Source of the DNA: Methylobacter tundripaludum SV96
GTDB taxonomy: Bacteria > Pseudomonadota > Gammaproteobacteria > Methylococcales > Methylomonadaceae
DNA length: 64,000 nt
Direction of reading: 5' to 3'
Assembly: GCF_000190755.2 (NCBI RefSeq)
Contig: NZ_JH109152.1
Span: 1-64,000 of the forward strand
The notes beneath the pieces are model-generated. The model saw nothing but the letters and a program-made list of their open reading frames with translations, searched no databases and was not told where the DNA came from. The first letter of the stretch is position 1, and each line of letters opens with the position of its first letter. This document shows positions 1-64,000 of the stretch, piece after piece. The translations under genes were made by a program, and so were the position numbers.

Positions 1-618
1 CAGCCATTAACCGGCCGATACGACGTCGACTGACCTGCCGATCCCGGTTGATTAAGGCCTCCTTGAGGCGACGCGTACCGTAGTTTTCCGACTCTTCTGG
101 AACAGGGTCTTTATGACCTCAACCAGCTCGGCATCGTCTTTTTCAATGGCTGTCTGAGGGCGCTCCTGCCAAGCCTAGTAAGCGCTACGAGAAACGCTCA
201 TGAACCGGCACATCGATTTAACCGAAAATTCGCTCTCATGTTGTTTGACCCAGGCGTACTTCTCGGCAACTGCTCCTGCGTTGCTCTACCTCCTGCATCC
301 ATGCAGTCGACCGTTGCTCCTTGGCAAAGTACGCCGCTGCTTTTTTAACAGGTCACGTTCCTCTATTAATCGGGCGTTTTCCTTCTTCAGCCGCTTCAAT
401 TCTTCGTATAGATGCTCATCGGTTCGCACGGTTTTGCTGTACTCCTTCGGCTGGCTATATTTGTTGATCCAGGTATGGAGCGTATTGGCATTGACTCCTA
501 AATCCCTGGCTGTTTGGGTAATCGGCTTATCAGAACCTATCGCCAGCTTCACCGAGGATTCTCTAAATTCGGCGCTATATATTTTTACTTTTTGTTTTTC
601 TTGATCCATTTTCGACAC
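1..618 (-). pseudogene. IS3-family transposase (orfA plus broken orfB), cut by window edge
   Basis: OrfA (286-618) is a 110-residue helix-turn-helix protein of the IS3/IS911 kind, with the DLGVNANTLHTWI recognition region and a leucine-rich coiled-coil tail. Near 340 the minus strand has a run of six A before GC, the expected slippery site for programmed -1 frameshifting into orfB. In the -1 frame the protein reads KKAAAYFAKEQ and then should continue KYAWVKQHESEF, but a 52-bp repeat (262-313) interrupts it. Further left there is a TAG stop after SRSAY and another frameshift after FQKSRKT, before recognisable IS3 orfB sequence (RDRQVSRRRIGRLM) runs off the edge. With three independent lesions in orfB the element cannot transpose on its own. 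Confidence 0.85.
262..313. repeat. 52-bp palindromic repeat inserted in IS3 orfB
   Basis: This block separates KEQ from KYAWV in the orfB reading frame, so its limits can be read from protein continuity. It contains GCTCTACCTCCTGCATCC followed by ATGCAGTCG. Close relatives lie at 28655-28699 and, rearranged, at about 12981-13113. Its length is not a multiple of three, so it breaks orfB. Confidence 0.75.
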
Positions 619-682
619 ACTCTCTATTTTCAGATTATTTTAGATTGTGTGTCCGGTTTAGTGTAGCCACTTCAACCGGCCA

Positions 683-1089
683 TTTTCAATTCCGACCAAG
701 GCTCGCAATTCACCAGCGACGCCTTTACCGGCGTGTTGCTCAACAACAGCATCACGATCAGTATGGATGGACGAGGCCGAGCATTGGATAATATCTTTGT
801 CGAGCGGCTGTGGCGAACGATGAAATATGAAGAAGTGTATTTAAAGCAGCACAGCAACATGCCGGACTTGTTGATGGGATTGACGCAGTACTTCCAATTC
901 TATAACCAGGAACGTTGGCATCAAGCGCTGGATTACAAAACGCCGGATGAAGTCTATAAAACGGCTAGAGGCGGCGGGGCAAAGATTGTGGATAAATTTA
1001 ACGGTACGGCTGAAATATCAGACCTCGTGCCGCAAAACTGGGACAGCGCCATTCAGCTGGAGTGTGAACAGGGCTCTATCTTAAATTAA
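683..1089 (+). pseudogene. IS3-family transposase orfB, C-terminal fragment
   Basis: The frame is open from about 683 (IFNSDQGSQFTSDAF), the second catalytic-aspartate region of an IS3-type rve integrase core, through the catalytic-glutamate region (RGRALDNIFVERLWRTMKYEEVY) and the usual C-terminal NQERWHQALDYKTPDEVY motif. The N-terminal half of the protein, with the first catalytic Asp, is absent. The fragment abuts the start of the oppositely oriented IS3 copy on its left. The sequence GGAGTGTGGGGTCCACTTT after the stop (about 1104-1122) resembles an IS3 terminal repeat. This is a remnant of a different IS3 member, probably cut by insertion or recombination. Confidence 0.8.
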
Positions 1090-1291
1090 GGTATTTTTTG
1101 TCTGGAGTGTGGGGTCCACTTTACTTTAGATATTTGCGATAGCTTCCCTGTGCGTGCGTTACCGAACTGACTAAAACTATTTTACTCTATATAATTTGCA
1201 GCCATATTGTCCACGCCCTGGGGCATTTAGCGAATCTGACTGGGTGAATGACTGATCTTTATTTAACACGCTTACGTATGATGAATCTCTC

Positions 1292-1762
1292 ATGACCGCA
1301 ACCGCAGAACATCTTTCCAAAACCGCCGCAGATATCTTGTGTAAAAAAGGCCAACAAATGAAACACATGGAAGAGCGATTTCTCGAAAATTGCCGCACCT
1401 ATGTGCATGACAAACCAGTGACCTCGTTAAGCATCGCCGTGGCGCTTGGTCGACAAGATGCGGGACGAGATAAAGTAGCCAGCTTTATGACTGGCAAGCT
1501 AATGCGGTCGCAGCGGCCCCAAATTCCTGTCGGCAAGCCCGAAACCCAAGCCAAAACGCCCACACCCCTAGAAGAGGCGCTTAACTTGTTGACCTTGGCT
1601 CAGAACGTCTCCTCGGCTTGGTCTTCGGTCCCGATGATGCGCCCAGGCAGACCGGCACCAGCAGCAGGATTCGTTCCGCATCGCTCGCCAGTAATGGGGG
1701 TGCCGGCCATTACTGGCGAGCGGCCTCGGCCGATGCCAGGCGGTAAAGCCTCATGCTTGTGA
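1292..1762 (+). CDS. DUF883/YqjD-like hypothetical protein, probably degraded
   Basis: The first 55 residues (AADILCKKG, then an amphipathic stretch ending TYVHDKPVTSLSIAVALG) resemble the C-terminal part of ElaB/YqjD (DUF883) proteins, membrane-anchored ribosome-associated stress proteins. The hydrophobic anchor that should follow VALG is missing and the reading continues into low-complexity Pro/Arg-rich sequence, which suggests a frameshift near 1445. The last 30 codons lie over a perfect 16-bp hairpin (1682-1722). The ORF overlaps the start of the YihY gene by 10 bases. It may be a real but decayed gene. The family match is by eye only. Confidence 0.4.
   Translation: MTATAEHLSKTAADILCKKGQQMKHMEERFLENCRTYVHDKPVTSLSIAVALGRQDAGRDKVASFMTGKLMRSQRPQIPVGKPETQAKTPTPLEEALNLLTLAQNVSSAWSSVPMMRPGRPAPAAGFVPHRSPVMGVPAITGERPRPMPGGKASCL
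1682..1722. repeat. Perfect 16-bp inverted repeat
   Basis: Arms 1682-1697 (CGCTCGCCAGTAATGG) and 1707-1722 are exact reverse complements around a 9-base loop. The hairpin lies in the 3' end of the preceding ORF and about 30 bases before the YihY start. It is not followed by a T-run, so it is more likely a repeat unit or a translation-control structure than a terminator. Confidence 0.7.
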
Positions 1763-2697
1763 ACTTAACCGATTTTTTCAAGGAGCTTTCATTAAAACAG
1801 GCTGTTTCAGCCGTACTCAAGGGCCTGCGTTGCGGATACGTACTGCTGTCCCCATCGCTGACCGCCTGGCTGGCCCATCGTGCTGCCAGTAAAGGAGCTG
1901 CCGTGGCTTTTTATACCCTGTTTTCCATGACCCCCATCCTGGTGTTGACCATTGCCGTGGCTGGCTATTTTTTTGGTGCAGAGGCGGCGCAAGGGGAAAT
2001 CACTGTGCAGATGCAAGCGTTGGTAGGGCCCAATGGCGCCCAAGCTATCAATGCCGTGCTGGCCGCCGCGCGCAACTCCGAGTCTGGGATCGTCGCCTCG
2101 GCCATTGCCACGCTCCTACTGCTGCTGGGGGCCACCAGCGTATTTGTTGAATTAAAGGATAGCCTCGATGAAATGTGGGGTACCGATAAACCTCAAGCCT
2201 CCTCTCTCAGCGTACTATTAAAAACCCGGGTTTTGTGTTTTGGCCTAGTGCTGGTTTTAGCGTTTTTATTACTGGTTTCGCTGGTCATCAGCGCCGCTCT
2301 GGCGGTGCTTCAACAGTATGTCTTCGGCGGGCTCTGGAGTTTGGCTGCCCTGGTGCTGTCTCCATTGGTATCGTTGATTTCCTTTGGGGTCATTGCCAGC
2401 TTGTTTGCGGTGATTTATAAAATGCTGCCGGAGGCACCGCTGGCTTGGCAGGATGCCTGGTTCGGTGCGCTGTTTACGGCCCTTTTGTTCAGTCTTGGCA
2501 AATACGGCATTGGTGTTTACCTGGGTAACAGCGGCGTAACCTCCAGTTTTGGCGCAGCCGGATCAGTAATCGCCCTGTTACTCTGGGTCTATTATTCCGC
2601 GCAGATCTTCTTTTTTGGGGCCGAGTTTACCCGCCAGTTTGCTTTGCGGTTTGGCAGCCTGCGCCCGCACGATCAACTTACTTCCATATCAACCTAA
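1753..2697 (+). CDS. YihY/BrkB-family inner membrane protein
   Basis: The 314-residue polytopic protein belongs to the YihY/virulence-factor BrkB family, once misnamed ribonuclease BN. The family signature is clear: WLAHRAASKGAAVAFYTLFSMTPIL near residue 35, then long hydrophobic helices, a KLLPEAPLAW-like motif (KMLPEAPLAWQDAWFGALFTALLF) and a final helix with YYSAQIFFFGAEFTRQFA. Function is unknown; some members are proposed transporters. The length is normal. It sits with DUF883-like, YdeP-like and SDR remnants, a combination seen among stress-response genes, so a role in envelope stress is an inference. The start used gives the usual cytoplasmic N-terminus; a later start is possible. Confidence 0.85.
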   Translation: MLVNLTDFFKELSLKQAVSAVLKGLRCGYVLLSPSLTAWLAHRAASKGAAVAFYTLFSMTPILVLTIAVAGYFFGAEAAQGEITVQMQALVGPNGAQAINAVLAAARNSESGIVASAIATLLLLLGATSVFVELKDSLDEMWGTDKPQASSLSVLLKTRVLCFGLVLVLAFLLLVSLVISAALAVLQQYVFGGLWSLAALVLSPLVSLISFGVIASLFAVIYKMLPEAPLAWQDAWFGALFTALLFSLGKYGIGVYLGNSGVTSSFGAAGSVIALLLWVYYSAQIFFFGAEFTRQFALRFGSLRPHDQLTSIST

Positions 2698-2877
2698 AGC
2701 CAAGTAAAAAAACCATCGTCAGACGAGGGCGGCATTTATTCAACGGAGGACATATCCAACCCGGGGCCAGAAAGACTTACCTATTGACTGGACCGGACAA
2801 TATATATTCCGCGCGGTCAAAATATCGGTTTCCCCCGTTACCCCACAAATTGTAAAAAGACCTAAACTAACAAGCTT

Positions 2878-5261
2878 TTACCCTTCCAAAACTTCGGGCT
2901 TAAAAGGCTTAGTGCGCCCATACCACTCATACTCAATATGGTACCGGTCCCCAGTGCTACGAAGCATTATCCCTGTCGCTCGCCTTTGGCTCACAATCCG
3001 CACCGGCACGGATTTGTAGGCAGGGGTTTTTGACAGCTGATCATGATGGTCAAGCGGGACGAGCGGGTTCATTTCCGGATAATAGCCGCCGATGCAGCCC
3101 GGCGGCATATTAAACGGCGTCACCGTCAACCCGTCGACACGGCGATCGATGCCGTCATCCGCATCGCCGATGAGCGACACCCGTTGGCCCTGTTCCAGCC
3201 CCGCCTTTTTCATGTCGTCGGGGTGGATCAGGAGAACCTCACGGGGGCCTTCTAACCCGCGTAGTCGGTCGCTGAAGCCGTAAATGGTGGTGTTGAATTG
3301 ATCATTCGATCGCATGGTGAGCAGGCGATAACGGCCCTGACGATCCTCGAAGCCGAAAGACGACAGCCGTTCGGGTGAGGTAAACTCAGCCTTGCCGCTC
3401 TGAGTTTTCCAGATACGTTCATGCGCCGAATTGCCACGCCAGAAACCCCCAGGCTGAAACATCCTTGCGTTGAAATCGTAAAATTCGTTGGGATAGGTTT
3501 TGGCAATAAGATCGCGCACCTTGCTGTAGTCGCCCGTCCATTCGTCCCATTTCACTTTGGGGTTGGGGAGCAGCGTCGCCTTGGCCAGGCCAGCGACTAT
3601 GGCGAGTTCAGACTTCAGATGCTCGCTTGCCGGTTTCTCCAAGCCTGTCGATCCGTGAATGCAACTGAAACTGTCCTCGACGCAGATGGACTGACGCCCG
3701 CTTTCCTGCAAATCTTCCTCAATCCGGCCAAGGCAGGGAAGGAGCCATGCGCTCCGTCCATTGATAAGATGGCTACGGTTAAGCTTGGTCGCGATCTGCA
3801 CGTCCAGTTCCAGGCTTTCCCATGCCTGTTCCATGATCTCGCGATCAGGAATGGCACGCACGAAATTGCCGCCCAGACTGATAAAGCCCTTGACTTTGCC
3901 GACCTTCATTCCCTCGCAGGCCTCCACCGTATTCCTGCCTTTATCGCGCGGCGGATCGAAACCGAACATTTCGGCAAGCCTGTCCAACGGCACCAGCTCG
4001 GGCTTTTCAGAAATGCCGACGGTGCGCTGACCCTGCACATTGCTGTGGCCGCGCACCGGGCAGGCACCCGTGCCGGGACGTCCGATATTGCCGCGCAACA
4101 ACAGGAAATTGACGAACATGCCGATATTGTCCGCACCATATTTATGCTGGGTCAGGCCCATGCCATAGACGCCGATCACCTTGTCGCAACTGATATAGAC
4201 GTCGGCGGCATCTTTCAGCGCCTGCCGCGTCAGGCCGGATTCCTGCTCAACATCTTCCCAGTTGGTCGAGCGGACCCTCTGCTCGAATTTCTCGAACCCG
4301 TGCGTGTGCTGCGCGATGAAATCAACGTCGAGTACGCGTTTGCTGTCCTTTTGCGCCGCATCGTCCCCATCGAAGATATGTTTGCACATGCCGGTAATAG
4401 CAGCAATATCACCGCCATTGCGGACCTGATGATATTGGCAGCTCATTTCGGTGCCTTGGTCTGTCAGCATCTCCGCCACATTTTGAGGATTGACAAAGGT
4501 TTCGAGGCCGCGTTCGCGCACCGGATTGAATGTCACGATCTTGGCCCCTCGTTTTACGGCGTCCTGCAAAGGATGTAGGAAACGTGGCGAGTTGCAACCG
4601 GTATTCTGGCCGAAAAAGAAAAAAGCTTCGGTCTCCTGAAGATCGTCCCAGATCACGGTACCCACCGGCGATCCAATAACTTTTTTGAGGCCCACCGATG
4701 TCGTTTCATGGCACATGTTGGAACTGTCGGGCAGATTGTTGTGGCCGTATAGCCGCGCAAACAGGGCAAAGAGATAGGAACATTCCAGCCCGGCCCGGCC
4801 GCTGGCATAGAAAATGACTGATTTGGGATCTAGCCGTTTCAGCTCAGCGCCGATGGCCTCAAACGCGTCTTCCCAGCTGACTGGTCCATAATGGTCGGTG
4901 TTTCCGGGTCGTGCCGCATCGGGTGAGTAAGGCGGCCCTGTTGTTCCAGATCGTAATCCGGCCAGCTTTTAAGTTCGCTTACACTGTGTTTGGCGAAAAA
5001 TTCAGGTTCACAGCGAGGCGTCGTCAATTCCCATAAAGTAGCTTTTGCACCATTTTCGCAAAATTCGAAGGGATGATGATCGGTCGGTTTCGGCCAGGCA
5101 CAGGATATGCACGCAAAGCCATCCGGCTTGTTCTGACGCATCAGCGTAGCGATAACACTGGGCTTGTTCCATTCCTTGCCGAAAATACTGGCAATACCCT
5201 TCAGTGCCCCCCAGCCGCCGGCCGGGCCGTCATAATGCGCCATCTCGTCTTTATCGGCCAT
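2878..5261 (-). pseudogene. YdeP/FdhF-family molybdopterin oxidoreductase, frameshifted
   Basis: Two minus-strand pieces make one YdeP-type protein of about 790 residues. The N-terminal piece (to about 4893) begins MADKDEMAHYDGP after a strong AGGAGG ribosome site and holds CISCAWPKP, a CxxC element of the family. The frame then slips at about 4894-4898: the expected DHYGPVSWEDAFEAIG lies in the neighbouring frame, and that frame joins directly to the 612-residue piece through NMCHETTSVGL, whose Cys sits where formate dehydrogenases carry the molybdenum-ligating Cys/Sec. The rest has normal molybdopterin-binding segments (GGNFVRAIPD; FNMPPGCIGGYYPEMNPL). YdeP is linked to acid resistance in E. 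coli. This is a recent pseudogene or a sequencing error. Confidence 0.8.
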
Positions 5262-5540
5262 ATTATCCTCCTGTGAGTTTAAATAACTGCTAGTGATAAT
5301 TGACGCTCCTCATTGATTTAGGTACTTGAGGAGTATTGGTTCAAGCTGGAGCTAACGCCTTCAAATTTCAGTCTCAATTGAATCTGAAATTGACTGTCTG
5401 AACCCGGACCCAGATCTTGTAAAAACTCACAGACAAACCACCCGTTAGAGGGCATATATTTCATTGACCACTGAGCCGCTGAAAATGAGAGCAATTTTTA
5501 CCGCAAAGCCGTTAGCTTCAAGAAAATTGGCTTAAACAAT

Positions 5541-6911
5541 TTATCTATCAAGCGCGAATATTGCTTCGTTGGGATTGGCTTTTTCCAATAAGATGTCCCT
5601 GATTATTTCCGCGGCAATTACCGAAAATGTTATGCCATTGCCACCAAAACCCAGGGAAAATAAACCATTAGGTTTTGGTTCATAATGCCCGATATAAGGA
5701 AGACCATCCTTAGTGACTCCAAAAGTGCCAGCCCACGAAAATTCAGGCCGGAAACGGAGGTTAGGAAACAGTTGGGCAAAATCGTCCGCTAATTGCTGCG
5801 TTTTTAACTCCAGTTTACCTTGCCTGACCTTGGGATTATTGGTTTCTTCATCCCGCCCCCCCAGCATAATCCGGTTATCTGCTGTTGTTCGTATATATAG
5901 GTACGCTTCTTTCGATTCCCAGATCAGACAGTTTTGGTGCCAAAATTCTTTTTTGTGTTCTATTTGCTGACTAACAATGGCCCAGGTACTCTGTAACTGA
6001 ACTATTTTTTTATCGATTAAGTCAACCACTTCAAAACCTGCGGCATAAATCAACTTCTTACAATTGACTTTATGGCCTTGGATGGACTTCATGGCAACAC
6101 CGCTTTTGCTATGTATTATATCGACCATCTCTGACCGATCGTATACCTTCAGTCCTTTCTTGATACAGTACTGAAAAATGAGGTGGCATAACTTATATGC
6201 ATCGATTTGCGCGGAATGATCACTATAAAGTGCTGCCGGAGCGGAAAAGCCCATTTTTTCTTTAACTTTATTTTCATCCCAGTATTTTATATCGAGACCT
6301 AGCGATTTATGCAGTTCGTATTCTTTTTTGAGCATATCTACATCTTTTTTATAGGATGCAAAATATAAGCTGCTTTTTCTTTCAAAATCGTGATATCCCA
6401 CTTTTTCACTGATATTGGCTAAAGTCTCAATCGACTCCGCGCATAGTAAATACGCCTTCCTTGCATGTTCTTCGCCCCTTAATTCAATTAATTTGCTTAA
6501 TGGCGTATCGATCTGGTATTGCAGGAGAGCGGTCGTGGCAATGGTACTGCCAAGACCGATGCTCCTTTTTTCTATCAGAACACAGGGAATATCAGCCTCA
6601 ATCAAGATAAAGGCATTTATAGCAGCAGTAATACCGCCTCCAAGGATTACCACGTCGCAATTAATATGTTTATTTAATTGCGGATAATCGTACGGTAGCC
6701 CATTTTTTACTAACCAAAAAGGAAGTCCTGTTGAAAGATCCATAAAATCAAAAAATAGTAAATTTAGTTCACTTCCAGTCCACTCGAAATTATTGGGCCT
6801 GGGAAAGTAAAAAACAAAAGCCCGTTTCAGGGTTCCAGGTAAATATTCTAATTCCGATTTATCGGATTTTACCTTCCCGTTTGGTTTCCATTTCCAGGTT
6901 TTGGTATTCAT
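5541..6911 (-). CDS. FAD-dependent amine/amino-acid oxidoreductase (DAO family)
   Basis: A DAO-fold flavoenzyme of 456 residues. The dinucleotide site is VVILGGGITAA with the following acidic end VLIEKR. The C-terminal FAD-contact region is GTFGVTKDGLPYIGHYEP and SLGFGGNGITFS. It is close in layout to glycine oxidase and gamma-glutamylputrescine oxidase proteins, so it probably oxidises a C-N bond; the substrate is unknown. No Rieske domain follows. The start at 6911 (MNTKTWKWKP) is tentative; MDLSTGLPFW at 6743 is an alternative that matches the length of many relatives. The gene is clearly AT-richer than the core genes nearby and resembles Bacteroidetes-type sequences from memory, suggesting transfer. 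Its cupin partner lies 41 bases upstream. Confidence 0.75.
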   Translation of the reverse strand: MNTKTWKWKPNGKVKSDKSELEYLPGTLKRAFVFYFPRPNNFEWTGSELNLLFFDFMDLSTGLPFWLVKNGLPYDYPQLNKHINCDVVILGGGITAAINAFILIEADIPCVLIEKRSIGLGSTIATTALLQYQIDTPLSKLIELRGEEHARKAYLLCAESIETLANISEKVGYHDFERKSSLYFASYKKDVDMLKKEYELHKSLGLDIKYWDENKVKEKMGFSAPAALYSDHSAQIDAYKLCHLIFQYCIKKGLKVYDRSEMVDIIHSKSGVAMKSIQGHKVNCKKLIYAAGFEVVDLIDKKIVQLQSTWAIVSQQIEHKKEFWHQNCLIWESKEAYLYIRTTADNRIMLGGRDEETNNPKVRQGKLELKTQQLADDFAQLFPNLRFRPEFSWAGTFGVTKDGLPYIGHYEPKPNGLFSLGFGGNGITFSVIAAEIIRDILLEKANPNEAIFALDR

Positions 6912-7411
6912 GTTGTTCTTGCGGATATTAGCTTGGCGCGCAGTCAATTTCCTATTCAGTCGTTTTGCCATCGAAGTGCTCGTTGTCGGCCTCGGCATCC
7001 TCTCGGGTATGATGGACTACACCGTCCCGATGATTCGGCGGCGCATAGAGCGTATAGAGTTTCAGTGGAACACTGCCGGTATTGATGATATTGTGCTTCG
7101 TCCCGGCCGGGACAACTACCGCGAAGCCGGCGCGGATCGCCGTCCGAACGCCATCGAGAACCGCCTCACCGGCCCCTCCTCAACTCGAAAGAATTGATCG
7201 GGCTTGTGGACTTCCGCACCGATCTCTTCCTTGGGCTTTAACGCCATGAGGACTAGCTGGCAGTGCTTTGCCGTGTAAATTACCCGACGGAACTCGTCAT
7301 TCTTGATAGCGAGATCTTCGATATCTTGTACAAAACCTTTCATAATGATTCCTTCTTTGTTGGATTGCCCCTTAGGGCGTTCGATGCCATTCGGAACAGG
7401 CGCACTTTTAT
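6588..7411. repeat. Segmental duplication, copy A
   Basis: This 0.8-kb block is repeated in the same orientation at 8683-9482. It covers the 5' end of the FAD oxidoreductase gene, the whole cupin gene and its ribosome site. Differences are scattered substitutions and small indels. Confidence 0.9.
6952..7343 (-). pseudogene. Cupin-domain protein, frameshifted copy
   Basis: The first 70 residues match the intact cupin at 9026-9418 almost residue for residue (MKGFVQDIEDLA.KNDEFRRVIYTAKHCQL). One C is missing from a C-run near 7170 (five in the intact copy, four here), so the frame is lost just before the metal-binding cupin strands. The remaining coding sequence and the stop (6952-6954) are still recognisable in the next frame. 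The gene reads into the FAD oxidoreductase gene 41 bases downstream. Either a decayed duplicate or a sequencing slip. Confidence 0.8.
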
Positions 7412-7448
7412 TTCCCAAGTCCCATATTAAAACTGGATGTCCACGATC

Positions 7449-8063
7449 TTACCCGCCGAGTGTCTGATCCTGTTTTTTATACCAGGCGAGTGCCTGCTCA
7501 AAATGCTGCGGATCAAAATCTGGCCAATATTCATCCCTGACATAGAAATCTGCATAAACCGATTGTACCGGGAGAAAACCGCTCAATCGGCGTCCTCCAC
7601 CCCAGCGTATAATCAAATCCAGACGTGAAACGTCCTCTGAACGCAGACCGCCGTTTTTAAGGCCGACCAGATCCCATTCCCAACCATAATTGACGAGTAG
7701 ATTGACCTTTATTCCGTCACCCTGGCGTTGTCGGAATTTTATTAACTCCTTTGGGAATTGCGTCGAGGTCTCATCACCGACAACAAGCAGAGCTGCTCCA
7801 CGGCGTGCAATCTCAAGAGCGAATGCAACGCTGGCCTCGCTGAATGCCTGTTTCTGAATGGAAGGTCGCTTGGTGTTGTCCTGCGTAAAGCAGTAAATGG
7901 AAGCTTCCTTGATCCCGTATTCTTTACATAACTCGTACAACAGGAACCCCGGATTAATTCCATGAGCATATCCGGTTTCTTTGGGCAGGCCATGATCGAT
8001 GGCCCAGCGGCGATTTCCATCGGGAATAAAACCGACGTGACGGGGGATATTATTTTTCGCCAT
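7449..8063 (-). CDS. Short UppS-like cis-prenyltransferase
   Basis: This 204-residue protein carries undecaprenyl/polyprenyl diphosphate synthase motifs in order: HVGFIPDGNRRWA with the catalytic Asp near residue 14, KRP near 60, NYGWEWDL (normally NYGGRxEI), and DLIIRWGGGRRLSGFLP with the following Y-ADFY and YWPDF elements. UppS proteins are usually about 250 residues; this one is short and alters several substrate-site positions (GHRAG is replaced by GYAHG, RTSGEQR by RWGGGRR), so it may make a shorter or different isoprenoid. The start at 8063 has AAGGA seven bases upstream; the longer ORF to 8252 reads through an SDR remnant. It lies between the two cupin copies. Confidence 0.7.
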   Translation of the reverse strand: MAKNNIPRHVGFIPDGNRRWAIDHGLPKETGYAHGINPGFLLYELCKEYGIKEASIYCFTQDNTKRPSIQKQAFSEASVAFALEIARRGAALLVVGDETSTQFPKELIKFRQRQGDGIKVNLLVNYGWEWDLVGLKNGGLRSEDVSRLDLIIRWGGGRRLSGFLPVQSVYADFYVRDEYWPDFDPQHFEQALAWYKKQDQTLGG

Positions 8064-8071
8064 TGCAATCC

Positions 8072-8209
8072 TTATTCCAACATGATGTAGAACGATACGA
8101 CACCAGCCGAAGGCATTAACCGCCACGTGATTGTTTTTGACCTTAGTCCAGGTTGGCGATCCTGATGTTGGGGCGGATGGGGTGGAGTGGAATGCTTTAT
8201 GTCGGCCAT
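8072..8209 (-). pseudogene. N-terminal stub of a stress-type short-chain dehydrogenase
   Basis: A 45-codon ORF starts at 8209 after a strong AAAGGAG ribosome site. It reads MADIKHSTPPHPPQHQDRQPG, the proline/glutamine-rich N-terminal tail characteristic of YhdF/YdaD-type SDR oxidoreductases. The similarity stops there: the Rossmann domain is absent and the frame ends at 8072, just inside the ribosome-binding region of the UppS-like gene. A deletion appears to have joined the SDR start to the prenyltransferase gene, which may now be expressed from the SDR promoter. Confidence 0.55.
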
Positions 8210-8333
8210 AATGGCTCTCCTTTACAATTGATAATTTAAACAATTTATGCACTAACTTGTCTTTTAAAATTCCAGGCTATATCACAGGAATCCAATGGGG
8301 AAAATACTCAGGTCCCCATCGGCTTAGCGTGCG

Positions 8334-8561
8334 TTATTTGTTATTTTCTGTTTTTGAGATCCCTACTTTTATTGGCGGCACCTTGGTTACTGCTACGTCG
8401 GCGCCCAGTTTCACCTCGATCGGTTTATCAATAACCAGAGAAATTGGTTTGTCCGTTGAAACATTCAAGTTCACAGTGAGTGGGCAACCTGATAATGTAA
8501 AAGCAATCGAAACAAAGATTATAAATTTGCATATTAAAAATATTTGAAAACCTTTATTCAT
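8334..8561 (-). CDS. Small predicted lipoprotein
   Basis: A 75-residue protein starting MNKGFQIF, with a hydrophobic signal segment and a lipobox LSGC near residue 25, so it should be lipidated after cleavage. The mature part is a short beta-rich stretch with paired DKP motifs (VSTDKPISLVIDKPIEV) and ends TENNK. I do not recognise the family with certainty. It is AT-rich, on the same strand as the prenyltransferase and cupin genes, and followed by AT-rich DNA. Confidence 0.55.
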   Translation of the reverse strand: MNKGFQIFLICKFIIFVSIAFTLSGCPLTVNLNVSTDKPISLVIDKPIEVKLGADVAVTKVPPIKVGISKTENNK

Positions 8562-8682
8562 ACCGATCATCGCCTTATTTTTTGAAAAAGATTGATTTGA
8601 ATCCTAAAAAACTTTTTTTGATTTTCAAATTGTTTAGAAATGAAAATAACTTGAGCACGTACATTTTTATGGCCTTTATATC

Positions 8683-8985
8683 TGGCCCGCCTCAACCAAG
8701 ATAAAGGCATTAATGGCAGCCGTGATACCGCCTCCGAGGATTACCACTCCGCAGCGGATAATCGTACGGCAGCCCATTTTTTATCAGCCAAAAAGGAAGT
8801 CCTGTTGAAAGATCCATAAAATTAAAAAACAATAAATTTAGTTCAGTTCCAGTCCACTCGGAATTATTAGGCCTGAAAAAGTAAAAAACAAAAGCCCGTT
8901 TCAGGGTTCCAGATCAATATTCTAATTCCGATTTATCGGATTTCACCTTCCCGTTTGGTTTCCATTTCCAGGTTTTGGTATTCAT
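8683..8985 (-). pseudogene. FAD oxidoreductase, 5' fragment
   Basis: The first part of the duplicated oxidoreductase gene, beginning MNTKTWKWKPNGK at 8985 exactly as in the intact copy. A stop codon follows KSELEY after 23 codons, and the coding similarity ends at the duplication edge near 8683, before most of the FAD-binding domain. It cannot make a flavoprotein. Confidence 0.8.
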
Positions 8986-9025
8986 GTTGTTCTTGCGGAT
9001 ATTAGCTTGGCGCGCAGTCAATTTC

Positions 9026-9418
9026 CTATTCAGTCGTTTTGCCATCGAAGTGCTCGTTGTCGGCCTCGGCATCCTCTCGGGTATGATGGACGACGCCGTC
9101 CCGATGATTCGGCGGCGCATAGAGCGTATAGAGTTTCAGTGGAGCACTGCCGGTATTGATGATGTTGTGATTCGTCCCGGCCGGGACAACTACCGCGAAG
9201 CCGGCGCGGATCGCCGTCCGGACGCCATCAAGAACCGCCTCACCGGCCCCCTCTTCAACGCGAAAGAATTGATCGAGCTTGTGGACTTCTGCACCGATCT
9301 CTTCCTTGGGCTTTAACGCCATGAGGACTAGCTGGCAGTGCTTTGCCGTGTAAATTACCCGACGGAACTCGTCATTCTTGACAGCGAGATCTTCGATATC
9401 TTGCACAAAACCTTTCAT
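9026..9418 (-). CDS. Cupin-domain protein
   Basis: A 130-residue single-domain cupin. The first metal motif is EIGAEVHKLDQFFRVEEGAGE near residue 45, and the second region is PAGTNHNIINTGSAPLKLYTLY near 87; the sequences give His and Glu ligands for a metal ion. Members of this mannose-6-phosphate-isomerase-like group have varied or unknown functions. AAGGA lies eight bases before the start. This is the intact copy of the duplicated gene; in copy A the same gene sits directly upstream of an intact FAD oxidoreductase, so the two products probably worked together originally. Confidence 0.75.
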   Translation of the reverse strand: MKGFVQDIEDLAVKNDEFRRVIYTAKHCQLVLMALKPKEEIGAEVHKLDQFFRVEEGAGEAVLDGVRTAIRAGFAVVVPAGTNHNIINTGSAPLKLYTLYAPPNHRDGVVHHTREDAEADNEHFDGKTTE

Positions 9419-9856
9419 AATGATTCCTTCTTTGTTAGCTTGCCCCTGGGGCGTTCGATGCCATTCAGAACAGGTGCACTTTTTTCGGCCTTGCTCATGG
9501 CGTGTTTTGATGTTTGTTCTTTCTTGTCATCATTTCTCTCCGGCAAACTGTTAATCAAGTAATCTTTCACCTTCAATGCAGGACAACATAATCCGTATTT
9601 TTAGCAGGGTCTGTACGCTGTCGAACAAAGCGCAATTTTTTGTTCGCGGCCACAACGCGACGTGGACAGACGAGATCGGGTACTGTGCGTCAGCGTACAG
9701 AAGAAGGCTCAACTGATCTGATGCAGTGCAGGGCTCAACGCAGCTTGCATTTGCTCCATTGTTTCATCTCACCGAAAGGGGCCGCTATGAACCTCACCGT
9801 AAGCTGAGCATAAATAGCCTAAATTGAATCTTACATTCAACTCATTTTTTCTCTAG
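9419..9856. other. Intergenic, no gene seen
   Basis: It holds the upstream end of duplication copy B (to 9482) and then about 370 bases with no coding pattern on either strand. Confidence 0.5.
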
Positions 9857-11413
9857 GAGACTGTCGGATTTAGCAGTGCAAAAAGTGTTAAAATAACCCT
9901 ATCGAAACACCAAATCAAAAAACAAAAATGGCTACCCAATTCATCCTGATTGATCGCGATACCCCCTACATTCTGCCCCCGTGTGTTCAGGATTATTTGC
10001 CTGAAGATCATATGGCCCGTTTTGTTGTCGAGATTGTCGATCAACTGGATTTACGGACGCTATCAGCCGTCTATGCGGGCAAAGGAAAGCGCCCCTATCA
10101 TCCGGCGATGCTGTTGGCGTTGCTGTTCTACGGTTACGCGACCGGCGTATTTTCCAGTCGCAAACTGGAGAAAGCCACTCATGACTCGATGGCCTTTAAA
10201 TACATCTGCGCCAACGAAAACCCAGATCACGACACCATCAACAGCTTTCGCAAGCGCTTTGGCAAAGAGATCGAAAGCCTATTTGTCGAGATATTGGTAC
10301 TTGCACAAACCTTGGGGCTGCTTAAGCTGGGTACGGTGAGCCTGGACGGCACCAAGATTAAAGCCAATGCCAGCAAGCATAAAGCCTTGAGCTGGGATTA
10401 CGCCAATCAACTGGAAGCCCAGTTCAAACAGGAAGTTGAAACCTTGATGAAACTGGCTGAAGCCGCCGACAATTCCCCGCTTCCAGAAGACATGGATGTA
10501 CCCAAGGAACTCAAACGCCGCCAAGACCGTTTAGCAGTGATTGCCAAAGCCAAACAGGAAATCCAGGCCCGTGCCAAGGCGCGTTACGCGCAAGAAAAGG
10601 CCGAGTATGACGAAAAGCAGGCTAAGCGTGAACAACACCTGAGTGAAACCGGCAAGAAAATGGGCGGCAAAGCCCCCCAAGCGCCTACCGATGCGCCTCA
10701 AGGTAAAGATCAAGTCAGCCTGACCGATGAAGAGTCCCGCATCATGCCGACCCCTAATGGTTTTGAACAAGCCTATAACGCCCAAGCCAGTGTTGATATT
10801 GCCACCCACCTGATCGTTGCTCATCACATCACCCAACACACCAACGACAAACAAGAAATCGAACCGGCCTTAGCCAAACTGGAACAGCTCCCGGAATGCT
10901 TGGGGAGTGTTGACAACCTGTTGGCCGACACCGGCTACTTCAGCCAAGCCAATGTAAAGGCGTGTGCTGATGCAAAGATAAAACCGTACATCGCCCAAAA
11001 GCGGCAAAGCCATAACCAAGCCCTTGACGCCCGGTTTCAGCATCAGCCGGAAATAGGCGAAAGCACCTTACCGCCGGTTGAGGCCATGACCCATCGCTTA
11101 ACAACCAAAGCGGGCAAAGCACTCTACGGCAAGCGAAAATCTACTGTCGAAACCGTGTTTGGCATCATTAAACACGTCCAGGGATTCAGGCAATTCCAGC
11201 TTCGAGGCCTGGAATCCGTCCAAAGTGAATGGAATTTAGTCTGTATAGGCTGGAATTTAAAAAGAATGCATGTATTAAGAGGGTGAGAGAGGAAAAAGAG
11301 CATTGAGCTGCCCATAAAACAGAACTATGGGCATTAAAAATCCCAATAAACCACTTTTTTAAATTTTAATCGTGATTAAGTGGGGAGGCTCGCTCTATTA
11401 ATCCGACAGCCTC
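9857..11413. mobile_element. Complete IS1182-family insertion sequence
   Basis: Terminal inverted repeats are GAGACTGTCGGATT at 9857 and its near-complement ending at 11413, with one mismatch. CTAG lies directly outside each end (9853-9856 and 11414-11417), consistent with a 4-bp target duplication. One intact transposase gene fills the 1557-bp element, which looks recent. Confidence 0.85.
9928..11286 (+). CDS. IS1182-family DDE transposase
   Basis: The 452-residue protein has the family order: N-terminal DUF772 region (YHPAMLLALLFYGYATGVFSSRKLE), the first catalytic Asp in VSLDGTKIKANAS near residue 145, a long charged coiled-coil linker (Glu/Lys/Gln-rich, residues 155-240), the second catalytic region ADTGYFS near 335, and the final Glu in GKRKSTVETVFGIIK near 416. 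No frame lesion is visible, so the element may be active. Confidence 0.9.
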   Translation: MATQFILIDRDTPYILPPCVQDYLPEDHMARFVVEIVDQLDLRTLSAVYAGKGKRPYHPAMLLALLFYGYATGVFSSRKLEKATHDSMAFKYICANENPDHDTINSFRKRFGKEIESLFVEILVLAQTLGLLKLGTVSLDGTKIKANASKHKALSWDYANQLEAQFKQEVETLMKLAEAADNSPLPEDMDVPKELKRRQDRLAVIAKAKQEIQARAKARYAQEKAEYDEKQAKREQHLSETGKKMGGKAPQAPTDAPQGKDQVSLTDEESRIMPTPNGFEQAYNAQASVDIATHLIVAHHITQHTNDKQEIEPALAKLEQLPECLGSVDNLLADTGYFSQANVKACADAKIKPYIAQKRQSHNQALDARFQHQPEIGESTLPPVEAMTHRLTTKAGKALYGKRKSTVETVFGIIKHVQGFRQFQLRGLESVQSEWNLVCIGWNLKRMHVLRG

Positions 11414-11680
11414 CTAGCCCAGATAACAGTCTTCTTCGGTTTGTGTTATCGCATTTATGCAATCGTCTTCGAGTTGAGTCACGCTCATCCTTCAAAAATG
11501 AAAATCAAATAGCCTGATTTCGTTTGGACATGCAATATCGAATACAATCAGCATGTTCTTTTTAAAGTTGGGTTGCCGTCGTTATAAATGCAGTGGATTA
11601 ATGCTGTAAAAATGCATATTAACCATAAGCTGAAATTAAATTTTATAAAATATATTACTTCATCAAACAGAAGGTTATCA

Positions 11681-12961
11681 GTGCAAACCGTTTACGCAGC
11701 CAAAAAACGCTATCAACATCTGTATTTCCAAGTCCTGACCGCCATTGCCATCGGCATTGCGCTCGGCCACTTCTACCCTGAATCCGGTGTCGCGATGAAG
11801 CCGCTCGGTGATGGTTTTATCAAGCTGATTAAAATGATTATTGCGCCGATCATTTTCTGTACCGTGGTGACGGGGATTGCCGGTATGCAGGAACTGGACA
11901 AGGTAGGCCGCGTCGGCATTAAGGCGCTGCTCTATTTTGAGGTTGTGAGTACGCTGGCACTGGTCATCGGACTGGTCGTGGTGCATGCCATCCAACCCGG
12001 CGCAGGCATGAATATCGATGCAAGCACTCTGGATACCAAAGGCCTCGCCGCTTATACCTCTGCGGCAAAAACGCAAAGTACGGTCGATTTCCTGCTTAAC
12101 ATCATTCCTACCAGCGTAATTGATGCTTTTGCCAAGGGCGATATATTGCAGGTCTTGCTGTTTTCATTATTGTTCGGATTTTCACTGGCCGCCATGAAAG
12201 AGACGGGGGCGGAAGTGGTTGGGTTTATCAACAAGGTTTCACAGATACTTTTCGGCATCGTGGAAACCATTATGAAGCTGGCGCCGATCGGAGCCTTCGG
12301 CGCGATGGCATTTACCATCGGCAAGTACGGCATCGCCTCGCTGGTGCCGCTGGCGAGCTTAATGGGCAGCTTTTATCTTACCTGTCTGCTGTTTATCTTT
12401 ATCGTGCTCGGGCTGATCGCCAGGTTTGCGGGTTTCAGCATCATCAAATTCATCGTTTATATCAAAGACGAGCTGTTTATCGTGTTAGGCACTTCGTCCT
12501 CGGAATCGGTGCTGCCGCGGATCATGACCAAACTCGAAAAAATGGGCTGCTCCAAGTCGGTCGTCGGTTTGGTTATTCCGACCGGCTATTCATTCAACCT
12601 TGACGGCACCTCGATTTATCTTGCCATGTCCGCTATTTTCGTCGCCCAGGCTACCAATACTCCGTTGACCATGATGCAGGAGTTGACTCTGCTCGGGGTG
12701 CTGCTGTTGACCTCGAAAGGTGCCGCGGGCGTAACCGGCAGCGGCTTTGTCACCCTTGCGGCAACGCTCTCGGTCATCCCGACCATTCCGGTCGCGGGGC
12801 TTGCGCTTATCTTAGGGATAGACCGTTTCATGTCCGAAGCCCGAGCATTGACCAATCTTATCGGCAACGGCGTCGCCACCGTGGTTGCCGCCAAATGGGA
12901 AAATGAACTGGATATGCAAAAGCTTAATGTTGCTTTAAATCCACCAAACGGTGAAATGTAA
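11681..12961 (+). CDS. dctA: C4-dicarboxylate:cation symporter DctA
   Basis: Sodium/proton-coupled uptake carrier for succinate, fumarate and malate in the inner membrane. The 426-residue protein follows DctA closely: [21 protein letters not shown] at the N-terminus, [18 protein letters not shown], the serine-rich re-entrant loop [12 protein letters not shown], and the substrate/Na+ motif [12 protein letters not shown] followed by [19 protein letters not shown] use the GTG at 11681 because AGAAGG lies upstream and it gives [12 protein letters not shown], like known DctA starts; the ATG at 11588 would add an unrelated 31-residue tail. It stands alone, next to the IS1182 element. Confidence 0.85.
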
Positions 12962-12971
12962 TCAGGTTAAT

Positions 12972-13174
12972 TCACCACGAACGACTGCAGGGACAGATAT
13001 CTGCATTCACCACATCCATGTGGATTATGCAGGAGGTAGCGCAACGCAGGGCAGAAAAATGCTCCTGCATTTTCTGCATTCATTACATCCATGTAACTTA
13101 GCAGTTGCCGAGATACAACGGACACGACGTTTTTATTCTAGCTTTTCTTCGTGAGCTTCGTGTCTTCGTGGTGA
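12972..13174. repeat. CACGAAG-family palindrome split by a second repeat
   Basis: The outer arms are TCACCACGAA at 12972 and CTTCGTGTCTTCGTGGTGA ending at 13174, the two halves of a palindrome found intact at 14071-14134. Between them, from about 12981 to 13113, lies a unit related to the 52-bp repeat at 262-313 (GCAGGAGGTAGCGCAACGCA and GCAGTTGCCGAGA), itself containing smaller palindromes such as GCAGATATCTGC-like and CATCCATG blocks. Confidence 0.7.
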
Positions 13175-13240
13175 TTTATCTTAAATTAATGCGGAAATGG
13201 CGAACTTAAACACACCTGAGTATAAAGATGAGGGCAGGGC

Positions 13241-14047
13241 ATGAGAATTTTACTGGTTTTATTATTATGTTTGCCCGGTTGGGCTAACGCGGAAATCTAC
13301 GAATGGCAGGATGCGAACGGCAGCAAGCATTTTTCCGATCGCCCGGTTGTAGATGCAAAAATAGTCGATATAAAACCGGGCTATGATTTTTACCGGGTCA
13401 AGACGGTTTATGACGGCGATACCGTGGTGCTGGAGGATGGGCGTAAAATCCGCTTTTTGGGCATCAATACGCCGGAGGTTCAGCACCGCGACAAACAGGC
13501 CGATGCAGGCGGCGACGAGGCCAAACGCTGGCTGACCGACCAACTGAAAAACACCAAAGTCCGCCTGGAAGTGGGTACGGAAAAAACTGATAAATACGGC
13601 AGAACGCTGGCGCATTTGTTCACCGAAAAAAAGGAACATATCAACCTGCAACTGGTTGCCGCGGGTTTGGCGGCAGTCAGTATTTACCCGCCCGATTTAC
13701 ACTACGTCAATGAATTGGTTAAGGCGCAGAATCAGGCGGAGCAAGCTAAACTCGGCATTTGGGGACGACCTGAATATGCCGTAATACCGGTTGCCAGTCT
13801 TACCGAAGCCGGACATCAGGGCTGGACGCGTCTGGCCGGTAAGGTGGTCAATATTCGCACGACCCGGAAATCGATTTATCTGGAATTTTCCGATGCCTTT
13901 GAGGCGCGTATCGAGAGCAAATGGCTGGATTTATTTCCCAATGTTAACGACTATTTGGGGAAAACCATCGAAGTGCGTGGCTGGCTGAACAAAAGCAAGG
14001 GAGATTTGTCGATGCTAATTCGTCATCCGAGTGCGATTAAGGAATAG
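13241..14047 (+). CDS. Secreted thermonuclease-like (SNase) protein with DUF4124
   Basis: A 268-residue exported protein: signal peptide MRILLVLLLCLPGWANA, then a DUF4124 segment (EIYEWQDANGSKHFSDRP), then a staphylococcal-nuclease domain. Catalytic features of the family are present: YDGDTV (Ca-binding Asp), IRFLGINTPE (first Arg), GDEAK (catalytic Glu) and KYGRTLA (second Arg). It should hydrolyse DNA or RNA with Ca2+ in the periplasm or outside. The extra C-terminal 90 residues (ARLAGKVVNIRTTRKSIYLEF) look like an OB-fold domain. No operon partner; hairpin repeats lie on both sides. Confidence 0.85.
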   Translation: MRILLVLLLCLPGWANAEIYEWQDANGSKHFSDRPVVDAKIVDIKPGYDFYRVKTVYDGDTVVLEDGRKIRFLGINTPEVQHRDKQADAGGDEAKRWLTDQLKNTKVRLEVGTEKTDKYGRTLAHLFTEKKEHINLQLVAAGLAAVSIYPPDLHYVNELVKAQNQAEQAKLGIWGRPEYAVIPVASLTEAGHQGWTRLAGKVVNIRTTRKSIYLEFSDAFEARIESKWLDLFPNVNDYLGKTIEVRGWLNKSKGDLSMLIRHPSAIKE

Positions 14048-14070
14048 CTCCAACTATTGGAATATTTAAT

Positions 14071-14134
14071 TCACCACGAAGGCACGAAGGACGCGAAGTT
14101 TTATTTCTTCGTGTCCTTCGTGCCTTCGTGGTGA
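14071..14134. repeat. CACGAAG-family palindrome, intact copy
   Basis: Arms of 28 bases at 14071-14098 and 14107-14134 form a long stem with an 8-base AT-rich loop. Same family as 12972-13174, 38730-38802, 43035-43129 and 60785-60845. Confidence 0.9.
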
Positions 14135-14204
14135 TTGCTTTTTAATTTTTATTTGAGTAGCCAGTCCTATAAACTAGCACGCTTTAACATTACCTGAGAT
14201 TTAA

Positions 14205-15515
14205 ATGACTGCCCCACAAATTGGTTTTATTAGTTTGGGTTGCCCCAAAGCCCTGGTCGATAGCGAAAGAATCCTAACCAAGCTTCGTTCAGAGGGTTAC
14301 ACCATTTCGCCGACTTACCAGGATGCCGATCTGGTCGTGGTGAATACCTGCGGTTTTATTGATGCGGCGGTAGAAGAATCGCTGGACAGCATCGGCGAGG
14401 CGCTGGCTCAAAACGGCAAGGTCATCGTTACCGGCTGTTTGGGTTCCAGGGAAGCCGAAATCAGGGAGCGTCATCCGCAAGTCTTGAAAGTGACCGGCGC
14501 GCATGCTCTGGAAGAAGTTGTGGCGGCTGTGCATGAGCATTTGCCGCCGCCGCATGATCCGTTTATCAGCTTGGTGCCGCCGCAAGGCATCAAACTGACG
14601 CCGCGACATTATGCCTATTTGAAGATTTCCGAGGGCTGCAATCATCGCTGTACCTTCTGCATCATCCCCTCGATGCGCGGCGACCTGGTCAGCAGGCCGG
14701 TTGACGATGTGATGCTGGAAGCCGAACGCCTGGCGAATGCCGGAGTAAAGGAATTGCTGGTGGTTTCGCAGGATACCAGCGCTTACGGTCTGGACTTGAA
14801 GTATCAAAGCCGGGACTGGAAAGGCCGTTCGGTTAGAACCCGTTTTTACGATTTAGCCGAAGCGCTGGGGGATTTAGGCATCTGGATCAGGATGCACTAC
14901 GTTTATCCGTATCCGCATGTGGATGAGGTGATCCCGTTAATGGCTGAAGGCAAAATATTGCCCTATCTGGACATCCCGTTCCAACATGCAAACAGCCGCA
15001 TTCTTAAATTAATGAAGCGTCCGGCTGCCGGCGAAAATAACTTGGAACGCATTAAAGCATGGCGCGAAATCTGTCCTGACATAACTTTGCGCAGCACCTT
15101 TATCGTCGGCTTTCCCGGCGAAACCGAGCAGGAATTTGAGCAGTTGCTGGACTTTATGAGCGAAGCGCAAATGGATCGAGTCGGCTGTTTTGCCTATTCG
15201 CCGGTAAAAGGCGCGGTCGCCAATGATTTGCCCGATCAGGTGCCGGAAGAAGTCAAACAGGAACGTTTGGCACGGTTTATGGCGCATCAGGCCGAAATCA
15301 GCGCGGCGCGTTTGCAGCAACGGGTAGGCCGAATCGAAACGGTGTTGATTGATGAAGTGGTCGAAGAAGGCGCGGTGGCAAGAAGTAAAGCCGATGCGCC
15401 GGAAATCGACGGACAGGTTTTTATCGACGGCGCGACGCATCTTAAAGTCGGCGACTTCGTCGATGTCGAGCTTGAAGAAGCGGATGAATACGATTTGTGG
15501 GGACGGTTGGTTTAG
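14205..15515 (+). CDS. rimO: Ribosomal protein S12 methylthiotransferase RimO
   Basis: Radical-SAM enzyme that adds a methylthio group to the conserved Asp of ribosomal protein S12. All three parts of the family are present in 436 residues: the UPF0004 domain with Cys in SLGCPK, NTCGF and TGCLGSRE, which bind the auxiliary 4Fe-4S cluster; the radical-SAM site [18 protein letters not shown] near residue 142; and a C-terminal TRAM domain. Single-gene unit with a stable hairpin after the stop. Confidence 0.95.
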
Positions 15516-15527
15516 ATTCGTAAATGG

Positions 15528-15582
15528 CAAGGCAAGCCTGAACTCCGGCATCTGAATTTCCCGGAGTCCAAAGCTTGCCTTG
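15528..15582 (+). terminator. Hairpin downstream of rimO
   Basis: Outer arms CAAGGCAAGC (15528-15537) and GCTTGCCTTG (15573-15582) are exact complements, with an inner CTCCGG/CCGGAG pair. There is no long T-run, so it could equally be a repeat unit or a processing site. Confidence 0.5.
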
Positions 15583-15653
15583 TCGGCTTCAAAGTTGGTT
15601 TAACTATTTATCGTATATATTAGGCAATTTGACTCATATCACAGGAAAGCATC

Positions 15654-16628
15654 ATGGAAAACACTTCAGGCCAAGGCAAAAAAGCAATAGTTCCGGCAGA
15701 AATTGACGGATGGAACTGGGGGGCTTTTTTATTAAACTGGATTTGGGGCATTGGCAATAACACGTTCATAGCTTTGCTTATGTTTGTTCCCTTTGTAAAC
15801 TTCATCATGCCCTTTGTGCTTGGTGTTAAAGGCAGCGCATGGGCATGGCAAAATAAAGAATGGGAAAGCATTGAACACTTCAAGGCCGTCCAGAAAAAAT
15901 GGGCTTACTGGACAGCTATTGTTTATTTGTTTTTTATCGCAGCTTTTGCGGGTCTGTTTTTTATTATAATGTCATCAATGAAAGATTCAGACGCTTTCAA
16001 ATTAGCTGAATCCCAATTTGAGAGTAGCCGGCAAGCATCGGAAATAATTGGCAAGCCTTTTTCCACAGGCTTACCGTCCGGGAGCATAGAAACCTCAGAA
16101 CCGAGTGGCAAAGCAACTATTTCTTTTGGCGTAGAGGGATCTAAAGGCAAGGGGACTGTCTATTTTGATGCGGTAAAAGAATTGGGACAATGGAAAATCA
16201 ACAGCCTCGTCCTTGAAGAAGAGGGTACTGGCAAGCGGATAGATATTGACCCGCAAGCTACTACGTCTGCACCTGTTGAGGGAGCTGTTGCCGTTACGCC
16301 CGCACTAGCTGAGAAAACGGCTACGCCCGTTGAAGTTGAAAAGGTCGTTATAACCACCTCTGAAGCTAATTTAGGCGCTGCCAAAGCCAAAGCAGGCGTG
16401 CGCAAGCCTACGGGGGATGTCAATGAATTCTGGGGAAACTTCACTTGGGACGATCTGTCCGCCGATGAGAAAAAACTTTGGGCTGTTTTAGGCTGGAATG
16501 GCAGGATCTGGGGATCTGAATCCGAGTCTCCGGCTTCTGAAGAAACTTCATGGGCTAAATTAAGCGAAGCAGAGCGCGCGGCTTTAACTTCTTTAGGCTA
16601 TGACAAAAAATCGTGGAATAAGGAATAG
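15654..16628 (+). CDS. Membrane protein with Coa1-like domain and C-terminal W-rich repeats
   Basis: A 324-residue protein of unknown role. Residues 18-60 and 85-112 are hydrophobic (WNWGAFLLNWIWGIGNN; AIVYLFFIAAFAGLFFIIM), giving two or three membrane segments. Residues 120-205 resemble the Coa1 fold (cytochrome oxidase complex assembly protein 1): SEI.GKPFSTG, then a SGKATISFGVEGSKGKGTVYF strand pair and WKINSLVLE. After an Ala/Val/Glu-rich linker, the last 65 residues hold two units of a W-LS-E-LG-W pattern (FTWDDLSADEKKLWAVLGW and TSWAKLSEAERAALTSLGY). The Coa1 match is by eye. It stands alone between hairpins. Confidence 0.6.
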   Translation: MENTSGQGKKAIVPAEIDGWNWGAFLLNWIWGIGNNTFIALLMFVPFVNFIMPFVLGVKGSAWAWQNKEWESIEHFKAVQKKWAYWTAIVYLFFIAAFAGLFFIIMSSMKDSDAFKLAESQFESSRQASEIIGKPFSTGLPSGSIETSEPSGKATISFGVEGSKGKGTVYFDAVKELGQWKINSLVLEEEGTGKRIDIDPQATTSAPVEGAVAVTPALAEKTATPVEVEKVVITTSEANLGAAKAKAGVRKPTGDVNEFWGNFTWDDLSADEKKLWAVLGWNGRIWGSESESPASEETSWAKLSEAERAALTSLGYDKKSWNKE

Positions 16629-16690
16629 TGTTTTTTGTGCTGCAGGCTTAGCCAGATAAGAAAAACGCTGAGCTAAGTTTTTGCGATAAA

Positions 16691-16786
16691 GCTTGTTTTG
16701 GGCATCCGAGTCCAAAACAAGCCTAAAAATCAATCAATTAAAGCCTGTGTTTTCCCTGCTTAAAACGCTTCGTGAAAACACAAGGC
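16691..16786. terminator. Two hairpins between convergent genes
   Basis: GCTTGTTTTGG (16691-16701) pairs with 16712-16722, and GCCTGTGTTTTC (16743-16754) pairs with GAAAACACAAGGC (16774-16786) with one bulge. They lie between the Coa1-like gene and the oppositely oriented secreted-protein gene, so they may end transcription from both sides. Confidence 0.5.
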
Positions 16787-16862
16787 CTATCGATTTTGGG
16801 GGGCATTGACTCCTGTCTAGCGGTCCCCGTTTTTCGACAATATCTAAGCAAACGATTAACGG

Positions 16863-17231
16863 TTAATCGAAAGTGGCTGACGACTCACCGCTTTTCTTGT
16901 TCCAGTGGATGGTGATTTTTTCTTCCTCGCAAAGGTTAATGTCAGTCCATTCCACTTCCTCTTTATCGTCATAAATAACCTTTAAGTCATATTTGCAGAT
17001 TTCATTGGCACTGTGAAATTTTATATTAGCTTTCTGACCATCCTCTAAAACGTCTTGGCCCAGGACATCATCTAACCAATTATCTGTAGCATTTGGGGAG
17101 ACATAAACTTGGTCAATGGTGTAACCCGTTTTGTTGACCAAGGTGAAGTCTTGTTTGGCCTCGGCTACGACGACACTGCTTGCTGCCGAAGCTGTTAAGG
17201 CGGTGATGCCGACTAAAAGCCATTTTTTCAT
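16863..17231 (-). CDS. Small exported protein of unknown function
   Basis: 122 residues, start at 17231 with AAGGACG eight bases upstream. A Sec signal peptide (MKKWLLVGITALTASAASSVVVAEA) is followed by a compact acidic domain: FTLVNKTGYTIDQVYVSPNATDNW, VLEDGQ, and ICKYDLKVIYDDKEEVEWTDINLCEEEKITIHW. Two Cys near residues 84 and 104 could form a disulfide. I recall similar periplasmic proteins without assigned function. Confidence 0.65.
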   Translation of the reverse strand: MKKWLLVGITALTASAASSVVVAEAKQDFTLVNKTGYTIDQVYVSPNATDNWLDDVLGQDVLEDGQKANIKFHSANEICKYDLKVIYDDKEEVEWTDINLCEEEKITIHWNKKSGESSATFD

Positions 17232-17500
17232 ATTTAAACGTCCTTTTTGCATGTCTTATCTCTCTATAAGGTGGAATTGAATCCCGGTGCCTAACGTAAA
17301 GCTATTAAGCATGGTTTTTTTTATGTCCATTTCACTGTCTTGCCGTATGGACGGGGGTAGTTTCAATTAAATAAAGCGCTTTGTAAAGATTTAGCCTCTT
17401 CCGAAAATAAGGAGCGGGCATCTGTCCGTGCCGCCTGGCGGGTGGGAAACTCATACTCGGTTTGTCGTCCAGTAACAGGCACGGCTTGTGAAATCCTAGT

Positions 17501-17521
17501 GAATGTTATAATATAACATTC
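17501..17521. promoter_or_regulatory. Zur box upstream of zur
   Basis: A 21-base palindrome with perfect 10-bp arms (GAATGTTATA and TATAACATTC) around a central A, matching the gammaproteobacterial Zur consensus core GTTATANTATAAC. It ends 24 bases before the zur start, fitting autoregulation. Confidence 0.8.
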
Positions 17522-17545
17522 GATTTCAGATAAACGGTCTTTGCA

Positions 17546-18055
17546 ATGAACACACCTGCCGAAGCAAGCGATTCCCATTCCTTGGGGCACGATCATAAAA
17601 AATGTGTCAGCGAGGCATTAGGCACTGCCGAGCATTTGTGCGTGGTGCGCGGCGTGCAATTAACCCCGATCCGCCATCAAGTGCTGGAGCTGATCTGGGA
17701 CAGTCACAAAGCCGTCAAAGCTTATGAGCTGCTGGATCGCATCAAACCCCTGCAAAATGCCGCAAAACCCGCAACGATTTACCGCGCACTGGATTTTTTG
17801 ATCGAGCAGGGCCTGATTCATCGGGTGGAAAGCCTCAATGCCTTTGTCGGTTGCAGTTGCTCGGGTCATCAGCATGAACAGTTATTGCTGATCTGCAATA
17901 ACTGCCAGGAAGTGGAAGAGCGGTCGGCCCCCGATGTTATGCAGGCCTTGTCGCAGGAAATCAAACAGGCGGATTTCATTGTGCATAGCAAGGCCATCGA
18001 AATTCACGGCATATGCGCAACCTGCGCGCAGACCATGAGTAGCGAGCAAGTCTAA
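17546..18055 (+). CDS. zur: Zinc uptake regulator Zur (Fur family)
   Basis: Zinc-responsive repressor. The 169-residue protein has a winged-helix DNA-binding half (LTPIRHQVLELIW; KPATIYRALDFLIEQGLIHRVES) and a dimerisation/metal half with the structural zinc Cys pairs CNNC (residues 114-117) and CATC (156-159), and HxHE-type ligands (CSGHQHEQ). The His-rich N-terminus (SHSLGHDHKKC) is common in Zur. It is preceded by a Zur box and followed after 84 bases by a TonB-dependent receptor, which identifies zinc rather than iron as the likely signal. Confidence 0.85.
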   Translation: MNTPAEASDSHSLGHDHKKCVSEALGTAEHLCVVRGVQLTPIRHQVLELIWDSHKAVKAYELLDRIKPLQNAAKPATIYRALDFLIEQGLIHRVESLNAFVGCSCSGHQHEQLLLICNNCQEVEERSAPDVMQALSQEIKQADFIVHSKAIEIHGICATCAQTMSSEQV

Positions 18056-18094
18056 TGGCGCTATTTTTTCCAAGCAGAGCATCCAGTAGATGCT

Positions 18095-18106
18095 ATGTTA
18101 TAACAT
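18095..18106. promoter_or_regulatory. Short Zur-like palindrome before the receptor gene
   Basis: ATGTTATAACAT is a perfect 12-base palindrome 33 bases before the receptor start, built of the same TGTTATA half-sites as the box at 17501 but overlapped, without the five central bases. It may be a weaker Zur site. Confidence 0.5.
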
Positions 18107-18139
18107 TTCTCATTATTCAAGCAACGCGTTCAAAAAACT

Positions 18140-20191
18140 ATGAATAAAAAACTGGCTGTTATTTTCTTATCGACAGGCGCAATAGGGGCTAATGCCTATG
18201 CGGCTGACGATGATATTCACAAACTGGATGACATCGTCGTCATCAGTACCGGCATCAAACATTCCACTGCAAAATCGGCCAAGCCGGTAACGGTATTGAC
18301 GGGCGACTCGTTGCGCATGAAAACCGGGACGACTATCGGCGATACGCTCAAAAACGAGCTCGGTATTACCAGCCAGTCATTCGGTTCCGGGGTGGGAACG
18401 CCAGTTATTCGCGGGCAATCCGGGCCCCGGGTGCGGGTCATGCAGAACAGCCTGGGCAATAATGATGTTTCGTCATTGAGTCCGGATCATGCCAACGGCG
18501 TGGAACCGATTTTGGTGGAGCGCATTGAAGTGTTGCGCGGGCCGTCAACGCTGTTATACGGAAACGGCGCTATCGGCGGCGTGGTGAATGTGATCGATAA
18601 CCGGATTCCAGAGCAAGTCCCCGATAAGCTGATCGGCGGTGCCGGTGAGCAACGCTACGATTCGGCAACCAACGAGACCTCCAGTGCCATCAAGCTGGAA
18701 GGCGGAAAAAGCGGCGTGGCCTATCATGTCGATGGTTTTTACCGCGACCAGGGCAATACCCATATCGGCGGCTCTGCGATAGATGAAGAGGCTGCTCGCG
18801 CAACCGATCCCGGCCTGAATATTGTGAGCAATCCCAACGGTCTTATCGATAATTCAAAAGCGCGGTCGCGCGGCGGCTCGGTCGGAGTTTCGAAAATCGG
18901 CGATGCCGGTTTAATCGGCGTTTCAATCAACAGCCTTGAAAAAAATTACGGCATTCCGCCGGATGGCAGCGGCGGTGCGCCGGTGACTATCGATTTGACT
19001 CAAACCAAATACGATTTTAAAGGGCAACTGAATAAGCCTTTCGCGCTGGCTGAAGAATTGCGGATGAAATTCGGCTATACCGATTACAAGCATGTCGAGA
19101 TGGACAACGGCACACCTGCCACGACATTCCTGAATAAGTCTTACGAAAGTCGGCTGGAGCTTGAACACAAGCCCATCGGTATATTAAACGGCGTGTTGGG
19201 CTTTCAATCGGTCAATAGCCAATTTGCCGCTTTAGGCGCAGAAGCCCTGGTGCCGCGTACCGACCTTGATTCCTATGGTCTGTTTGATGTCGAATCGTTC
19301 AAAATCGGCGCTGTCACGTATGAGCTGGGTGCTCGCGGCGAATGGCAAACCATCGCGCCGGAAAACCGTAACCGCCTGACTTATGTACCCATCAGCGGCT
19401 CGGCCTCGGCATTGTGGGACATCACCGACCGTCATCAAGTCAGTCTGGCATTCACCCACTCGCAACGCGCGCCGCAGATACAGGAATTGTTTTCCAACGG
19501 CGTTCATGAGGCTACGCACAGCTACGAATTGGGCAATACCAACCTCAATAAGGAACTGTCCAATAACCTGGATCTGGGCTATCGCTACAAGGCCGATTGG
19601 ATGACGGCGGAGTTAAATCTTTTCCACAATTGGGTCAGTGACTACATTTATCAGCAACGCACTGGGGACGTGTTTAACAGGGACAGTGAAACCATGGAAG
19701 CGGTTTGTTCAGCGGGGGCAAGTTGCGTTCCTGTTGTGGCAAGCCGCCAGACCGCCGCCATTTTCAAAGGCTTTGAAGCTCAAACCGTGTTCCCGCTGAT
19801 GCAAAACCGTTACGGCGCGATCGATCTGACCTTATTCGGCGACTATACCCGCGGCACCTTTGAACAGGGCGGCAATGTTCCCCGTATGCCGCCATTGCGC
19901 TACGGCTTGCAACTGAGTTACGAGAAAAATGACTGGTCGACCAATGCCCGATTGACCCGGGGCGAAGCGCAGAATCATTCAGGCGAACATGACTCAAACA
20001 CGCCCGGCTATTTGTTGTTGAATCTGGGGGCGCAATACCGCTTGGCGAGCTTTGGCGACTCGGAGGTACTTTTGTTTGCAAAAGGCAAGAACATGCTGAA
20101 CGAAAATATCCGCAATTCTACATCGTATCTGCGTAATTTCGCCCCGGAGCCAGGGCGCAGTGCGGAGCTGGGCGTTCGGGTCAGTTATTGA
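18140..20191 (+). CDS. znuD: TonB-dependent outer-membrane receptor, ZnuD-like
   Basis: 683 residues with signal peptide (MNKKLAVIFLSTGAIGANAYA), a TonB-box-like start (DDIVVIST), a plug domain (TIGDTLKNELGITSQSFG; PVIRGQSGPRVRVMQ; VERIEVLRGPSTLLYGNGAIGGVVNVID) and a 22-strand barrel ending in the aromatic-terminated RVSY. Position directly after zur, and the Zur-like site in the gap, point to zinc or zinc-chelate uptake, as for neisserial ZnuD. A distinct His-rich loop of ZnuD is not seen, only scattered His (HEATHSYE, HSGEHD). Substrate is therefore an inference from context. Confidence 0.75.
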   Translation: MNKKLAVIFLSTGAIGANAYAADDDIHKLDDIVVISTGIKHSTAKSAKPVTVLTGDSLRMKTGTTIGDTLKNELGITSQSFGSGVGTPVIRGQSGPRVRVMQNSLGNNDVSSLSPDHANGVEPILVERIEVLRGPSTLLYGNGAIGGVVNVIDNRIPEQVPDKLIGGAGEQRYDSATNETSSAIKLEGGKSGVAYHVDGFYRDQGNTHIGGSAIDEEAARATDPGLNIVSNPNGLIDNSKARSRGGSVGVSKIGDAGLIGVSINSLEKNYGIPPDGSGGAPVTIDLTQTKYDFKGQLNKPFALAEELRMKFGYTDYKHVEMDNGTPATTFLNKSYESRLELEHKPIGILNGVLGFQSVNSQFAALGAEALVPRTDLDSYGLFDVESFKIGAVTYELGARGEWQTIAPENRNRLTYVPISGSASALWDITDRHQVSLAFTHSQRAPQIQELFSNGVHEATHSYELGNTNLNKELSNNLDLGYRYKADWMTAELNLFHNWVSDYIYQQRTGDVFNRDSETMEAVCSAGASCVPVVASRQTAAIFKGFEAQTVFPLMQNRYGAIDLTLFGDYTRGTFEQGGNVPRMPPLRYGLQLSYEKNDWSTNARLTRGEAQNHSGEHDSNTPGYLLLNLGAQYRLASFGDSEVLLFAKGKNMLNENIRNSTSYLRNFAPEPGRSAELGVRVSY

Positions 20192-20337
20192 TATTTTGAT
20201 AATAACCGGACACAGTGAATATCGATATGAAGGGCAGTGCGTGGGTTATTAAATCTAAAAATAGCACCTAAAGTTATCCGCCAATGATGCTTAACTTATT
20301 GGAGGTGATGGTATGAAGCGGACGTAAACCTGTTTTA

Positions 20338-22269
20338 TTACCCGATTGTTTTCTTTTGCTGCATGCTTTCGGAATAGAAGGAAACCCCATGCTTTCCCTG
20401 CTTTGCGTGATACATTGCCGTATCGGCAAAATGAACCAGGGTTTCGCCACTGCTGGTATTTTGAGGATAAACCGCAATGCCGATACTGCCGCCCAGAGTA
20501 AATTCCAACTCATCAAAAATATAAGGCTCCCGTAACTTTTTCAGGATTTTTTCGGCAACCGGCGCCGCGCCGGCAGCATCGGTTTCCGGTAGCAATAGCG
20601 CGAATTCATCGCCGCCAAGGCGGGCGGCTATATCGGAGTCACGCAGAGTGGAGGAAATTCTTCTGGCCGTTTCTTTTAGTACTTCGTCACCAATAGCGTG
20701 TCCCATCGTGTCGTTGACAAACTTGAAGCGATCCAGATCCATGTAAAAAAGCGAAACCGAATCGTTGGTGCGATGCGCCATACTGATGATTTGTTGAAGC
20801 TGGTCGGCGAATAACCGGCGGTTAGCCAGGCCGGTTAACTCATCGTAATAAGATAGCCAGATTAAGCGATCGTCAGCCTGTTTGCGCAAAGTGATGTCAT
20901 GCACAATGCCATCAACGCCTATATATTTATTATATTCATCGTAAACAGGGGTGTCTGTCACTTCAAGCCAGTGGATATTTTTCTGTGCATTGTATATTTC
21001 TAACTGATAAGGCGAACTGTGTATGCTTTGGCTATACTCATCAATTTTAAGGTTTATCGGATTGTCGGTAAGATATTCATGGTAATGAATCATAAATTCA
21101 TCCACAGTGTATCCGAGTATATTGGTTATTGAGGGACTGATGTAAGTGAATATACCTTTGCAATCGCGCTGATAAAAAAAGTATTCATTACGCAGGTTTT
21201 CAACCAGGCTACGGAATTTATGTTCGCTGGAGTGCAGCTCGGCGGTCCGCTTTACGACCAGATGTTCAAGATCGCTTTTCAATGCTTGCAGGATTTTGTT
21301 GGTGGTCTGGACTTCGGTTTTTGACCGTTCTATTTTCTTGTTTTGTCTGCGAACCCGGGCAATCCATAGCAGTAATAAGACCAGTACAATGACGAACGCC
21401 GCTACCATTTTTCGAATCAGTTCGTAGTCAATTGAGGGTTTAATGCTGGGAACCCATTTGGCGTGGATATTCTGCATTTCTTCTTCGCTTATAGTGACCA
21501 GCGCCTTTCGTAAAATGTCTGCCAGAACCGGCCAGTCATTACGTACGGCGATGCTCTCATTAATGCTTTCATTGGCGCTATTGAGATCATAGAAGGCTGC
21601 AATTTTCAGATCAGTCAGAAGATATTTGGTTTGCAGATAACTGGCTGTGGCCATAAACGTAATGGCTGCATCGGCCTTTTCTGTACTGACGGCCTTTAGC
21701 CCATCCAGCATAGAGACCACAAAATAGGGAGTGACTGAAGGCAACTCCTTAATAACCCGATCAACAAATTGGTAACCTTTGACCATCGTGACGGTTTTTC
21801 CCACAAGATCGCTTTGATTTTTAATGGTGGTGTTATCTCTTTTGGTCATGATAACCAATGATTTAATCAGATAGGGCTGTGTGAAGATAAACAACTGCCT
21901 GCGATCCGGTCGATTGACCATCGTAGCGACGACATCAACTTTATGCGCTGCCGCTGCTTCGTATAGTTTATTCCAGCTGGTATTGGGATAAGTTTCAAAT
22001 GTAATGCCCAGTCGCTTGCTCAGGGTGTTCATGACTTCGATGGCAATACCTTCAAGCTGCCCCGAATCGTTGATGAAGCTATAAGGCGGCAATGAACCGT
22101 CAAAAGCAATCCTGATCTTTTTATGATTCGCTAACCACGCCCGTTCTTTAACTGTCAGCTGTACTACGGGGTCAACTTTGTTCTGGCTGGAAACTTTGGC
22201 ATCAAAGTCATCTGCCGCAGCAACATTGACGAAAAAAATGAAAAAAAACAAGGAAACTAAATAATGCAT
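20338..22269 (-). CDS. Periplasmic-sensing diguanylate cyclase (PBPb-PAS-GGDEF)
   Basis: Domains in order: signal segment (MHYLVSLFFFIFFVNVAAA), a family-3 solute-binding domain (IRIAFDGSLPPYSFINDSGQLEG..VMNTLSKRLG; amino-acid-binding type), one membrane helix (FVIVLVLLLLWIARV), a coiled coil, a PAS domain (YFFYQRDCKGIFTYISPS), and a GGDEF domain with RLGGDEFALLLP and the RxxD inhibitory site (RDSD) five residues before it. It should make c-di-GMP in response to a periplasmic ligand. The ATG at 22359 would add 30 residues before the signal; I prefer 22269 because it gives a normal exported N-terminus. Confidence 0.8.
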   Translation of the reverse strand: MHYLVSLFFFIFFVNVAAADDFDAKVSSQNKVDPVVQLTVKERAWLANHKKIRIAFDGSLPPYSFINDSGQLEGIAIEVMNTLSKRLGITFETYPNTSWNKLYEAAAAHKVDVVATMVNRPDRRQLFIFTQPYLIKSLVIMTKRDNTTIKNQSDLVGKTVTMVKGYQFVDRVIKELPSVTPYFVVSMLDGLKAVSTEKADAAITFMATASYLQTKYLLTDLKIAAFYDLNSANESINESIAVRNDWPVLADILRKALVTISEEEMQNIHAKWVPSIKPSIDYELIRKMVAAFVIVLVLLLLWIARVRRQNKKIERSKTEVQTTNKILQALKSDLEHLVVKRTAELHSSEHKFRSLVENLRNEYFFYQRDCKGIFTYISPSITNILGYTVDEFMIHYHEYLTDNPINLKIDEYSQSIHSSPYQLEIYNAQKNIHWLEVTDTPVYDEYNKYIGVDGIVHDITLRKQADDRLIWLSYYDELTGLANRRLFADQLQQIISMAHRTNDSVSLFYMDLDRFKFVNDTMGHAIGDEVLKETARRISSTLRDSDIAARLGGDEFALLLPETDAAGAAPVAEKILKKLREPYIFDELEFTLGGSIGIAVYPQNTSSGETLVHFADTAMYHAKQGKHGVSFYSESMQQKKTIG

Positions 22270-22498
22270 TGCTTGGGATAGATCAGTTTTTAAAGTGGGG
22301 GATAAGACGGAAGTCAGGCATTCTCTGTCTTGATTTAATACGGGCATTGAATGTTCCATTGTGCGTGTATCAATAACGTAATTTTAGTCTATTTTTGGTC
22401 TGCTTGTGTTACGGCGTAAAAAGAGCGCCGCGAGGCCGGTGTCGGTCTTTATTCTTGACAGGGCGATTTAATCTTATAGAATATCCGGCTCGAACTGC

Positions 22499-22575
22499 GG
22501 AGCGGTAGTTCAGTTGGTTAGAATACCGGCCTGTCACGCCGGTGGTCGCGGGTTCGAGCCCCGTCCGCTCCGCCA
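22499..22575 (+). tRNA. tRNA-Asp (GTC)
   Basis: 77 bases including an encoded CCA. The acceptor arms GGAGCGG and CCGCTCC pair fully; the anticodon loop is CTGTCAC with stem CCGGC/GCCGG; the T arm carries GGTTCGAGCCC. The anticodon GTC reads GAC and GAT. Confidence 0.97.
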
Positions 22576-22968
22576 TCCCTCCGGCAGGACTTTTACTGCC
22601 GATATAAAAGTAATCCACCGCACATCGCATATCACAGTTGAGTTTGTCCCATCAAGGCCTTGATGTCCAACTGTTTTTGTGGCGTTTATATCATTCCCAA
22701 GCTGTGTTATCTTTCATTTTTCGTCTGCGAAGGCGGCTGTGTTGACTCCCCAAGCGCGTTTTTGCCTGGGCTTGTTGCAATGTCTGCGAGTCGGGCGGCG
22801 GTTATAGTCAGAACGATGGATCGGGATTTTTCCATAGCATAGACTTTGACAGTCATAGAGATGGGACAGGAGTTCTATCCATAGTCCTTATCTTTTAAAT
22901 CAGCGTTTTTTTAAAATAATCCCGGTAGTTATGCTGTAAAATTATTCTTTTTTTATCTCAGTTCCCAG
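22576..22968. other. Intergenic, no gene seen
   Basis: The span between tRNA-Asp and pdxA shows no coding pattern that I trust. The promoter of pdxA-rsmA must lie here; an AT-rich stretch at 22890-22960 is the likeliest place. Confidence 0.5.
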
Positions 22969-23958
22969 ATGACAACCAGGCTACCCGTACCGCGTATTGC
23001 ATTAACACCCGGAGAACCCGCAGGCATAGGCCCCGATCTTTGCATTCAGCTCGCGCAGCAGGATTTGCCCTGCGAAATCATCGTCATCGCCAGTCCGCAA
23101 TTATTGGAAGAGCGCGCCGGACAGTTAGGTTTACCGCTTCAGATAACAGAATTCGACAGCGCTATGCCTGCCACGGCCCAGACTGCCGGACGCTTGACGG
23201 TATTGCCGGTGGAACTGGCGGAACCCGTTCGGTGCGGGCAATTGAATGCGGCCAATAGCCGCTATGTGTTAAAAACCATCACCAAAGCGACCAAAGGCTG
23301 CATGGACGCGGTTTTTGATGCGATGGTCACCGGACCTGTCCATAAAGGCATTATCAACGATGCGGGCTTGCCTTTTAGCGGGCATACCGAATTTATTGCA
23401 GGCATTACCGGCGGACATCCGGTGATGATGCTGGCAACGCCGGGCTTGCGGGTGGCGCTGGCGACGACGCATCTGCCGCTGTCGGAAGTCAGTCAAGCCA
23501 TTACCCATACCCGGTTACGGACGGTGATTCGGATTCTGGATCACGAACTGCGCTCGCGCTTTGGCATAGCTCACCCGAAAATACTGGTATGCGGGCTTAA
23601 TCCTCATGCCGGGGAAAACGGTCATCTGGGCAGGGAAGAAATCGATATTATCGAGCCGGTACTCGATACTTTTCGTAAGCAGGGCTTGAATCTGCATGGG
23701 CCGTTACCGGCCGATACGCTGTTCACCGAAAAGTATCTGGCTACAGCGGATGCGGTATTGGCGATGTATCATGACCAAGGCTTGCCGGTACTTAAACATA
23801 TGGGTTTTGGACAGGCCGTCAATATTACGCTGGGGCTGCCAATCATCCGCACTTCGGTTGACCACGGCACGGCTTTGGATCTTGCCGGCAGCGGCAAGGC
23901 CGATTTAGGCAGCCTGCAATTCGCACTGCAAACCGCATTAACAATGGCTACGCAATAA
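22969..23958 (+). CDS. pdxA: 4-hydroxythreonine-4-phosphate dehydrogenase PdxA
   Basis: NAD-dependent oxidation step of the DXP-dependent pyridoxal phosphate pathway. The 329-residue protein has the family landmarks: [15 protein letters not shown] at the N-terminus, the substrate loop [21 protein letters not shown] with a metal-binding His near 140, [14 protein letters not shown] with the second His, and [15 protein letters not shown] with the third. The stop is 2 bases from the rsmA start, the common pdxA-rsmA operon of Gammaproteobacteria. Confidence 0.95.
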
Positions 23959-23960
23959 AA

Positions 23961-24809
23961 ATGGCACATACTCCGCGCAAGCGCTTCGGTCAGAATTTTC
24001 TTCATGACCACAATATTATTTACAACATTATCTCCAGTATTCAGGCCAGGCCCGGTCAGCATTGGGTTGAGATAGGGCCGGGGCAGGGCGCATTGACCGA
24101 GCCTTTGCTAAACGAAGGCGTGCGTCTGGATGTGGTTGAACTTGACCGGGATTTGGTGGTTTTGCTCAGGGAGAAATTCAAGCAATACCCTAACCTGCAA
24201 ATTCACAGCGCCGACGCGTTAAGGTTTGATTTCTCGTCGCTGGCTGCGGGGGGGGACCAATCCGCCGGGAGCGGATTGGCACGCAAAGCGCCCGAAGGGG
24301 CGCGGGCAGGGATAGCCCGCGATGAAAAACTGCGCGTCATCGGCAATCTTCCCTATAACATTTCAACGCCGTTGATGTTCCATCTGCTGGATAACGCCTA
24401 TTGCATTGAAGACATGCACTTCATGCTGCAAAAGGAAGTGGTTGACCGGATTTGCGCGGCTCCTGGCAGCAAAAAATACGGCAGGCTTAGCGTCATGATG
24501 CAATATTATTGCGCAACCGAGCTGTTATTCGATGTGCCGCCGGAAAGCTTCGACCCGGCTCCGCAGGTGATGTCGGCTATCGTCAGGCTGGTGCCGCACC
24601 AGCAGCCGCCTGTTGCGGTTAATGATATGAGCAAGCTTAATCGGGTTGTCACTCAGGCGTTTTCGCAACGGCGCAAAACCTTGCGTAATTCGCTGAAAAA
24701 GCTGATCACCGAGGAAGAAATTGTCGCTTTGGGAATTGATCCAACGCTCAGGGCTGAAAGCATATCGCTGGCTGAGTTCGCCCGCTTAAGCAATTTGTTG
24801 CAGGAATAA
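23961..24809 (+). CDS. rsmA: 16S rRNA dimethyladenosine transferase RsmA (KsgA)
   Basis: Methylates A1518 and A1519 of 16S rRNA late in 30S assembly. The SAM-binding motif VEIGPGQGALTEPLL is at residues 36-50, the acidic VVELDRD at 58-64, and the catalytic NLPYN at 129-133. Between FDFSSLA (residue 95) and KLRVIGNLPYN, the protein has about 23 residues more than E. coli KsgA, rich in Gly/Ala/Arg; the DNA there is a set of three hairpins (24246-24320). The insertion keeps the frame and falls in the surface loop before motif IV, so the enzyme is probably active. Confidence 0.93.
   Translation: MAHTPRKRFGQNFLHDHNIIYNIISSIQARPGQHWVEIGPGQGALTEPLLNEGVRLDVVELDRDLVVLLREKFKQYPNLQIHSADALRFDFSSLAAGGDQSAGSGLARKAPEGARAGIARDEKLRVIGNLPYNISTPLMFHLLDNAYCIEDMHFMLQKEVVDRICAAPGSKKYGRLSVMMQYYCATELLFDVPPESFDPAPQVMSAIVRLVPHQQPPVAVNDMSKLNRVVTQAFSQRRKTLRNSLKKLITEEEIVALGIDPTLRAESISLAEFARLSNLLQE
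24246..24320. repeat. Palindromic element inserted in frame in rsmA
   Basis: Three consecutive stems: CCAATCCGC/GCGGATTGG (24257-24265, 24271-24279), GCGCCC/GGGCGC (24288-24293, 24298-24303) and GCGGGC/GCCCGC (24302-24307, 24315-24320). The 31 bases 24291-24321 closely resemble 39064-39094 at the start of trhP. It encodes residues absent from other RsmA proteins. Confidence 0.75.
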
Positions 24810-24833
24810 CGTAATTGTTCTGGAATCGGAATA

Positions 24834-24986
24834 ATGGAACGCGGATGATGCGGATGGTTATGATTTAATAAGATTTTTATGGGTTATCAGTGTTTTTCGC
24901 CAGTTCCCAAGCTTGAACTTGGGAATCAGGGCAATAAAGAGGTTATCCGTGAGCATCATAATTATCCGCGTCATCCGCGTTCCATC
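24834..24986. repeat. GGAACGCGGAT-family palindrome enclosing a second hairpin
   Basis: Outer arms begin ATGGAACGCGGATGATGCGGA and end with the complementary CATCCGCGTTCCAT. In the middle (24903-24926) is GTTCCCAAGC / GAACTTGGGAA, a hairpin of the kind repeated at 37757-37858. Lies between convergent rsmA and iscA. The same outer family occurs at 29627-29770 and, partly, 55168-55220. Confidence 0.75.
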
Positions 24987-24996
24987 TTATCAATGA

Positions 24997-25320
24997 TCAA
25001 ACAGAAAAACTCTCGCCGCAACCGCAGGTGCCTTTTACATTCGGATTATTGAATTGGAAGGCTTCGTTAATGCCTTCCCGGCGATAATCCAGTTCTATGC
25101 CGTCCACAAATTGCAGATCGTTTGCGGCGACTATGACTTTTACATCGAAATTTTCAAATACGGCATCGCCTTCGTTTAGTATGTCGGCGTAATCAATCGT
25201 ATAAGCATACCCGGAGCAGCCGGATTGCTTTACGCCCAGCTTTAAACCCAGGCCTTTGCCGCGTTTTTCCAGTTGTTTTTTAATTTGCCGGGCGGCACTT
25301 TCAGTTAATGAGACAGACAT
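24997..25320 (-). CDS. iscA: Iron-sulfur cluster assembly protein IscA
   Basis: 107-residue A-type carrier of the HesB/IscA fold that passes clusters to apoproteins. The three ligand Cys are in KQSGCSGYAY (residue 35) and CGCGESF (99 and 101). It follows the cysteine desulfurase gene after 13 bases on the same strand, so both belong to one iscR-led transcript. Confidence 0.9.
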   Translation of the reverse strand: MSVSLTESAARQIKKQLEKRGKGLGLKLGVKQSGCSGYAYTIDYADILNEGDAVFENFDVKVIVAANDLQFVDGIELDYRREGINEAFQFNNPNVKGTCGCGESFSV

Positions 25321-25333
25321 GATTTCCTCTTTA

Positions 25334-26440
25334 TCATTTGATGGTTAAGGATGTTAATTGTTTAATAAATTCGATAACCTCAGCTTCAGTGTTGGTTTTT
25401 CCCAAACTGATACGAATCGCACTTTTTGCCGCGGCAGGTTCAATACCCATGGCTACCAATACCGGACTGGGTTCTCTCTGGCCGCTGGCGCAGGCTGAAC
25501 CGCTGGAAACGGCGATGTTTTTCTGATCCAACTGCATCAGCAGCATTTCTCCATCGATGCCGTGGATGCCCATCTGGACGGTATTGGGCAGTCGTTCGGC
25601 CTGCTCGGCAAAAATAGTCAGACCGGGAATGGCGCTTAAGCCATGCTCCAACAGTTTTCTAAGTTTTAGCAGATAGGCGTGGCGTTCGGCAAGTTCGGTT
25701 TTGGCAAGTTCCGCCGCTTTGCCAAAGCCGACGATGGCGGCGACGTTTTCTGTCCCTGCCCTGAATCCTTGTTCCTGTCCACCGCCCAGCAAGATCGGCT
25801 TTATCTCCACGGATTTTTCAAATACCAGCGCCCCGCAGCCTTTGGGGCCGTATATTTTATGGCTGGACAGCGACATCAAGTGTGTGCCGAAGCGGTTGAA
25901 ATTTACGGGGATTTTGCCCAGCGCCTGCACGGCGTCGGTATGAACCTTGATGCCGTGCGCTCTTAACTGATCGGCATAGTGAGCGACATGCTGCACCACG
26001 CCGGTTTCATTGTTGGCCAGCATGATTGAAACCAGGCCGGGCTTTAGCCTAATCACCTTGTCGATAGCATCCTGTGTGATCAAGCCGTTTGTACCGACAT
26101 TAAGCAGGGTAAGCTCATGCCCCTGGCTTTTTAAATGCAGGGCAGGCTCGATAACCGAGGGATGTTCAATGGCTGAGACGGCGAGTCCGGCCTGAGGGGC
26201 TAGTGTTGCTAAAGCCAGGTTATTGGCTTCGGTGCCGCCGCTGGTAAAAATAATTTGTCCGGTCTGAACGCCAAGCAGTGCCGACAGCTGTTCACGAGCT
26301 GCATCTATGGCGCTGCCTGCGACTCTGCCGTGACGATATAAGCTGGAAGGATTTCCGTAGAATGTTGTCAGGAAAGGAAGCATCGCGTCCAGGACGCGAT
26401 CGTCTAGCGGTGTGGTCGCGTTATGATCAAAATAGATCAT
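25334..26440 (-). CDS. iscS: Cysteine desulfurase, IscS/NifS class
   Basis: PLP enzyme that moves sulfur from cysteine to scaffold proteins as a persulfide. 368 residues, with IYFDHNATTPLDDRV at the start, GGTEANNLAL, NNETGVVQ, the PLP lysine in SLSSHKIYGPKG near 197, and the catalytic Cys in VSSGSACASGQREPS near 320. Slightly shorter than E. coli IscS (404), nearer the NifS-like branch, so the symbol is functional rather than strictly orthologous. Between iscR and iscA; an iscU scaffold gene is not next to it. Confidence 0.85.
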   Translation of the reverse strand: MIYFDHNATTPLDDRVLDAMLPFLTTFYGNPSSLYRHGRVAGSAIDAAREQLSALLGVQTGQIIFTSGGTEANNLALATLAPQAGLAVSAIEHPSVIEPALHLKSQGHELTLLNVGTNGLITQDAIDKVIRLKPGLVSIMLANNETGVVQHVAHYADQLRAHGIKVHTDAVQALGKIPVNFNRFGTHLMSLSSHKIYGPKGCGALVFEKSVEIKPILLGGGQEQGFRAGTENVAAIVGFGKAAELAKTELAERHAYLLKLRKLLEHGLSAIPGLTIFAEQAERLPNTVQMGIHGIDGEMLLMQLDQKNIAVSSGSACASGQREPSPVLVAMGIEPAAAKSAIRISLGKTNTEAEVIEFIKQLTSLTIK

Positions 26441-26452
26441 TCAGGTCGGGCA

Positions 26453-26926
26453 TTAATCCGGATGGCGGTAAATTTCAATGACTTGCTGCGCATCGTGATG
26501 CTGCCTTATGGCAACTTCCTGAACCTGGTTTTTTTCTAGCAGGTCGGCCAAAGAAATGCCCTTCAAATAATCTCTAATCTGTTCGCTCAATCCCATCCAC
26601 AGGTCATGCGTTAAACAGGCCTGATCCTTCTGGCAATTGGCCTCTCCGCCGCATTTGGTTGAATCAAGCGGTTCATTGACGGCAGCGATAATGTCAGCAA
26701 TATTAATATCGCTGGTCTTGCGACACAGTTTGTAACCGCCGCCAGGCCCGCGCACGCCTTTTACCATACCGGCCCGGCGTAAACGGGCAAACAGTTGTTC
26801 CAGATAAGACAGGGAAATGGTTTGACGAGCCGCAATGTCAGTCAGGGTTACCGGCTTGATTTGACTGTGAAAAGCCAAGTCAAGCATTGCAGTAACCGCA
26901 TAGCGGCCTTTAGTTGTTAAGCGCAC
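26453..26926 (-). CDS. iscR: Rrf2-family regulator IscR
   Basis: 157 residues: a winged helix (MRLTTKGRYAVTAMLDLA; SLSYLEQLFARLRRAGMVKGVRGPGGGY) and the cluster-binding segment with three Cys (KCGGEANCQKDQACLTH, about 92-104). IscR with a 2Fe-2S cluster represses its own operon; the apo form binds other sites. The start is 37 bases from a promoter overlapped by an IscR-like site. Confidence 0.93.
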   Translation of the reverse strand: MRLTTKGRYAVTAMLDLAFHSQIKPVTLTDIAARQTISLSYLEQLFARLRRAGMVKGVRGPGGGYKLCRKTSDINIADIIAAVNEPLDSTKCGGEANCQKDQACLTHDLWMGLSEQIRDYLKGISLADLLEKNQVQEVAIRQHHDAQQVIEIYRHPD

Positions 26927-26962
26927 AGTAGTATCCTCTATAAATACCGTTAAGATATTGTT

Positions 26963-26994
26963 ACTATACTTAACCTAGCAAAATAGTCAACTAT
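26963..26994 (-). promoter_or_regulatory. iscR promoter with overlapping IscR type-1 site
   Basis: On the minus strand TTGACT (26985-26990) and TATAGT (26963-26968) are 16 bases apart. The sequence across them, ATAGTTGACTATTTTGCTAG followed by GTTAAGTAT, resembles the E. coli type-1 IscR site that covers the isc -35 element. Confidence 0.7.
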
Positions 26995-27088
26995 TGTACC
27001 CTTGGCAAGCACAGGTATTTCTCAAATAAGGTTGCTTTTCTCTGAGGAATGCCTGGATGAAAATCACGTTGAAACCGTTTTTACCTTT

Positions 27089-27856
27089 TTACCGTTCGTC
27101 TTTTTCATAGCCATCCTCAATTTCGCAACCGTCTAATTTGGAGATAGGCGATTCCGTGTATTTAATGCCCGCATCATTAAGCGCTTTTTGCAGGGTTTCT
27201 ATCTGTTTATCCATGTCATGAATATGATCGAGCATGTGATTGATGGCGTAGGCGATTGGATCGGGCACGTCGGTCGTTGCGCCGTAGGCATGAAAACCCA
27301 TTTTGTAGGCAATCTTGTCACGCTCGGCTGTTACGGCTCTGCTGTTGGGGTCGACGATATGAGCGGGAATTCCAACCGCAGTTGCTCCAGCCGGCACCGG
27401 CTTTAAGACCACCGAGTTTGAACCGACTCGGGCGTTTTCACCTATATCGATAGGCCCTAAAACTTTTGCCCCGGCACCAATCACCACGCCGTTATGCAGG
27501 GTCGGATGACGTTTGCCTTTATCCCAGCTGGTTCCGCCCAAGGTTACGCCATGATACAAAGTGCAGTCATCACCGATAATGGCGGTTTCACCGATTACCA
27601 CGCCCATGCCGTGATCGATAAAAAAACGCCTGCCGATGACTGCGCCGGGGTGGATTTCAATGCCGGTCAGCCAGCGGCCGATGTGGGCGATAAATCGGGC
27701 CAGCCATCTGAATTCGGCGATCCAGAAAAAATGGCTGACTCGGTGTATCAAAACGGCATGAAATCCGGGGTAGGTGGTAATCACTTCAAAGACCGTTTGC
27801 GCGGCCGGATCTCGGTCAAAGACGCAGGCAATATCTTCTTTTATTCGGTTAAACAT
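27089..27856 (-). CDS. cysE: Serine O-acetyltransferase CysE
   Basis: Makes O-acetylserine, the precursor of cysteine. The 255-residue protein has the N-terminal helical domain and a left-handed beta-helix of hexapeptide repeats ([26 protein letters not shown]; the DH...H catalytic pair HG and HGVTLGGT) with acetyl-CoA contacts near [11 protein letters not shown]-like text ([16 protein letters not shown]). The tail beyond 195 is long and charged. It overlaps trmJ by 8 bases and points at iscR, so cysteine supply and cysteine use in Fe-S assembly are adjacent. Confidence 0.92.
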
Positions 27857-28589
27857 CGTTATTCCTCTTGTGGCCTTGAGACATCCGTAAGATACCCCGG
27901 AGTATGTCCAGTTCCTTGGTATCCATTTGTACCCGGTTATAAATCCGCCGCAAACGCCGCATGATGGATTTTGATTTGGCGGGATGCATAAAGCCTATAT
28001 CGGTTAATGCTTCGGCCAGATGCGTATAGAAAGACTCCATTTGCGTTGCCGTGGCCAAGGGGTCTTCGCCTTTGTCGCCGACCACGATTTGTTCTTGCTC
28101 GGCCAGTCCGGATGCCACGAATAATTCATAACAAACCACCTGTGCCGCGGCGGCAATATTTAAAGAGCTGTATTCGCTGTTGCACGGGATGCGCAGCAAA
28201 AAGTGGCACAGATCCAGTTCGTGATTTTTTAAGCCCGAATTTTCCCGGCCAAAAACAATAGCCACTTTATTGCCGGGTTCATTGATCAGCACTTTTTCTG
28301 CGCATTCTCTGGGCGTCATTTCCGGCCAGCTGATGGTCCGGCCTCGGGCGCTGGCGCCAATCACCACTTGGCAGTCGGCAATGGCCTCTTGCAAGGTCGC
28401 GCAAACGGTTGCGCCCGCCAATACGTCATCAGCGCCGGACGCTCTGGAGGTGGCATCGGCGCTGGGGAAGATTTTAGGCGCAACCAGCCAGAGATTATGC
28501 ATCTTCATGTTTTTCATCGCACGGGCAACAGCACCTATATTCCCCGGATGCGTTGTTTCGACCAGTACAATTTTTATAGTAGACAGCAA
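27849..28589 (-). CDS. trmJ: tRNA (cytidine/uridine-32)-2'-O-methyltransferase TrmJ
   Basis: SPOUT-class methyltransferase for position 32 of several tRNAs. The 246-residue protein opens [24 protein letters not shown] (SpoU motif 1 with the catalytic Arg), then [16 protein letters not shown] (motif 2) and [23 protein letters not shown] (motif 3) that form the SAM-binding knot; the C-terminal extension (residues 160-246) is the TrmJ-specific helical region. First gene of the trmJ-cysE-iscR-iscS-iscA run, an arrangement seen in other Gammaproteobacteria. Confidence 0.92.
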
Positions 28590-28654
28590 TGCCTTGTCCT
28601 TAGTTAAAAAAAGAGCCTAAGTTTAGCAAAATATTTGGTATTATATGCGTTTTC

Positions 28655-28699
28655 AGCAATTGCTCCTGCATTGCTCTACCTCCTGCGTCCATGCGGTCG
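28655..28699. repeat. 45-bp repeat, relative of the one inside the IS3 element
   Basis: Reads GCAATTGCTCCTGCATTGCT then CTACCTCCTGCGTCC and ATGCGGTCG, matching 262-310 with a handful of changes. Further repeat-like DNA (GAATGCAGATATTGCAGC) runs to about 28785, ahead of suhB. Confidence 0.8.
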
Positions 28700-28814
28700 T
28701 AAAGCGCCTACTTTGGGTGCTCTAACTTCAGCATAACCTACAGGGACATGGGGAATGCAGATATTGCAGCAGCAAATATCTGTCCATACATCCGTACTCA
28801 ATATAAATCCGCCT

Positions 28815-29609
28815 ATGCAACCCATGTTAAATACTGCCGTCCGTGCCGCAAGAGCCGCCGGCGACTTGATACTCCGCTCATCCGATAATATCGGTCACCT
28901 AAAGGTCGACCAAAAAGGTAAAAACGATTATGCCAGCGAGGTTGATCGTATGGCCGAACGGGAAATTATCAACATTATCAAGGTTGCCTACCCTGATCAC
29001 AGCATTCTGGCCGAAGAAAGCGGCATGCATGAGGGCAACGATTTTGTCTGGGTGATCGACCCGCTGGACGGCACTACCAACTTTCTGCACGGTTTTCCGC
29101 AATACGCCGTGTCCATTGCCTTAAAACACAAAGGCAGAATTGAAGTCGGTGTTGTTTATGACCCGTTACGCGATGAATTATTTACCGCCAAACGCGGCGG
29201 CGGAGCCATGCTAAACAGTCGCCGTCTTCGGGTGACCAATCAAACCAGCTTGAAAGGCGCGTTAATCGGCACCGGCTTTCCGTTTAAAACCGATCTGCAC
29301 ATGAATGCTTACTTGGGCATGTTCCGCGCATTAGCGACAGATTCTGCGGGGATTCGTCGTGCGGGCGCTGCGGCGCTTGATTTGGCCTATCTGGCTGCCG
29401 GTCGATTGGATGGTTTTTGGGAAATCGGCCTAATGGAGTGGGATATGGCCGCAGGTCTTTTATTGGTAAAGGAAGCGGGCGGTGTGGTTACCGATTTTTC
29501 TTTTAATGACAAGTATCTGGAGTCGGGCAACGTCATCGCCGCAAGCCCCAAAATGCATCAAATCATGTACCAGCTTATCGAGCCGCATGTGACCGATAAT
29601 TTGAAATAA
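28815..29609 (+). CDS. suhB: Inositol-1-monophosphatase SuhB
   Basis: Mg-dependent phosphatase that also acts in rRNA antitermination complexes in E. coli. Metal and catalytic motifs: EVDRMAE near 42, ILAEESG near 67 (Glu), WVIDPLDGTTNFLHG near 82 (Asp-Asp) and WDMAAGLLLVKEAGG near 212. 264 residues when begun at MQPMLNTAVRAARAAG (28815). The ATG at 28755 would add 20 residues coded by repeat DNA, so it is not used. Confidence 0.93.
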   Translation: MQPMLNTAVRAARAAGDLILRSSDNIGHLKVDQKGKNDYASEVDRMAEREIINIIKVAYPDHSILAEESGMHEGNDFVWVIDPLDGTTNFLHGFPQYAVSIALKHKGRIEVGVVYDPLRDELFTAKRGGGAMLNSRRLRVTNQTSLKGALIGTGFPFKTDLHMNAYLGMFRALATDSAGIRRAGAAALDLAYLAAGRLDGFWEIGLMEWDMAAGLLLVKEAGGVVTDFSFNDKYLESGNVIAASPKMHQIMYQLIEPHVTDNLK

Positions 29610-29626
29610 TCGGTTGTTGGAAAAAA

Positions 29627-29770
29627 TAGAACGCAGATGACGCGGATAATTATGATGAGCGCAAGATAACATCAGCTTCTTCATAAAGGTATAGACGCAA
29701 GGCAAAGGACGAAAGATGATTTTTTCGCCTTTCGTCCTTTGCCTTTTTTATCTGCCCAATCCGCGTTCTA
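29627..29770. terminator. Repeat hairpins between convergent suhB and rimI
   Basis: An outer TAGAACGC...GCGTTCTA pair of the GGAACGCGGAT family encloses a strong hairpin: 29699-29715 (AAGGCAAAGGACGAAAG) pairs exactly with 29729-29745, followed by TTTTT. It could terminate both genes. Confidence 0.6.
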
Positions 29771-29799
29771 TTATCAATTCAGCTGTTATAAGGCGTGCA

Positions 29800-30348
29800 T
29801 TAAAAAATCTGCTTCGCCAGCATGATGGCGTCTTCTCGGCCATTCTCCGACTGATAATAACCTTTTCTGATGCCGATTTCGTTGAAACCCATGTCTTCAT
29901 AAAGAGCGATGGCGACGGTATTGGACGGCCTGACTTCTAGAAACATGGTTTCTGCCTGCCCTCTGGCTATTTCAACAAGATTTTCCAGCATTTTACGGCC
30001 TATTCCTTGTCCCTGTTCGGCCGGCGCTACGCAAATATTTAACACATGTGCTTCGCCTACCGCCATGGAGAGGATGCTGTAGCCCAATACGGTATCCTGT
30101 TCTTCGCAGACCCAGCAGCTATAGTTGGCTCTAAAGCAGTCCCTGAATATGTCTTCTTCCCAGGGAAATTGATAGCTTGCCCTTTCAATTGTCATAACTC
30201 CGGGTAAATCGGAACTTCTCATTTTTCTCAGACGCATTAAATCTTTTCTGCCTACCGAGCCAGGAAATAATTTGGCGTAGAACTCTCTATCGGCGTCATA
30301 AACCACAAAGTCTTTTATTTTATCTAGCATCATTCCCAACATGATCAA
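29800..30348 (-). CDS. rimI: Ribosomal protein S18 alanine N-acetyltransferase RimI
   Basis: GNAT-fold acetyltransferase. Acetyl-CoA motif A reads VLNICVAPAEQGQGIGRKML near residue 107, followed by FLEVRPSNTVAIALYEDMGFNEIGIRKGYYQ, the RimI-specific continuation. The start at 30348 overlaps the udg stop by ATGA, indicating translational coupling. It gives 37 residues before MRLRKMRSSDLP (30237), where E. coli RimI begins, so the shorter 145-residue form is possible. tsaB, often next to rimI, is elsewhere (55364). Confidence 0.88.
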   Translation of the reverse strand: MIMLGMMLDKIKDFVVYDADREFYAKLFPGSVGRKDLMRLRKMRSSDLPGVMTIERASYQFPWEEDIFRDCFRANYSCWVCEEQDTVLGYSILSMAVGEAHVLNICVAPAEQGQGIGRKMLENLVEIARGQAETMFLEVRPSNTVAIALYEDMGFNEIGIRKGYYQSENGREDAIMLAKQIF

Positions 30349-31031
30349 CCTATAATGTTTTTAACTGTTTGCAGTGCGAGTTTTAAATCCGCCCAGGCTT
30401 TGCGCTTGTCCAGCATTGATCTTAACAAGTACGCCGGGTGATAGACTACAACAACCGGAGTGTCATTTAAAGCGTGTATTTTTCCTCTCAGCTTGCTGAT
30501 CGGTTCATCGGTGTCGAGCAATGCCTGCGCGGCAATACGCCCTAAAACCACGATGATTTTTGGTTTGAGCAATGCTATTTGTCGCATCAGGTAAGGTTTG
30601 CAGGTTTCGATTTCGATGGGCTTGGGGTCGCGGTTAGCGGGAGGGCGGCATTTTACAATATTGGTTATAAAGACCTCTTCCCGGTCAAGGCCTATGGCTC
30701 TTAGCATTTCGGTTAACAGCAGACCCGCGTTGCCGACAAAAGGCAGGCCCTGCTGGTCTTCGTGTTGTCCCGGTCCTTCACCGATAATCATCCAGTCGGC
30801 GTTTTTATTGCCTGAACCGAAAACGGTTTGGGTGCGTGTTTTACACAAATCGCATTGAGTGCAGGGGGCGACTTCAGCTTGTAACGCTTCCCAGCTGTCG
30901 GTTGATTCTGGCCGGGCATTTTCAGCTATAGCAACGGGTGTCGACGTTTGCTGATTGTCGGCAACAGCCCTGGGCAGCCAAACATCAATGCCCATAGCTT
31001 CGAGGTATTGCAGGCGTGTTGCGTTATCCAA
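30345..31031 (-). CDS. Uracil-DNA glycosylase, family 4 (Fe-S)
   Basis: Excises uracil from DNA. 228 residues: the Fe-S Cys pair in APCTQCDLCKTRTQTVFGSG near 57, motif 1 GEGPGQHEDQQGLPFVGNAG with the catalytic region, then NIVKCRPPANRDPKPIEIETC giving two more cluster Cys, and motif 2 VVVYHPAYLLR near 195. An unconserved 50-residue N-terminal tail precedes the domain, as in other members fused to a DNA polymerase-interaction tail. Operon with rimI. Confidence 0.92.
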   Translation of the reverse strand: MDNATRLQYLEAMGIDVWLPRAVADNQQTSTPVAIAENARPESTDSWEALQAEVAPCTQCDLCKTRTQTVFGSGNKNADWMIIGEGPGQHEDQQGLPFVGNAGLLLTEMLRAIGLDREEVFITNIVKCRPPANRDPKPIEIETCKPYLMRQIALLKPKIIVVLGRIAAQALLDTDEPISKLRGKIHALNDTPVVVVYHPAYLLRSMLDKRKAWADLKLALQTVKNIIG

Positions 31032-31052
31032 GACCGACTCGATTTACTTATT

Positions 31053-31218
31053 GTTCCCACGCTCCGGCGTGGGAACACAATTAGCGATGCTCTGGCGTCG
31101 CGTTTGGCAACGCTGGAGCCCTTCGACATGGCTCAGGACAGGGATTGACGGATGCATTTCCACGCAAGAATGTGGGAACGATAAATCTTTCGCCCTTCGC
31201 CTTTCGCTTTTCATCTTG
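31053..31218. repeat. Cluster of repeat fragments
   Basis: GTTCCCACGC/GCGTGGGAAC (31053-31076) is a perfect hairpin. It is followed by a fragment like CCCTTCGACATGGCTCAGG (31116-31136), the GTGGGAACG half of another copy (31163-31171), and TTTCGCCCTTCGCCTTTCGC (31187-31208), a half-site of the 40439-40500 palindrome. Confidence 0.6.
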
Positions 31219-31228
31219 CGAACCTCAA

Positions 31229-32773
31229 TCAAACATCCCCTTTCTGAGGATGCCGACGTTGATCGGGACTATGCAGCTTATTCACGGCATTGATATAGGC
31301 CTTGGCCGAAGCAATAACAATATCGGTGTCAGCGCCTAAGCCATTAACGATCCGGCCTGCTTTTTCAAGGCGGATAGTGACTTCACCCTGGGCATCGGTG
31401 CCGTTGGTGATGCTGTTAACCGAATAAAGCTCCAGAGTGGCATCGGTTTGTACCAGTTTTTCAATGGCTTTTAAACTGGCATCCACGGCACCGCCGCCGC
31501 TTGCAGTGCCGGTAACTTCTTTATTGTCCACCCGTAGCGTAACGGTTGCGTTGGGTATTTCGCCGGTTTCCGAACACACTTTCAGGGCGATCAGTTTGAT
31601 ATGCTCGTCTTCCGCTTCAAACCCGGCTTCCGAAATCAGTGTTTGCAAATCTTCATCAAAGATTTCGTGCTTTTTATCGGCCAACTGCTTAAACCGGGCA
31701 AAAGCCTCGTTCAACTCTGATTCCGAACCGAACTCAAAGCCCAATTCGGTGATACGGCTTTTAAACGCATTTCGGCCTGAGTGTTTGCCCAGCACCATAC
31801 GGTTAGCCGTCCAGCCGACATCTTCAGCGCGCATGATTTCGTAAGTCTCTCTGTTTTTTAATACACCATCCTGATGAATCCCCGCTTCATGTGCAAAAGC
31901 ATTGGCACCGACGATGGCTTTATTAGGCTGCACGGGAAAACCGGTGATTGACGATACCAACTTTGAACAAGTCAAAATTTCGCGGGTATCGATGCCGGTT
32001 TGACAGGTAAATACATCCTTACGGGTGCGCACCGCCATGACCACTTCTTCCAGCGACGCGTTACCGGCGCGTTCACCCAAGCCATTAATGGTACATTCGA
32101 CTTGACGTGCGCCGTTCATAACCGCCGACAACGAATTGGCAACCGCAAGTCCCAAGTCATTGTGGCAATGCACGGAAAAAATCGCCTTGTCCGAATTGGG
32201 AATGCGGCGGATTAGGTTGGCAATGGTTGCGCCGAATTGATCGGGAACGCTGTAACCCACGGTATCCGGTATGTTCAGCGTCGTGGCTCCGGCATCGATA
32301 ACCGCTTCAAGAATCCGGCACAAAAAGTCTTCTTCCGAGCGTCCCGCATCTTCCGGCGAAAATTCGACATTATCGGTATATTGCCGTGCGCGTTTGACCG
32401 CCCTAACCGCATACTCGATCACCTGCTCCGGCTGCATCTGCAATTTCATTTGCATATGGATCGGCGAGGTGGCGATAAATGTGTGAATCCGCGATTGGTT
32501 AGCGCCTTTAAGCGCCTCGCCTGCACGGTCAATGTCCTTGTCCAGGGCTCTTGCCAACCCGCAAACTACACTGTCTTTTATCACCTTGGCGACCGCCTGC
32601 ACGGCTTCAAAATCACCGGGACTGGCCGCAGGAAAGCCGGCCTCGATCACATCGACCTTTAAGCGTTCCAAGGCCTTGGCGATTCTGACTTTTTCTTCAC
32701 GGGTCATGGATGCGCCGGGGCTTTGCTCGCCATCGCGCAAGGTCGTATCGAATATTATTAACTTGTCTTTCAT
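31229..32773 (-). CDS. leuA: 2-isopropylmalate synthase LeuA
   Basis: First step of leucine synthesis: acetyl-CoA plus 2-ketoisovalerate. 514 residues: catalytic HMGL-like barrel ([24 protein letters not shown]; metal ligands His in [17 protein letters not shown] near 203), a linker, and the C-terminal leucine-binding regulatory domain ([19 protein letters not shown] near 425). The start at 32773 has GGAG eight bases upstream; the ATG at 32788 is less likely. Apparent promoter, leader peptide and hairpin lie upstream, so it is probably controlled by attenuation and by feedback. Confidence 0.95.
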
Positions 32774-32847
32774 AAAAACTCCATTCATGGAGAGCTATCA
32801 ACTGTTACGTTGATACATGGAAATAGGGGGTATAAATAATTAAATGG

Positions 32848-32873
32848 AAAAAAGATGTATGCCCATCAGGGCA
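32848..32873 (-). terminator. Putative attenuator hairpin upstream of leuA
   Basis: On the minus strand TGCCC (32873-32869) pairs with GGGCA (32864-32860) across ATCA/TGAT, six bases before a run of T ending near 32848. A competing pair, TATGCC upstream with GGCATA, would exclude it. The stem is short, so the terminator is uncertain. Confidence 0.4.
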
Positions 32874-32973
32874 GGAATCTTAAAGGCAGGCATAGCCACG
32901 CGCACACGTCTGTTTCGGCAAACATTGCGCCGGAAAGAAGGTTTTGAAATGCAGGGTTGATTTGAATAAACAT
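32866..32973 (-). CDS. Candidate leucine leader peptide for leuA
   Basis: A 35-residue ORF that starts MFIQINPAFQNLLSG and ends AWLCLPLRFLP, with Leu codons CTA, CTG, TTA and CTG among its last ten sense codons, immediately before the possible attenuator hairpin. The ATG is only about seven bases from a TATAGT box, so it would be translated from a leaderless or nearly leaderless transcript; no ribosome site precedes it. Stalling at Leu codons when leucine is short would alter the downstream fold. Context and codon placement support the idea; nothing else proves it is expressed. Confidence 0.5.
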   Translation of the reverse strand: MFIQINPAFQNLLSGAMFAETDVCAWLCLPLRFLP

Positions 32974-32980
32974 GGTCGTG

Positions 32981-33009
32981 ACTATACGCCAATGGCTGTG
33001 CGGCCTCAA
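32981..33009 (-). promoter_or_regulatory. Sigma-70-type promoter of leuA leader
   Basis: On the minus strand TTGAGG (33004-33009) and TATAGT (32981-32986) are separated by 17 bases. It begins just after the pssA stop codon, so leuA can be transcribed independently of pssA. Confidence 0.6.
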
Positions 33010-33016
33010 GCAGATT

Positions 33017-33757
33017 TTACGCTTTACGCCCCTGCAACCTGCGTCTGCGCATGACCAGAGTAATAACCGGGCCTGAAATTGCATAACCTAAAAACAACAG
33101 GAACAACATCGTCTGCGGCTGCGCCATCACAAAAGCGATAGCCAGCATCGCGGCAATCGCAACAATAAAAGGCACTTTGCCTTTTAAATCGATTTTTTTG
33201 AAACTCCAATAGCGGAAATTACTCACCATCAGCAAGCCGGTGCTGACTGTTAACGCGAGTGCAAAATATTTGAACAGCTCGATGTCGTATTTATACTCCA
33301 GGCAAATCCAGATAAATCCGGCAAGAATCGCGGCGGCGGCAGGACTGGGAAGTCCCTGGAAATAATTCTTATCGGCCGTCGCCAGCTGGGTGTTAAAGCG
33401 CGCGAGTCTTAATGCGCCGCCCGCCGCATGGACAAATGCGGCAAACAGGCCTAATTTACCGAGGCTCGAAAACGCCCATAAATACATGACCAAAGCGGGG
33501 GCCGCGCCGAATGAAACCATGTCCGAAAGGCTGTCGTATTGAGCGCCGAATTCGCTTTGCGTATTGGTCAATCTCGCCACCCGGCCATCCAGACCGTCCA
33601 GAATCATCGCTACAAAAATGGCTACAACAGCGGTTTCGTAACGTCCGCCCATCGCCGAAGTAATCGCATAGAAACCGGAAAACAGGGCTCCCGTGGTAAA
33701 TAAATTAGGTAATAAATAAATTCCACGACGACGAGTTAAGCGTTTTTCTGGAAGCAT
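33017..33757 (-). CDS. pssA: CDP-diacylglycerol-serine O-phosphatidyltransferase PssA
   Basis: Makes phosphatidylserine for phosphatidylethanolamine. The 246-residue membrane protein has the CDP-alcohol phosphotransferase signature DGLDGRVARLTNTQSEFGAQYDSL (D-G-x2-A-R-x8-G-x3-D-x3-D) near residue 53 and about seven hydrophobic helices. Begins MLPEKRLTRRRGIYLLPNLFT, typical of the bacterial integral-membrane type. pssA upstream of leuA is a common order in proteobacteria. Confidence 0.93.
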   Translation of the reverse strand: MLPEKRLTRRRGIYLLPNLFTTGALFSGFYAITSAMGGRYETAVVAIFVAMILDGLDGRVARLTNTQSEFGAQYDSLSDMVSFGAAPALVMYLWAFSSLGKLGLFAAFVHAAGGALRLARFNTQLATADKNYFQGLPSPAAAAILAGFIWICLEYKYDIELFKYFALALTVSTGLLMVSNFRYWSFKKIDLKGKVPFIVAIAAMLAIAFVMAQPQTMLFLLFLGYAISGPVITLVMRRRRLQGRKA

Positions 33758-33869
33758 ATTTCAATCAATCCTTTAGGTTTAGGAGGTCGGTAAAAAACAT
33801 TGCGCCAAATTATACAATGAGCCCGCAAACTGCACCTAGCTTAATCAGAACGGCGGTGCTGGATGTAAT

Positions 33870-33959
33870 CGAGATCGGCGCCTCGCTAATCCTTCAACAC
33901 GCTCAGGGCGAGCGGTTTTGAAATCAAATGGCTTGTTATTTAAATAGCTGCCGATCTCG
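33870..33959. repeat. Inverted repeat enclosing a TTCGACAAGCTC-type fragment
   Basis: CGAGATCGGC (33870-33879) and GCCGATCTCG (33950-33959) are exact complements. Between them is CCTTCAACACGCTCAGGG then CGAGCGG, half of the palindrome family seen at 56058-56160. Lies upstream of the pssA start. Confidence 0.55.
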
Positions 33960-33997
33960 GTAGGGCTTTTATTTGGCTAGTCGGCACAATCCCCGAG

Positions 33998-34474
33998 TCA
34001 TTGAAAATCTTCAAAAACAAGCGCAGGTTCGGTATCCATAAAAACGTTGTCGTTAAATTCATTGATGCAAATAGCGTTTAAAGTCACTTCTTCATACAGC
34101 CAATAATAAAAACCGCCTTCGAAAATACTGTACCTGTCTGCGTATCTGCATTGTACCCATTGATTATTCAGTGACCCGATTACGTTGGACGCTTTATCCG
34201 GCTGAGTCGCGCCCAAATAGGCAATAACTTTATCCTCTAAACTCAGCTGAAATCGATCGAATTTGATTTTTCCGTCTGCCAGTTGCGCATATTTTAAGCG
34301 CCCGCCTTGTACATTATCGCCATGCCGGTCTATTACGCATTGCTTATTGAATTCATAAAAAGCTGGTGGAAAAATAATGGGGTATCTATTCGGGATATTA
34401 GCGCGTTCCAAAACATGAGCGGCTGTTCTTTGGCTTTTATCCCATTGTTTGGTAACTATTTGCAAAACCAACAT
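33998..34474 (-). CDS. Hypothetical protein
   Basis: 158 residues from the ATG at 34474 (MLVLQIVTKQWDK); a TTG further up is not needed. No signal peptide, membrane helix or motif I recognise. It is rich in aromatic residues (FEGGFYYWLYEEVTLNAICINEF) and looks like a small globular alpha/beta protein. It lies downstream of arfB by 36 bases on the same strand and could be co-transcribed. Confidence 0.6.
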   Translation of the reverse strand: MLVLQIVTKQWDKSQRTAAHVLERANIPNRYPIIFPPAFYEFNKQCVIDRHGDNVQGGRLKYAQLADGKIKFDRFQLSLEDKVIAYLGATQPDKASNVIGSLNNQWVQCRYADRYSIFEGGFYYWLYEEVTLNAICINEFNDNVFMDTEPALVFEDFQ

Positions 34475-34509
34475 GGTTATTTTTCCCAATGTATTGATGT
34501 GTGATGAGA

Positions 34510-34926
34510 TTAATTGAAATTAATATTCCCTCGTAATGCTTTTAGCCTGCCTTGTTTGGTTTTGCTATCCAAACGCCTTATCTTCGATCCTTTGGTCGGC
34601 TTTGTTGCTTTGCGTTTTGTGTGTGTGACAGCCACGCTTTGAATTAATGCCTGTAGCCGACTCAAGGCATCTTCCTTATTCTTTTCCTGGGTGCGATATT
34701 GCTGCGCCTTGATGATAATCACTCCCTCTTTTGAAATGCGCTGGTCATTTAAAGCCAACAGCTTTTCTTTATAAAACTCGGGTAACGAGGACGCGTTAAT
34801 GTCAAATCGCAAATGAACGGCGGATGACACTTTATTGACATTCTGCCCGCCGGCTCCCTGCGCACGAATCGCATGAACTTCAATTTCATTGTCCGGTATG
34901 CTGACCTGATTGGATATTTGCAACAT
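34510..34926 (-). CDS. arfB: Alternative ribosome-rescue factor ArfB (YaeJ)
   Basis: Release-factor-like peptidyl-tRNA hydrolase that frees ribosomes stalled at mRNA ends. 138 residues, with GGQ in RAQGAGGQNVNKVSSAVHLRFD near residue 26 and a basic C-terminal tail (KRKATKPTKGSKIRRLDSKTKQGR) that would enter the mRNA channel. It has no codon-recognition domain. Length and order match the family. Confidence 0.93.
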   Translation of the reverse strand: MLQISNQVSIPDNEIEVHAIRAQGAGGQNVNKVSSAVHLRFDINASSLPEFYKEKLLALNDQRISKEGVIIIKAQQYRTQEKNKEDALSRLQALIQSVAVTHTKRKATKPTKGSKIRRLDSKTKQGRLKALRGNINFN

Positions 34927-35251
34927 GGGTTCTTTTGTTAATGGGGAAACGATAAAGCTGTTTTGTCGATTATACGTTATTTACTTTTTGACTTAGCGGA
35001 TCGTTATGCTGCGGCTGGAGCGGCAGGCGATCTTGTTTCGTGTAAGGGTGCGAAGGCAATAACATCCATATTAGCGGCATCAATACCGCTCTTTATGATT
35101 TACAATATGGCATTGACTTGTAAGCTATGCGCAGACAGCCTTCTTGTCCGGCAAGGCGCTATTGGTGCGAAGCCTCGCGTACACAGAAGCTGTCGGTAAT
35201 TATTGAACGTATTTTTTTAAAAAAGACAACACACCATCGGAGCGATAAAGA
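34927..35251. other. Intergenic, no gene seen
   Basis: Divergent control region between arfB and fbp. A 78-codon plus-strand frame (34963-35199) has no ribosome site or recognisable motif and I do not support it. Confidence 0.5.
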
Positions 35252-36256
35252 ATGACCAAACATGTTACTTTGACCCAGTTTATTATTGAACAGCAGCGCG
35301 AGTTGCCGGGCGTATCGGGAGCGTTTACTTCATTGCTGAACGATGTCGTTACAGCATGCAAGAAAATTTCAAATTTGGTTAATCGAGGTAATTTGATTGG
35401 TGTACTGGGCAGTGCCGACTCCCAGAATGTACAGGGCGAGGTGCAGAAGAAACTGGACATCATCACCAATGACATTATGGTGGATGCGCTGAACTGGACC
35501 GGGCATTTGGCCGGTATGGCATCGGAAGAAATCGACGACATCATCAGTATTCCTTCGCAGTATCCCAAAGGCAAATATCTGGCGTTGTTCGATCCGTTGG
35601 ACGGTTCTTCAAACATTGATGTCAACCTGGCGGTAGGCACTATATTTTCCATTCTGCGTTGCTGCGAAGGTGTGGAACCGGCTCTGGAGGATTTTTTGCG
35701 TAAGGGCTCCGAGCAGGTTTGCGCGGGTTTTGTGCTTTACGGCCCGTCAACGATGATGGTTTTGACAACAGGGCAGGGTGTTAACGGCTTCACGCTGGAT
35801 CAGGCTATAGGTGAATTTATCCTGACTCATCCCAACATGACGATTCCCAATGATACCAATGAATTTGCCATCAATATGTCAAATCAGCGTTTCTGGGAGC
35901 CTCCCGTGCAGCGTTATATCGAGGAATGTCTGCAAGGTACGGAAGGTTTGCGCAAAAAAGATTTCAATATGCGCTGGGTCGCGTCCATGGTTGCAGAGGT
36001 TTACCGGATACTCACGCGCGGCGGGGTTTTTCTCTATCCGTTTGATTTGCGCGATCCGTCAAGAGCCGGAAAGCTTCGCATTATGTACGAGGCCAATCCG
36101 ATGGCCTTTATTATCGAGCAAGCGGGCGGTGCCTGTTCTACCGGGCGCGAGCGCATACTCGACATTAAACCCAAGGGCCTGCATCAGCGAGTTCCGGTTA
36201 TTTTGGGGTCGAAAAACGAGGTCGAGCGCATTGTCGGCTATCATCAGGAAGGTTGA
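35252..36256 (+). CDS. fbp: Class I fructose-1,6-bisphosphatase
   Basis: Hydrolyses fructose 1,6-bisphosphate to fructose 6-phosphate in gluconeogenesis and carbon-assimilation cycles. 334 residues; metal site [21 protein letters not shown] near residue 113; the Glu pair in GMASEEIDD near 88; substrate contacts [11 protein letters not shown] and [26 protein letters not shown] near 255-280. A GGAG ribosome site lies upstream. Followed by the PPi-dependent phosphofructokinase, which runs the same interconversion reversibly. Confidence 0.95.
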
Positions 36257-36470
36257 GTTAAGCAGGCAAAAGGCTCAAGGCGAAAGACTAAAAAAATGGT
36301 TTGCTACGTATCTTCGCCGTTGCCGCTTGGATTGCAAGACAAGCTTTGTATTTCGGTAGTCGTGTTTTTTGAGTTACACCGTTTTCACGCCGAAGAGCGT
36401 AAGAACGGCGCGAAAGACTAAAAAACAGCCGCCCTTATATGATAAAATTTTGCTTTTTTAACTTCACCCT
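36257..36470. repeat. Repeat fragments between fbp and PPi-pfk
   Basis: GGCGAAAGACTAAAAAA occurs twice (about 36277 and 36411), bracketing AT-rich DNA with a CGCCG...CGGCG pair near 36391-36415. The repeats belong to the GCGAAAGAC family also seen at 40439-40500. Confidence 0.5.
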
Positions 36471-36482
36471 TTGAGTTTTCCC

Positions 36483-37712
36483 ATGAACAAACCTAAAAAA
36501 GTCGCGATTCTCACGGCGGGCGGCTTGGCCCCTTGCCTAAACTCAGCCATCGGCAGCCTTATCGAGCGTTACACAGAAATCGATCCTACCATCGAAATCA
36601 TCTGCTACCGTAGCGGTTATAAAGGTCTGTTGCTGGGCGATTTTTATACCGTCACACCAGCCATCCGCGAAAAAGCAGGTCTTTTACATCGTTTCGGCGG
36701 TTCGGTAATCGGCAACAGCCGCGTCAAGCTGACCAACGTTAAAGACTGCATTAAGCGTGGATTGGTTCAAGAAGGTCAGGATCCGCAAAAAGTGGCCGCC
36801 GACCAACTGATTAAAGACGGCGTGGATATTCTGCACACCATCGGCGGTGACGATACCAACACCGCTGCGGCCGATCTTGCCGCGTTCCTGGCGAAAAACA
36901 ATTACGGCCTTTCTGTTATCGGTCTGCCCAAAACCGTCGATAATGACGTGTTCCCAATCAAACAATCGCTGGGCGCCTGGACCGCTGCCGAGCAAGGCGC
37001 GCGGTACTTCTGGAACGTGGTTGCCGAAAACAATTCCAACCCGCGCATGCTGATCGTCCATGAAGTGATGGGCCGCAGCTGCGGCTGGCTGACTGCTGCG
37101 ACCGCTGTGGAATACCGCAAGCTGCTGGATCGCGCCGAATGGTTGCCTGAGCTGGGCTTGGATCGCGCCACTTATGAAGTGCATGGCGTTTTTATCCCTG
37201 AAATGACTGTCGATCTTGCTGCCGAAGCGAAGCGTCTTCGTGCCGTAATGGACAAAGTCGATTGCGTAAATATTTTCGTTTCGGAAGGCGCGGGCGTTGA
37301 GTCTATCGTTGCTGAAATGCAAGCCAAGGGCCAGGAAGTGCCGCGCGATGCGTTCGGACACGTCAAACTGGATGCCGTTAATCCCGGTAAGTGGTTCGGC
37401 GACCAGTTTGCAGAAATGATCGGCGCGGAAAAAACGTTGGTGCAAAAATCAGGTTACTTTGCCCGCGCTTCTGCGGCCAATGTTGAAGATATTCGCCTGA
37501 TCAAGTCTTGCGCCGATCTTGCTGTCGAGTGTGCGTTTCGTCGTGAGTCTGGTGTTATCGGTCACGATGACGATCAAAATTTTGTGCTGCGTGCGATTGA
37601 GTTCCCACGCATCAAGGGCGGCAAGCCTTTTGACCTGGATACAGGCTGGTTTAATCAAACTTTGACTGAAATCGGTCAGGCTAAGGGTTCTAAAGTCGAG
37701 GTTGGGCACTAA
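36483..37712 (+). CDS. pfp: Pyrophosphate-dependent 6-phosphofructokinase
   Basis: Reversible phosphorylation of fructose 6-phosphate with PPi instead of ATP. In the 409-residue protein the phosphoryl-donor motif is GGDDTN near residue 119, where ATP enzymes have Gly in place of the second Asp, and the companion PKTVDND near 147 carries the Lys used by PPi enzymes; MGRSCGWLTA is the substrate loop. I begin at ATG 36483 (MNKPKKVAIL) rather than the TTG at 36471. In aerobic methanotrophs this enzyme serves the ribulose monophosphate and Calvin pathways. Stands next to fbp. Confidence 0.92.
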   Translation: MNKPKKVAILTAGGLAPCLNSAIGSLIERYTEIDPTIEIICYRSGYKGLLLGDFYTVTPAIREKAGLLHRFGGSVIGNSRVKLTNVKDCIKRGLVQEGQDPQKVAADQLIKDGVDILHTIGGDDTNTAAADLAAFLAKNNYGLSVIGLPKTVDNDVFPIKQSLGAWTAAEQGARYFWNVVAENNSNPRMLIVHEVMGRSCGWLTAATAVEYRKLLDRAEWLPELGLDRATYEVHGVFIPEMTVDLAAEAKRLRAVMDKVDCVNIFVSEGAGVESIVAEMQAKGQEVPRDAFGHVKLDAVNPGKWFGDQFAEMIGAEKTLVQKSGYFARASAANVEDIRLIKSCADLAVECAFRRESGVIGHDDDQNFVLRAIEFPRIKGGKPFDLDTGWFNQTLTEIGQAKGSKVEVGH

Positions 37713-37756
37713 ATATCTCCGCATAAGCATCGGCTTAAGCTTAAGTCGACGCGCTG

Positions 37757-37858
37757 GTTCCCAATCTCCAGATTGGGAACCTCAAAGGCGAAGCTCCCGC
37801 TTCGCGAAACGGGAAGCGGGAGCTTCCAGACCGAATTCCCAAGCTTGAGTTTGGGAAC
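37757..37858. repeat. Three tandem hairpins of the GTTCCCAA family
   Basis: GTTCCCAATCT/AGATTGGGAAC (37757-37780, perfect), GAAGCTCCCGCTTC with GAAGCGGGAGCTTC (37790-37826), and TTCCCAAGCTTGAG/TTTGGGAAC (about 37834-37858). The middle of the cluster is translated only if the upstream start at 37773 is used for the next gene. Confidence 0.75.
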
Positions 37859-37877
37859 TAGCGAAGACAGACGCATC

Positions 37878-38282
37878 ATGAATCCCGACTATATTTTTGT
37901 TTATGGAACGCTACGGCGTGATACGAACAGCGAGATGTCCCATCTTTTGGCCAAGCAAGCTGAATTTGTGGATGATGCTACCTATCAAGGCAGGCTTTTT
38001 AAAGTCGACTACTATCCAGGTGCCGTTTCTTCAAATAACCCTAATGATGTGGTACAGGGCGAAGTCTATCTACTCCATCGTACCGATGTTGCGCTTCCTC
38101 TACTCGATCAATATGAAGAATTCGGTCCGGAGTTCCCTGAACCCAACGAATATATTCGGCAGAAGCAATCTGTGTCGCTAAAGAGCGGACGCTTCGTTAC
38201 GGCATGGGTTTATGTCTACAATCATCCCACGGAAGGCTTGGAGTTGGTCGAGTCGGCAAATTTTATTCAGCAACCACTATGA
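37878..38282 (+). CDS. Gamma-glutamylcyclotransferase-like protein (GGCT fold)
   Basis: 134 residues with the GGCT/YtfP signature VYGTLRRD near residue 6, the family substrate-phosphate loop, and the acidic LLDQYEEFGPEFPEP where GGCT enzymes carry their catalytic Glu. Proposed role: cleaving gamma-glutamyl groups or repair of isopeptide bonds; the substrate is unknown. I use the ATG at 37878; the ATG at 37773 would add 35 residues encoded by hairpin repeats. It ends in ATGA with dtd. Confidence 0.75.
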   Translation: MNPDYIFVYGTLRRDTNSEMSHLLAKQAEFVDDATYQGRLFKVDYYPGAVSSNNPNDVVQGEVYLLHRTDVALPLLDQYEEFGPEFPEPNEYIRQKQSVSLKSGRFVTAWVYVYNHPTEGLELVESANFIQQPL

Positions 38283-38725
38283 TCACCATTATCCAACGCG
38301 TAACCACCGCTAAAGTCACCGTCAACAATCAGGACATCGGCAAAATCGACACCGGCATTATGGCGCTGGTTGCGGTGGAAAAGGCGGACAGCGAAAAAGA
38401 TGCCCAGCGTCTGTTGGAGCGCATCCTCAATTATCGGATTTTTGCCGATAGCGATGACCGTATGAATCTGAGTTTGAGGGATATTAATGGCGGCTTGTTG
38501 TTGATTCCGCAATTTACGCTGGCGGCGGATACCCAAAAAGGCAACCGGCCCAGTTTTATTTCTGCCGCGCCGCCGGAAAAAGGCAAGGAGCTGTTCGACT
38601 ATCTGCAACAGTTGGCAAAGCAAACTTACGCCAATGTTGAATTCGGTCAGTTTGGAGCCGATATGCAGGTTTCGCTGGTCAATAACGGGCCGGTCACTTT
38701 TACCTTGAGGACGCGTACAGATTAA
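38279..38725 (+). CDS. dtd: D-aminoacyl-tRNA deacylase Dtd
   Basis: Removes D-amino acids (and Gly from tRNA-Ala) from tRNA. 148 residues; begins MITIIQRVTTAKVTV, with NLSLRDINGGLLLIPQFTLAADTQKGNRPSF (the conserved SQFTL-like motif, here PQFTL) and the cross-subunit NNGPVTFTL near the end, corresponding to the Gly-cisPro loop. The start overlaps the previous stop, so the two genes are translationally coupled. Confidence 0.93.
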   Translation: MITIIQRVTTAKVTVNNQDIGKIDTGIMALVAVEKADSEKDAQRLLERILNYRIFADSDDRMNLSLRDINGGLLLIPQFTLAADTQKGNRPSFISAAPPEKGKELFDYLQQLAKQTYANVEFGQFGADMQVSLVNNGPVTFTLRTRTD

Positions 38726-38729
38726 TTAA

Positions 38730-38802
38730 TCACCACGAAGACACGAAGTTCACGAAGAAAAGACCAGAGTAAAAACTTCGTGCTCTTCGTGTCTTCGTGG
38801 TG
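38730..38802. repeat. CACGAAG-family palindrome
   Basis: Arms begin TCACCACGAAGACACGAAG and end CTTCGTGTCTTCGTGGTG around a 20-base spacer. Lies between convergent dtd and the small DUF2897-like gene. Confidence 0.9.
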
Positions 38803-38822
38803 TTGCTTTGAGCCGGTTTTAC

Positions 38823-38954
38823 TTAATCATCGTCTTCTTCATAAGGCTGCGCTTTTACATTATCGGGAATTCTCGGCATCTTGGCCGACCGCAACAGAAT
38901 TAACGCGCCGCCCAAAACAAAGAGCACTGCGACTATAAACAAGACTATCCACAT
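38823..38954 (-). CDS. Small single-pass membrane protein, DUF2897-like
   Basis: 43 residues, too short for most ORF filters. A GGGAGGAG ribosome site lies directly before MWIVLFIVAVLFVLGGALI, one membrane helix, followed by RSAKMPRIPD and an acidic end (EEDDD). It matches the general form of DUF2897 proteins; function unknown. Confidence 0.75.
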   Translation of the reverse strand: MWIVLFIVAVLFVLGGALILLRSAKMPRIPDNVKAQPYEEDDD

Positions 38955-39030
38955 TTGCTCCTCCCATTTTTGGCTTGCATAAGCGGGTTACGATAGAATA
39001 CCCCTACATAGATCATTTACATACTTCAAC

Positions 39031-40434
39031 ATGACAAATATGTCCGGAACAGATTTACATTTACCCGAAGGGCGCAGGGCAGGACAGCCCTGCGTGAAAC
39101 AAGTCGAATTACTTTCTCCTGCCGGAACCCTTAAAAACATGCGCTATGCTTTTGCATTCGGCGCAGATGCCGTTTATGCGGGACTGCCGCGTTACAGCCT
39201 TAGGGTGCGTAACAATGATTTTCTTGAGGATAATCTGGCCAAAGGTATAGCTGAGGCTCATCAGCTGGGAAAAAAGTTTTTCCTGGCAACTAATGTGATT
39301 CCGCATAACGCCAAGGTTAAAACTTTCATTAAGGATATTACCCCGGTTATTGCCATGAAGCCTGATGCCTTGATTATGGCCGATCCGGGTTTGATTATGA
39401 TGACGCGGGAAGCCTGGCCGGACATGCCGATACATCTGTCGGTGCAGGCCAATACCGTCAACTATGCATCGGTCAATTTCTGGAAAAGCATGGGCGTTGA
39501 GCGGGTCATTTTGTCCCGCGAACTGTCGCTGGATGAAATTGAAGAGATCCGCCAGCGTTGCCCCGATACGGAACTTGAAGTGTTTGTCCATGGCGCGTTA
39601 TGCATCGCTTATTCCGGCCGCTGTTTGTTGTCCGGCTACTTCAACCATCGCGATCCTAATCAGGGTACGTGTACCAATTCCTGCCGCTGGAAATACGACA
39701 CGCTGCCCGCGCATGAGAATGCCGAGGGCGATTACGTGCTGGATGGCGGTGCATTGTCGATGTCCGACATCAGTAACGCCAGCTGCGGCGGCGCGGAAAG
39801 ACATCCCTTGGCGGACAAGGTGTATTTTCTGGAAGAAGAGGGCCGCAAAGGCGAATTGCTGCCGGTGATGGAAGACGAAAACGGCACCTACATCATGAAT
39901 TCAAAAGACTTAAGAGCCATAGAGCATGTGCAGCGCTTAGTCGAAATCGGCGTGGACAGCCTTAAAATCGAGGGCCGCACTAAGTCGCATTATTATGTGG
40001 CGCGTACTGCGCAAACCTATCGTCAGGCGATTGACGATGTATTGGCGGGTCGGGCATTTCAGCCTGAACTGATCGGCGTTTTGGAAAATCTCGCGAACCG
40101 AGGGTACACCGACGGTTTTTATCAGCGCCACCATACCCATGAACAGCAAAACTATATAACCGGTTATTCCAAAAGCCATCAGCAGCAATTTTGCGGCGAG
40201 ATCAGGAGTTATGACCAGCAAACCGGCTTGGCAACCGTTGATGTCAAAAACAAGTTTTCGGTCGGCGATAAGCTCGAATTGATATTGCCGGAAGGCAATC
40301 AGGATATTATCGTCGAGCGCATGGAAGGCATGTACGGACAAGAAATGGAAGAAGCGTCGGGCGGCGGCTATGAAGTGAAAATACCGCTGCCGGAAATATG
40401 CGGCGATAATGGCTTGTTGGCGCGGTATACTTGA
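39031..40434 (+). CDS. trhP: tRNA hydroxylation protein TrhP (YegQ, peptidase U32 family)
   Basis: U32-family enzyme that hydroxylates uridine-34 of tRNA using prephenate. The protein follows E. coli YegQ: ELLSPAGTLKNMRYAFAFGADAVYAG, SVQANTVNYASVNFWKSMG, and the Cys cluster GALCIAYSGRCLLSGYFNHRDPNQGTC-NSCRWKYD near 180-210 that binds an Fe-S cluster, then GTYIMNSKDLRAIEHV and KIEGRTKSHYY. The first 21 residues (MTNMSGTDLHLPEGRRAGQPC) are not in YegQ and coincide with a palindromic repeat; GTG at 39094 is a shorter alternative start. Confidence 0.9.
   Translation: MTNMSGTDLHLPEGRRAGQPCVKQVELLSPAGTLKNMRYAFAFGADAVYAGLPRYSLRVRNNDFLEDNLAKGIAEAHQLGKKFFLATNVIPHNAKVKTFIKDITPVIAMKPDALIMADPGLIMMTREAWPDMPIHLSVQANTVNYASVNFWKSMGVERVILSRELSLDEIEEIRQRCPDTELEVFVHGALCIAYSGRCLLSGYFNHRDPNQGTCTNSCRWKYDTLPAHENAEGDYVLDGGALSMSDISNASCGGAERHPLADKVYFLEEEGRKGELLPVMEDENGTYIMNSKDLRAIEHVQRLVEIGVDSLKIEGRTKSHYYVARTAQTYRQAIDDVLAGRAFQPELIGVLENLANRGYTDGFYQRHHTHEQQNYITGYSKSHQQQFCGEIRSYDQQTGLATVDVKNKFSVGDKLELILPEGNQDIIVERMEGMYGQEMEEASGGGYEVKIPLPEICGDNGLLARYT
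39064..39094. repeat. Palindromic element at the 5' end of trhP
   Basis: CGCAGGGC (39073-39080) and GCCCTGCG (39087-39094) are exact complements, preceded by CCCGAAGGG. The 31-base unit parallels 24291-24321 in rsmA, including CCCGAAGGG, GGGCAGG and AGCCC. Confidence 0.75.
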
Positions 40435-40438
40435 GATA

Positions 40439-40500
40439 GGCGAAGGACGAAAGACAAAAGGTGAAAAAAGCCTTTCGTTCTTAGCCTTTCGCCCTTCGCC
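40439..40500. repeat. GGCGAAGGACGAAAG-family palindrome
   Basis: GGCGAAGGACGAAAGACA begins at 40439 and is matched by TTTCGTTCTTAGCCTTTCGC then CCTTCGCC ending at 40500. Between trhP and rraA. Confidence 0.8.
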
Positions 40501-40527
40501 GCCTTTTATCCTTTTGAGACTTGAATC

Positions 40528-41013
40528 ATGACTTTTACTACCGCCGATCTTTGCGATGCCCATTCAGAAGAAGACCACTTCCAGATTGCCGAACCGCTGC
40601 TCAAGCCTTATGGCGGTCACCAAAGCTTTTGCGGACAAATTACGACGGTAAAAGTTTTTGAGGATAACGTCTTGATCAGAACGGTGCTGGAGGAGAAGGT
40701 TGAAAACAGGGTGTTGGTTGTCGATGGCGGCGGCTCTCACCGTTGCGCTCTGTTGGGAGCTGATCTGGCAAGGCTGGCTATCGCCAACGGCTGGCAGGGG
40801 ATTGTGATTCATGGTTGCATCCGCGATTCTGCAACCCTCAATCAACTCCCGATCGGCATACGCGCTCTGCACACGCATCCCTTAAAAAGCCATAAGAAAG
40901 ACCATGGCGACCGCGACTTAGTGGTCACCTTCGCCGGTGTCAATTTCAAACAAAATCATTTTTTATATGCTGATGCCGATGGAATTATCGTATCAGAAAC
41001 AATGTTGAGTTAA
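40528..41013 (+). CDS. rraA: RraA-family protein (RNase E activity regulator)
   Basis: 161 residues of the RraA/HMG-aldolase fold: TTADLCDAHSEE at the start, CGQITTVKVFEDN, VDGGGSHRCALLGADLARLA near 70, and GIVIHGCIRDSATLNQLPIGIRAL near 100. In E. coli RraA binds and inhibits RNase E; close relatives with the GxxxRD motif (here GCIRD plus downstream D) may act as aldolases, so function is not fixed by sequence. Confidence 0.88.
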   Translation: MTFTTADLCDAHSEEDHFQIAEPLLKPYGGHQSFCGQITTVKVFEDNVLIRTVLEEKVENRVLVVDGGGSHRCALLGADLARLAIANGWQGIVIHGCIRDSATLNQLPIGIRALHTHPLKSHKKDHGDRDLVVTFAGVNFKQNHFLYADADGIIVSETMLS

Positions 41014-41049
41014 AATAACTCCAAATTAACCTAGTAAAGAAGTCAAGAT

Positions 41050-41997
41050 ATGCAAATTGTACTCGCTAACCCCCGTGGATTTTGTGCCGGTGTAGACCGG
41101 GCTATCGAAATCGTTGATCAGGCCATTCAGGCTTTCGGCGCGCCCATTTATGTTCGTCACGAAGTTGTCCATAACCGTACGGTTGTCGATGGACTTAAAG
41201 AAAAAGGCGCTATTTTTATTGAAGATTTAACCGACGTGCCGGTCGGCTCTTACCTGATCTTCAGCGCTCATGGCGTTTCAAAACAAGTACAGCAGGAAGC
41301 TAAAGAGCGCAATTTAACGGTTTTCGACGCAACTTGCCCGCTGGTCACCAAAGTTCATTTGCAGGTTGCCAAACATGCCAAAGAGGATCGTGAAGTTATC
41401 CTGATCGGTCACGCAGGGCACCCGGAAGTTGAAGGCACCATGGGGCAATATGAAAGAGGCACGGACAATGGCGGCATCTATCTGGTAGAAACCCCGGAAG
41501 ACGTTAAAAATCTGGCGGTAAAAAACCCTGATGATCTGGCTTATGTCACGCAGACCACTTTATCGATGACCGACACCAAGATTATGGTCGATGCCTTGAG
41601 AGCGCGCTTTAAAGGTATACAGGAACAGAAAAAAGACGACATCTGCTATGCCACACAAAACCGTCAGGATGCGGTTTATGAGTTGGCTAAAACGGCTGAT
41701 ATTATTCTCGTTGTCGGCTCACCGAACAGCTCCAACTCCAACCGTTTGCGCGAAATTGCCGATCAGCTCGGTAAACAGGCTTATCTGATTGATACCGCGA
41801 AAGATATGCAGCAGAACTGGTTTGAGGGCGTTGCCGTGGTCGGCGTTACCGCAGGAGCCTCCGCGCCGGAAGTCCTGGTTCAGGAAGTGATTGATCAGTT
41901 AAAACAATGGGGCGGGCAATCGGCTGTTGAAATTCAAGGCATAGAAGAAAAAGTAGTGTTTTCTTTGCCTAGAGAATTAAAAAAACATATCAACTAA
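41050..41997 (+). CDS. ispH: 4-hydroxy-3-methylbut-2-enyl diphosphate reductase IspH
   Basis: Last step of the MEP isoprenoid pathway, yielding IPP and DMAPP. 315 residues with the three Fe-S Cys: [13 protein letters not shown] (13), [11 protein letters not shown] (97) and CYATQNRQ (near 198), plus the conserved [16 protein letters not shown] and [10 protein letters not shown] segments. Start begins [11 protein letters not shown] after an AAGAAG ribosome region. Monocistronic here. Confidence 0.96.
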
Positions 41998-42237
41998 CAT
42001 TTTCCATTACGGGGTGGCCGCTTTAGTGACTTCCCCGACTACTCTCCTTTCCCCGCATCTCTTTATATTCATTGCTGATCCTGCCGTGTGTCCGGCTTAA
42101 AATAAAGACAAAAACGATCGTTTTTATCTAAAATAGGCAGGGCTGTAAAACCAACCATTAACTGCAATAATGGCTGTCCGGAATCCTATAAAAATCGGCT
42201 CCCCGTTATTGCTAACATTCATTTACTTTTCCTAAAG
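41998..42237. other. Intergenic, no gene seen
   Basis: No coding pattern. AT-rich stretches near 42100-42140 and 42205-42235 are the likeliest promoter regions for the following pair. Confidence 0.45.
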
Positions 42238-42603
42238 ATGATTATGACACTTACTGCAATGGATCTTGTCGCTCAAGCCAAACAACATATTGTTGAAATT
42301 GATATTGATGCCGCAAAAAACTCCCTGGAAACAAGCCTCATTCTTGATGTCAGAGAAGCTGCTGAATATACCGCCGGTCATTTGCCGGGAGCATTTAACA
42401 TACCTCGCGGCGTATTGGAATTCAAGATAGGCTCGCATCCCGACTTTCAGGATAAACAAGACGCCCATATCATCGTTTATTGCCAATCCGGTGGCCGCTC
42501 CGCATTGGCAGCAGAGGTATTAAACAAGATGGGATTCAATAATGCCGTCAGCATGGCCGGCGGATTTAAGGCATGGACAGAAAGCGGTAATGAAGTCGTC
42601 TAG
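42238..42603 (+). CDS. Rhodanese-like sulfurtransferase
   Basis: 121-residue single rhodanese domain: LILDVREAAEYTAGHLPGAFNIPRG near residue 37 and the active-site loop VYCQSGGRS near 79, whose Cys carries the persulfide. No signal peptide, so cytoplasmic. It may start at MTLTAMD (42244). The stop overlaps the hslR GTG start (TAGTG), so the two are coupled. Confidence 0.88.
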   Translation: MIMTLTAMDLVAQAKQHIVEIDIDAAKNSLETSLILDVREAAEYTAGHLPGAFNIPRGVLEFKIGSHPDFQDKQDAHIIVYCQSGGRSALAAEVLNKMGFNNAVSMAGGFKAWTESGNEVV

Positions 42604-42995
42604 TGTCTGAGCTGGAAGCTATCCGTCTGGATAAATGGTTATGGACTGCGCGTTTTTTTAAAACGCGCAAATTGGCCGCCGAGGCTATTTCCGGCGGGAA
42701 AGTCCATGTTAGCGAGCAGCGCACCAAACCCGGAAAAGAAGTCAAAGTCGGCGCCATGCTTTCCATCAGCAAGGATAATTATCGGTGGGAGGTCACGATT
42801 GTTGCCATTAACGGTCAACGGCGCTCGGCTAAAGAAGCGGTTTTACTCTATGAGGAAAGCGCTGAAAGCCTCGCCAAGCGCGAAAAGCAAATCATCCAAA
42901 ACCGTGAGCAGCGGGAATTATTTGATTTTAGCGGCAAGGATCATAAACCGAACAAAAAAGAACGGCGTTTGATTCATCAATTTAAACAAGGGTAG
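42603..42995 (+). CDS. hslR: Heat-shock protein 15 (HslR), S4 RNA-binding
   Basis: Recycles 50S subunits that carry a stalled nascent chain. 130 residues beginning with GTG; S4 domain RLDKWLWTARFFKTRKLAAEAISGGKVHVSEQRTKPGKEVKVG near 9-52, then a basic helical tail ending KKERRLIHQFKQG that is typical of Hsp15. Coupled to the upstream rhodanese gene. Confidence 0.93.
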   Translation: MSELEAIRLDKWLWTARFFKTRKLAAEAISGGKVHVSEQRTKPGKEVKVGAMLSISKDNYRWEVTIVAINGQRRSAKEAVLLYEESAESLAKREKQIIQNREQRELFDFSGKDHKPNKKERRLIHQFKQG

Positions 42996-43034
42996 GGCGC
43001 GTACAGTACCCATAGGTGTCAACTTAAGAACATA

Positions 43035-43129
43035 TCACCACGAAGACACGAAGAGCACGAAGTTTTTATCTGGGTTTTTCTTCGTGTTTCGGCGACCGCT
43101 CCATGCGTCCGTGCCGTCGTTCGTGGTGA
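43035..43129. repeat. CACGAAG-family palindrome with an interrupted right arm
   Basis: The left arm (43035-43062) is normal. The right arm is broken after CTTCGTGTTTC by about 26 bases (CGACCGCTCCATGCGTCCG inside) before TCGTTCGTGGTGA resumes. The inserted bases resemble scrambled parts of the 52-bp repeat (CCATGC, GCGTCC, CGACCGC). Confidence 0.65.
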
Positions 43130-43168
43130 ATTAATCAATCCGCTTAAGCTGATGCGTATGGGTAATTG

Positions 43169-43495
43169 CTATAAACAGGTGGGCGGTTTAGGCAAGCCGG
43201 CTAATTTGCAGACGTATTTTAAAGGGCCTTCGGGAAACAATTTATGCAGATAACGACTGTTGCCCTTAGCTTCGCCCAATTCCTTGGCAATCGCTTTAGT
43301 GAAAACCCGCGCATTGGGCAAATGTTTAAATTGCTGATAGTAACGCCGAATGAATAAAATGATTTCCCAGTGGTCATCGCTTAGCTCGATATTGTTTAAT
43401 ACGGCCAACCGCTGTGCGACATCTTCATTCCAATCTGCGGGATTTATCAGAAAACCCTGGTCGGTTATTTCCAGATCTAAATCCATCAAGTCCAT
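43169..43495 (-). CDS. dsrC: DsrC/TusE-family sulfur carrier
   Basis: 108 residues. The C-terminus VCKLAGLPKPPTCL holds both Cys of true DsrC proteins: one penultimate and one ten residues earlier. E. coli TusE lacks the inner Cys. Core text NPADWNEDVAQRLA and HWEIILFIRRYYQQF fits the family. DsrC accepts sulfur as a persulfide or trisulfide; in tRNA thiolation the relay passes through TusBCD-E. Overlaps tusB by 10 bases. No dissimilatory sulfite reductase genes are near, so the job is probably tRNA thiolation or another sulfur relay. Confidence 0.88.
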   Translation of the reverse strand: MDLMDLDLEITDQGFLINPADWNEDVAQRLAVLNNIELSDDHWEIILFIRRYYQQFKHLPNARVFTKAIAKELGEAKGNSRYLHKLFPEGPLKYVCKLAGLPKPPTCL

Positions 43496-43776
43496 GTTTG
43501 AATGATCGGGTTATTAACCGTCAATTCCACCAGTCCGGCATAATCTATCACCTCGATCCCTTTAACTAGTTCATCGGAGGCAATTCCGCGTATTGCGATG
43601 TCATCCGACAACACGCAAAGGCGATTGCTGCCTAGCTGGCGCGTTAACGTATCGCTTATGCTGCTATTTTGTAATACCCGTAGAGCTGCATTTTCAAGAA
43701 ACACCACAACATCGCCTGAATCAATACGCTCTAAAAGGGCAGTTTCAATCGGTGATTGAAAAATAAGGTGCAGCAC
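43486..43776 (-). CDS. tusB: TusB/DsrH-family sulfur relay subunit
   Basis: 96 residues of the DsrE/F/H fold: begins MLHLIFQSPIETALLERIDSGDVVVFLENA, as in TusB. The usual partners TusC and TusD are not adjacent; the next gene upstream is a SugE-like pump. Its small size and the pairing with dsrC support the identification. Confidence 0.8.
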   Translation of the reverse strand: MLHLIFQSPIETALLERIDSGDVVVFLENAALRVLQNSSISDTLTRQLGSNRLCVLSDDIAIRGIASDELVKGIEVIDYAGLVELTVNNPIIQTWT

Positions 43777-43777
43777 G

Positions 43778-44098
43778 TTAAGCGCTGTCGGTTAATTTAA
43801 GACCGATAATTCCAGCAATTACCAGCGTAATTGACAGCAAGCGATACCAGTCGGCGGATTCTTTAAATAAAATGATGCCTAACACGGCTACACCGACTGC
43901 GCCCATGCCGGTCCAAACGGCATACGCGGTTCCCAGCGGCAGGGTTTTAATTGCCAGAATCAACAAATAAAAACTTACGCCGCCGGACAGCATCGTTATG
44001 ATGCTGGGCCACAGCTTGGTAAAGCCTTGATTGTATTTAAGACTTAAAGCAAATACTATTTCTGCAAATCCCGCAGAAAATAAAAGAAACCACGCCAC
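43778..44098 (-). CDS. sugE: SMR-family transporter, SugE-like
   Basis: Four-helix small multidrug-resistance protein of 106 residues starting with GTG at 44098 (AAGGGG just upstream); the ATG farther up would add an unrelated 21-residue tail. VAWFLLFSAGFAEIVFALSLKYNQGF carries the essential membrane Glu near residue 13, and LPLGTAYAVWTGMGAVG is the SugE/Gdx motif. Gdx members export guanidinium, so that is a reasonable guess. Confidence 0.85.
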   Translation of the reverse strand: MAWFLLFSAGFAEIVFALSLKYNQGFTKLWPSIITMLSGGVSFYLLILAIKTLPLGTAYAVWTGMGAVGVAVLGIILFKESADWYRLLSITLVIAGIIGLKLTDSA

Positions 44099-44371
44099 GA
44101 ACACCCCTTTTCTTTGTGCTTGGATACTAAATATTCTACAATATACTAAACTTAGCAGCATTTAAAAACATTTTAGATGAACCTTTACGGGTAAGTTCAA
44201 GAAAGATCAGAGGATAGATTACCAACTCACCCGATAGCGCCCGCATCTGAACAAAGCCATTCAGCATCTATGCAGCGGATTTAACAAGAGGGGGTTACAG
44301 GGGAGTGAGTTTTTGTGTAATACGTAATGCTTAGCATTTAATGCAAAATAATCAATAACTAACACATAGTA

Positions 44372-45091
44372 ATGAGCGACATATCTTCTTTTTCAATCCA
44401 AAATCCAAAGCAAATAATCAGTCATTTATCATTATTAGTTAAAAATAAATGCTTGCTCAGCGCCCGTTTTGGAGCAAACAATGAGTCCTATATCACTACA
44501 TTGCTTAGCGTTAATGAAGGAAATAATACGGTAGTATTGGATTACGGGCCCAAAGAAGATTTGAATCAACGTATTCTTAATGCCGGCAAGGTTTCATTCG
44601 ATACTGATTATAATGGCATTAAAGTTTCTTTCGCGGGAACTGAGCTGAAAAAAATCACCCATAAAGGTGATTCGGCATTCAGCATGTCGATTCCTAAATC
44701 GCTTTACTGGATGCAGCGTAGAGAGTACTACCGGGTAAAATCGCCGCTTTCAAAACCCAGTTATTGCCAATTAATAGTAGAAGGCAGGGAACCCGTTAAC
44801 CTTAAGTTATACGACATCAGTCTGACAGGCTTTGCAATGCTTAATGTTTCCAAAGAAGTTTCCGATCTACTGATTCCCGGCACATCATTTTCGCAATGTA
44901 AGCTCATACTTTCAGAAGCAGGGGAGAGTCCTATTTCCTTTGAGGTCTGCGCCAAGTACATAATTAACCCTGACAAACCGCAAAAAATACAAAAAATAGG
45001 CTGTAAGTTCAATAAGATAACGCGTTCAGTCGAAGAAGTTATTCAGCGCTATATGCATCAGATTCAACGAGAGGACTTACAGAAAGAGTAA
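44372..45091 (+). CDS. YcgR-like PilZ protein, copy 1
   Basis: 239 residues: an N-terminal YcgR-type domain (residues 15-115: LLVKNKCLLSARFG; SIPKSLYWMQRREYYRV) and a C-terminal PilZ domain. The c-di-GMP motifs are RREYYRVKSP near 120 and DISLTGFAML near 149. In enteric bacteria YcgR binds the flagellar motor and slows it. The next gene is a close paralogue (45240-45977). No flagellar gene is in the window. Confidence 0.88.
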   Translation: MSDISSFSIQNPKQIISHLSLLVKNKCLLSARFGANNESYITTLLSVNEGNNTVVLDYGPKEDLNQRILNAGKVSFDTDYNGIKVSFAGTELKKITHKGDSAFSMSIPKSLYWMQRREYYRVKSPLSKPSYCQLIVEGREPVNLKLYDISLTGFAMLNVSKEVSDLLIPGTSFSQCKLILSEAGESPISFEVCAKYIINPDKPQKIQKIGCKFNKITRSVEEVIQRYMHQIQREDLQKE

Positions 45092-45239
45092 TTCAGTTGT
45101 ATTGGCAAGCGACAAAAATCGCATGAAGTGAGAAATTTAATAGCCCTTTATACCCTTCACTCGCTTTTACGCAGCGTAAGTACCTAATGATTACACACTT
45201 GTTGCCCAGTAATCAGCTAAACACCTATGGTCATTATTA

Positions 45240-45977
45240 ATGAGCGACGCCTCCTCTTTTTCAATCTACAGTCCAAGGCAAATAGTTCACAATTTATCTA
45301 TATTGATTAAGAATAAATGCCTGCTTAGCGTTCGTTTTGGCGAAGGCAAAGCATTCTTTCTTACGGCAATACTTGAGATTGATGAGGCAAATAATTCCAT
45401 AGTGTTCGATTACGGACCCAAAGAAGTTTTAAACCAACAGCTTCTTAAGGCTACCAGAATCACTTTCGAAGCCGATTTTGCAGGCATTAAAGCTTCTTTC
45501 AAAGGCAGCATGTTGGAACAAATTCTTTATAATGGGGAACCGGCGTTTTCCATGCCAATCCCCGAGTCGATCTTTTGGATGCAGCGTAGAGAATTCTTTC
45601 GCATAAAATCACCGCGTTCAAAAGGCAGCTATTGTCAGCTGGTACTGGAGGGCCACGAATCCGTTAATTTAATGTTATACGACATTAGTCTCACCGGTTT
45701 TTCCGTACTTAATACCTCAACTGAAATATCCAACTTATTGATACCCGGTACACAATTAGAAAAGTCCAGACTTGTACTTTCAGGGGCCGGTGAAGATGCC
45801 ATCTCCTTTAAGGTCTGCTCCAAGCTCGTCATTAACCCGGATAAAATTGCCGCGCTCAAAATCCAAAAAATAGGTTGTTCATTTACCCGAATAACGCCTG
45901 TATTTGAATCGACCGTCCAGCGCTATATCAATCAACTTCAACGAGAAAGTATACAAAAAACAAGTGAACAGAATTAA
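45240..45977 (+). CDS. YcgR-like PilZ protein, copy 2
   Basis: 245 residues and most of the length aligns with copy 1 without gaps (SFSIY.P.QIV.NLS.L.KNKCLLS.RFG). c-di-GMP motifs RREFFRIKSP and DISLTGFSVL are intact. It carries three extra residues near KIAALKIQKIGC. The intergenic gap of 148 bases has its own AT-rich promoter-like stretch. A tandem duplicate that has kept all ligand residues. Confidence 0.88.
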   Translation: MSDASSFSIYSPRQIVHNLSILIKNKCLLSVRFGEGKAFFLTAILEIDEANNSIVFDYGPKEVLNQQLLKATRITFEADFAGIKASFKGSMLEQILYNGEPAFSMPIPESIFWMQRREFFRIKSPRSKGSYCQLVLEGHESVNLMLYDISLTGFSVLNTSTEISNLLIPGTQLEKSRLVLSGAGEDAISFKVCSKLVINPDKIAALKIQKIGCSFTRITPVFESTVQRYINQLQRESIQKTSEQN

Positions 45978-46025
45978 GTTTATTGCAATGACAAACACAC
46001 TTCCAACTCGCGCAAAGCAATAACT

Positions 46026-47384
46026 ATGACCGGCACATCTGCTTCTATACGACGCAACATCATCACCGTTACCCAACTTAACCGCGAAACCAGTCAATTA
46101 CTTGCCGAGCATTTTCTGTCTGTTCTGGTTGAAGGCGAGTTATCCAATTTAAGTACCCCTTCTTCCGGGCACCTGTATTTTTCGCTGAAGGATGCTAATG
46201 CACAGGTACGTTGCGCGATGTTTCGCACTCAGCAGCGCCGGTTGGCGTTTAAGCCGGAAAACGGCAAGCAGGTTATCGTCAAGGCGCAAGTCAGCCTGTA
46301 CGAACCCCGAGGCGATTACCAGCTTATCGTCGAACATATCGAAGAAGCCGGTGACGGCGCTTTACGCAGGGCGTTTGATGCGTTAAAGCTGAAGCTGTCG
46401 GAACAAGGGCTGTTCGATGCCGCCCACAAACAAACTTTGCCCACGCTGCCAAGAGCCATTGGTGTTATTACTTCGCCGTCAGGCGCGGCTATCAGGGACA
46501 TACTGACCGTGCTGCAAAGACGTTTTGCAGCGATACCGGTGATTGTTTACCCGGTTGCGGTGCAAGGCGATAACGCAAAACATGAAATTGCCAAGGCGAT
46601 AGCCACCGCTAACCGACATAAGCAATGCGACGTTATCATTCTCGGACGGGGCGGAGGGTCGCTGGAAGATCTTTGGGCATTCAATGAAGAGCTGGTTGCC
46701 AGAGCCATTTATGATAGCGAAATTCCGATTATTTCAGCTGTTGGGCACGAAACCGATTTTACCATTGCCGATTTTGTCGCCGATCTGCGTGCGGCAACGC
46801 CTTCAGCGGCCGCAGAACACGCCAGCCCCGATCAGCAGCAATGGCTGTCGCGATTCATGTATCTGGAATCGCGGTTGCAACAACAACTGCAACGAAAGCT
46901 GAATCAAAAACAGCAAACTCTGGATTGGCTGAACCAGCGGTTGCAACAGCAACATCCCGGTCAGAAGCTGGCTGGAAATGCGCGGCGCATGGCTGAACTT
47001 GAAGCTAGACTTAATCAAGCCATACACGCAAAATTGCGTCATATGACCGGCATTATTGAAGCAAAAACGGCGAAATTATGGCAGCATAATCCTGCGATAA
47101 CCATAAGAAGCCATAAACAACGGCAAGACTATTTGAGTAAGCGGCTTATTTCCGCAGCCGCACACAAGCTGGAACAGCTTAATCAGCGATTGTTAAATTC
47201 CAGCCAGACCCTGCATGCGGTCAGTCCGCTGGCAACGCTAAACCGTGGTTATGCGATGGTAATCAGCCCGTCTTCCGGGGAAATCATCCGCTCTACCGAA
47301 CAACTTAAGCCCGGCGATAGGGTTCAAACCCGCCTCGCGCAAGGCCGATTCACCAGCCAAATTAAAGTTATTGATCCGGATTAA
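46026..47384 (+). CDS. xseA: Exodeoxyribonuclease VII large subunit XseA
   Basis: Single-strand exonuclease subunit. 452 residues: N-terminal OB domain (TVTQLNRETSQLLAEHFLSVLVEGELSNLS; SGHLYFSLKDANAQVRCAMF) and the catalytic domain with ITSPSGAAIRDILTVLQRR, LGRGGGSLEDLWAFNEE and SAVGHETDFTIADFVADLRAATPSAAAE, then a long coiled coil (290-400) and LNRGYAMV. The 3' end overlaps the convergent thpR gene by 17 bases. Confidence 0.95.
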   Translation: MTGTSASIRRNIITVTQLNRETSQLLAEHFLSVLVEGELSNLSTPSSGHLYFSLKDANAQVRCAMFRTQQRRLAFKPENGKQVIVKAQVSLYEPRGDYQLIVEHIEEAGDGALRRAFDALKLKLSEQGLFDAAHKQTLPTLPRAIGVITSPSGAAIRDILTVLQRRFAAIPVIVYPVAVQGDNAKHEIAKAIATANRHKQCDVIILGRGGGSLEDLWAFNEELVARAIYDSEIPIISAVGHETDFTIADFVADLRAATPSAAAEHASPDQQQWLSRFMYLESRLQQQLQRKLNQKQQTLDWLNQRLQQQHPGQKLAGNARRMAELEARLNQAIHAKLRHMTGIIEAKTAKLWQHNPAITIRSHKQRQDYLSKRLISAAAHKLEQLNQRLLNSSQTLHAVSPLATLNRGYAMVISPSSGEIIRSTEQLKPGDRVQTRLAQGRFTSQIKVIDPD

Positions 47385-47913
47385 CGGTTGGCTTGATAAA
47401 AGGCCATTGCTGTCTCACTTTATAACAGACGCCATCCGGCTCGCTACAGGACTCAACCAGGCAGAACGCTTCGGCGCGCCAGACTATCGGTTCAATCTTC
47501 ACGTCCGGCAAATACCGGGCATGCCGGGCCAGGGTGATATGGGGGATGTAGGGTCTGGTGTCGGTGTGCAGACCGCAATCTGCGACCGTCGCCTCTAACG
47601 CGGACACCAACATAGCGGCCGGATTTGGCACGGGTTGCCGACTGGTCAGGCATAAAATCCTGGGTCTATTCCAATAACTTAAGCTGTCAAAGGTCAATGA
47701 AAAAGGTTGTGCGGTAATGTCGGCGACGGACTGTTTAATCAATAATTCAGTATCTGTGTTAACAGCCCCCAAAAACACCAGTGTTACATGGAGATTGTGC
47801 GGCTGCACCCATTTGAACCCCTTGGCCGTGATGGACTGACTCAAGCGCGCCAGCGCTTGCCGGGTTTCATCGTCAGGCCATAAAGCAAAAAACAATCTTG
47901 ACGTATCAGGCAT
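47368..47913 (-). CDS. thpR: RNA 2',3'-cyclic phosphodiesterase ThpR
   Basis: 2H phosphoesterase of 181 residues, with the two H-x-T motifs HVTLVFLG near residue 42 and HITLARH near 126. Members hydrolyse RNA cyclic ends to 2'-phosphates. ATG at 47913 gives MPDTSRLFFALWP; the TTG further up is not needed. Convergent with xseA. Confidence 0.9.
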   Translation of the reverse strand: MPDTSRLFFALWPDDETRQALARLSQSITAKGFKWVQPHNLHVTLVFLGAVNTDTELLIKQSVADITAQPFSLTFDSLSYWNRPRILCLTSRQPVPNPAAMLVSALEATVADCGLHTDTRPYIPHITLARHARYLPDVKIEPIVWRAEAFCLVESCSEPDGVCYKVRQQWPFIKPTVNPDQ

Positions 47914-48053
47914 GGTTTTAAACAACGGTGGTATGAACAAAGCTTATCTACAGTGAGTAAACGCCCAAAAATAGATAGGTCGAAAGCGGTTGTAACTCTG
48001 TAATTTGGCTTGAATAGTCATATCAAGTTACAGATTTAACCGCTACCTTTTTC

Positions 48054-48482
48054 TTATTGAGCGCTTGATGTCGAGCCGGTCTGTCCGTCGAGGTGGCTGT
48101 GGATTGGCCGGGTTATTCGTTTTACGCTATGTTGGGCTGTCCATGCGAAGGCTATGAACGTTATGGTGACGATAACAAGAGTTAATAGACCGCTACGAAG
48201 CAGTGAAGGATGCGAGGCTTGTACCGCATGACAACGCTTGACGATGACGGTAACGATCCAATTCCAATGAAGCGTCAGATGAATAACAAGTACGGCTAAC
48301 AGTCCAAAACTGATCCAGAAATGGATGTCGCCATACTGGTGACGGGTAAGACCCCACAGGCTGAACGCTTTGTTGCTTCCTGGTGGCAATGGGAAACGCA
48401 ATATATAGCCTGTCGCAATCATGCCGAGAAACAGCAAGGCGGCGAGCAGGTCAATGATGATGTTTACAAGGGTGCGGCTCAT
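48054..48482 (-). CDS. DUF4405 membrane protein, cytochrome b-like
   Basis: 142 residues, three or four membrane helices. DUF4405 members resemble the cytochrome b561 fold: the first helix LLAALLFLGMIATGYILRF, paired His residues in RHQYGDIHFWIS and IHLTLHWNWI that could ligate heme. It lies 160 bases downstream of a multicopper oxidase gene on the same strand and may be co-expressed with it. Confidence 0.7.
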   Translation of the reverse strand: MSRTLVNIIIDLLAALLFLGMIATGYILRFPLPPGSNKAFSLWGLTRHQYGDIHFWISFGLLAVLVIHLTLHWNWIVTVIVKRCHAVQASHPSLLRSGLLTLVIVTITFIAFAWTAQHSVKRITRPIHSHLDGQTGSTSSAQ

Positions 48483-48643
48483 ATTTAGGACAAGACAATG
48501 GACGGGCATGGATTTTCTGCCGGTGTTGCCAAAAGCGGTTTTGAGGTCAGGTGATTCCTAAGCATAAACAAACGTCCTGTAGAAGCCGCTTTAGTCGCGA
48601 TGTGCCTGCCATCAGAATCAGCCAACCTGAAATAAAACCGGAA

Positions 48644-50281
48644 TTATTTAATAAGAAAATCCCGCATCATGCCCATATCCTCGTGTTCCAGGTTATGGCA
48701 GTGGTACATGAACAGGCCTTTAAAATCATTAAACGGTTTTAGTATCGTCACTTTCTCGCCCGGCATCACCAGAACCGTATCTTTCCAGCCGCCGTCTATA
48801 AATCCTGAGGAAACGCTGGCATAGTTATCGGAACCTGAACTCACTTCCCGCTTGACGATCTGGAATTGTTCGCCGTGTAAATGCATCGGATGCGGCATAT
48901 CCATCATCATGCCGTGCATGCCGCCGTTAAAACCATTATCGAATTCTATTAATTGCAGGCTGTTAACCGGGATGATTTCATCCGGCTGAACGTCATCCAT
49001 TTTATAAGAACGGCCATTTAGCAGGGCTGACATGTGTTGCATGGATAAGGCAATGGTTCTGGGATTAGCCGCATTGGCTGCATTCTTGACCTGTAACGCG
49101 GTGATGGGGGTCAGGACTTTTGGCAAAGTGTTGTCGCCTTGCTCCTTTTTGGCGACCCGGATTTTTAATAAGGGGTAGTCCGAACCGGAAGGCAAGGTAC
49201 TGACTGACATCATGCCGCCACGCATCATTCCGCCCATGCCATGTCCCATCATTCCTCCGTGGTCGCGCCCCCCCATCATTCCGCCACCCATCATGCCCAT
49301 GCCGCCATGCGCGGATGTATCAAACTGAAGGCTGCGCAAGGTTAGCTCGGTGCCTACCGCCCGCCCGCTGAAGTCCATCCATAATTCCAGTCTTTCCCCT
49401 GGAGCCAGCATGACATAAGCGTGTTGCTTGGGACTTTCCAGCAAGCCGCCGTCAACGCCTATTACGGTGAGAGGGGTGCCGTCATCCCAAGCCAGTTTAT
49501 AAATACGGGAATTAGAACCGTTGACCAGCCGGAGCCGATAGGGGCGCGTCGCTACCGGTAATACGAAGTCAGGCCGACCGTTGACCAGGATCTGGTCGCC
49601 CAAAAAGCCCTGCATGCGTTGCATCATGTGGGCTGAGTAAACCAGTTGGTTTTGACCGTCGAAACTGCGATCCTGAATCACCAACGGGACGTCAAGCTCG
49701 CCGTTCGGTAAATTCAGCGCTTGTTCCTGAGCGTCACTGACGATTAACAGACCCGCCAAGCCGGAGTAGACCTGCCTGGCCGTGACGCCGTGGGTATGGG
49801 CGTGGTAAAAGTAGGTGCCCGCCCGGTTGAGTATCTCGAATTCATAGACGTAAGTTTCGCCGCGATTGATCGCATACATGGGGTTGCCGTCCATGTTGGC
49901 GGGTACATGCAGGCCATGCCAATGCAGGATCGATTGCGCCGGCAAGTTATTGTTAAGAAACAGCCGAACCTTTTGGCCTTTTTTAAAGCGCAGGGTAGGG
50001 GCCAGATAGGTGCCTTCATTATTATCAAGCACGTCTGATGGGCCTTTGATGACCTTGCCGGTGATTTTCCAGACGCGGGTTTTGTCGCCGTTTAAAATGG
50101 CCACGTCAGCTGTGTTCTGGGTCAGTTCAATTTCAACGTCAGGAAGAAAGTCGGCAGATGGCGCGTTGACTCTGACAAATTCGCCAGCCTGAGCCCAGCT
50201 CGGATAAGTGATCGCTCCGGCGATGCCCATTGCGGCATATTTTAATAGTTTTCGGCGTTGCAAATTAGTCGTCGTTTTCAT
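48644..50281 (-). CDS. Multicopper oxidase, CueO-like
   Basis: 545 residues. A Tat signal (RRKLLKYAAMGIAG) exports the folded protein. Copper motifs: SILHWHGLHVPANMDG, YFYHAHTHGVTARQVYSG, HPMHLHGEQFQIV and MYHCHNLEHEDMGMM, giving the T1 and T2/T3 sites. A Met/Gly/His-rich loop (HGGMGMMGGGMMGGRDHGG and on, residues 320-355) matches the copper-binding loop of CueO. It likely oxidises Cu(I) in the periplasm, protecting from copper toxicity; in a methanotroph copper handling is central. Symbol omitted since other laccase-like roles are possible. Confidence 0.88.
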   Translation of the reverse strand: MKTTTNLQRRKLLKYAAMGIAGAITYPSWAQAGEFVRVNAPSADFLPDVEIELTQNTADVAILNGDKTRVWKITGKVIKGPSDVLDNNEGTYLAPTLRFKKGQKVRLFLNNNLPAQSILHWHGLHVPANMDGNPMYAINRGETYVYEFEILNRAGTYFYHAHTHGVTARQVYSGLAGLLIVSDAQEQALNLPNGELDVPLVIQDRSFDGQNQLVYSAHMMQRMQGFLGDQILVNGRPDFVLPVATRPYRLRLVNGSNSRIYKLAWDDGTPLTVIGVDGGLLESPKQHAYVMLAPGERLELWMDFSGRAVGTELTLRSLQFDTSAHGGMGMMGGGMMGGRDHGGMMGHGMGGMMRGGMMSVSTLPSGSDYPLLKIRVAKKEQGDNTLPKVLTPITALQVKNAANAANPRTIALSMQHMSALLNGRSYKMDDVQPDEIIPVNSLQLIEFDNGFNGGMHGMMMDMPHPMHLHGEQFQIVKREVSSGSDNYASVSSGFIDGGWKDTVLVMPGEKVTILKPFNDFKGLFMYHCHNLEHEDMGMMRDFLIK

Positions 50282-51043
50282 CTGGACTTCCTCGATTTAA
50301 TTAATATTAGCCTGTTGTAATATGCGACTTTGTACCATAGTTTTTGCAACGTGTGTTAATCGGGGTTGCTGGGTAACGCGATTAGTCAACGCGGTTCTTT
50401 ACCCTAAAGAAAAAACCGGGTTGTGACGGTGGCAACTGACAGAGGGTATAGGAAGTAAGCGGTTCGTCAAATTAGTAAAAATACTTAGCAGTCGGTTTCG
50501 CGGTATTGTTAAGCAAGGGGGAAGAGTTTTACCGCCCCATTCCTTGGTTTTGTTTTGGAATTCGGCTGGACACTAATCTTAATAAACAGCTGATGTTACG
50601 CATTGTCCATCACCGCCGCGAAAAAGACAGGCCTCAGATGACACGGACTTGATCTTCCTTATCATTGCCCAGAAATATCTTGTTCCCTGCATAGGAATAT
50701 CCTCGGGCGTACCAGCTCATTTGTCATGGTCATTCAGTTAAGGCGCGGGCATCTATTTTCGCAGGCAATGCCTAACGTCAGTAAACCGCATAAAATCGCA
50801 ACGACTTGAAAAGGAACGGCAAGTCTCGGACGGGTTCCTAAGCAAGACTTCGCGGCGGTAAACCCGATTAGCAAGCGCGGCGGCAGTGTTTACGGACCTT
50901 GTTGGCCTACGGAGTCGTAGCGGCAGGGACCTCTTAACAGCGCAGCAGTCGAAGTGGAGAAGTGGAGAAGTTTGCAAAACAGAGGAACTCAGGCCGGATA
51001 TGAACGGGCGAACCAAACCCATCATTTGCGATTGACCTTGGCT
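50282..51043. other. Intergenic, no gene seen
   Basis: 762 bases without a credible gene. A 90-codon minus-strand frame (50753-51025) has no ribosome site and a Ser/Arg-rich composition typical of chance ORFs. The promoter of the multicopper oxidase lies in the first 100 bases. Confidence 0.5.
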
Positions 51044-51481
51044 TTAGCCCTTCAATTGCTTCGCCCAGCGATAAACGGCGGTTTCAGTGACTTTCGCATG
51101 CGCCCATTGCAGCCAGCGAGTGACGGTGGTGTAAGTGATCCTAAGGAAGGTAAAGGTTAACAGCTGCGGTTTGGTCAGCGCAAACACTCTGGCTACCAGT
51201 AAAGTGCCGAGTAATTTTGCCAATACTTCCATCAGGATGCCTTGCAGAATCAATCCTTTTGCCAGCAATCCAAATGCCGCCAGGTTGATCGGCGTCACAA
51301 TCAGTATCGGAATACTAAACGCCACCAGCGCCATGGTCGCAGTTGTCTGACTGAGCCATTGTTCAAATTGTTGCAGATTCAGCCATTGGGATAATGAGCG
51401 CCCAAATGCCGTCAGTAAATCCCACAGCCATTCCTCAATAATCAGGAAGATGGCTAAAAGCGAAAGCAGGGTTTTTTTCAT
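51044..51481 (-). CDS. Hypothetical membrane protein
   Basis: 145 residues, starting MKKTLLSLLAIFLIIEEWLWDL. At least two hydrophobic segments (residues 4-20 and 45-75, MALVAFSIPILIVTPINLAAFGLLAKGLI) and a C-terminal basic amphipathic tail (RWLQWAHAKVTETAVYRWAKQLKG). I have seen similar proteins in proteobacteria with no assigned function. Confidence 0.65.
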   Translation of the reverse strand: MKKTLLSLLAIFLIIEEWLWDLLTAFGRSLSQWLNLQQFEQWLSQTTATMALVAFSIPILIVTPINLAAFGLLAKGLILQGILMEVLAKLLGTLLVARVFALTKPQLLTFTFLRITYTTVTRWLQWAHAKVTETAVYRWAKQLKG

Positions 51482-51594
51482 AATTTTTTAGATTCAACTC
51501 ATCAGTGCAACAGTGTTATTCAGTGTCGAAGCCGATCAGGAAGCACCGGTAGGGTTTGGCTAACCCTAAAGAAGAAGGTCCGTCTTTCAGTGTC

Positions 51595-52650
51595 TTAGAT
51601 AGCGTTTTCAGCCATTACCTGGTTTCTGCCGTTATCTTTAGCTCGGTACATTGCCATATCCGCGCGCTCGATCAAGCTTTCGATCGAGTCGTTTATTTTA
51701 AAACTTGAGACACCGATAGAAATGGTCACCTTTCCTATCGATTTTTTGCTGCCCTTCAGCTTTAAAGGATGCTGGGCTAATGAAGTTCTTATTTTTTCGG
51801 CAATTTCCATGGCTTTGTTAAGCGGTGTATTGGGCATGATAATAGCCATTTCTTCGCCACCATAGCGCGCTGCACAATGATGCTCGGTAATATGTTGCTT
51901 CATCAGATTAGCCGTGTAACGCAGTACGTTATCTCCCATCTGGTGACCAAAGGTATCATTCACTTGTTTGAAATGGTCAATGTCTAAAATAAGCAAGCAA
52001 AGTTCGACATCGTTTTGTTTGTGAATTTCAATATATTCATTCAACTTTTGATCAAAAGCCCGGCGGTTTAAGAGCCCCGTCAATGCGTCGGTTTTCGCCG
52101 TTTCGCGTGCATGCGCAAGTTCCTGCCGCAGCAACTGCATTTCCTTTTTATTATCGTCCAGTTGAGTCTGCAAGGTCATGCTGGTTTCGGCAAGACCTTT
52201 GGTTCCCGCGATGATTTCGGTCAAGACTATTTTGATTTCAGGCAGGTCTTGGTTGTTTTCCAGCTTTTTACTCTGATTCTGGAAGTCTATGGTTGCCGCA
52301 CTGGCTTTTTCGCCAGTCGTGTCCAAAGCTTCACCTGTTTTGTTAATAAGCTGCAACAGGAGGTGATTTATTTTTTCCAGGGAGTCGATCGAAGTGTCGC
52401 AGATATATTTTTTAAAGAGTTTGGCGCTTAATTCAGACGTAAAAACAACCTGCTTGCCCAGAAGTGCATCCAGTTCATTGTTTAAACCAATGTTTCTGCC
52501 AATAATATATTCATAGAAAATTGCAAAATTAAGAGGATCGGTAGCAATTTTATGCTTTGACATGAGGGGAAGTATTTGCCGAAGATATTCTGCATTTTGC
52601 TCCAGCGTGTCATCGTATGTAGGAAGAAATGTTAAGCCGTCGATTATCAT
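51595..52650 (-). CDS. Cytoplasmic diguanylate cyclase (GGDEF)
   Basis: 351 residues: a helical N-terminal region of about 160 residues with coiled coil (LDDNKKEMQLLRQELAHARE), then a GGDEF domain. The active-site motif is ARYGGEEMAIIMP, the GGEE variant that can still make c-di-GMP. No RxxD inhibitory site lies five residues before it, and no transmembrane helix is seen. Second cyclase of the window. Confidence 0.85.
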   Translation of the reverse strand: MIIDGLTFLPTYDDTLEQNAEYLRQILPLMSKHKIATDPLNFAIFYEYIIGRNIGLNNELDALLGKQVVFTSELSAKLFKKYICDTSIDSLEKINHLLLQLINKTGEALDTTGEKASAATIDFQNQSKKLENNQDLPEIKIVLTEIIAGTKGLAETSMTLQTQLDDNKKEMQLLRQELAHARETAKTDALTGLLNRRAFDQKLNEYIEIHKQNDVELCLLILDIDHFKQVNDTFGHQMGDNVLRYTANLMKQHITEHHCAARYGGEEMAIIMPNTPLNKAMEIAEKIRTSLAQHPLKLKGSKKSIGKVTISIGVSSFKINDSIESLIERADMAMYRAKDNGRNQVMAENAI

Positions 52651-53234
52651 TCTTTAAAGTCAATAATATTCATTAATTGCCATCTATTTTAATCAGTTAC
52701 TCTCTGTTTTCAAGTGCTAGTATCTTCTAATTCAATACATACGCATATAAATATTATTTTAAAATTCAAAATGTACCTTGTCGGCATAAATATCTACGGG
52801 TCATGGTCCGCGTTGTCAGCAAGACCAGCTAAAGGTTGATAGTTCAGAGACAGTCAGGCGGATTTGACAATATGGCATTGGTAATAAGTACAGCCTGCTC
52901 GGGTCAGCAATTGATCTTAGCATCACCGATAAAATCATCAATTCCTCTCCCTGTTATGATGGCTAATATGCTGTTTTTTAACTAAAATTATGAGTATAAT
53001 CAAATCATAAGGTATCTTTTCACCGCCCCAACGCAGACCGTCCGTACAGCCGTCGACATATCCTGCGGTTCCCTTTTTCGGGTATATTATAGGTCTACTT
53101 GATCAGTATGGATTTAGATGCCCGAGCCACTATCTTTAAAATCTCAATCTGGTATCTTTGTTGCTTGGTCGGCTTTCCAGTTTAAAAAATGAACCGCACC
53201 TGTTGGTTGAATTTAACATAGTAAATAAAAAATA
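52651..53234. other. Divergent intergenic region, no gene seen
   Basis: 584 bases between the cyclase and the helicase gene. No hairpin family or coding pattern I trust; AT-rich near 52690-52790 and 52960-53020. Confidence 0.5.
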
Positions 53235-55172
53235 GTGCAAGAGACTCAATTGACAGAACTAGAAGCATTTTTCGGTAGCGACGGCGGGTTGGCAAAAGTA
53301 ATCCCAGGCTATCAGCCACGGGCGGCTCAGCTTGAAATGGCCGAGGCCATTGCCCATGCTATCGAAGCAAACCAGCATTTAATCGCCGAAGCCGGAACCG
53401 GAACCGGCAAGACTTTTGCCTATTTGGTGCCTGCCATTTTATCCGGCAAAAAAGTCATTATTTCGACCGGCACCAAAAATCTTCAGGATCAGTTGTTTAA
53501 CAAGGATTTGCCGGTGATCCGCAAGGCGATCAAAACGCCGTTTATTGCCGCGCTGTTAAAAGGCCGCAGCAATTATTTATGCACCTATCGACTGAAAAAT
53601 GCGCTAACTTCCACGCTGGGTTTCAGCAAGGAAGATGCCGTTGCCCTGGCAAAAATAAAATCCTGGTCGGCGCGTACCAAAACCGGCGATACCTCGGAAA
53701 TGTCCGAAGTGGCTGAGGCCGATCCGGTCTGGTATCAGGCGACTTCGTCATTGGATAATTGTCTGGGTCAGGATTGCCCGGATTATGCCGAGTGTTTCCT
53801 GGTCAAGGCCCGGAAAAAAGCCCAGGAAAGCGAAATACTGGTGGTTAATCACCATTTGCTGTGCGCAGACTGGTCGATACGCGACAGCGGTTTCGGCGAG
53901 CTATTGCCCGATGCCGAGGTGGTTATTATCGACGAGGCGCACCAACTGGCCGATACCGCGTCCAATTTTTTAGGCATTACCGTCAGCGCCAAGCAGCTGA
54001 ATGATCTGGCCAAAGACGCGTTGATGGAATATTTCAAAGACGCCACCGACATGCCCGCCTTGCGCACCGCCTGCGAAGACCTTGAACATGAAGTGAAAGA
54101 TATGAGGCTGGCGTTCGGCATCGAGCTTAAGCGCGGCGATTGGCAGGACATCGAAAACAATCCCAAAATAGCGGCGAGCTTGATTGCGGTTAAGGAGCAG
54201 TTACAGCGCTTGGCCGATCAACTGGAATTGGCGTCGGTCAAAACCAAAGGCCTGGACTCGTGTTTTAAGCGCGCCGACGAACTGGTGCAGCAGTTAAAAA
54301 TTATCCTCGAAGACAACAGCGGCAAATGGATACGCTGGTACGAAACCTATAAAAACACCTTTACCTTGAGCCGGACGCCGCTGGATATTGCCGCGGAATT
54401 CCGCTCCTTCATGCAGCAACACCAAGCGGCGTGGATTTTTACCTCGGCGACCCTCAGCGTGGCGAACAAGTTCGACCATTTCGCCAATAACCTGGGGCTT
54501 AGCAATGCGACCAGCGAAAGTTGGGGCAGTCCTTTCGATTACGCCCATCAATCGCTGTTCTATCACCCGAAAGGCTTGCCGCAGCCCAATGATCCCGAAT
54601 TTATCCCGACTATCGTCGAGTTTGCGGTGCCGGTATTGCAGGCCAGCAAGGGTAGGGCGTTTTTCCTGTTTACCAGTCATCGCGCGCTAAAACAGGCGGC
54701 CGAATTACTGGAGAAAAAAATCGACTATCCGTTGTTGATCCAGGGCAGTCGCCCCAAGGCCTTGCTGCTGGAGCAGTTTAAAGAAGCAGGCAATGCCGTG
54801 TTACTGGGCACATCGAGCTTTTGGGAGGGCGTTGATGTCAGGGGCGAGGCCTTATCCTGCGTCATTATCGACAAACTGCCTTTCGCATCGCCCGGCGATC
54901 CGGTGTTAAAAGCGCGGTTGGATGCAATGGTCAAACAGGGGCGGAACTCGTTTTTCGAATACCAACTGCCCACCGCCGTGATTGCATTAAGGCAGGGCAT
55001 AGGCCGTTTGATTCGCGACGTAACCGATCGGGGCGTATTGATGGTCTGCGATCCTAGATTGTTAAAGAAATCATACGGCCAGATATTTTTAGACAGCGTA
55101 CCGGCGATGAAGCGCACCCGTGATATAGAAGAGGTGCGGGCGTTTTTTCAGGACGAGTCGTTAGAAAAATAG
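53235..55172 (+). CDS. DinG/YoaA-family Fe-S DNA helicase
   Basis: 645-residue superfamily-2 helicase of the XPD group, using GTG at 53235. Walker A is AEAGTGTGKTFAYLVPAI near residue 55; the DEAH box is VVIIDEAHQLAD near 232. The Fe-S cluster Cys are in SNYLCTYRL and CLGQDCPDYAECFLVKAR near 112-200. Motifs IV-VI are LFTSHRALKQAAELL, SFWEGVDVRGEAL and RQGIGRLIRD. It probably unwinds structured or damaged DNA. YoaA is the better fit in length. Confidence 0.92.
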   Translation: MQETQLTELEAFFGSDGGLAKVIPGYQPRAAQLEMAEAIAHAIEANQHLIAEAGTGTGKTFAYLVPAILSGKKVIISTGTKNLQDQLFNKDLPVIRKAIKTPFIAALLKGRSNYLCTYRLKNALTSTLGFSKEDAVALAKIKSWSARTKTGDTSEMSEVAEADPVWYQATSSLDNCLGQDCPDYAECFLVKARKKAQESEILVVNHHLLCADWSIRDSGFGELLPDAEVVIIDEAHQLADTASNFLGITVSAKQLNDLAKDALMEYFKDATDMPALRTACEDLEHEVKDMRLAFGIELKRGDWQDIENNPKIAASLIAVKEQLQRLADQLELASVKTKGLDSCFKRADELVQQLKIILEDNSGKWIRWYETYKNTFTLSRTPLDIAAEFRSFMQQHQAAWIFTSATLSVANKFDHFANNLGLSNATSESWGSPFDYAHQSLFYHPKGLPQPNDPEFIPTIVEFAVPVLQASKGRAFFLFTSHRALKQAAELLEKKIDYPLLIQGSRPKALLLEQFKEAGNAVLLGTSSFWEGVDVRGEALSCVIIDKLPFASPGDPVLKARLDAMVKQGRNSFFEYQLPTAVIALRQGIGRLIRDVTDRGVLMVCDPRLLKKSYGQIFLDSVPAMKRTRDIEEVRAFFQDESLEK

Positions 55173-55256
55173 AACGCGGATAACGCGGATTTTGGCTGAT
55201 GAACGCGGATAAAAATTTAGAGATGCACCTGTTTTGTTTCCTCACAGCTGTTCCCT

Positions 55257-55308
55257 GTAGGGCGTGCCGTGCGCGCCTTGGAAGCTAGGCGCGCACGGCA
55301 CGCCCTAC
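55257..55308. repeat. Perfect 21-bp stem hairpin
   Basis: 55257-55277 (GTAGGGCGTGCCGTGCGCGCC) and 55288-55308 are exact complements around a 10-base loop. It lies within a GGAACGCGGAT-type half repeat (55171-55222) between the helicase and tsaB. Confidence 0.9.
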
Positions 55309-55363
55309 GTATCAGCGTCATAAAATCAGCATCCGCTAAGTTAATTACCACAGAGACCGAATA

Positions 55364-56047
55364 ATGAAATTATTGGCAGTAGAAACATCGACCGAAGCCT
55401 GCTCGGCAGCACTGTTTATTGACGGCGAAGTGGCCGAACGCTTTGAGCTGGCGCCCAAAGAACATACCAAGCTGATTTTGCCGATGATCGATTCATTAAT
55501 GGCGGATGCGGGCTTAAAGCCGCAACAGCTCGATGCGCTGGCCTTTAGTCGCGGCCCAGGTTCGTTCACCGGTGTACGTATCGCCACCGGCGTAATTCAG
55601 GGCATCGCCTTGGGTGCCGATTTGCCGGTCGTCCCCATATCCACCTTGGCGGCCATAGCCCAGGATTTTTTCGATAACAATGATGAGAATGTCGCCTTTG
55701 TTGCCATGGATGCGCGGATGGGCGAAATTTTCTGGGGCGTTTACCGGCGCGATGCACAAGGCTATGCCGAACTGATCGGCGACGAGGCCGTGACTCCGGC
55801 TGAGCAGATAGAGTTTCCCGACCTGATCGGCGTGGGAATCGGTTCAGGCTGGGGCGTTTACAACCAGGAATTGACGACCCGCTTGGCGGGACTCGTCAGC
55901 CACTATAAAGCCGATATGCTGCCCAGAGCCGGTGCGATAGCCCGATTAGGCGCGCGAGGTTTCGAACAGGGTTTGGCTGTTGCCGTCGAACAGGCTATGC
56001 CGGTTTATTTGCGGGATAAGGTTGCTAAGAAAGAATCGGAGCGGTGA
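55364..56047 (+). CDS. tsaB: tRNA threonylcarbamoyladenosine biosynthesis protein TsaB
   Basis: 227-residue ASKHA-fold partner of TsaD in t6A formation. Begins MKLLAVETSTEACSAALF; conserved FSRGPGSFTGVRIATGVIQGIALG near 58 and the HT-KLILPMIDSL helix near 40. It lacks the metal-binding His of TsaD, as expected. rimI, its frequent neighbour, lies elsewhere in this window. Confidence 0.93.
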   Translation: MKLLAVETSTEACSAALFIDGEVAERFELAPKEHTKLILPMIDSLMADAGLKPQQLDALAFSRGPGSFTGVRIATGVIQGIALGADLPVVPISTLAAIAQDFFDNNDENVAFVAMDARMGEIFWGVYRRDAQGYAELIGDEAVTPAEQIEFPDLIGVGIGSGWGVYNQELTTRLAGLVSHYKADMLPRAGAIARLGARGFEQGLAVAVEQAMPVYLRDKVAKKESER

Positions 56048-56057
56048 TGATTTAAGC

Positions 56058-56160
56058 CGCTCGTACTGAACTTGTCGAAGCATGAAAATGGTTTAAGTTA
56101 TTCGCGAAATGCCCTTCGACAAGGTTCTTATGAGCAATGCCGAAGAGTTTAGGGCGAACG
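56058..56160. repeat. CCGTTCGCCCTGA-type palindrome, interrupted
   Basis: GCCGCTCGTACTGAACTTGT at 56056 is met by CCTTCGACAAGG... and GGGCGAACGG ending at 56160. The right arm is split after CAAGGTTCTTATGAGC by AATGCCGAAGAGTT-like bases. Shares half-sites with 33884-33915 and 31116-31136. Confidence 0.55.
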
Positions 56161-56247
56161 GATGGGGCTTAAGCTAACAGCATTGATTTCATCGTATCTG
56201 TCCCTTTTGATCCGGGTTTTGATAAAACCAGCCGTGATCGAATGTAA

Positions 56248-58818
56248 TTATTGCTTACGAACCGACGCAAGAATCAAATCTTGATTCAATACGATCAGCA
56301 TCTTCCCGGACGTGTTACTTTCAGGAATGTTAACCAATGATTTCACATAACCGCCGTCACCGCGCAATAATTCATTAACCGGCTGAACTTGCGATTTTTC
56401 AAAGCTCGGAATGGCATCAAGCCCATCAACCAATAGGCCAATCGGGCCTACTTGGGTCCGTACTACAATGATTGCACCGGCGGTTTTTTCCGGTTGATCG
56501 AAATCAACGGCCTTATTGGTCAGAATCCTGCCGTCAATCACGATAATCGGGATTTTTTCGTTGATGCCGTCGGGGCTGTTATCGCAATACATGACGCTGC
56601 CGACAATATAGGATTTCACGCCGGGCAGGCTGTTGATCAGGGTAACGTCCATGGCTTCGAGTACGTCGGCGGCAAGAAATGCGTAGACTTCCGAACCTAT
56701 ATAAAACGTTGCCAGGTCGACGACATCGCCGGTTAGCGGTTCTTGCGGATAAGCGATTGCTACGCGTTGTTCGGAACCGCTAGTTTCGGCTTTCTCGCCG
56801 ATGGGAATAAACACGAAGGCCGCCACGTCATTATGATAGTCCCCGGTGGTTTTAAACTCGCGGTATCCGCGTGACGAGTAACAGCCGACAGCATAGTACT
56901 TCCTGTTATAGAGCACGATTTTGGATTTTCCGGTACCTTCCTGCAACTCAAAAAAATCAGGGTCTATCCACAGAATTTCGCCGTTTTTGTAATTGGAACC
57001 TTCGGTCGATGCAATGATGCGACCGCTGGGTCGTTCCACAAACAGCCCGAAAGAACCGGGTTTGTCGGGCAAGCAATCCTCAAGCATATGTTTGAATTCG
57101 GGCGTGGAGTCAAAAACGATGCCGATGCCGCCGACTACTTTGTTCATATCATCAATGTGACGGATCGCGGCATTGTAGACATAGGTTGGATTGCCTTCAT
57201 ACAGCCAGGAGTCTTCAAACATCGATACCCGATATTCCTGCGGCGAACGCAAGGAAAAAGTCTCCTGCGCGTAGGCGGCGTTCACCTGCCTGCCTACGGC
57301 ATCCACGGGGTCGTTATGGAGATTGGACTCGGCTACGATGGCGCCTTTGATGTCATAGATAAACAGGCGTGTGTAGACGGTGTAAAGCTTGTTGATGTAG
57401 ATCAGGATGTCGGTGATTTTCGCTTTATCGTCGGCGTTTAGACGGCCTTCGGACAGAATGCGACGGATTTCCGAAGTCAGTGCCCACCATCGGCAATCGT
57501 TGCTGCGCTCGTACAGGTTGCGATCCATAATATCAATCATCAGCCGTGCGATGGATTCGGCATTACGGAGTTCGGAGGTAATCATCGTGGTATGCAGCTT
57601 GCTGCTGGAATCGGCAAGCGCCTGGGCGGTGCGCGCACCCATCGAACGCAGTTGTTTTAGAATGGCCTTCAGCGATAAAAGGTTGCCGTGTTCGTTGGTC
57701 GCCATGACCTGGCCATTCCAGATGACGCGGTGCAGGAACATGTTGATGTCTTGGGCGGCAGTGGCAACGATGCTGGACAGCTCAGGCGACAGCGAGTCGC
57801 CATGGCGAAGAATTTCGGCATTGATCTCCTTGTCGGACGCGGAAGAACCGAATGCCGTATGCAATGGAATCATCGCGTGTCCGTACCATTCTTGCCCGGC
57901 ATAACCTTGATAGGGACGGCCTCTGTGCGTGACCGACAGATAATCGCGCCCGGCAAAGCTGATCACCCCGTAGTGGTCTCCTTCAGGAACCGCTTCAATG
58001 AACCGGCCAATCGGTACGTGATCCTGGTCGCTCGTGGCAATCACCGCCGAATCGGCATTCAGCAGCAACATGACGGCTTTGTCGCCTTTCTTTTGCAGGC
58101 TGCGAAAGATGCCTTCCATTTCGTTATCAAAACGGAATGATAGGCACAAAACGCCAATCACCGCGTCATCGACCGGATCGACGATACGTTTTGAATAAAT
58201 GAGGCTTCGATCTATGCCGGGACGGAGGCTGGTTTTGCCAAAGGTCTCAACATAGTCCTCCATTGAGTTCAGCGTCTGGCGGATAATCGGGTCGGAAATA
58301 CTTTGAGCGACTGTGGGCGTGTTGCGGTCAAGCCTGGCCAGTATGCGGCTGTCGGTATCCAGAACGATAATGTCGTCGTATACGGTGTATTTTGATCCGT
58401 ACTCGTCAAGCAGTTGGTTAATCGAATCTCTACCGGTTCTATCGCCGTTTATGCAGGCCTGGACAAAGTTGCATATATCGGCATTGGTCGCCAGAAAGCC
58501 GATGTCTGCGGTGCGCTCATACAGGTTGCGCACCAGAATATCTATCGAAACTTGCGCTTTGGATTCAAGTTCGAGGCAGGTTTTTTTAATTTCTTCAGAA
58601 ACCAGCTGGCTGGTTAGTTTGCTTTCAAGATCGCCAAAACCTTTTTTTGTGGCTTCCATCGCCGGCAGTATGGTTGCGGCTTCTGTAGGGCAGCTGATTT
58701 CAGCAATGGCGGAAATCAGTCCCCAGGTTCCATTCAAGTCGCGGAGAATTTCCTTGCATTGGGTAACGCTCCGAATATAAGGGGAGAAAGTTTCAAAACG
58801 TTCAGCTTCTGACAGCAT
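56248..58818 (-). CDS. Large Cache-type sensor with C-terminal CheW domain
   Basis: 856 residues from ATG 58818, which has AAGGA about nine bases upstream. Two related halves: each has an LYERxxD motif (VRNLYERTADIGFLATNADIC near 110; DRNLYERSNDCRWWALTSEIR near 425) followed by a Cache-like sensor region (IIVLDTDSRILARLD; LFIYDIKGAIVAESN). The last 140 residues read as CheW (YPQEPLTGDVVDLATFYIG; IVVRTQVGPIGLLVDGLDAI). No transmembrane helix or methyl-accepting region is evident, so it is probably a soluble adaptor coupling to CheA. Function not known. Confidence 0.7.
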   Translation of the reverse strand: MLSEAERFETFSPYIRSVTQCKEILRDLNGTWGLISAIAEISCPTEAATILPAMEATKKGFGDLESKLTSQLVSEEIKKTCLELESKAQVSIDILVRNLYERTADIGFLATNADICNFVQACINGDRTGRDSINQLLDEYGSKYTVYDDIIVLDTDSRILARLDRNTPTVAQSISDPIIRQTLNSMEDYVETFGKTSLRPGIDRSLIYSKRIVDPVDDAVIGVLCLSFRFDNEMEGIFRSLQKKGDKAVMLLLNADSAVIATSDQDHVPIGRFIEAVPEGDHYGVISFAGRDYLSVTHRGRPYQGYAGQEWYGHAMIPLHTAFGSSASDKEINAEILRHGDSLSPELSSIVATAAQDINMFLHRVIWNGQVMATNEHGNLLSLKAILKQLRSMGARTAQALADSSSKLHTTMITSELRNAESIARLMIDIMDRNLYERSNDCRWWALTSEIRRILSEGRLNADDKAKITDILIYINKLYTVYTRLFIYDIKGAIVAESNLHNDPVDAVGRQVNAAYAQETFSLRSPQEYRVSMFEDSWLYEGNPTYVYNAAIRHIDDMNKVVGGIGIVFDSTPEFKHMLEDCLPDKPGSFGLFVERPSGRIIASTEGSNYKNGEILWIDPDFFELQEGTGKSKIVLYNRKYYAVGCYSSRGYREFKTTGDYHNDVAAFVFIPIGEKAETSGSEQRVAIAYPQEPLTGDVVDLATFYIGSEVYAFLAADVLEAMDVTLINSLPGVKSYIVGSVMYCDNSPDGINEKIPIIVIDGRILTNKAVDFDQPEKTAGAIIVVRTQVGPIGLLVDGLDAIPSFEKSQVQPVNELLRGDGGYVKSLVNIPESNTSGKMLIVLNQDLILASVRKQ

Positions 58819-59226
58819 GTAATTTGTCCTTGGTTGTGCGTTAAAAATGAGACGAGTCATTAATGATAAAAGGCAGATGCACGATGTGATTAGCAATATC
58901 TACGCCATAGTGCCTGAGACTCTATGCAGATGAGGTTTGATGCGGTGTTATTAATGGTGCTATCTTGCGATTGCACCAAAATAGGGCGCAAAAGAGAGTG
59001 TTAATTACTAATGTTGTGCGGATATCGGGGCGTGAATGGAGGGCATGTCTTGATTTGTTAATAGGCAGGGGGATGTTTAGTCGCCTGCTGTCAACGTTCA
59101 AAGATTAGGTTTGGTTGCGAGAAAGGTCGGCCATTACCGCGAGCGCCCGGCCCGAAGGAACGTTATTAGCCGCCAGTCGGCGTGATAGAATGAATCGTCC
59201 CCAATTATGCATATTAGGAGAAAGCC
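58819..59226. other. Intergenic, no gene seen
   Basis: Divergent region between the CheW protein and the aldehyde dehydrogenase. TTAGGAGAAAG at 59214-59224 is the ribosome site of the latter. Confidence 0.5.
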
Positions 59227-60747
59227 ATGCTTTATATCGAACCGAATCAACCTGGCAGTAAAGTTAATTTTAAATCCCGTTATCAAAACTTTATCGGCGG
59301 TGGTTGGGTCGATCCGGTAAAAGGGCTGTACTTTGAAAACTCAAGTCCCATTAACGGCAAGGTTTTTTGCGAAATACCCCGCTCCAGCGCCGAAGATATA
59401 GAGCTGGCTCTGGATGCGGCTCATGCAGTCAGGGCGGCTTGGGGAGAAACCTCGGTCACAGAGCGGTCGAATATACTTTTAAAAATAGCCGACCGGATTG
59501 AAGCAAATCTTGAGACGCTGGCCGTTGCCGAAACCTGGGATAACGGCAAAGCGGTGCGCGAAACGCTGGCGGCGGACATACCGCTGTGCGCCGATCATTT
59601 TCGCTATTTTGCCGGGTGCATTCGCGCTCAGGAAGGCTCAATCGGCGAAATCGACAAGAATACCGTCGCGTACCATTTCCACGAGCCGCTGGGTGTGATC
59701 GGGCAGATTATTCCGTGGAATTTTCCGTTGCTGATGGCCTGCTGGAAATTGGCCCCCGCTTTGGCCGCAGGCAACTGCGTGGTCATGAAACCGGCTGAAC
59801 AAACCCCGGCGTCTATTTTGGTGCTGATGGAAATAATCGGCGATTTGTTGCCGGGAGGCGTGCTTAATATTGTCAACGGCTATGGTGCGGAAGCAGGGCA
59901 AGCGTTGGCGACCAGCACCCGGATTGCAAAAATAGCCTTTACCGGTTCGACGCCGGTCGGTTCGCATATCCTTAAATGTGCGGCTGAAAACATTATTCCT
60001 TCCACCGTTGAGTTGGGCGGCAAATCGCCGAATATCTTTTTCGAAGATGTGATGGATCAGGAAGAAGCGTTTATCAGCAAATGTATCGAAGGCGCGGTGT
60101 TGGCATTTTTCAATCAAGGCGAAGTCTGTACCTGTCCTTCGCGGCTGTTGGTTCAAGAATCCATCTATGATGAATTTATCGCTAAAGTGGTTGCGCGCGC
60201 CAAGCAGATTAAACGCGGCAATCCGTTGGATACCGAGACGATGGTAGGCGCGCAAGCTTCCAAGCAACAGTTTGATAAGATTCTGGATTATCTACAAATC
60301 GGTAAAGACGAAGGCGCTGAAGTTTTAATCGGCGGCAAGGCTGAGTCTTTGGGCGGCGGCTTCTCGGAAGGCTACTATATCGAACCGACGATCATGAAAG
60401 GCGGCAACAAAATGCGTATCTTTCAGGAAGAGATTTTCGGTCCGGTCATATCGGTCACCACCTTTAAGGATGAGGCCGAAGCCTTGGAGATTGCCAACGA
60501 TACCCAGTTTGGTCTGGGCGCGGGCGTCTGGACGCATGATATGAACCGGGCGTACCGCATGGGGCGCGGCATTCAGGCCGGGCGCGTATGGATTAACTGT
60601 TATCACCATTATCCGGCTCATGCGGCTTTCGGCGGCTACAAGAAATCAGGCGTGGGTCGTGAATGCCATAAGATGATGCTGGATCATTATCAGCAAACCA
60701 AAAATATGCTGGTCAGCTACGATGTTAATCCATTGGGATTTTTCTAG
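59227..60747 (+). CDS. NAD-dependent aldehyde dehydrogenase (ExaC/AcoD-like)
   Basis: 506 residues of the ALDH superfamily. Motifs: [25 protein letters not shown] (cofactor site), [11 protein letters not shown], catalytic Glu in [15 protein letters not shown] near 266, catalytic Cys in [15 protein letters not shown] near 300, and [10 protein letters not shown]. The adjacent CTC double Cys is typical of ExaC/AcoD acetaldehyde-type enzymes. Substrate may be acetaldehyde or another short aldehyde. Strong AGGAGAAAG ribosome site. Confidence 0.9.
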
Positions 60748-60784
60748 GCTTGATTAGTTAAAAAATGTGATAGCTAAGAAATTT

Positions 60785-60845
60785 TCACCACGAAGGCACG
60801 AAGGACACGAAGAATTAAAATATAAAGCTTCGTGTTTTCGTGGTG
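60785..60845. repeat. CACGAAG-family palindrome, shortened right arm
   Basis: Left arm 60785-60812 is complete; the right arm (60828-60845, CTTCGTGTTTTCGTGGTG) lacks one CCTTCGTG unit. Confidence 0.85.
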
Positions 60846-61059
60846 TTCTTATGCAACTAGCGAAAAATTAAGGTAACACGCCACTTTTCACCTCCACCAG
60901 CAGTTGCCGCATGGGTATTGATGTAATGGCACCAGTCGATCAACAGCTAACGAATGCCGAGAAATTCATTAAATTGATCTGTTATTACCGTTTAATAATC
61001 GCTAGTTAAGATAACTTTGCTCTAATAATTTACGTCGGTTTTGTAATGAGGAGATGACA

Positions 61060-62124
61060 ATGTTAAGCGAACTTAAATCTTCAGCTACTTTACTTCAATC
61101 CTATCTAACCTGGCTGATAAACATGTCGTCAGGAGGGGTGGCAATCTATATCCTGTTCATGTTTTTTACCCTCTTTTTGATGGTTGAGGTTTGCGATCCC
61201 AGAGAAAAAATCCCCCCGAAACAGTTGCGGCAGTCCTATCGGGCGAACATCGAATTATTTGTTTTTAACAGCGTTGTTATGTCGATGTTGTCGGTTCCAT
61301 CGCTACTGATTTTGGCGGAACAATTCTCCGATAAAGGGCTGCTCAATCCTATCCATAATCCGGCAGGGAAAGCCGTTCTTTCGTTTTTAGCTATCGATCT
61401 GCTGCTGTATTGCCTGCATAAGGCCAGTCACCGCTTCGATTGCTTGTGGATGTTTCACAAGGTACATCACAACGATCCTTGTTTGAATGTTTCAACGGCA
61501 TTCCGGATACATTTTCTGGAAGTAGTCATCATCAACCTCGTGAAGGCGATGGCGGTTGTTATTTTAGGCATAGATGGGGCGTTGCTGCTGATGAACGAGG
61601 CGATAATTACCTTTTTCACCCTGCTGCATCACACTAATATATCATTCCGGGGTGAGCGGTTTCTGGGCGGGCTAATTATTACGCCGTATTTGCACCGTGT
61701 TCACCATTCAACCCGGCGTGACGAGCATGACCGTAATTACGGCGCGGTGTTGTCAATATGGGATCGCCTGTTCGGCACTCTGGCAGAGCTGGAACCTGAG
61801 AAAATAGGCGTCAAGGGCAGCACGGCGCAAGATCTTATCAGTCTGGTAAAGTGCGGATTTACAATGACGGGCGGATCACCGGTCAGTCTTGACGTGATGA
61901 TTGCTGAAGCGGCCTATTATAAAGCTGAAAAACGCGGCTTTCACCCGGGTAATGAGCATAGAGATTGGCTGGAAGCAAAAAATGAAATCATCAGCTCGGT
62001 TTACGACGAAAGGCGGGTTAGAAATAAGCTAATGCGGATATGGCGAGGGGCGATTAAAATCATGAACATTGCTTTACAGGGCAGAAACCGGAAATATCCG
62101 TTGTATTGGAAGCAGATGAACTGA
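61060..62124 (+). CDS. Sterol desaturase/fatty acid hydroxylase-family protein
   Basis: 354-residue membrane di-iron enzyme. His motifs: HKASHR, HKVHHND, LLHHTNISF and HRVHHSTRRDEHDRNYG at residues about 133-227; helices on either side. Start at 61060 has GAGGAG seven bases upstream. C-terminal 90 residues are unusual. Members hydroxylate lipids; the substrate here is unknown but may be a membrane hopanoid, sterol or fatty acid. Monocistronic. Confidence 0.85.
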   Translation: MLSELKSSATLLQSYLTWLINMSSGGVAIYILFMFFTLFLMVEVCDPREKIPPKQLRQSYRANIELFVFNSVVMSMLSVPSLLILAEQFSDKGLLNPIHNPAGKAVLSFLAIDLLLYCLHKASHRFDCLWMFHKVHHNDPCLNVSTAFRIHFLEVVIINLVKAMAVVILGIDGALLLMNEAIITFFTLLHHTNISFRGERFLGGLIITPYLHRVHHSTRRDEHDRNYGAVLSIWDRLFGTLAELEPEKIGVKGSTAQDLISLVKCGFTMTGGSPVSLDVMIAEAAYYKAEKRGFHPGNEHRDWLEAKNEIISSVYDERRVRNKLMRIWRGAIKIMNIALQGRNRKYPLYWKQMN

Positions 62125-62156
62125 GAATGCAGTGGGGGGAGAGCGGGGACTCAAGC

Positions 62157-62825
62157 TTATTCTTGGGGTTCGAGCGCCGAGTCTCCCCACAATTCCTTTA
62201 AACGCTGGGCTCTGCCGCAGGTGTAGTGGTAATACTGATAACGCACCGGATTTTTCCGGTAGTAATGTTGGTGATATTCTTCGGCGGGATAGAATGCAGA
62301 AGCGGCAGTGATTTTGGTGACGATCGGTTCCTTGAAGGGCTTGGACTGCGCCAGCTCAGTCTTTGATTGTTCGGCCAAACGGTGTTGTTCCTCGTTATGG
62401 TAAAAAATCTCCGCACGGTACTCGGGGCCGACATCGCAGAATTGGCGATCAGTCGCAGTAGGGTCAACGTTGTGCCAAAAGGCCTCCAGCAACTGGGTAT
62501 AACCGGTTTTAGTGGGATCGTAGAATACCTGTATGGCTTCGGCGTGACCGGTTCCGCCTGCCGAGACTTCTTCGTAACTTGGATTTTGGGTATGGCCGCC
62601 TGTGTAACCGGCAATGACCTCAACGACCCCCGGTAGATTATCGAAGGCCGCCACCATGCACCAGAAACACCCGCCGGCGAAAGTTGCCTTGTTCAGGTTA
62701 GTTTCGTCTGTAGCTGCAACGGTAGTTCCCATTCCTAATCCCAAAATGCCAAGCAGCATTAACTTGAGCAAAGGGTTGGCGCTTTTCAGTCTGCGTTTAA
62801 TTTTAATTTTAATGTTGTAAAACAA
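62157..62825 (-). CDS. msrA: Peptide methionine sulfoxide reductase MsrA (exported)
   Basis: 222 residues, with an N-terminal basic then hydrophobic segment (KLMLLGILGLGMGTTVAA) that should export or anchor it. Catalytic Cys in GGCFWCMVAAFD near 53; YTGGHTQNPSYEEVSAG, GHAEAIQVFYDP and ITAASAFYPAEEYHQHYY complete the A-type family. It reduces the S-form of Met sulfoxide in envelope proteins. Confidence 0.92.
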   Translation of the reverse strand: MFYNIKIKIKRRLKSANPLLKLMLLGILGLGMGTTVAATDETNLNKATFAGGCFWCMVAAFDNLPGVVEVIAGYTGGHTQNPSYEEVSAGGTGHAEAIQVFYDPTKTGYTQLLEAFWHNVDPTATDRQFCDVGPEYRAEIFYHNEEQHRLAEQSKTELAQSKPFKEPIVTKITAASAFYPAEEYHQHYYRKNPVRYQYYHYTCGRAQRLKELWGDSALEPQE

Positions 62826-62913
62826 AGGCTTTTAATGTGGGTGATATTGTCTTGATTTTAGGGCTGATTATAAACTGAAGTCGGGCGCACATGATTAATT
62901 TCTATGCAAATCA

Positions 62914-63290
62914 TCATTCCTCTTTAAGCTTGTCCATGTCCAGTACCTGAGTTAATTTCTCCAACTGTTTGTGCAGGATTCCGGCTTGTTTTTCAGCCTA
63001 TTGCTTATCAAACTCCAGTTTCATGCACTTGTCCTCATCATTTCTTCGGGGCTTTTGGTATATCGCGCAGGAAATTGGGTATGGCGATATTATCAACGGT
63101 GTCAGTATGCAAGTACTCCATCGGTTTCGGAATGTTAGCGCGTCCCGCGGCAGATCCCGCCATCGCAGAATCATAATGTTTGACCTGAATGGAGACGCTG
63201 ACTTTATCGATATAAAAATTAAAGTCAGATCGTGTTTTTTGGGGGCTGGACGACGTTTAGTACGGAATATTTTAGCTAAAATACTCACGT
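62914..63290 (-). pseudogene. Possible remains of two small genes
   Basis: On the minus strand, one frame reads TSSSPQKTRSDFNFYIDK and on to IPNFLRDIPKAPKK with protein-like composition but no start codon; another starts ATGAAACTGGAG (about 63025) after GAGGACAAG, reads eight codons to TAG, and continues in frame AEKQAGILHKQLEKLTQV to a TGA at 62914. I cannot name either. They may be decayed genes or sequence errors. Confidence 0.3.
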
Positions 63291-63399
63291 TTATAATGTT
63301 TGGTTTTTGTAGGCATCGTTAAAAATTAAATTATAATTAAAAAGCTTTACCTCATTTCAGGTAAAACCATATACAGCTAATCAACACAGGGGGAAGTCA

Positions 63400-64000
63400 A
63401 TGGAAAGAAAAGAAGCGATGGACTTTATGATTAAGTTACTCAAACTTATGCTACATAAAGAAGGGTCTGATTTATTTATTACCGCCGGTTTCCCGCCTGC
63501 AATAAAAGTCAAAGGCAAAATGTCGCCGGTTTCGCAGCAGGCCTTATCGGCTAACGACTCCAAGGCTCTGACGCAGTGCATCATGAATGATAAGCAGCTC
63601 AAGGAATTTGAAGAAACGCAAGAATGTAATTTTGCCATTTCGCCTGCCGGGCTATCCCGGTTCCGGGTCAATGCCTATGTTCAACAAGGCTGTCAGGGCT
63701 TGGTTATCCGGGTCATTGCCGCGGAAATACCCAATTTCGATAAATTGGGTCTGCCGCCTGTTTTAAAAGACGTGATGATGAACAAAAACGGCCTGGTGAT
63801 CATGGTCGGCGGCACCGGCTCAGGTAAATCAACGTCTATGGCCGCAATGATCGACCATCGTAATGAGAACAGCTATGGGCATATCATCACTCTGGAAGAT
63901 CCGATCGAATACGTGCATACCCATAAAAATTGCGTGATGATGCAAAGGGAAGTCGGCGTCGATACCAAGAGCTGGGAAGCCGGATTGCACAATACCTTGC
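63400..64000 (+). CDS. pilU: Type IV pilus twitching ATPase PilU (cut by window edge)
   Basis: Pilus retraction motor accessory ATPase. The first 200 codons are present: MERKEAMDFMIKLLKLMLHKEG, SDLFITAGFPPAIKVKGK (PilU-type N-terminal domain), the Walker A GGTGSGKSTSMAAMIDHRN near residue 141, the Asp box ITLEDPIEYVHTHKN, and QREVGVDTKSW. ECNFAISPAGLSRFRVNAYVQ is closer to PilU than PilT. AGGGGGAAG lies before the start. The gene continues beyond 64000. Confidence 0.92.
   Translation, partial: MERKEAMDFMIKLLKLMLHKEGSDLFITAGFPPAIKVKGKMSPVSQQALSANDSKALTQCIMNDKQLKEFEETQECNFAISPAGLSRFRVNAYVQQGCQGLVIRVIAAEIPNFDKLGLPPVLKDVMMNKNGLVIMVGGTGSGKSTSMAAMIDHRNENSYGHIITLEDPIEYVHTHKNCVMMQREVGVDTKSWEAGLHNTL

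Follow-up and report, generated by a model that had tools for sequence, protein, structure and literature searches.

The leuA gene of Methylobacter tundripaludum SV96 is probably controlled by a leucine-responsive attenuator that is built on a leaderless leader peptide. The leader is a short, Leu-rich ORF between pssA and leuA, and its function is likely that of a leucine leader. We also lean, by a little more than even chances, towards a broader reading, according to which leaderless leaders without a Shine–Dalgarno sequence (SD), acting on leuA through pairing of their Leu codons with its SD and accompanied by a stop-codon hairpin and a pseudoknot, make up a widespread, uncatalogued family of leucine sensors in Gammaproteobacteria, either homologous to the actinobacterial LEU element or parallel to it. 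In the relatives of Methylobacter, this arrangement would have been converted into one with a local SD hairpin and, possibly, a Rho site.

Organization of the leuA leader region

All of the features described here lie on the minus strand of the window, the 64,000-nt stretch of DNA that was analysed. In the direction of transcription, pssA (33017–33757; NCBIfam TIGR00473) comes first, followed by the promoter and leader ORF, and then by leuA, encoding 2-isopropylmalate synthase (31229–32773; NCBIfam NF002087/TIGR00973; start placed from homologues). This is the order given by the first-pass annotation, and the NCBIfam matches support both gene identities. An in-frame ATG at 32788, which would add MNGVF within hairpin P3 (below), was rejected as the leuA start; homologues favour 32773. 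The promoter sequence that had been proposed is present: a –35 element, TTGAGG (33009–33004), which is kept across the genus as CTTGAGG, is followed after 17 nt by the –10 element TATAGT (32986–32981). The A of the leader ATG (32973–32971) lies 7 nt past TATAGT, again as claimed, and no SD precedes it. With a score of 9 out of 12 the promoter is a modest match, and by itself the scan for promoters gives no significant result (2 found, 3.9 expected), so the case rests on comparison.

The leader ORF (32973–32866) comprises 35 codons and is predicted to be leaderless. It encodes MFIQINPAFQNLLSGAMFAETDVCAWLCLPLRFLP, ending in LCLPLRFLP, with TGA at 32868–32866 as its stop. Its Leu codons occupy positions 12, 13, 27, 29, 31 and 34, and so the four that had been noted near the stop fall within the last nine codons, where they are interspersed rather than contiguous. 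Met17, considered as an alternative start, is not conserved (L004 and L008). The ORF end overlaps hairpin P1 (TGCCC-TGAT-GGGCA; 32873–32860), whose motif, CTGCCCTGANGGGCA, occurs once in the genome. P1 can be extended by AAGAU:AUCUU (32881–32877 with 32856–32852), and a T-run follows it (32853–32848). The hairpin and T-run that the annotation had placed after the ORF thus both exist; the hairpin, however, overlaps the end of the ORF instead of lying 3′ of it, because the stop codon sits in the P1 loop. Beyond P1 comes a pyrimidine-rich, rut-like stretch of 45 nt without G (32861–32817), the longest such run on either strand of the window. Hairpin P2 (UAUCAAC-GUAACA-GUUGAUA; 32815–32796) and hairpin P3 (CUCCA-UGAA-UGGAG; 32792–32779) complete the region, and P3 encloses the leuA SD, GGAG (32782–32779). 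Inspection by eye showed that the 3′ arm of P1 does not pair with the anti-SD CUCC in a conserved manner. A scan of the window against Rfam 15 returned no family and one sub-threshold chance match (E 2.4), and ten relatives gave no match at the gathering score.

Conservation within the genus

The annotation had proposed conservation of the ORF and its Leu codons among relatives as a check on itself, and the check bears it out. The leader is present at 19 (L001–L019) of the 22 leuA loci of the genus, window included, and the ORF is also kept in the wider family. TATAGT and ATG are 7 nt apart at all 19 loci, and in 15 of the 16 genus leaders that were scored for the distance; the seven intervening bases vary. 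Genus leaders are 35, 33, 31 or 28 codons long, so changes in length keep the frame, and at all 19 loci the peptide ends Leu-Pro-stop. Codon 27 alternates between CTA and TTA with no change of residue. The codon substitution test on these leaders is not significant: pN/pS is 0.68 against 0.83 ± 0.16 for column shuffles, and 37 of 200 shuffles are as low.

The RNA structures next to leuA are also maintained. P3, which holds the SD, folds at –5.1 kcal/mol with 98.9% of cells paired across 18 sequences, and P2 has changed on both sides at four of its seven pairs. The G-free run measures 39–47 nt at 11 of the 13 genus loci that were scored and have no repeat insertion; outside the genus its length is not kept (medians 20 and 15). 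Long-range pairing in the genus amounts to AAGAUUCC:GGAGUUUU, at –7.6 kcal/mol, and several members have it in a weaker form. Covariation between Leu run and SD is uninformative as a test within the genus because the SD is nearly constant. Modelled accessibility of the SD does not respond to ribosome position in the genus, and the hairpin CCYGRCGRGG/CCTGGCGAGG with its pseudoknot, described below, occurs in no genus member.

At L020, L021 and L022 (genomes G015, G017 and G004) the promoter and leader are absent. The hairpins adjoining the leuA SD can still be recognised at these loci, and leuA is probably transcribed there from pssA. Some loci of the genus and its neighbours (L004, L005, L006, L010, L014, L016, L032, L033 and L035) carry a repeat-like insertion, TGCATGGATGCAGGAGGTAGAGCAATGCAGGAGCAATTGCCGAG or a variant of it, between P2 and the leuA SD, where it splits the SD hairpin region; the insertion resembles a dispersed repeat.

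A wider family of leuA leaders

Regions upstream of leuA were surveyed at 80 named loci and in a class-wide sample of 185 genomes, the leader being taken as the best short ATG ORF with at least four Leu among its last 12 codons. Of 235 regions, 164 hold such a Leu-rich ORF on the sense strand, and 10 do so on the antisense strand when it is searched in the same way. For the class sample alone the figures are 87 of 118, and 6 antisense. Typical leaders end LLRLLP, LRLP, LLLPR or LPLRG directly before the stop, and among the named carriers are Methylophaga, Sedimenticola, Candidatus Thiosymbion, Acidiferrobacterales and Muproteobacteria. In 138 of the 164 leaders the stop is enclosed by a hairpin of 4 bp or more, against 27% at random positions in the same regions.

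In 148 leaders outside the genus, the in-frame ATG most often follows a –10-like hexamer at 6, 7 or 8 nt (24, 23 and 17 leaders), with 0–5 leaders in each flanking bin; control ATGs stand at these distances in 1, 1 and 3 cases of 352. Across the family, 79 of 164 leaders have a –10 box 6–8 nt before the ATG. None of these 79 has an SD-like sequence before that ATG, while in the same regions an SD is present for 140 of 164 leuA genes. Sigma-70 transcripts usually start 6–8 nt after the –10 box, and with the spacing found here the RNA would begin at the leader AUG or 1–2 nt before it. The –10 spacing and the missing SD, taken together, strongly suggest that these leaders are leaderless.

Outside the genus, the run of Leu codons is complementary to the SD of its own leuA in a locus-specific manner. 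For 137 non-redundant leaders, we compared the duplex energies of true Leu-run/SD partners with those of permuted ones. True pairs are better: z is –6.1 when the window ends 12 nt short of the last base of the stop codon, and it fades to about 0 for windows downstream of the stop. At least six contiguous Watson–Crick pairs form in 56 of the 137, against an expectation of 26 and no more than 41 in any of 2000 permutations, and a control window has no excess of such matches. Leaders of Chromatiales and Methylophaga have the strongest pairing. When a ribosome is made to cover codons 4 to 8 ahead of the stop in partition-function models, the SD opens at 58–67 of 140 loci and closes at 4–8. About 60 members outside the genus share the hairpin CCYGRCGRGG. 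Its next outer pair covaries, being paired in 54 of 58 cases against 26.6 expected, a count never reached in 2000 shuffles, although permutation values of this kind are not strict probabilities because the sequences compared are related. The loop of this hairpin pairs with a downstream ACGY: GGCG is matched by CGC in 45 cases and by CGU in 7, and GACG by CGU in 4 of 4 (Fisher p = 0.0009). Antisense controls and control windows were used to offset the kinship of the sequences. The choice of leader favours Leu-rich ORFs, a selection from which the permutation of true against exchanged partners gains nothing. Comparison of sequences shows the ORF, its –10 spacing, P1, P2 and P3, as well as Leu-run:SD pairing and the pseudoknot at the level of the family, and it points to translational attenuation as the family's mechanism.

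Two further elements were seen at other sites. The genome of L241 (G122:C96, 4428–4446) has one copy before leuA and, at this locus, a second set of leader end, stop hairpin and CCTGGCGAGG element, which no LeuA frame follows directly. At L242 (G103:C1, 2285385–2285404, minus strand) an Ile-rich ORF ending in FAIKIISSIIIVPLAR and stop stands before a CCTGGCGAGG...ACGCA element. The latter genome has no listed LeuA match, and the element may be an isoleucine counterpart that precedes a different gene.

How the leader might act

From this anatomy we infer a response to leucine, stalling of the ribosome and, in the window's genus, a terminal step. RNA polymerase would start at the leader AUG or within 2 nt of it, as the –10 spacing suggests, and ribosomes would therefore load on the 5′ AUG without an SD. 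When leucine is plentiful, the ribosome would translate past the Leu codons near the C-terminus, terminate at the UGA inside P1 and leave; the RNA would then fold in a way that keeps leuA expression low, for most of the family by pairing of the vacated Leu-codon run with the leuA SD. When charged tRNA-Leu is scarce, the ribosome would stall on the Leu codons and block this pairing, and the SD would be freed (translational attenuation). In the Methylobacter-like genus of the window the long-range stem is weak, and the SD lies in a local hairpin, P3; there, the stalled ribosome would probably shield the G-free stretch from Rho, or hinder occlusion of the SD by the leader.

A Rho-dependent attenuator, similar to that of tnaC, is possible, if doubtful. 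Departure of the ribosome at the leader stop would expose the G-free, C/U-rich RNA to Rho, which would end transcription before leuA, and a ribosome stalled on the terminal Leu codons would shield it. The position of the rut-like run directly after the stop hairpin, its length, the greatest in the window, and its retention in most of the genus speak for this; no intrinsic terminator is convincing, and P3 would keep leuA untranslated. The length of the run is not kept outside the genus, however, the repeat insertion breaks it in some members, and elsewhere the family displays Leu-run:SD pairing. Classical transcription attenuation, with P1 and its T-run (32873–32848) or P3 and the U5 that follows it (32792–32774) as intrinsic terminator, is improbable. 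A terminator scan does pick both, and the extended P1 folds at –11.3 kcal/mol (z –3.0), but terminator-like hits are only mildly above those in shuffled sequences (7 against 3.5, sd 1.8). The T-run after P1 is broken in L008, L012 and L017 and is absent outside the genus, and L002, L003, L011 and L018 have a break in the U-run after P3. Moreover, the stop codon lies within P1, so a ribosome that completes the leader would disrupt the hairpin, which can fold only with ribosomes out of the way; for induction by starvation this is the wrong sign. No antiterminator was found. The annotation's possible attenuator, if read as a terminator made of this hairpin and T-run, is therefore not supported.

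A plain leuA promoter beside a coincidental ORF would account for the modest promoter score, of a kind expected by chance, and for the weak codon signal within the genus. It is very improbable in view of the Leu-rich sense ORFs, the fixed spacing between –10 box and ATG, and the stop-codon hairpins found across the family. The leucine-responsive attenuator with a leaderless leader peptide remains the reading that we prefer. Within the genus itself, four results speak against it: the modelled SD accessibility that is indifferent to ribosome position, the weakened AAGAUUCC:GGAGUUUU pairing, the weak codon substitution test and the three genomes that have no leader.

Relation to known systems

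The closest parallel is the LEU element that precedes leuA in Actinobacteria, which consists of a leader ORF with a Leu run, pairing between that run and the SD, and a pseudoknot between the two, with no obvious terminator (Seliverstov et al. 2005, PMC1262725); its authors favoured a regulatory protein over translation of the leader. Outside Methylococcales, the family described here has the same parts and likewise no obvious terminator. It differs in that it belongs to another phylum and its leaders are longer, end LLP, LRLP or LPLRG and have a dedicated hairpin for the stop codon. The genus of the window departs further, having a local SD hairpin instead of the CCTGGCGAGG hairpin and pseudoknot. 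LeuL1, the leuA leader of Streptomyces lividans, has been described as leaderless on the basis of RNA-seq and has no typical terminator (PMC8079986); it too has a Leu run, but is actinobacterial and only 15 aa long (MRFGLLLLSCRGEGL).

Other leaderless leaders are likewise partial matches. In mycobacteria, leaderless poly-cysteine uORFs are described as controlling the downstream gene by translation attenuation (Canestrari et al. 2020, through PMC9031893 and PMC13236596); they share the leaderless start and regulatory codons, but sense cysteine and are unrelated in sequence. The trpL leader peptide of Sinorhizobium meliloti belongs to a Trp attenuator and releases attenuator RNA (PMC10117765); it is a leaderless amino-acid leader in Proteobacteria, as here, but for Trp and in Alphaproteobacteria. 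The ilvB leader peptide of C. diphtheriae is leaderless as well (PMC5784534). For the gammaproteobacterium Shewanella, a Leu leader before leuA has been proposed with terminator and antiterminator hairpins (PMC2659441, after Vitreschak 2004), neither of which was identified here. In terms of class, the conserved intrinsic terminator and competing antiterminator of leuL-type attenuators were not found before leuA; the G-poor, rut-like RNA beside the leader stop that is typical of tnaC is present at the level of the genus only; and pathway-product codons near the leader end, as in leaderless attenuators, are present.

The annotation had called a leaderless leader peptide in attenuation unusual. 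For Gammaproteobacteria this stands: a search of the open-access literature yielded no report of one. It does not stand for bacteria at large, and such a leader is not unprecedented, because examples are known in S. lividans, mycobacteria and S. meliloti.

Significance

By its described anatomy, the family would extend the LEU element beyond Actinobacteria, and it supplies covariation for the pseudoknot. Its many natural variants are available for testing whether translation of a leader controls access to the SD. To our knowledge, little is known of leucine control outside the enterics, and leaderless initiation in Gammaproteobacteria is usually regarded as rare. The leuA leader offers a concrete and conserved case in which leaderless initiation seems to be built into a regulatory circuit, where it may allow translation of the leader to begin as early as possible after promoter clearance.
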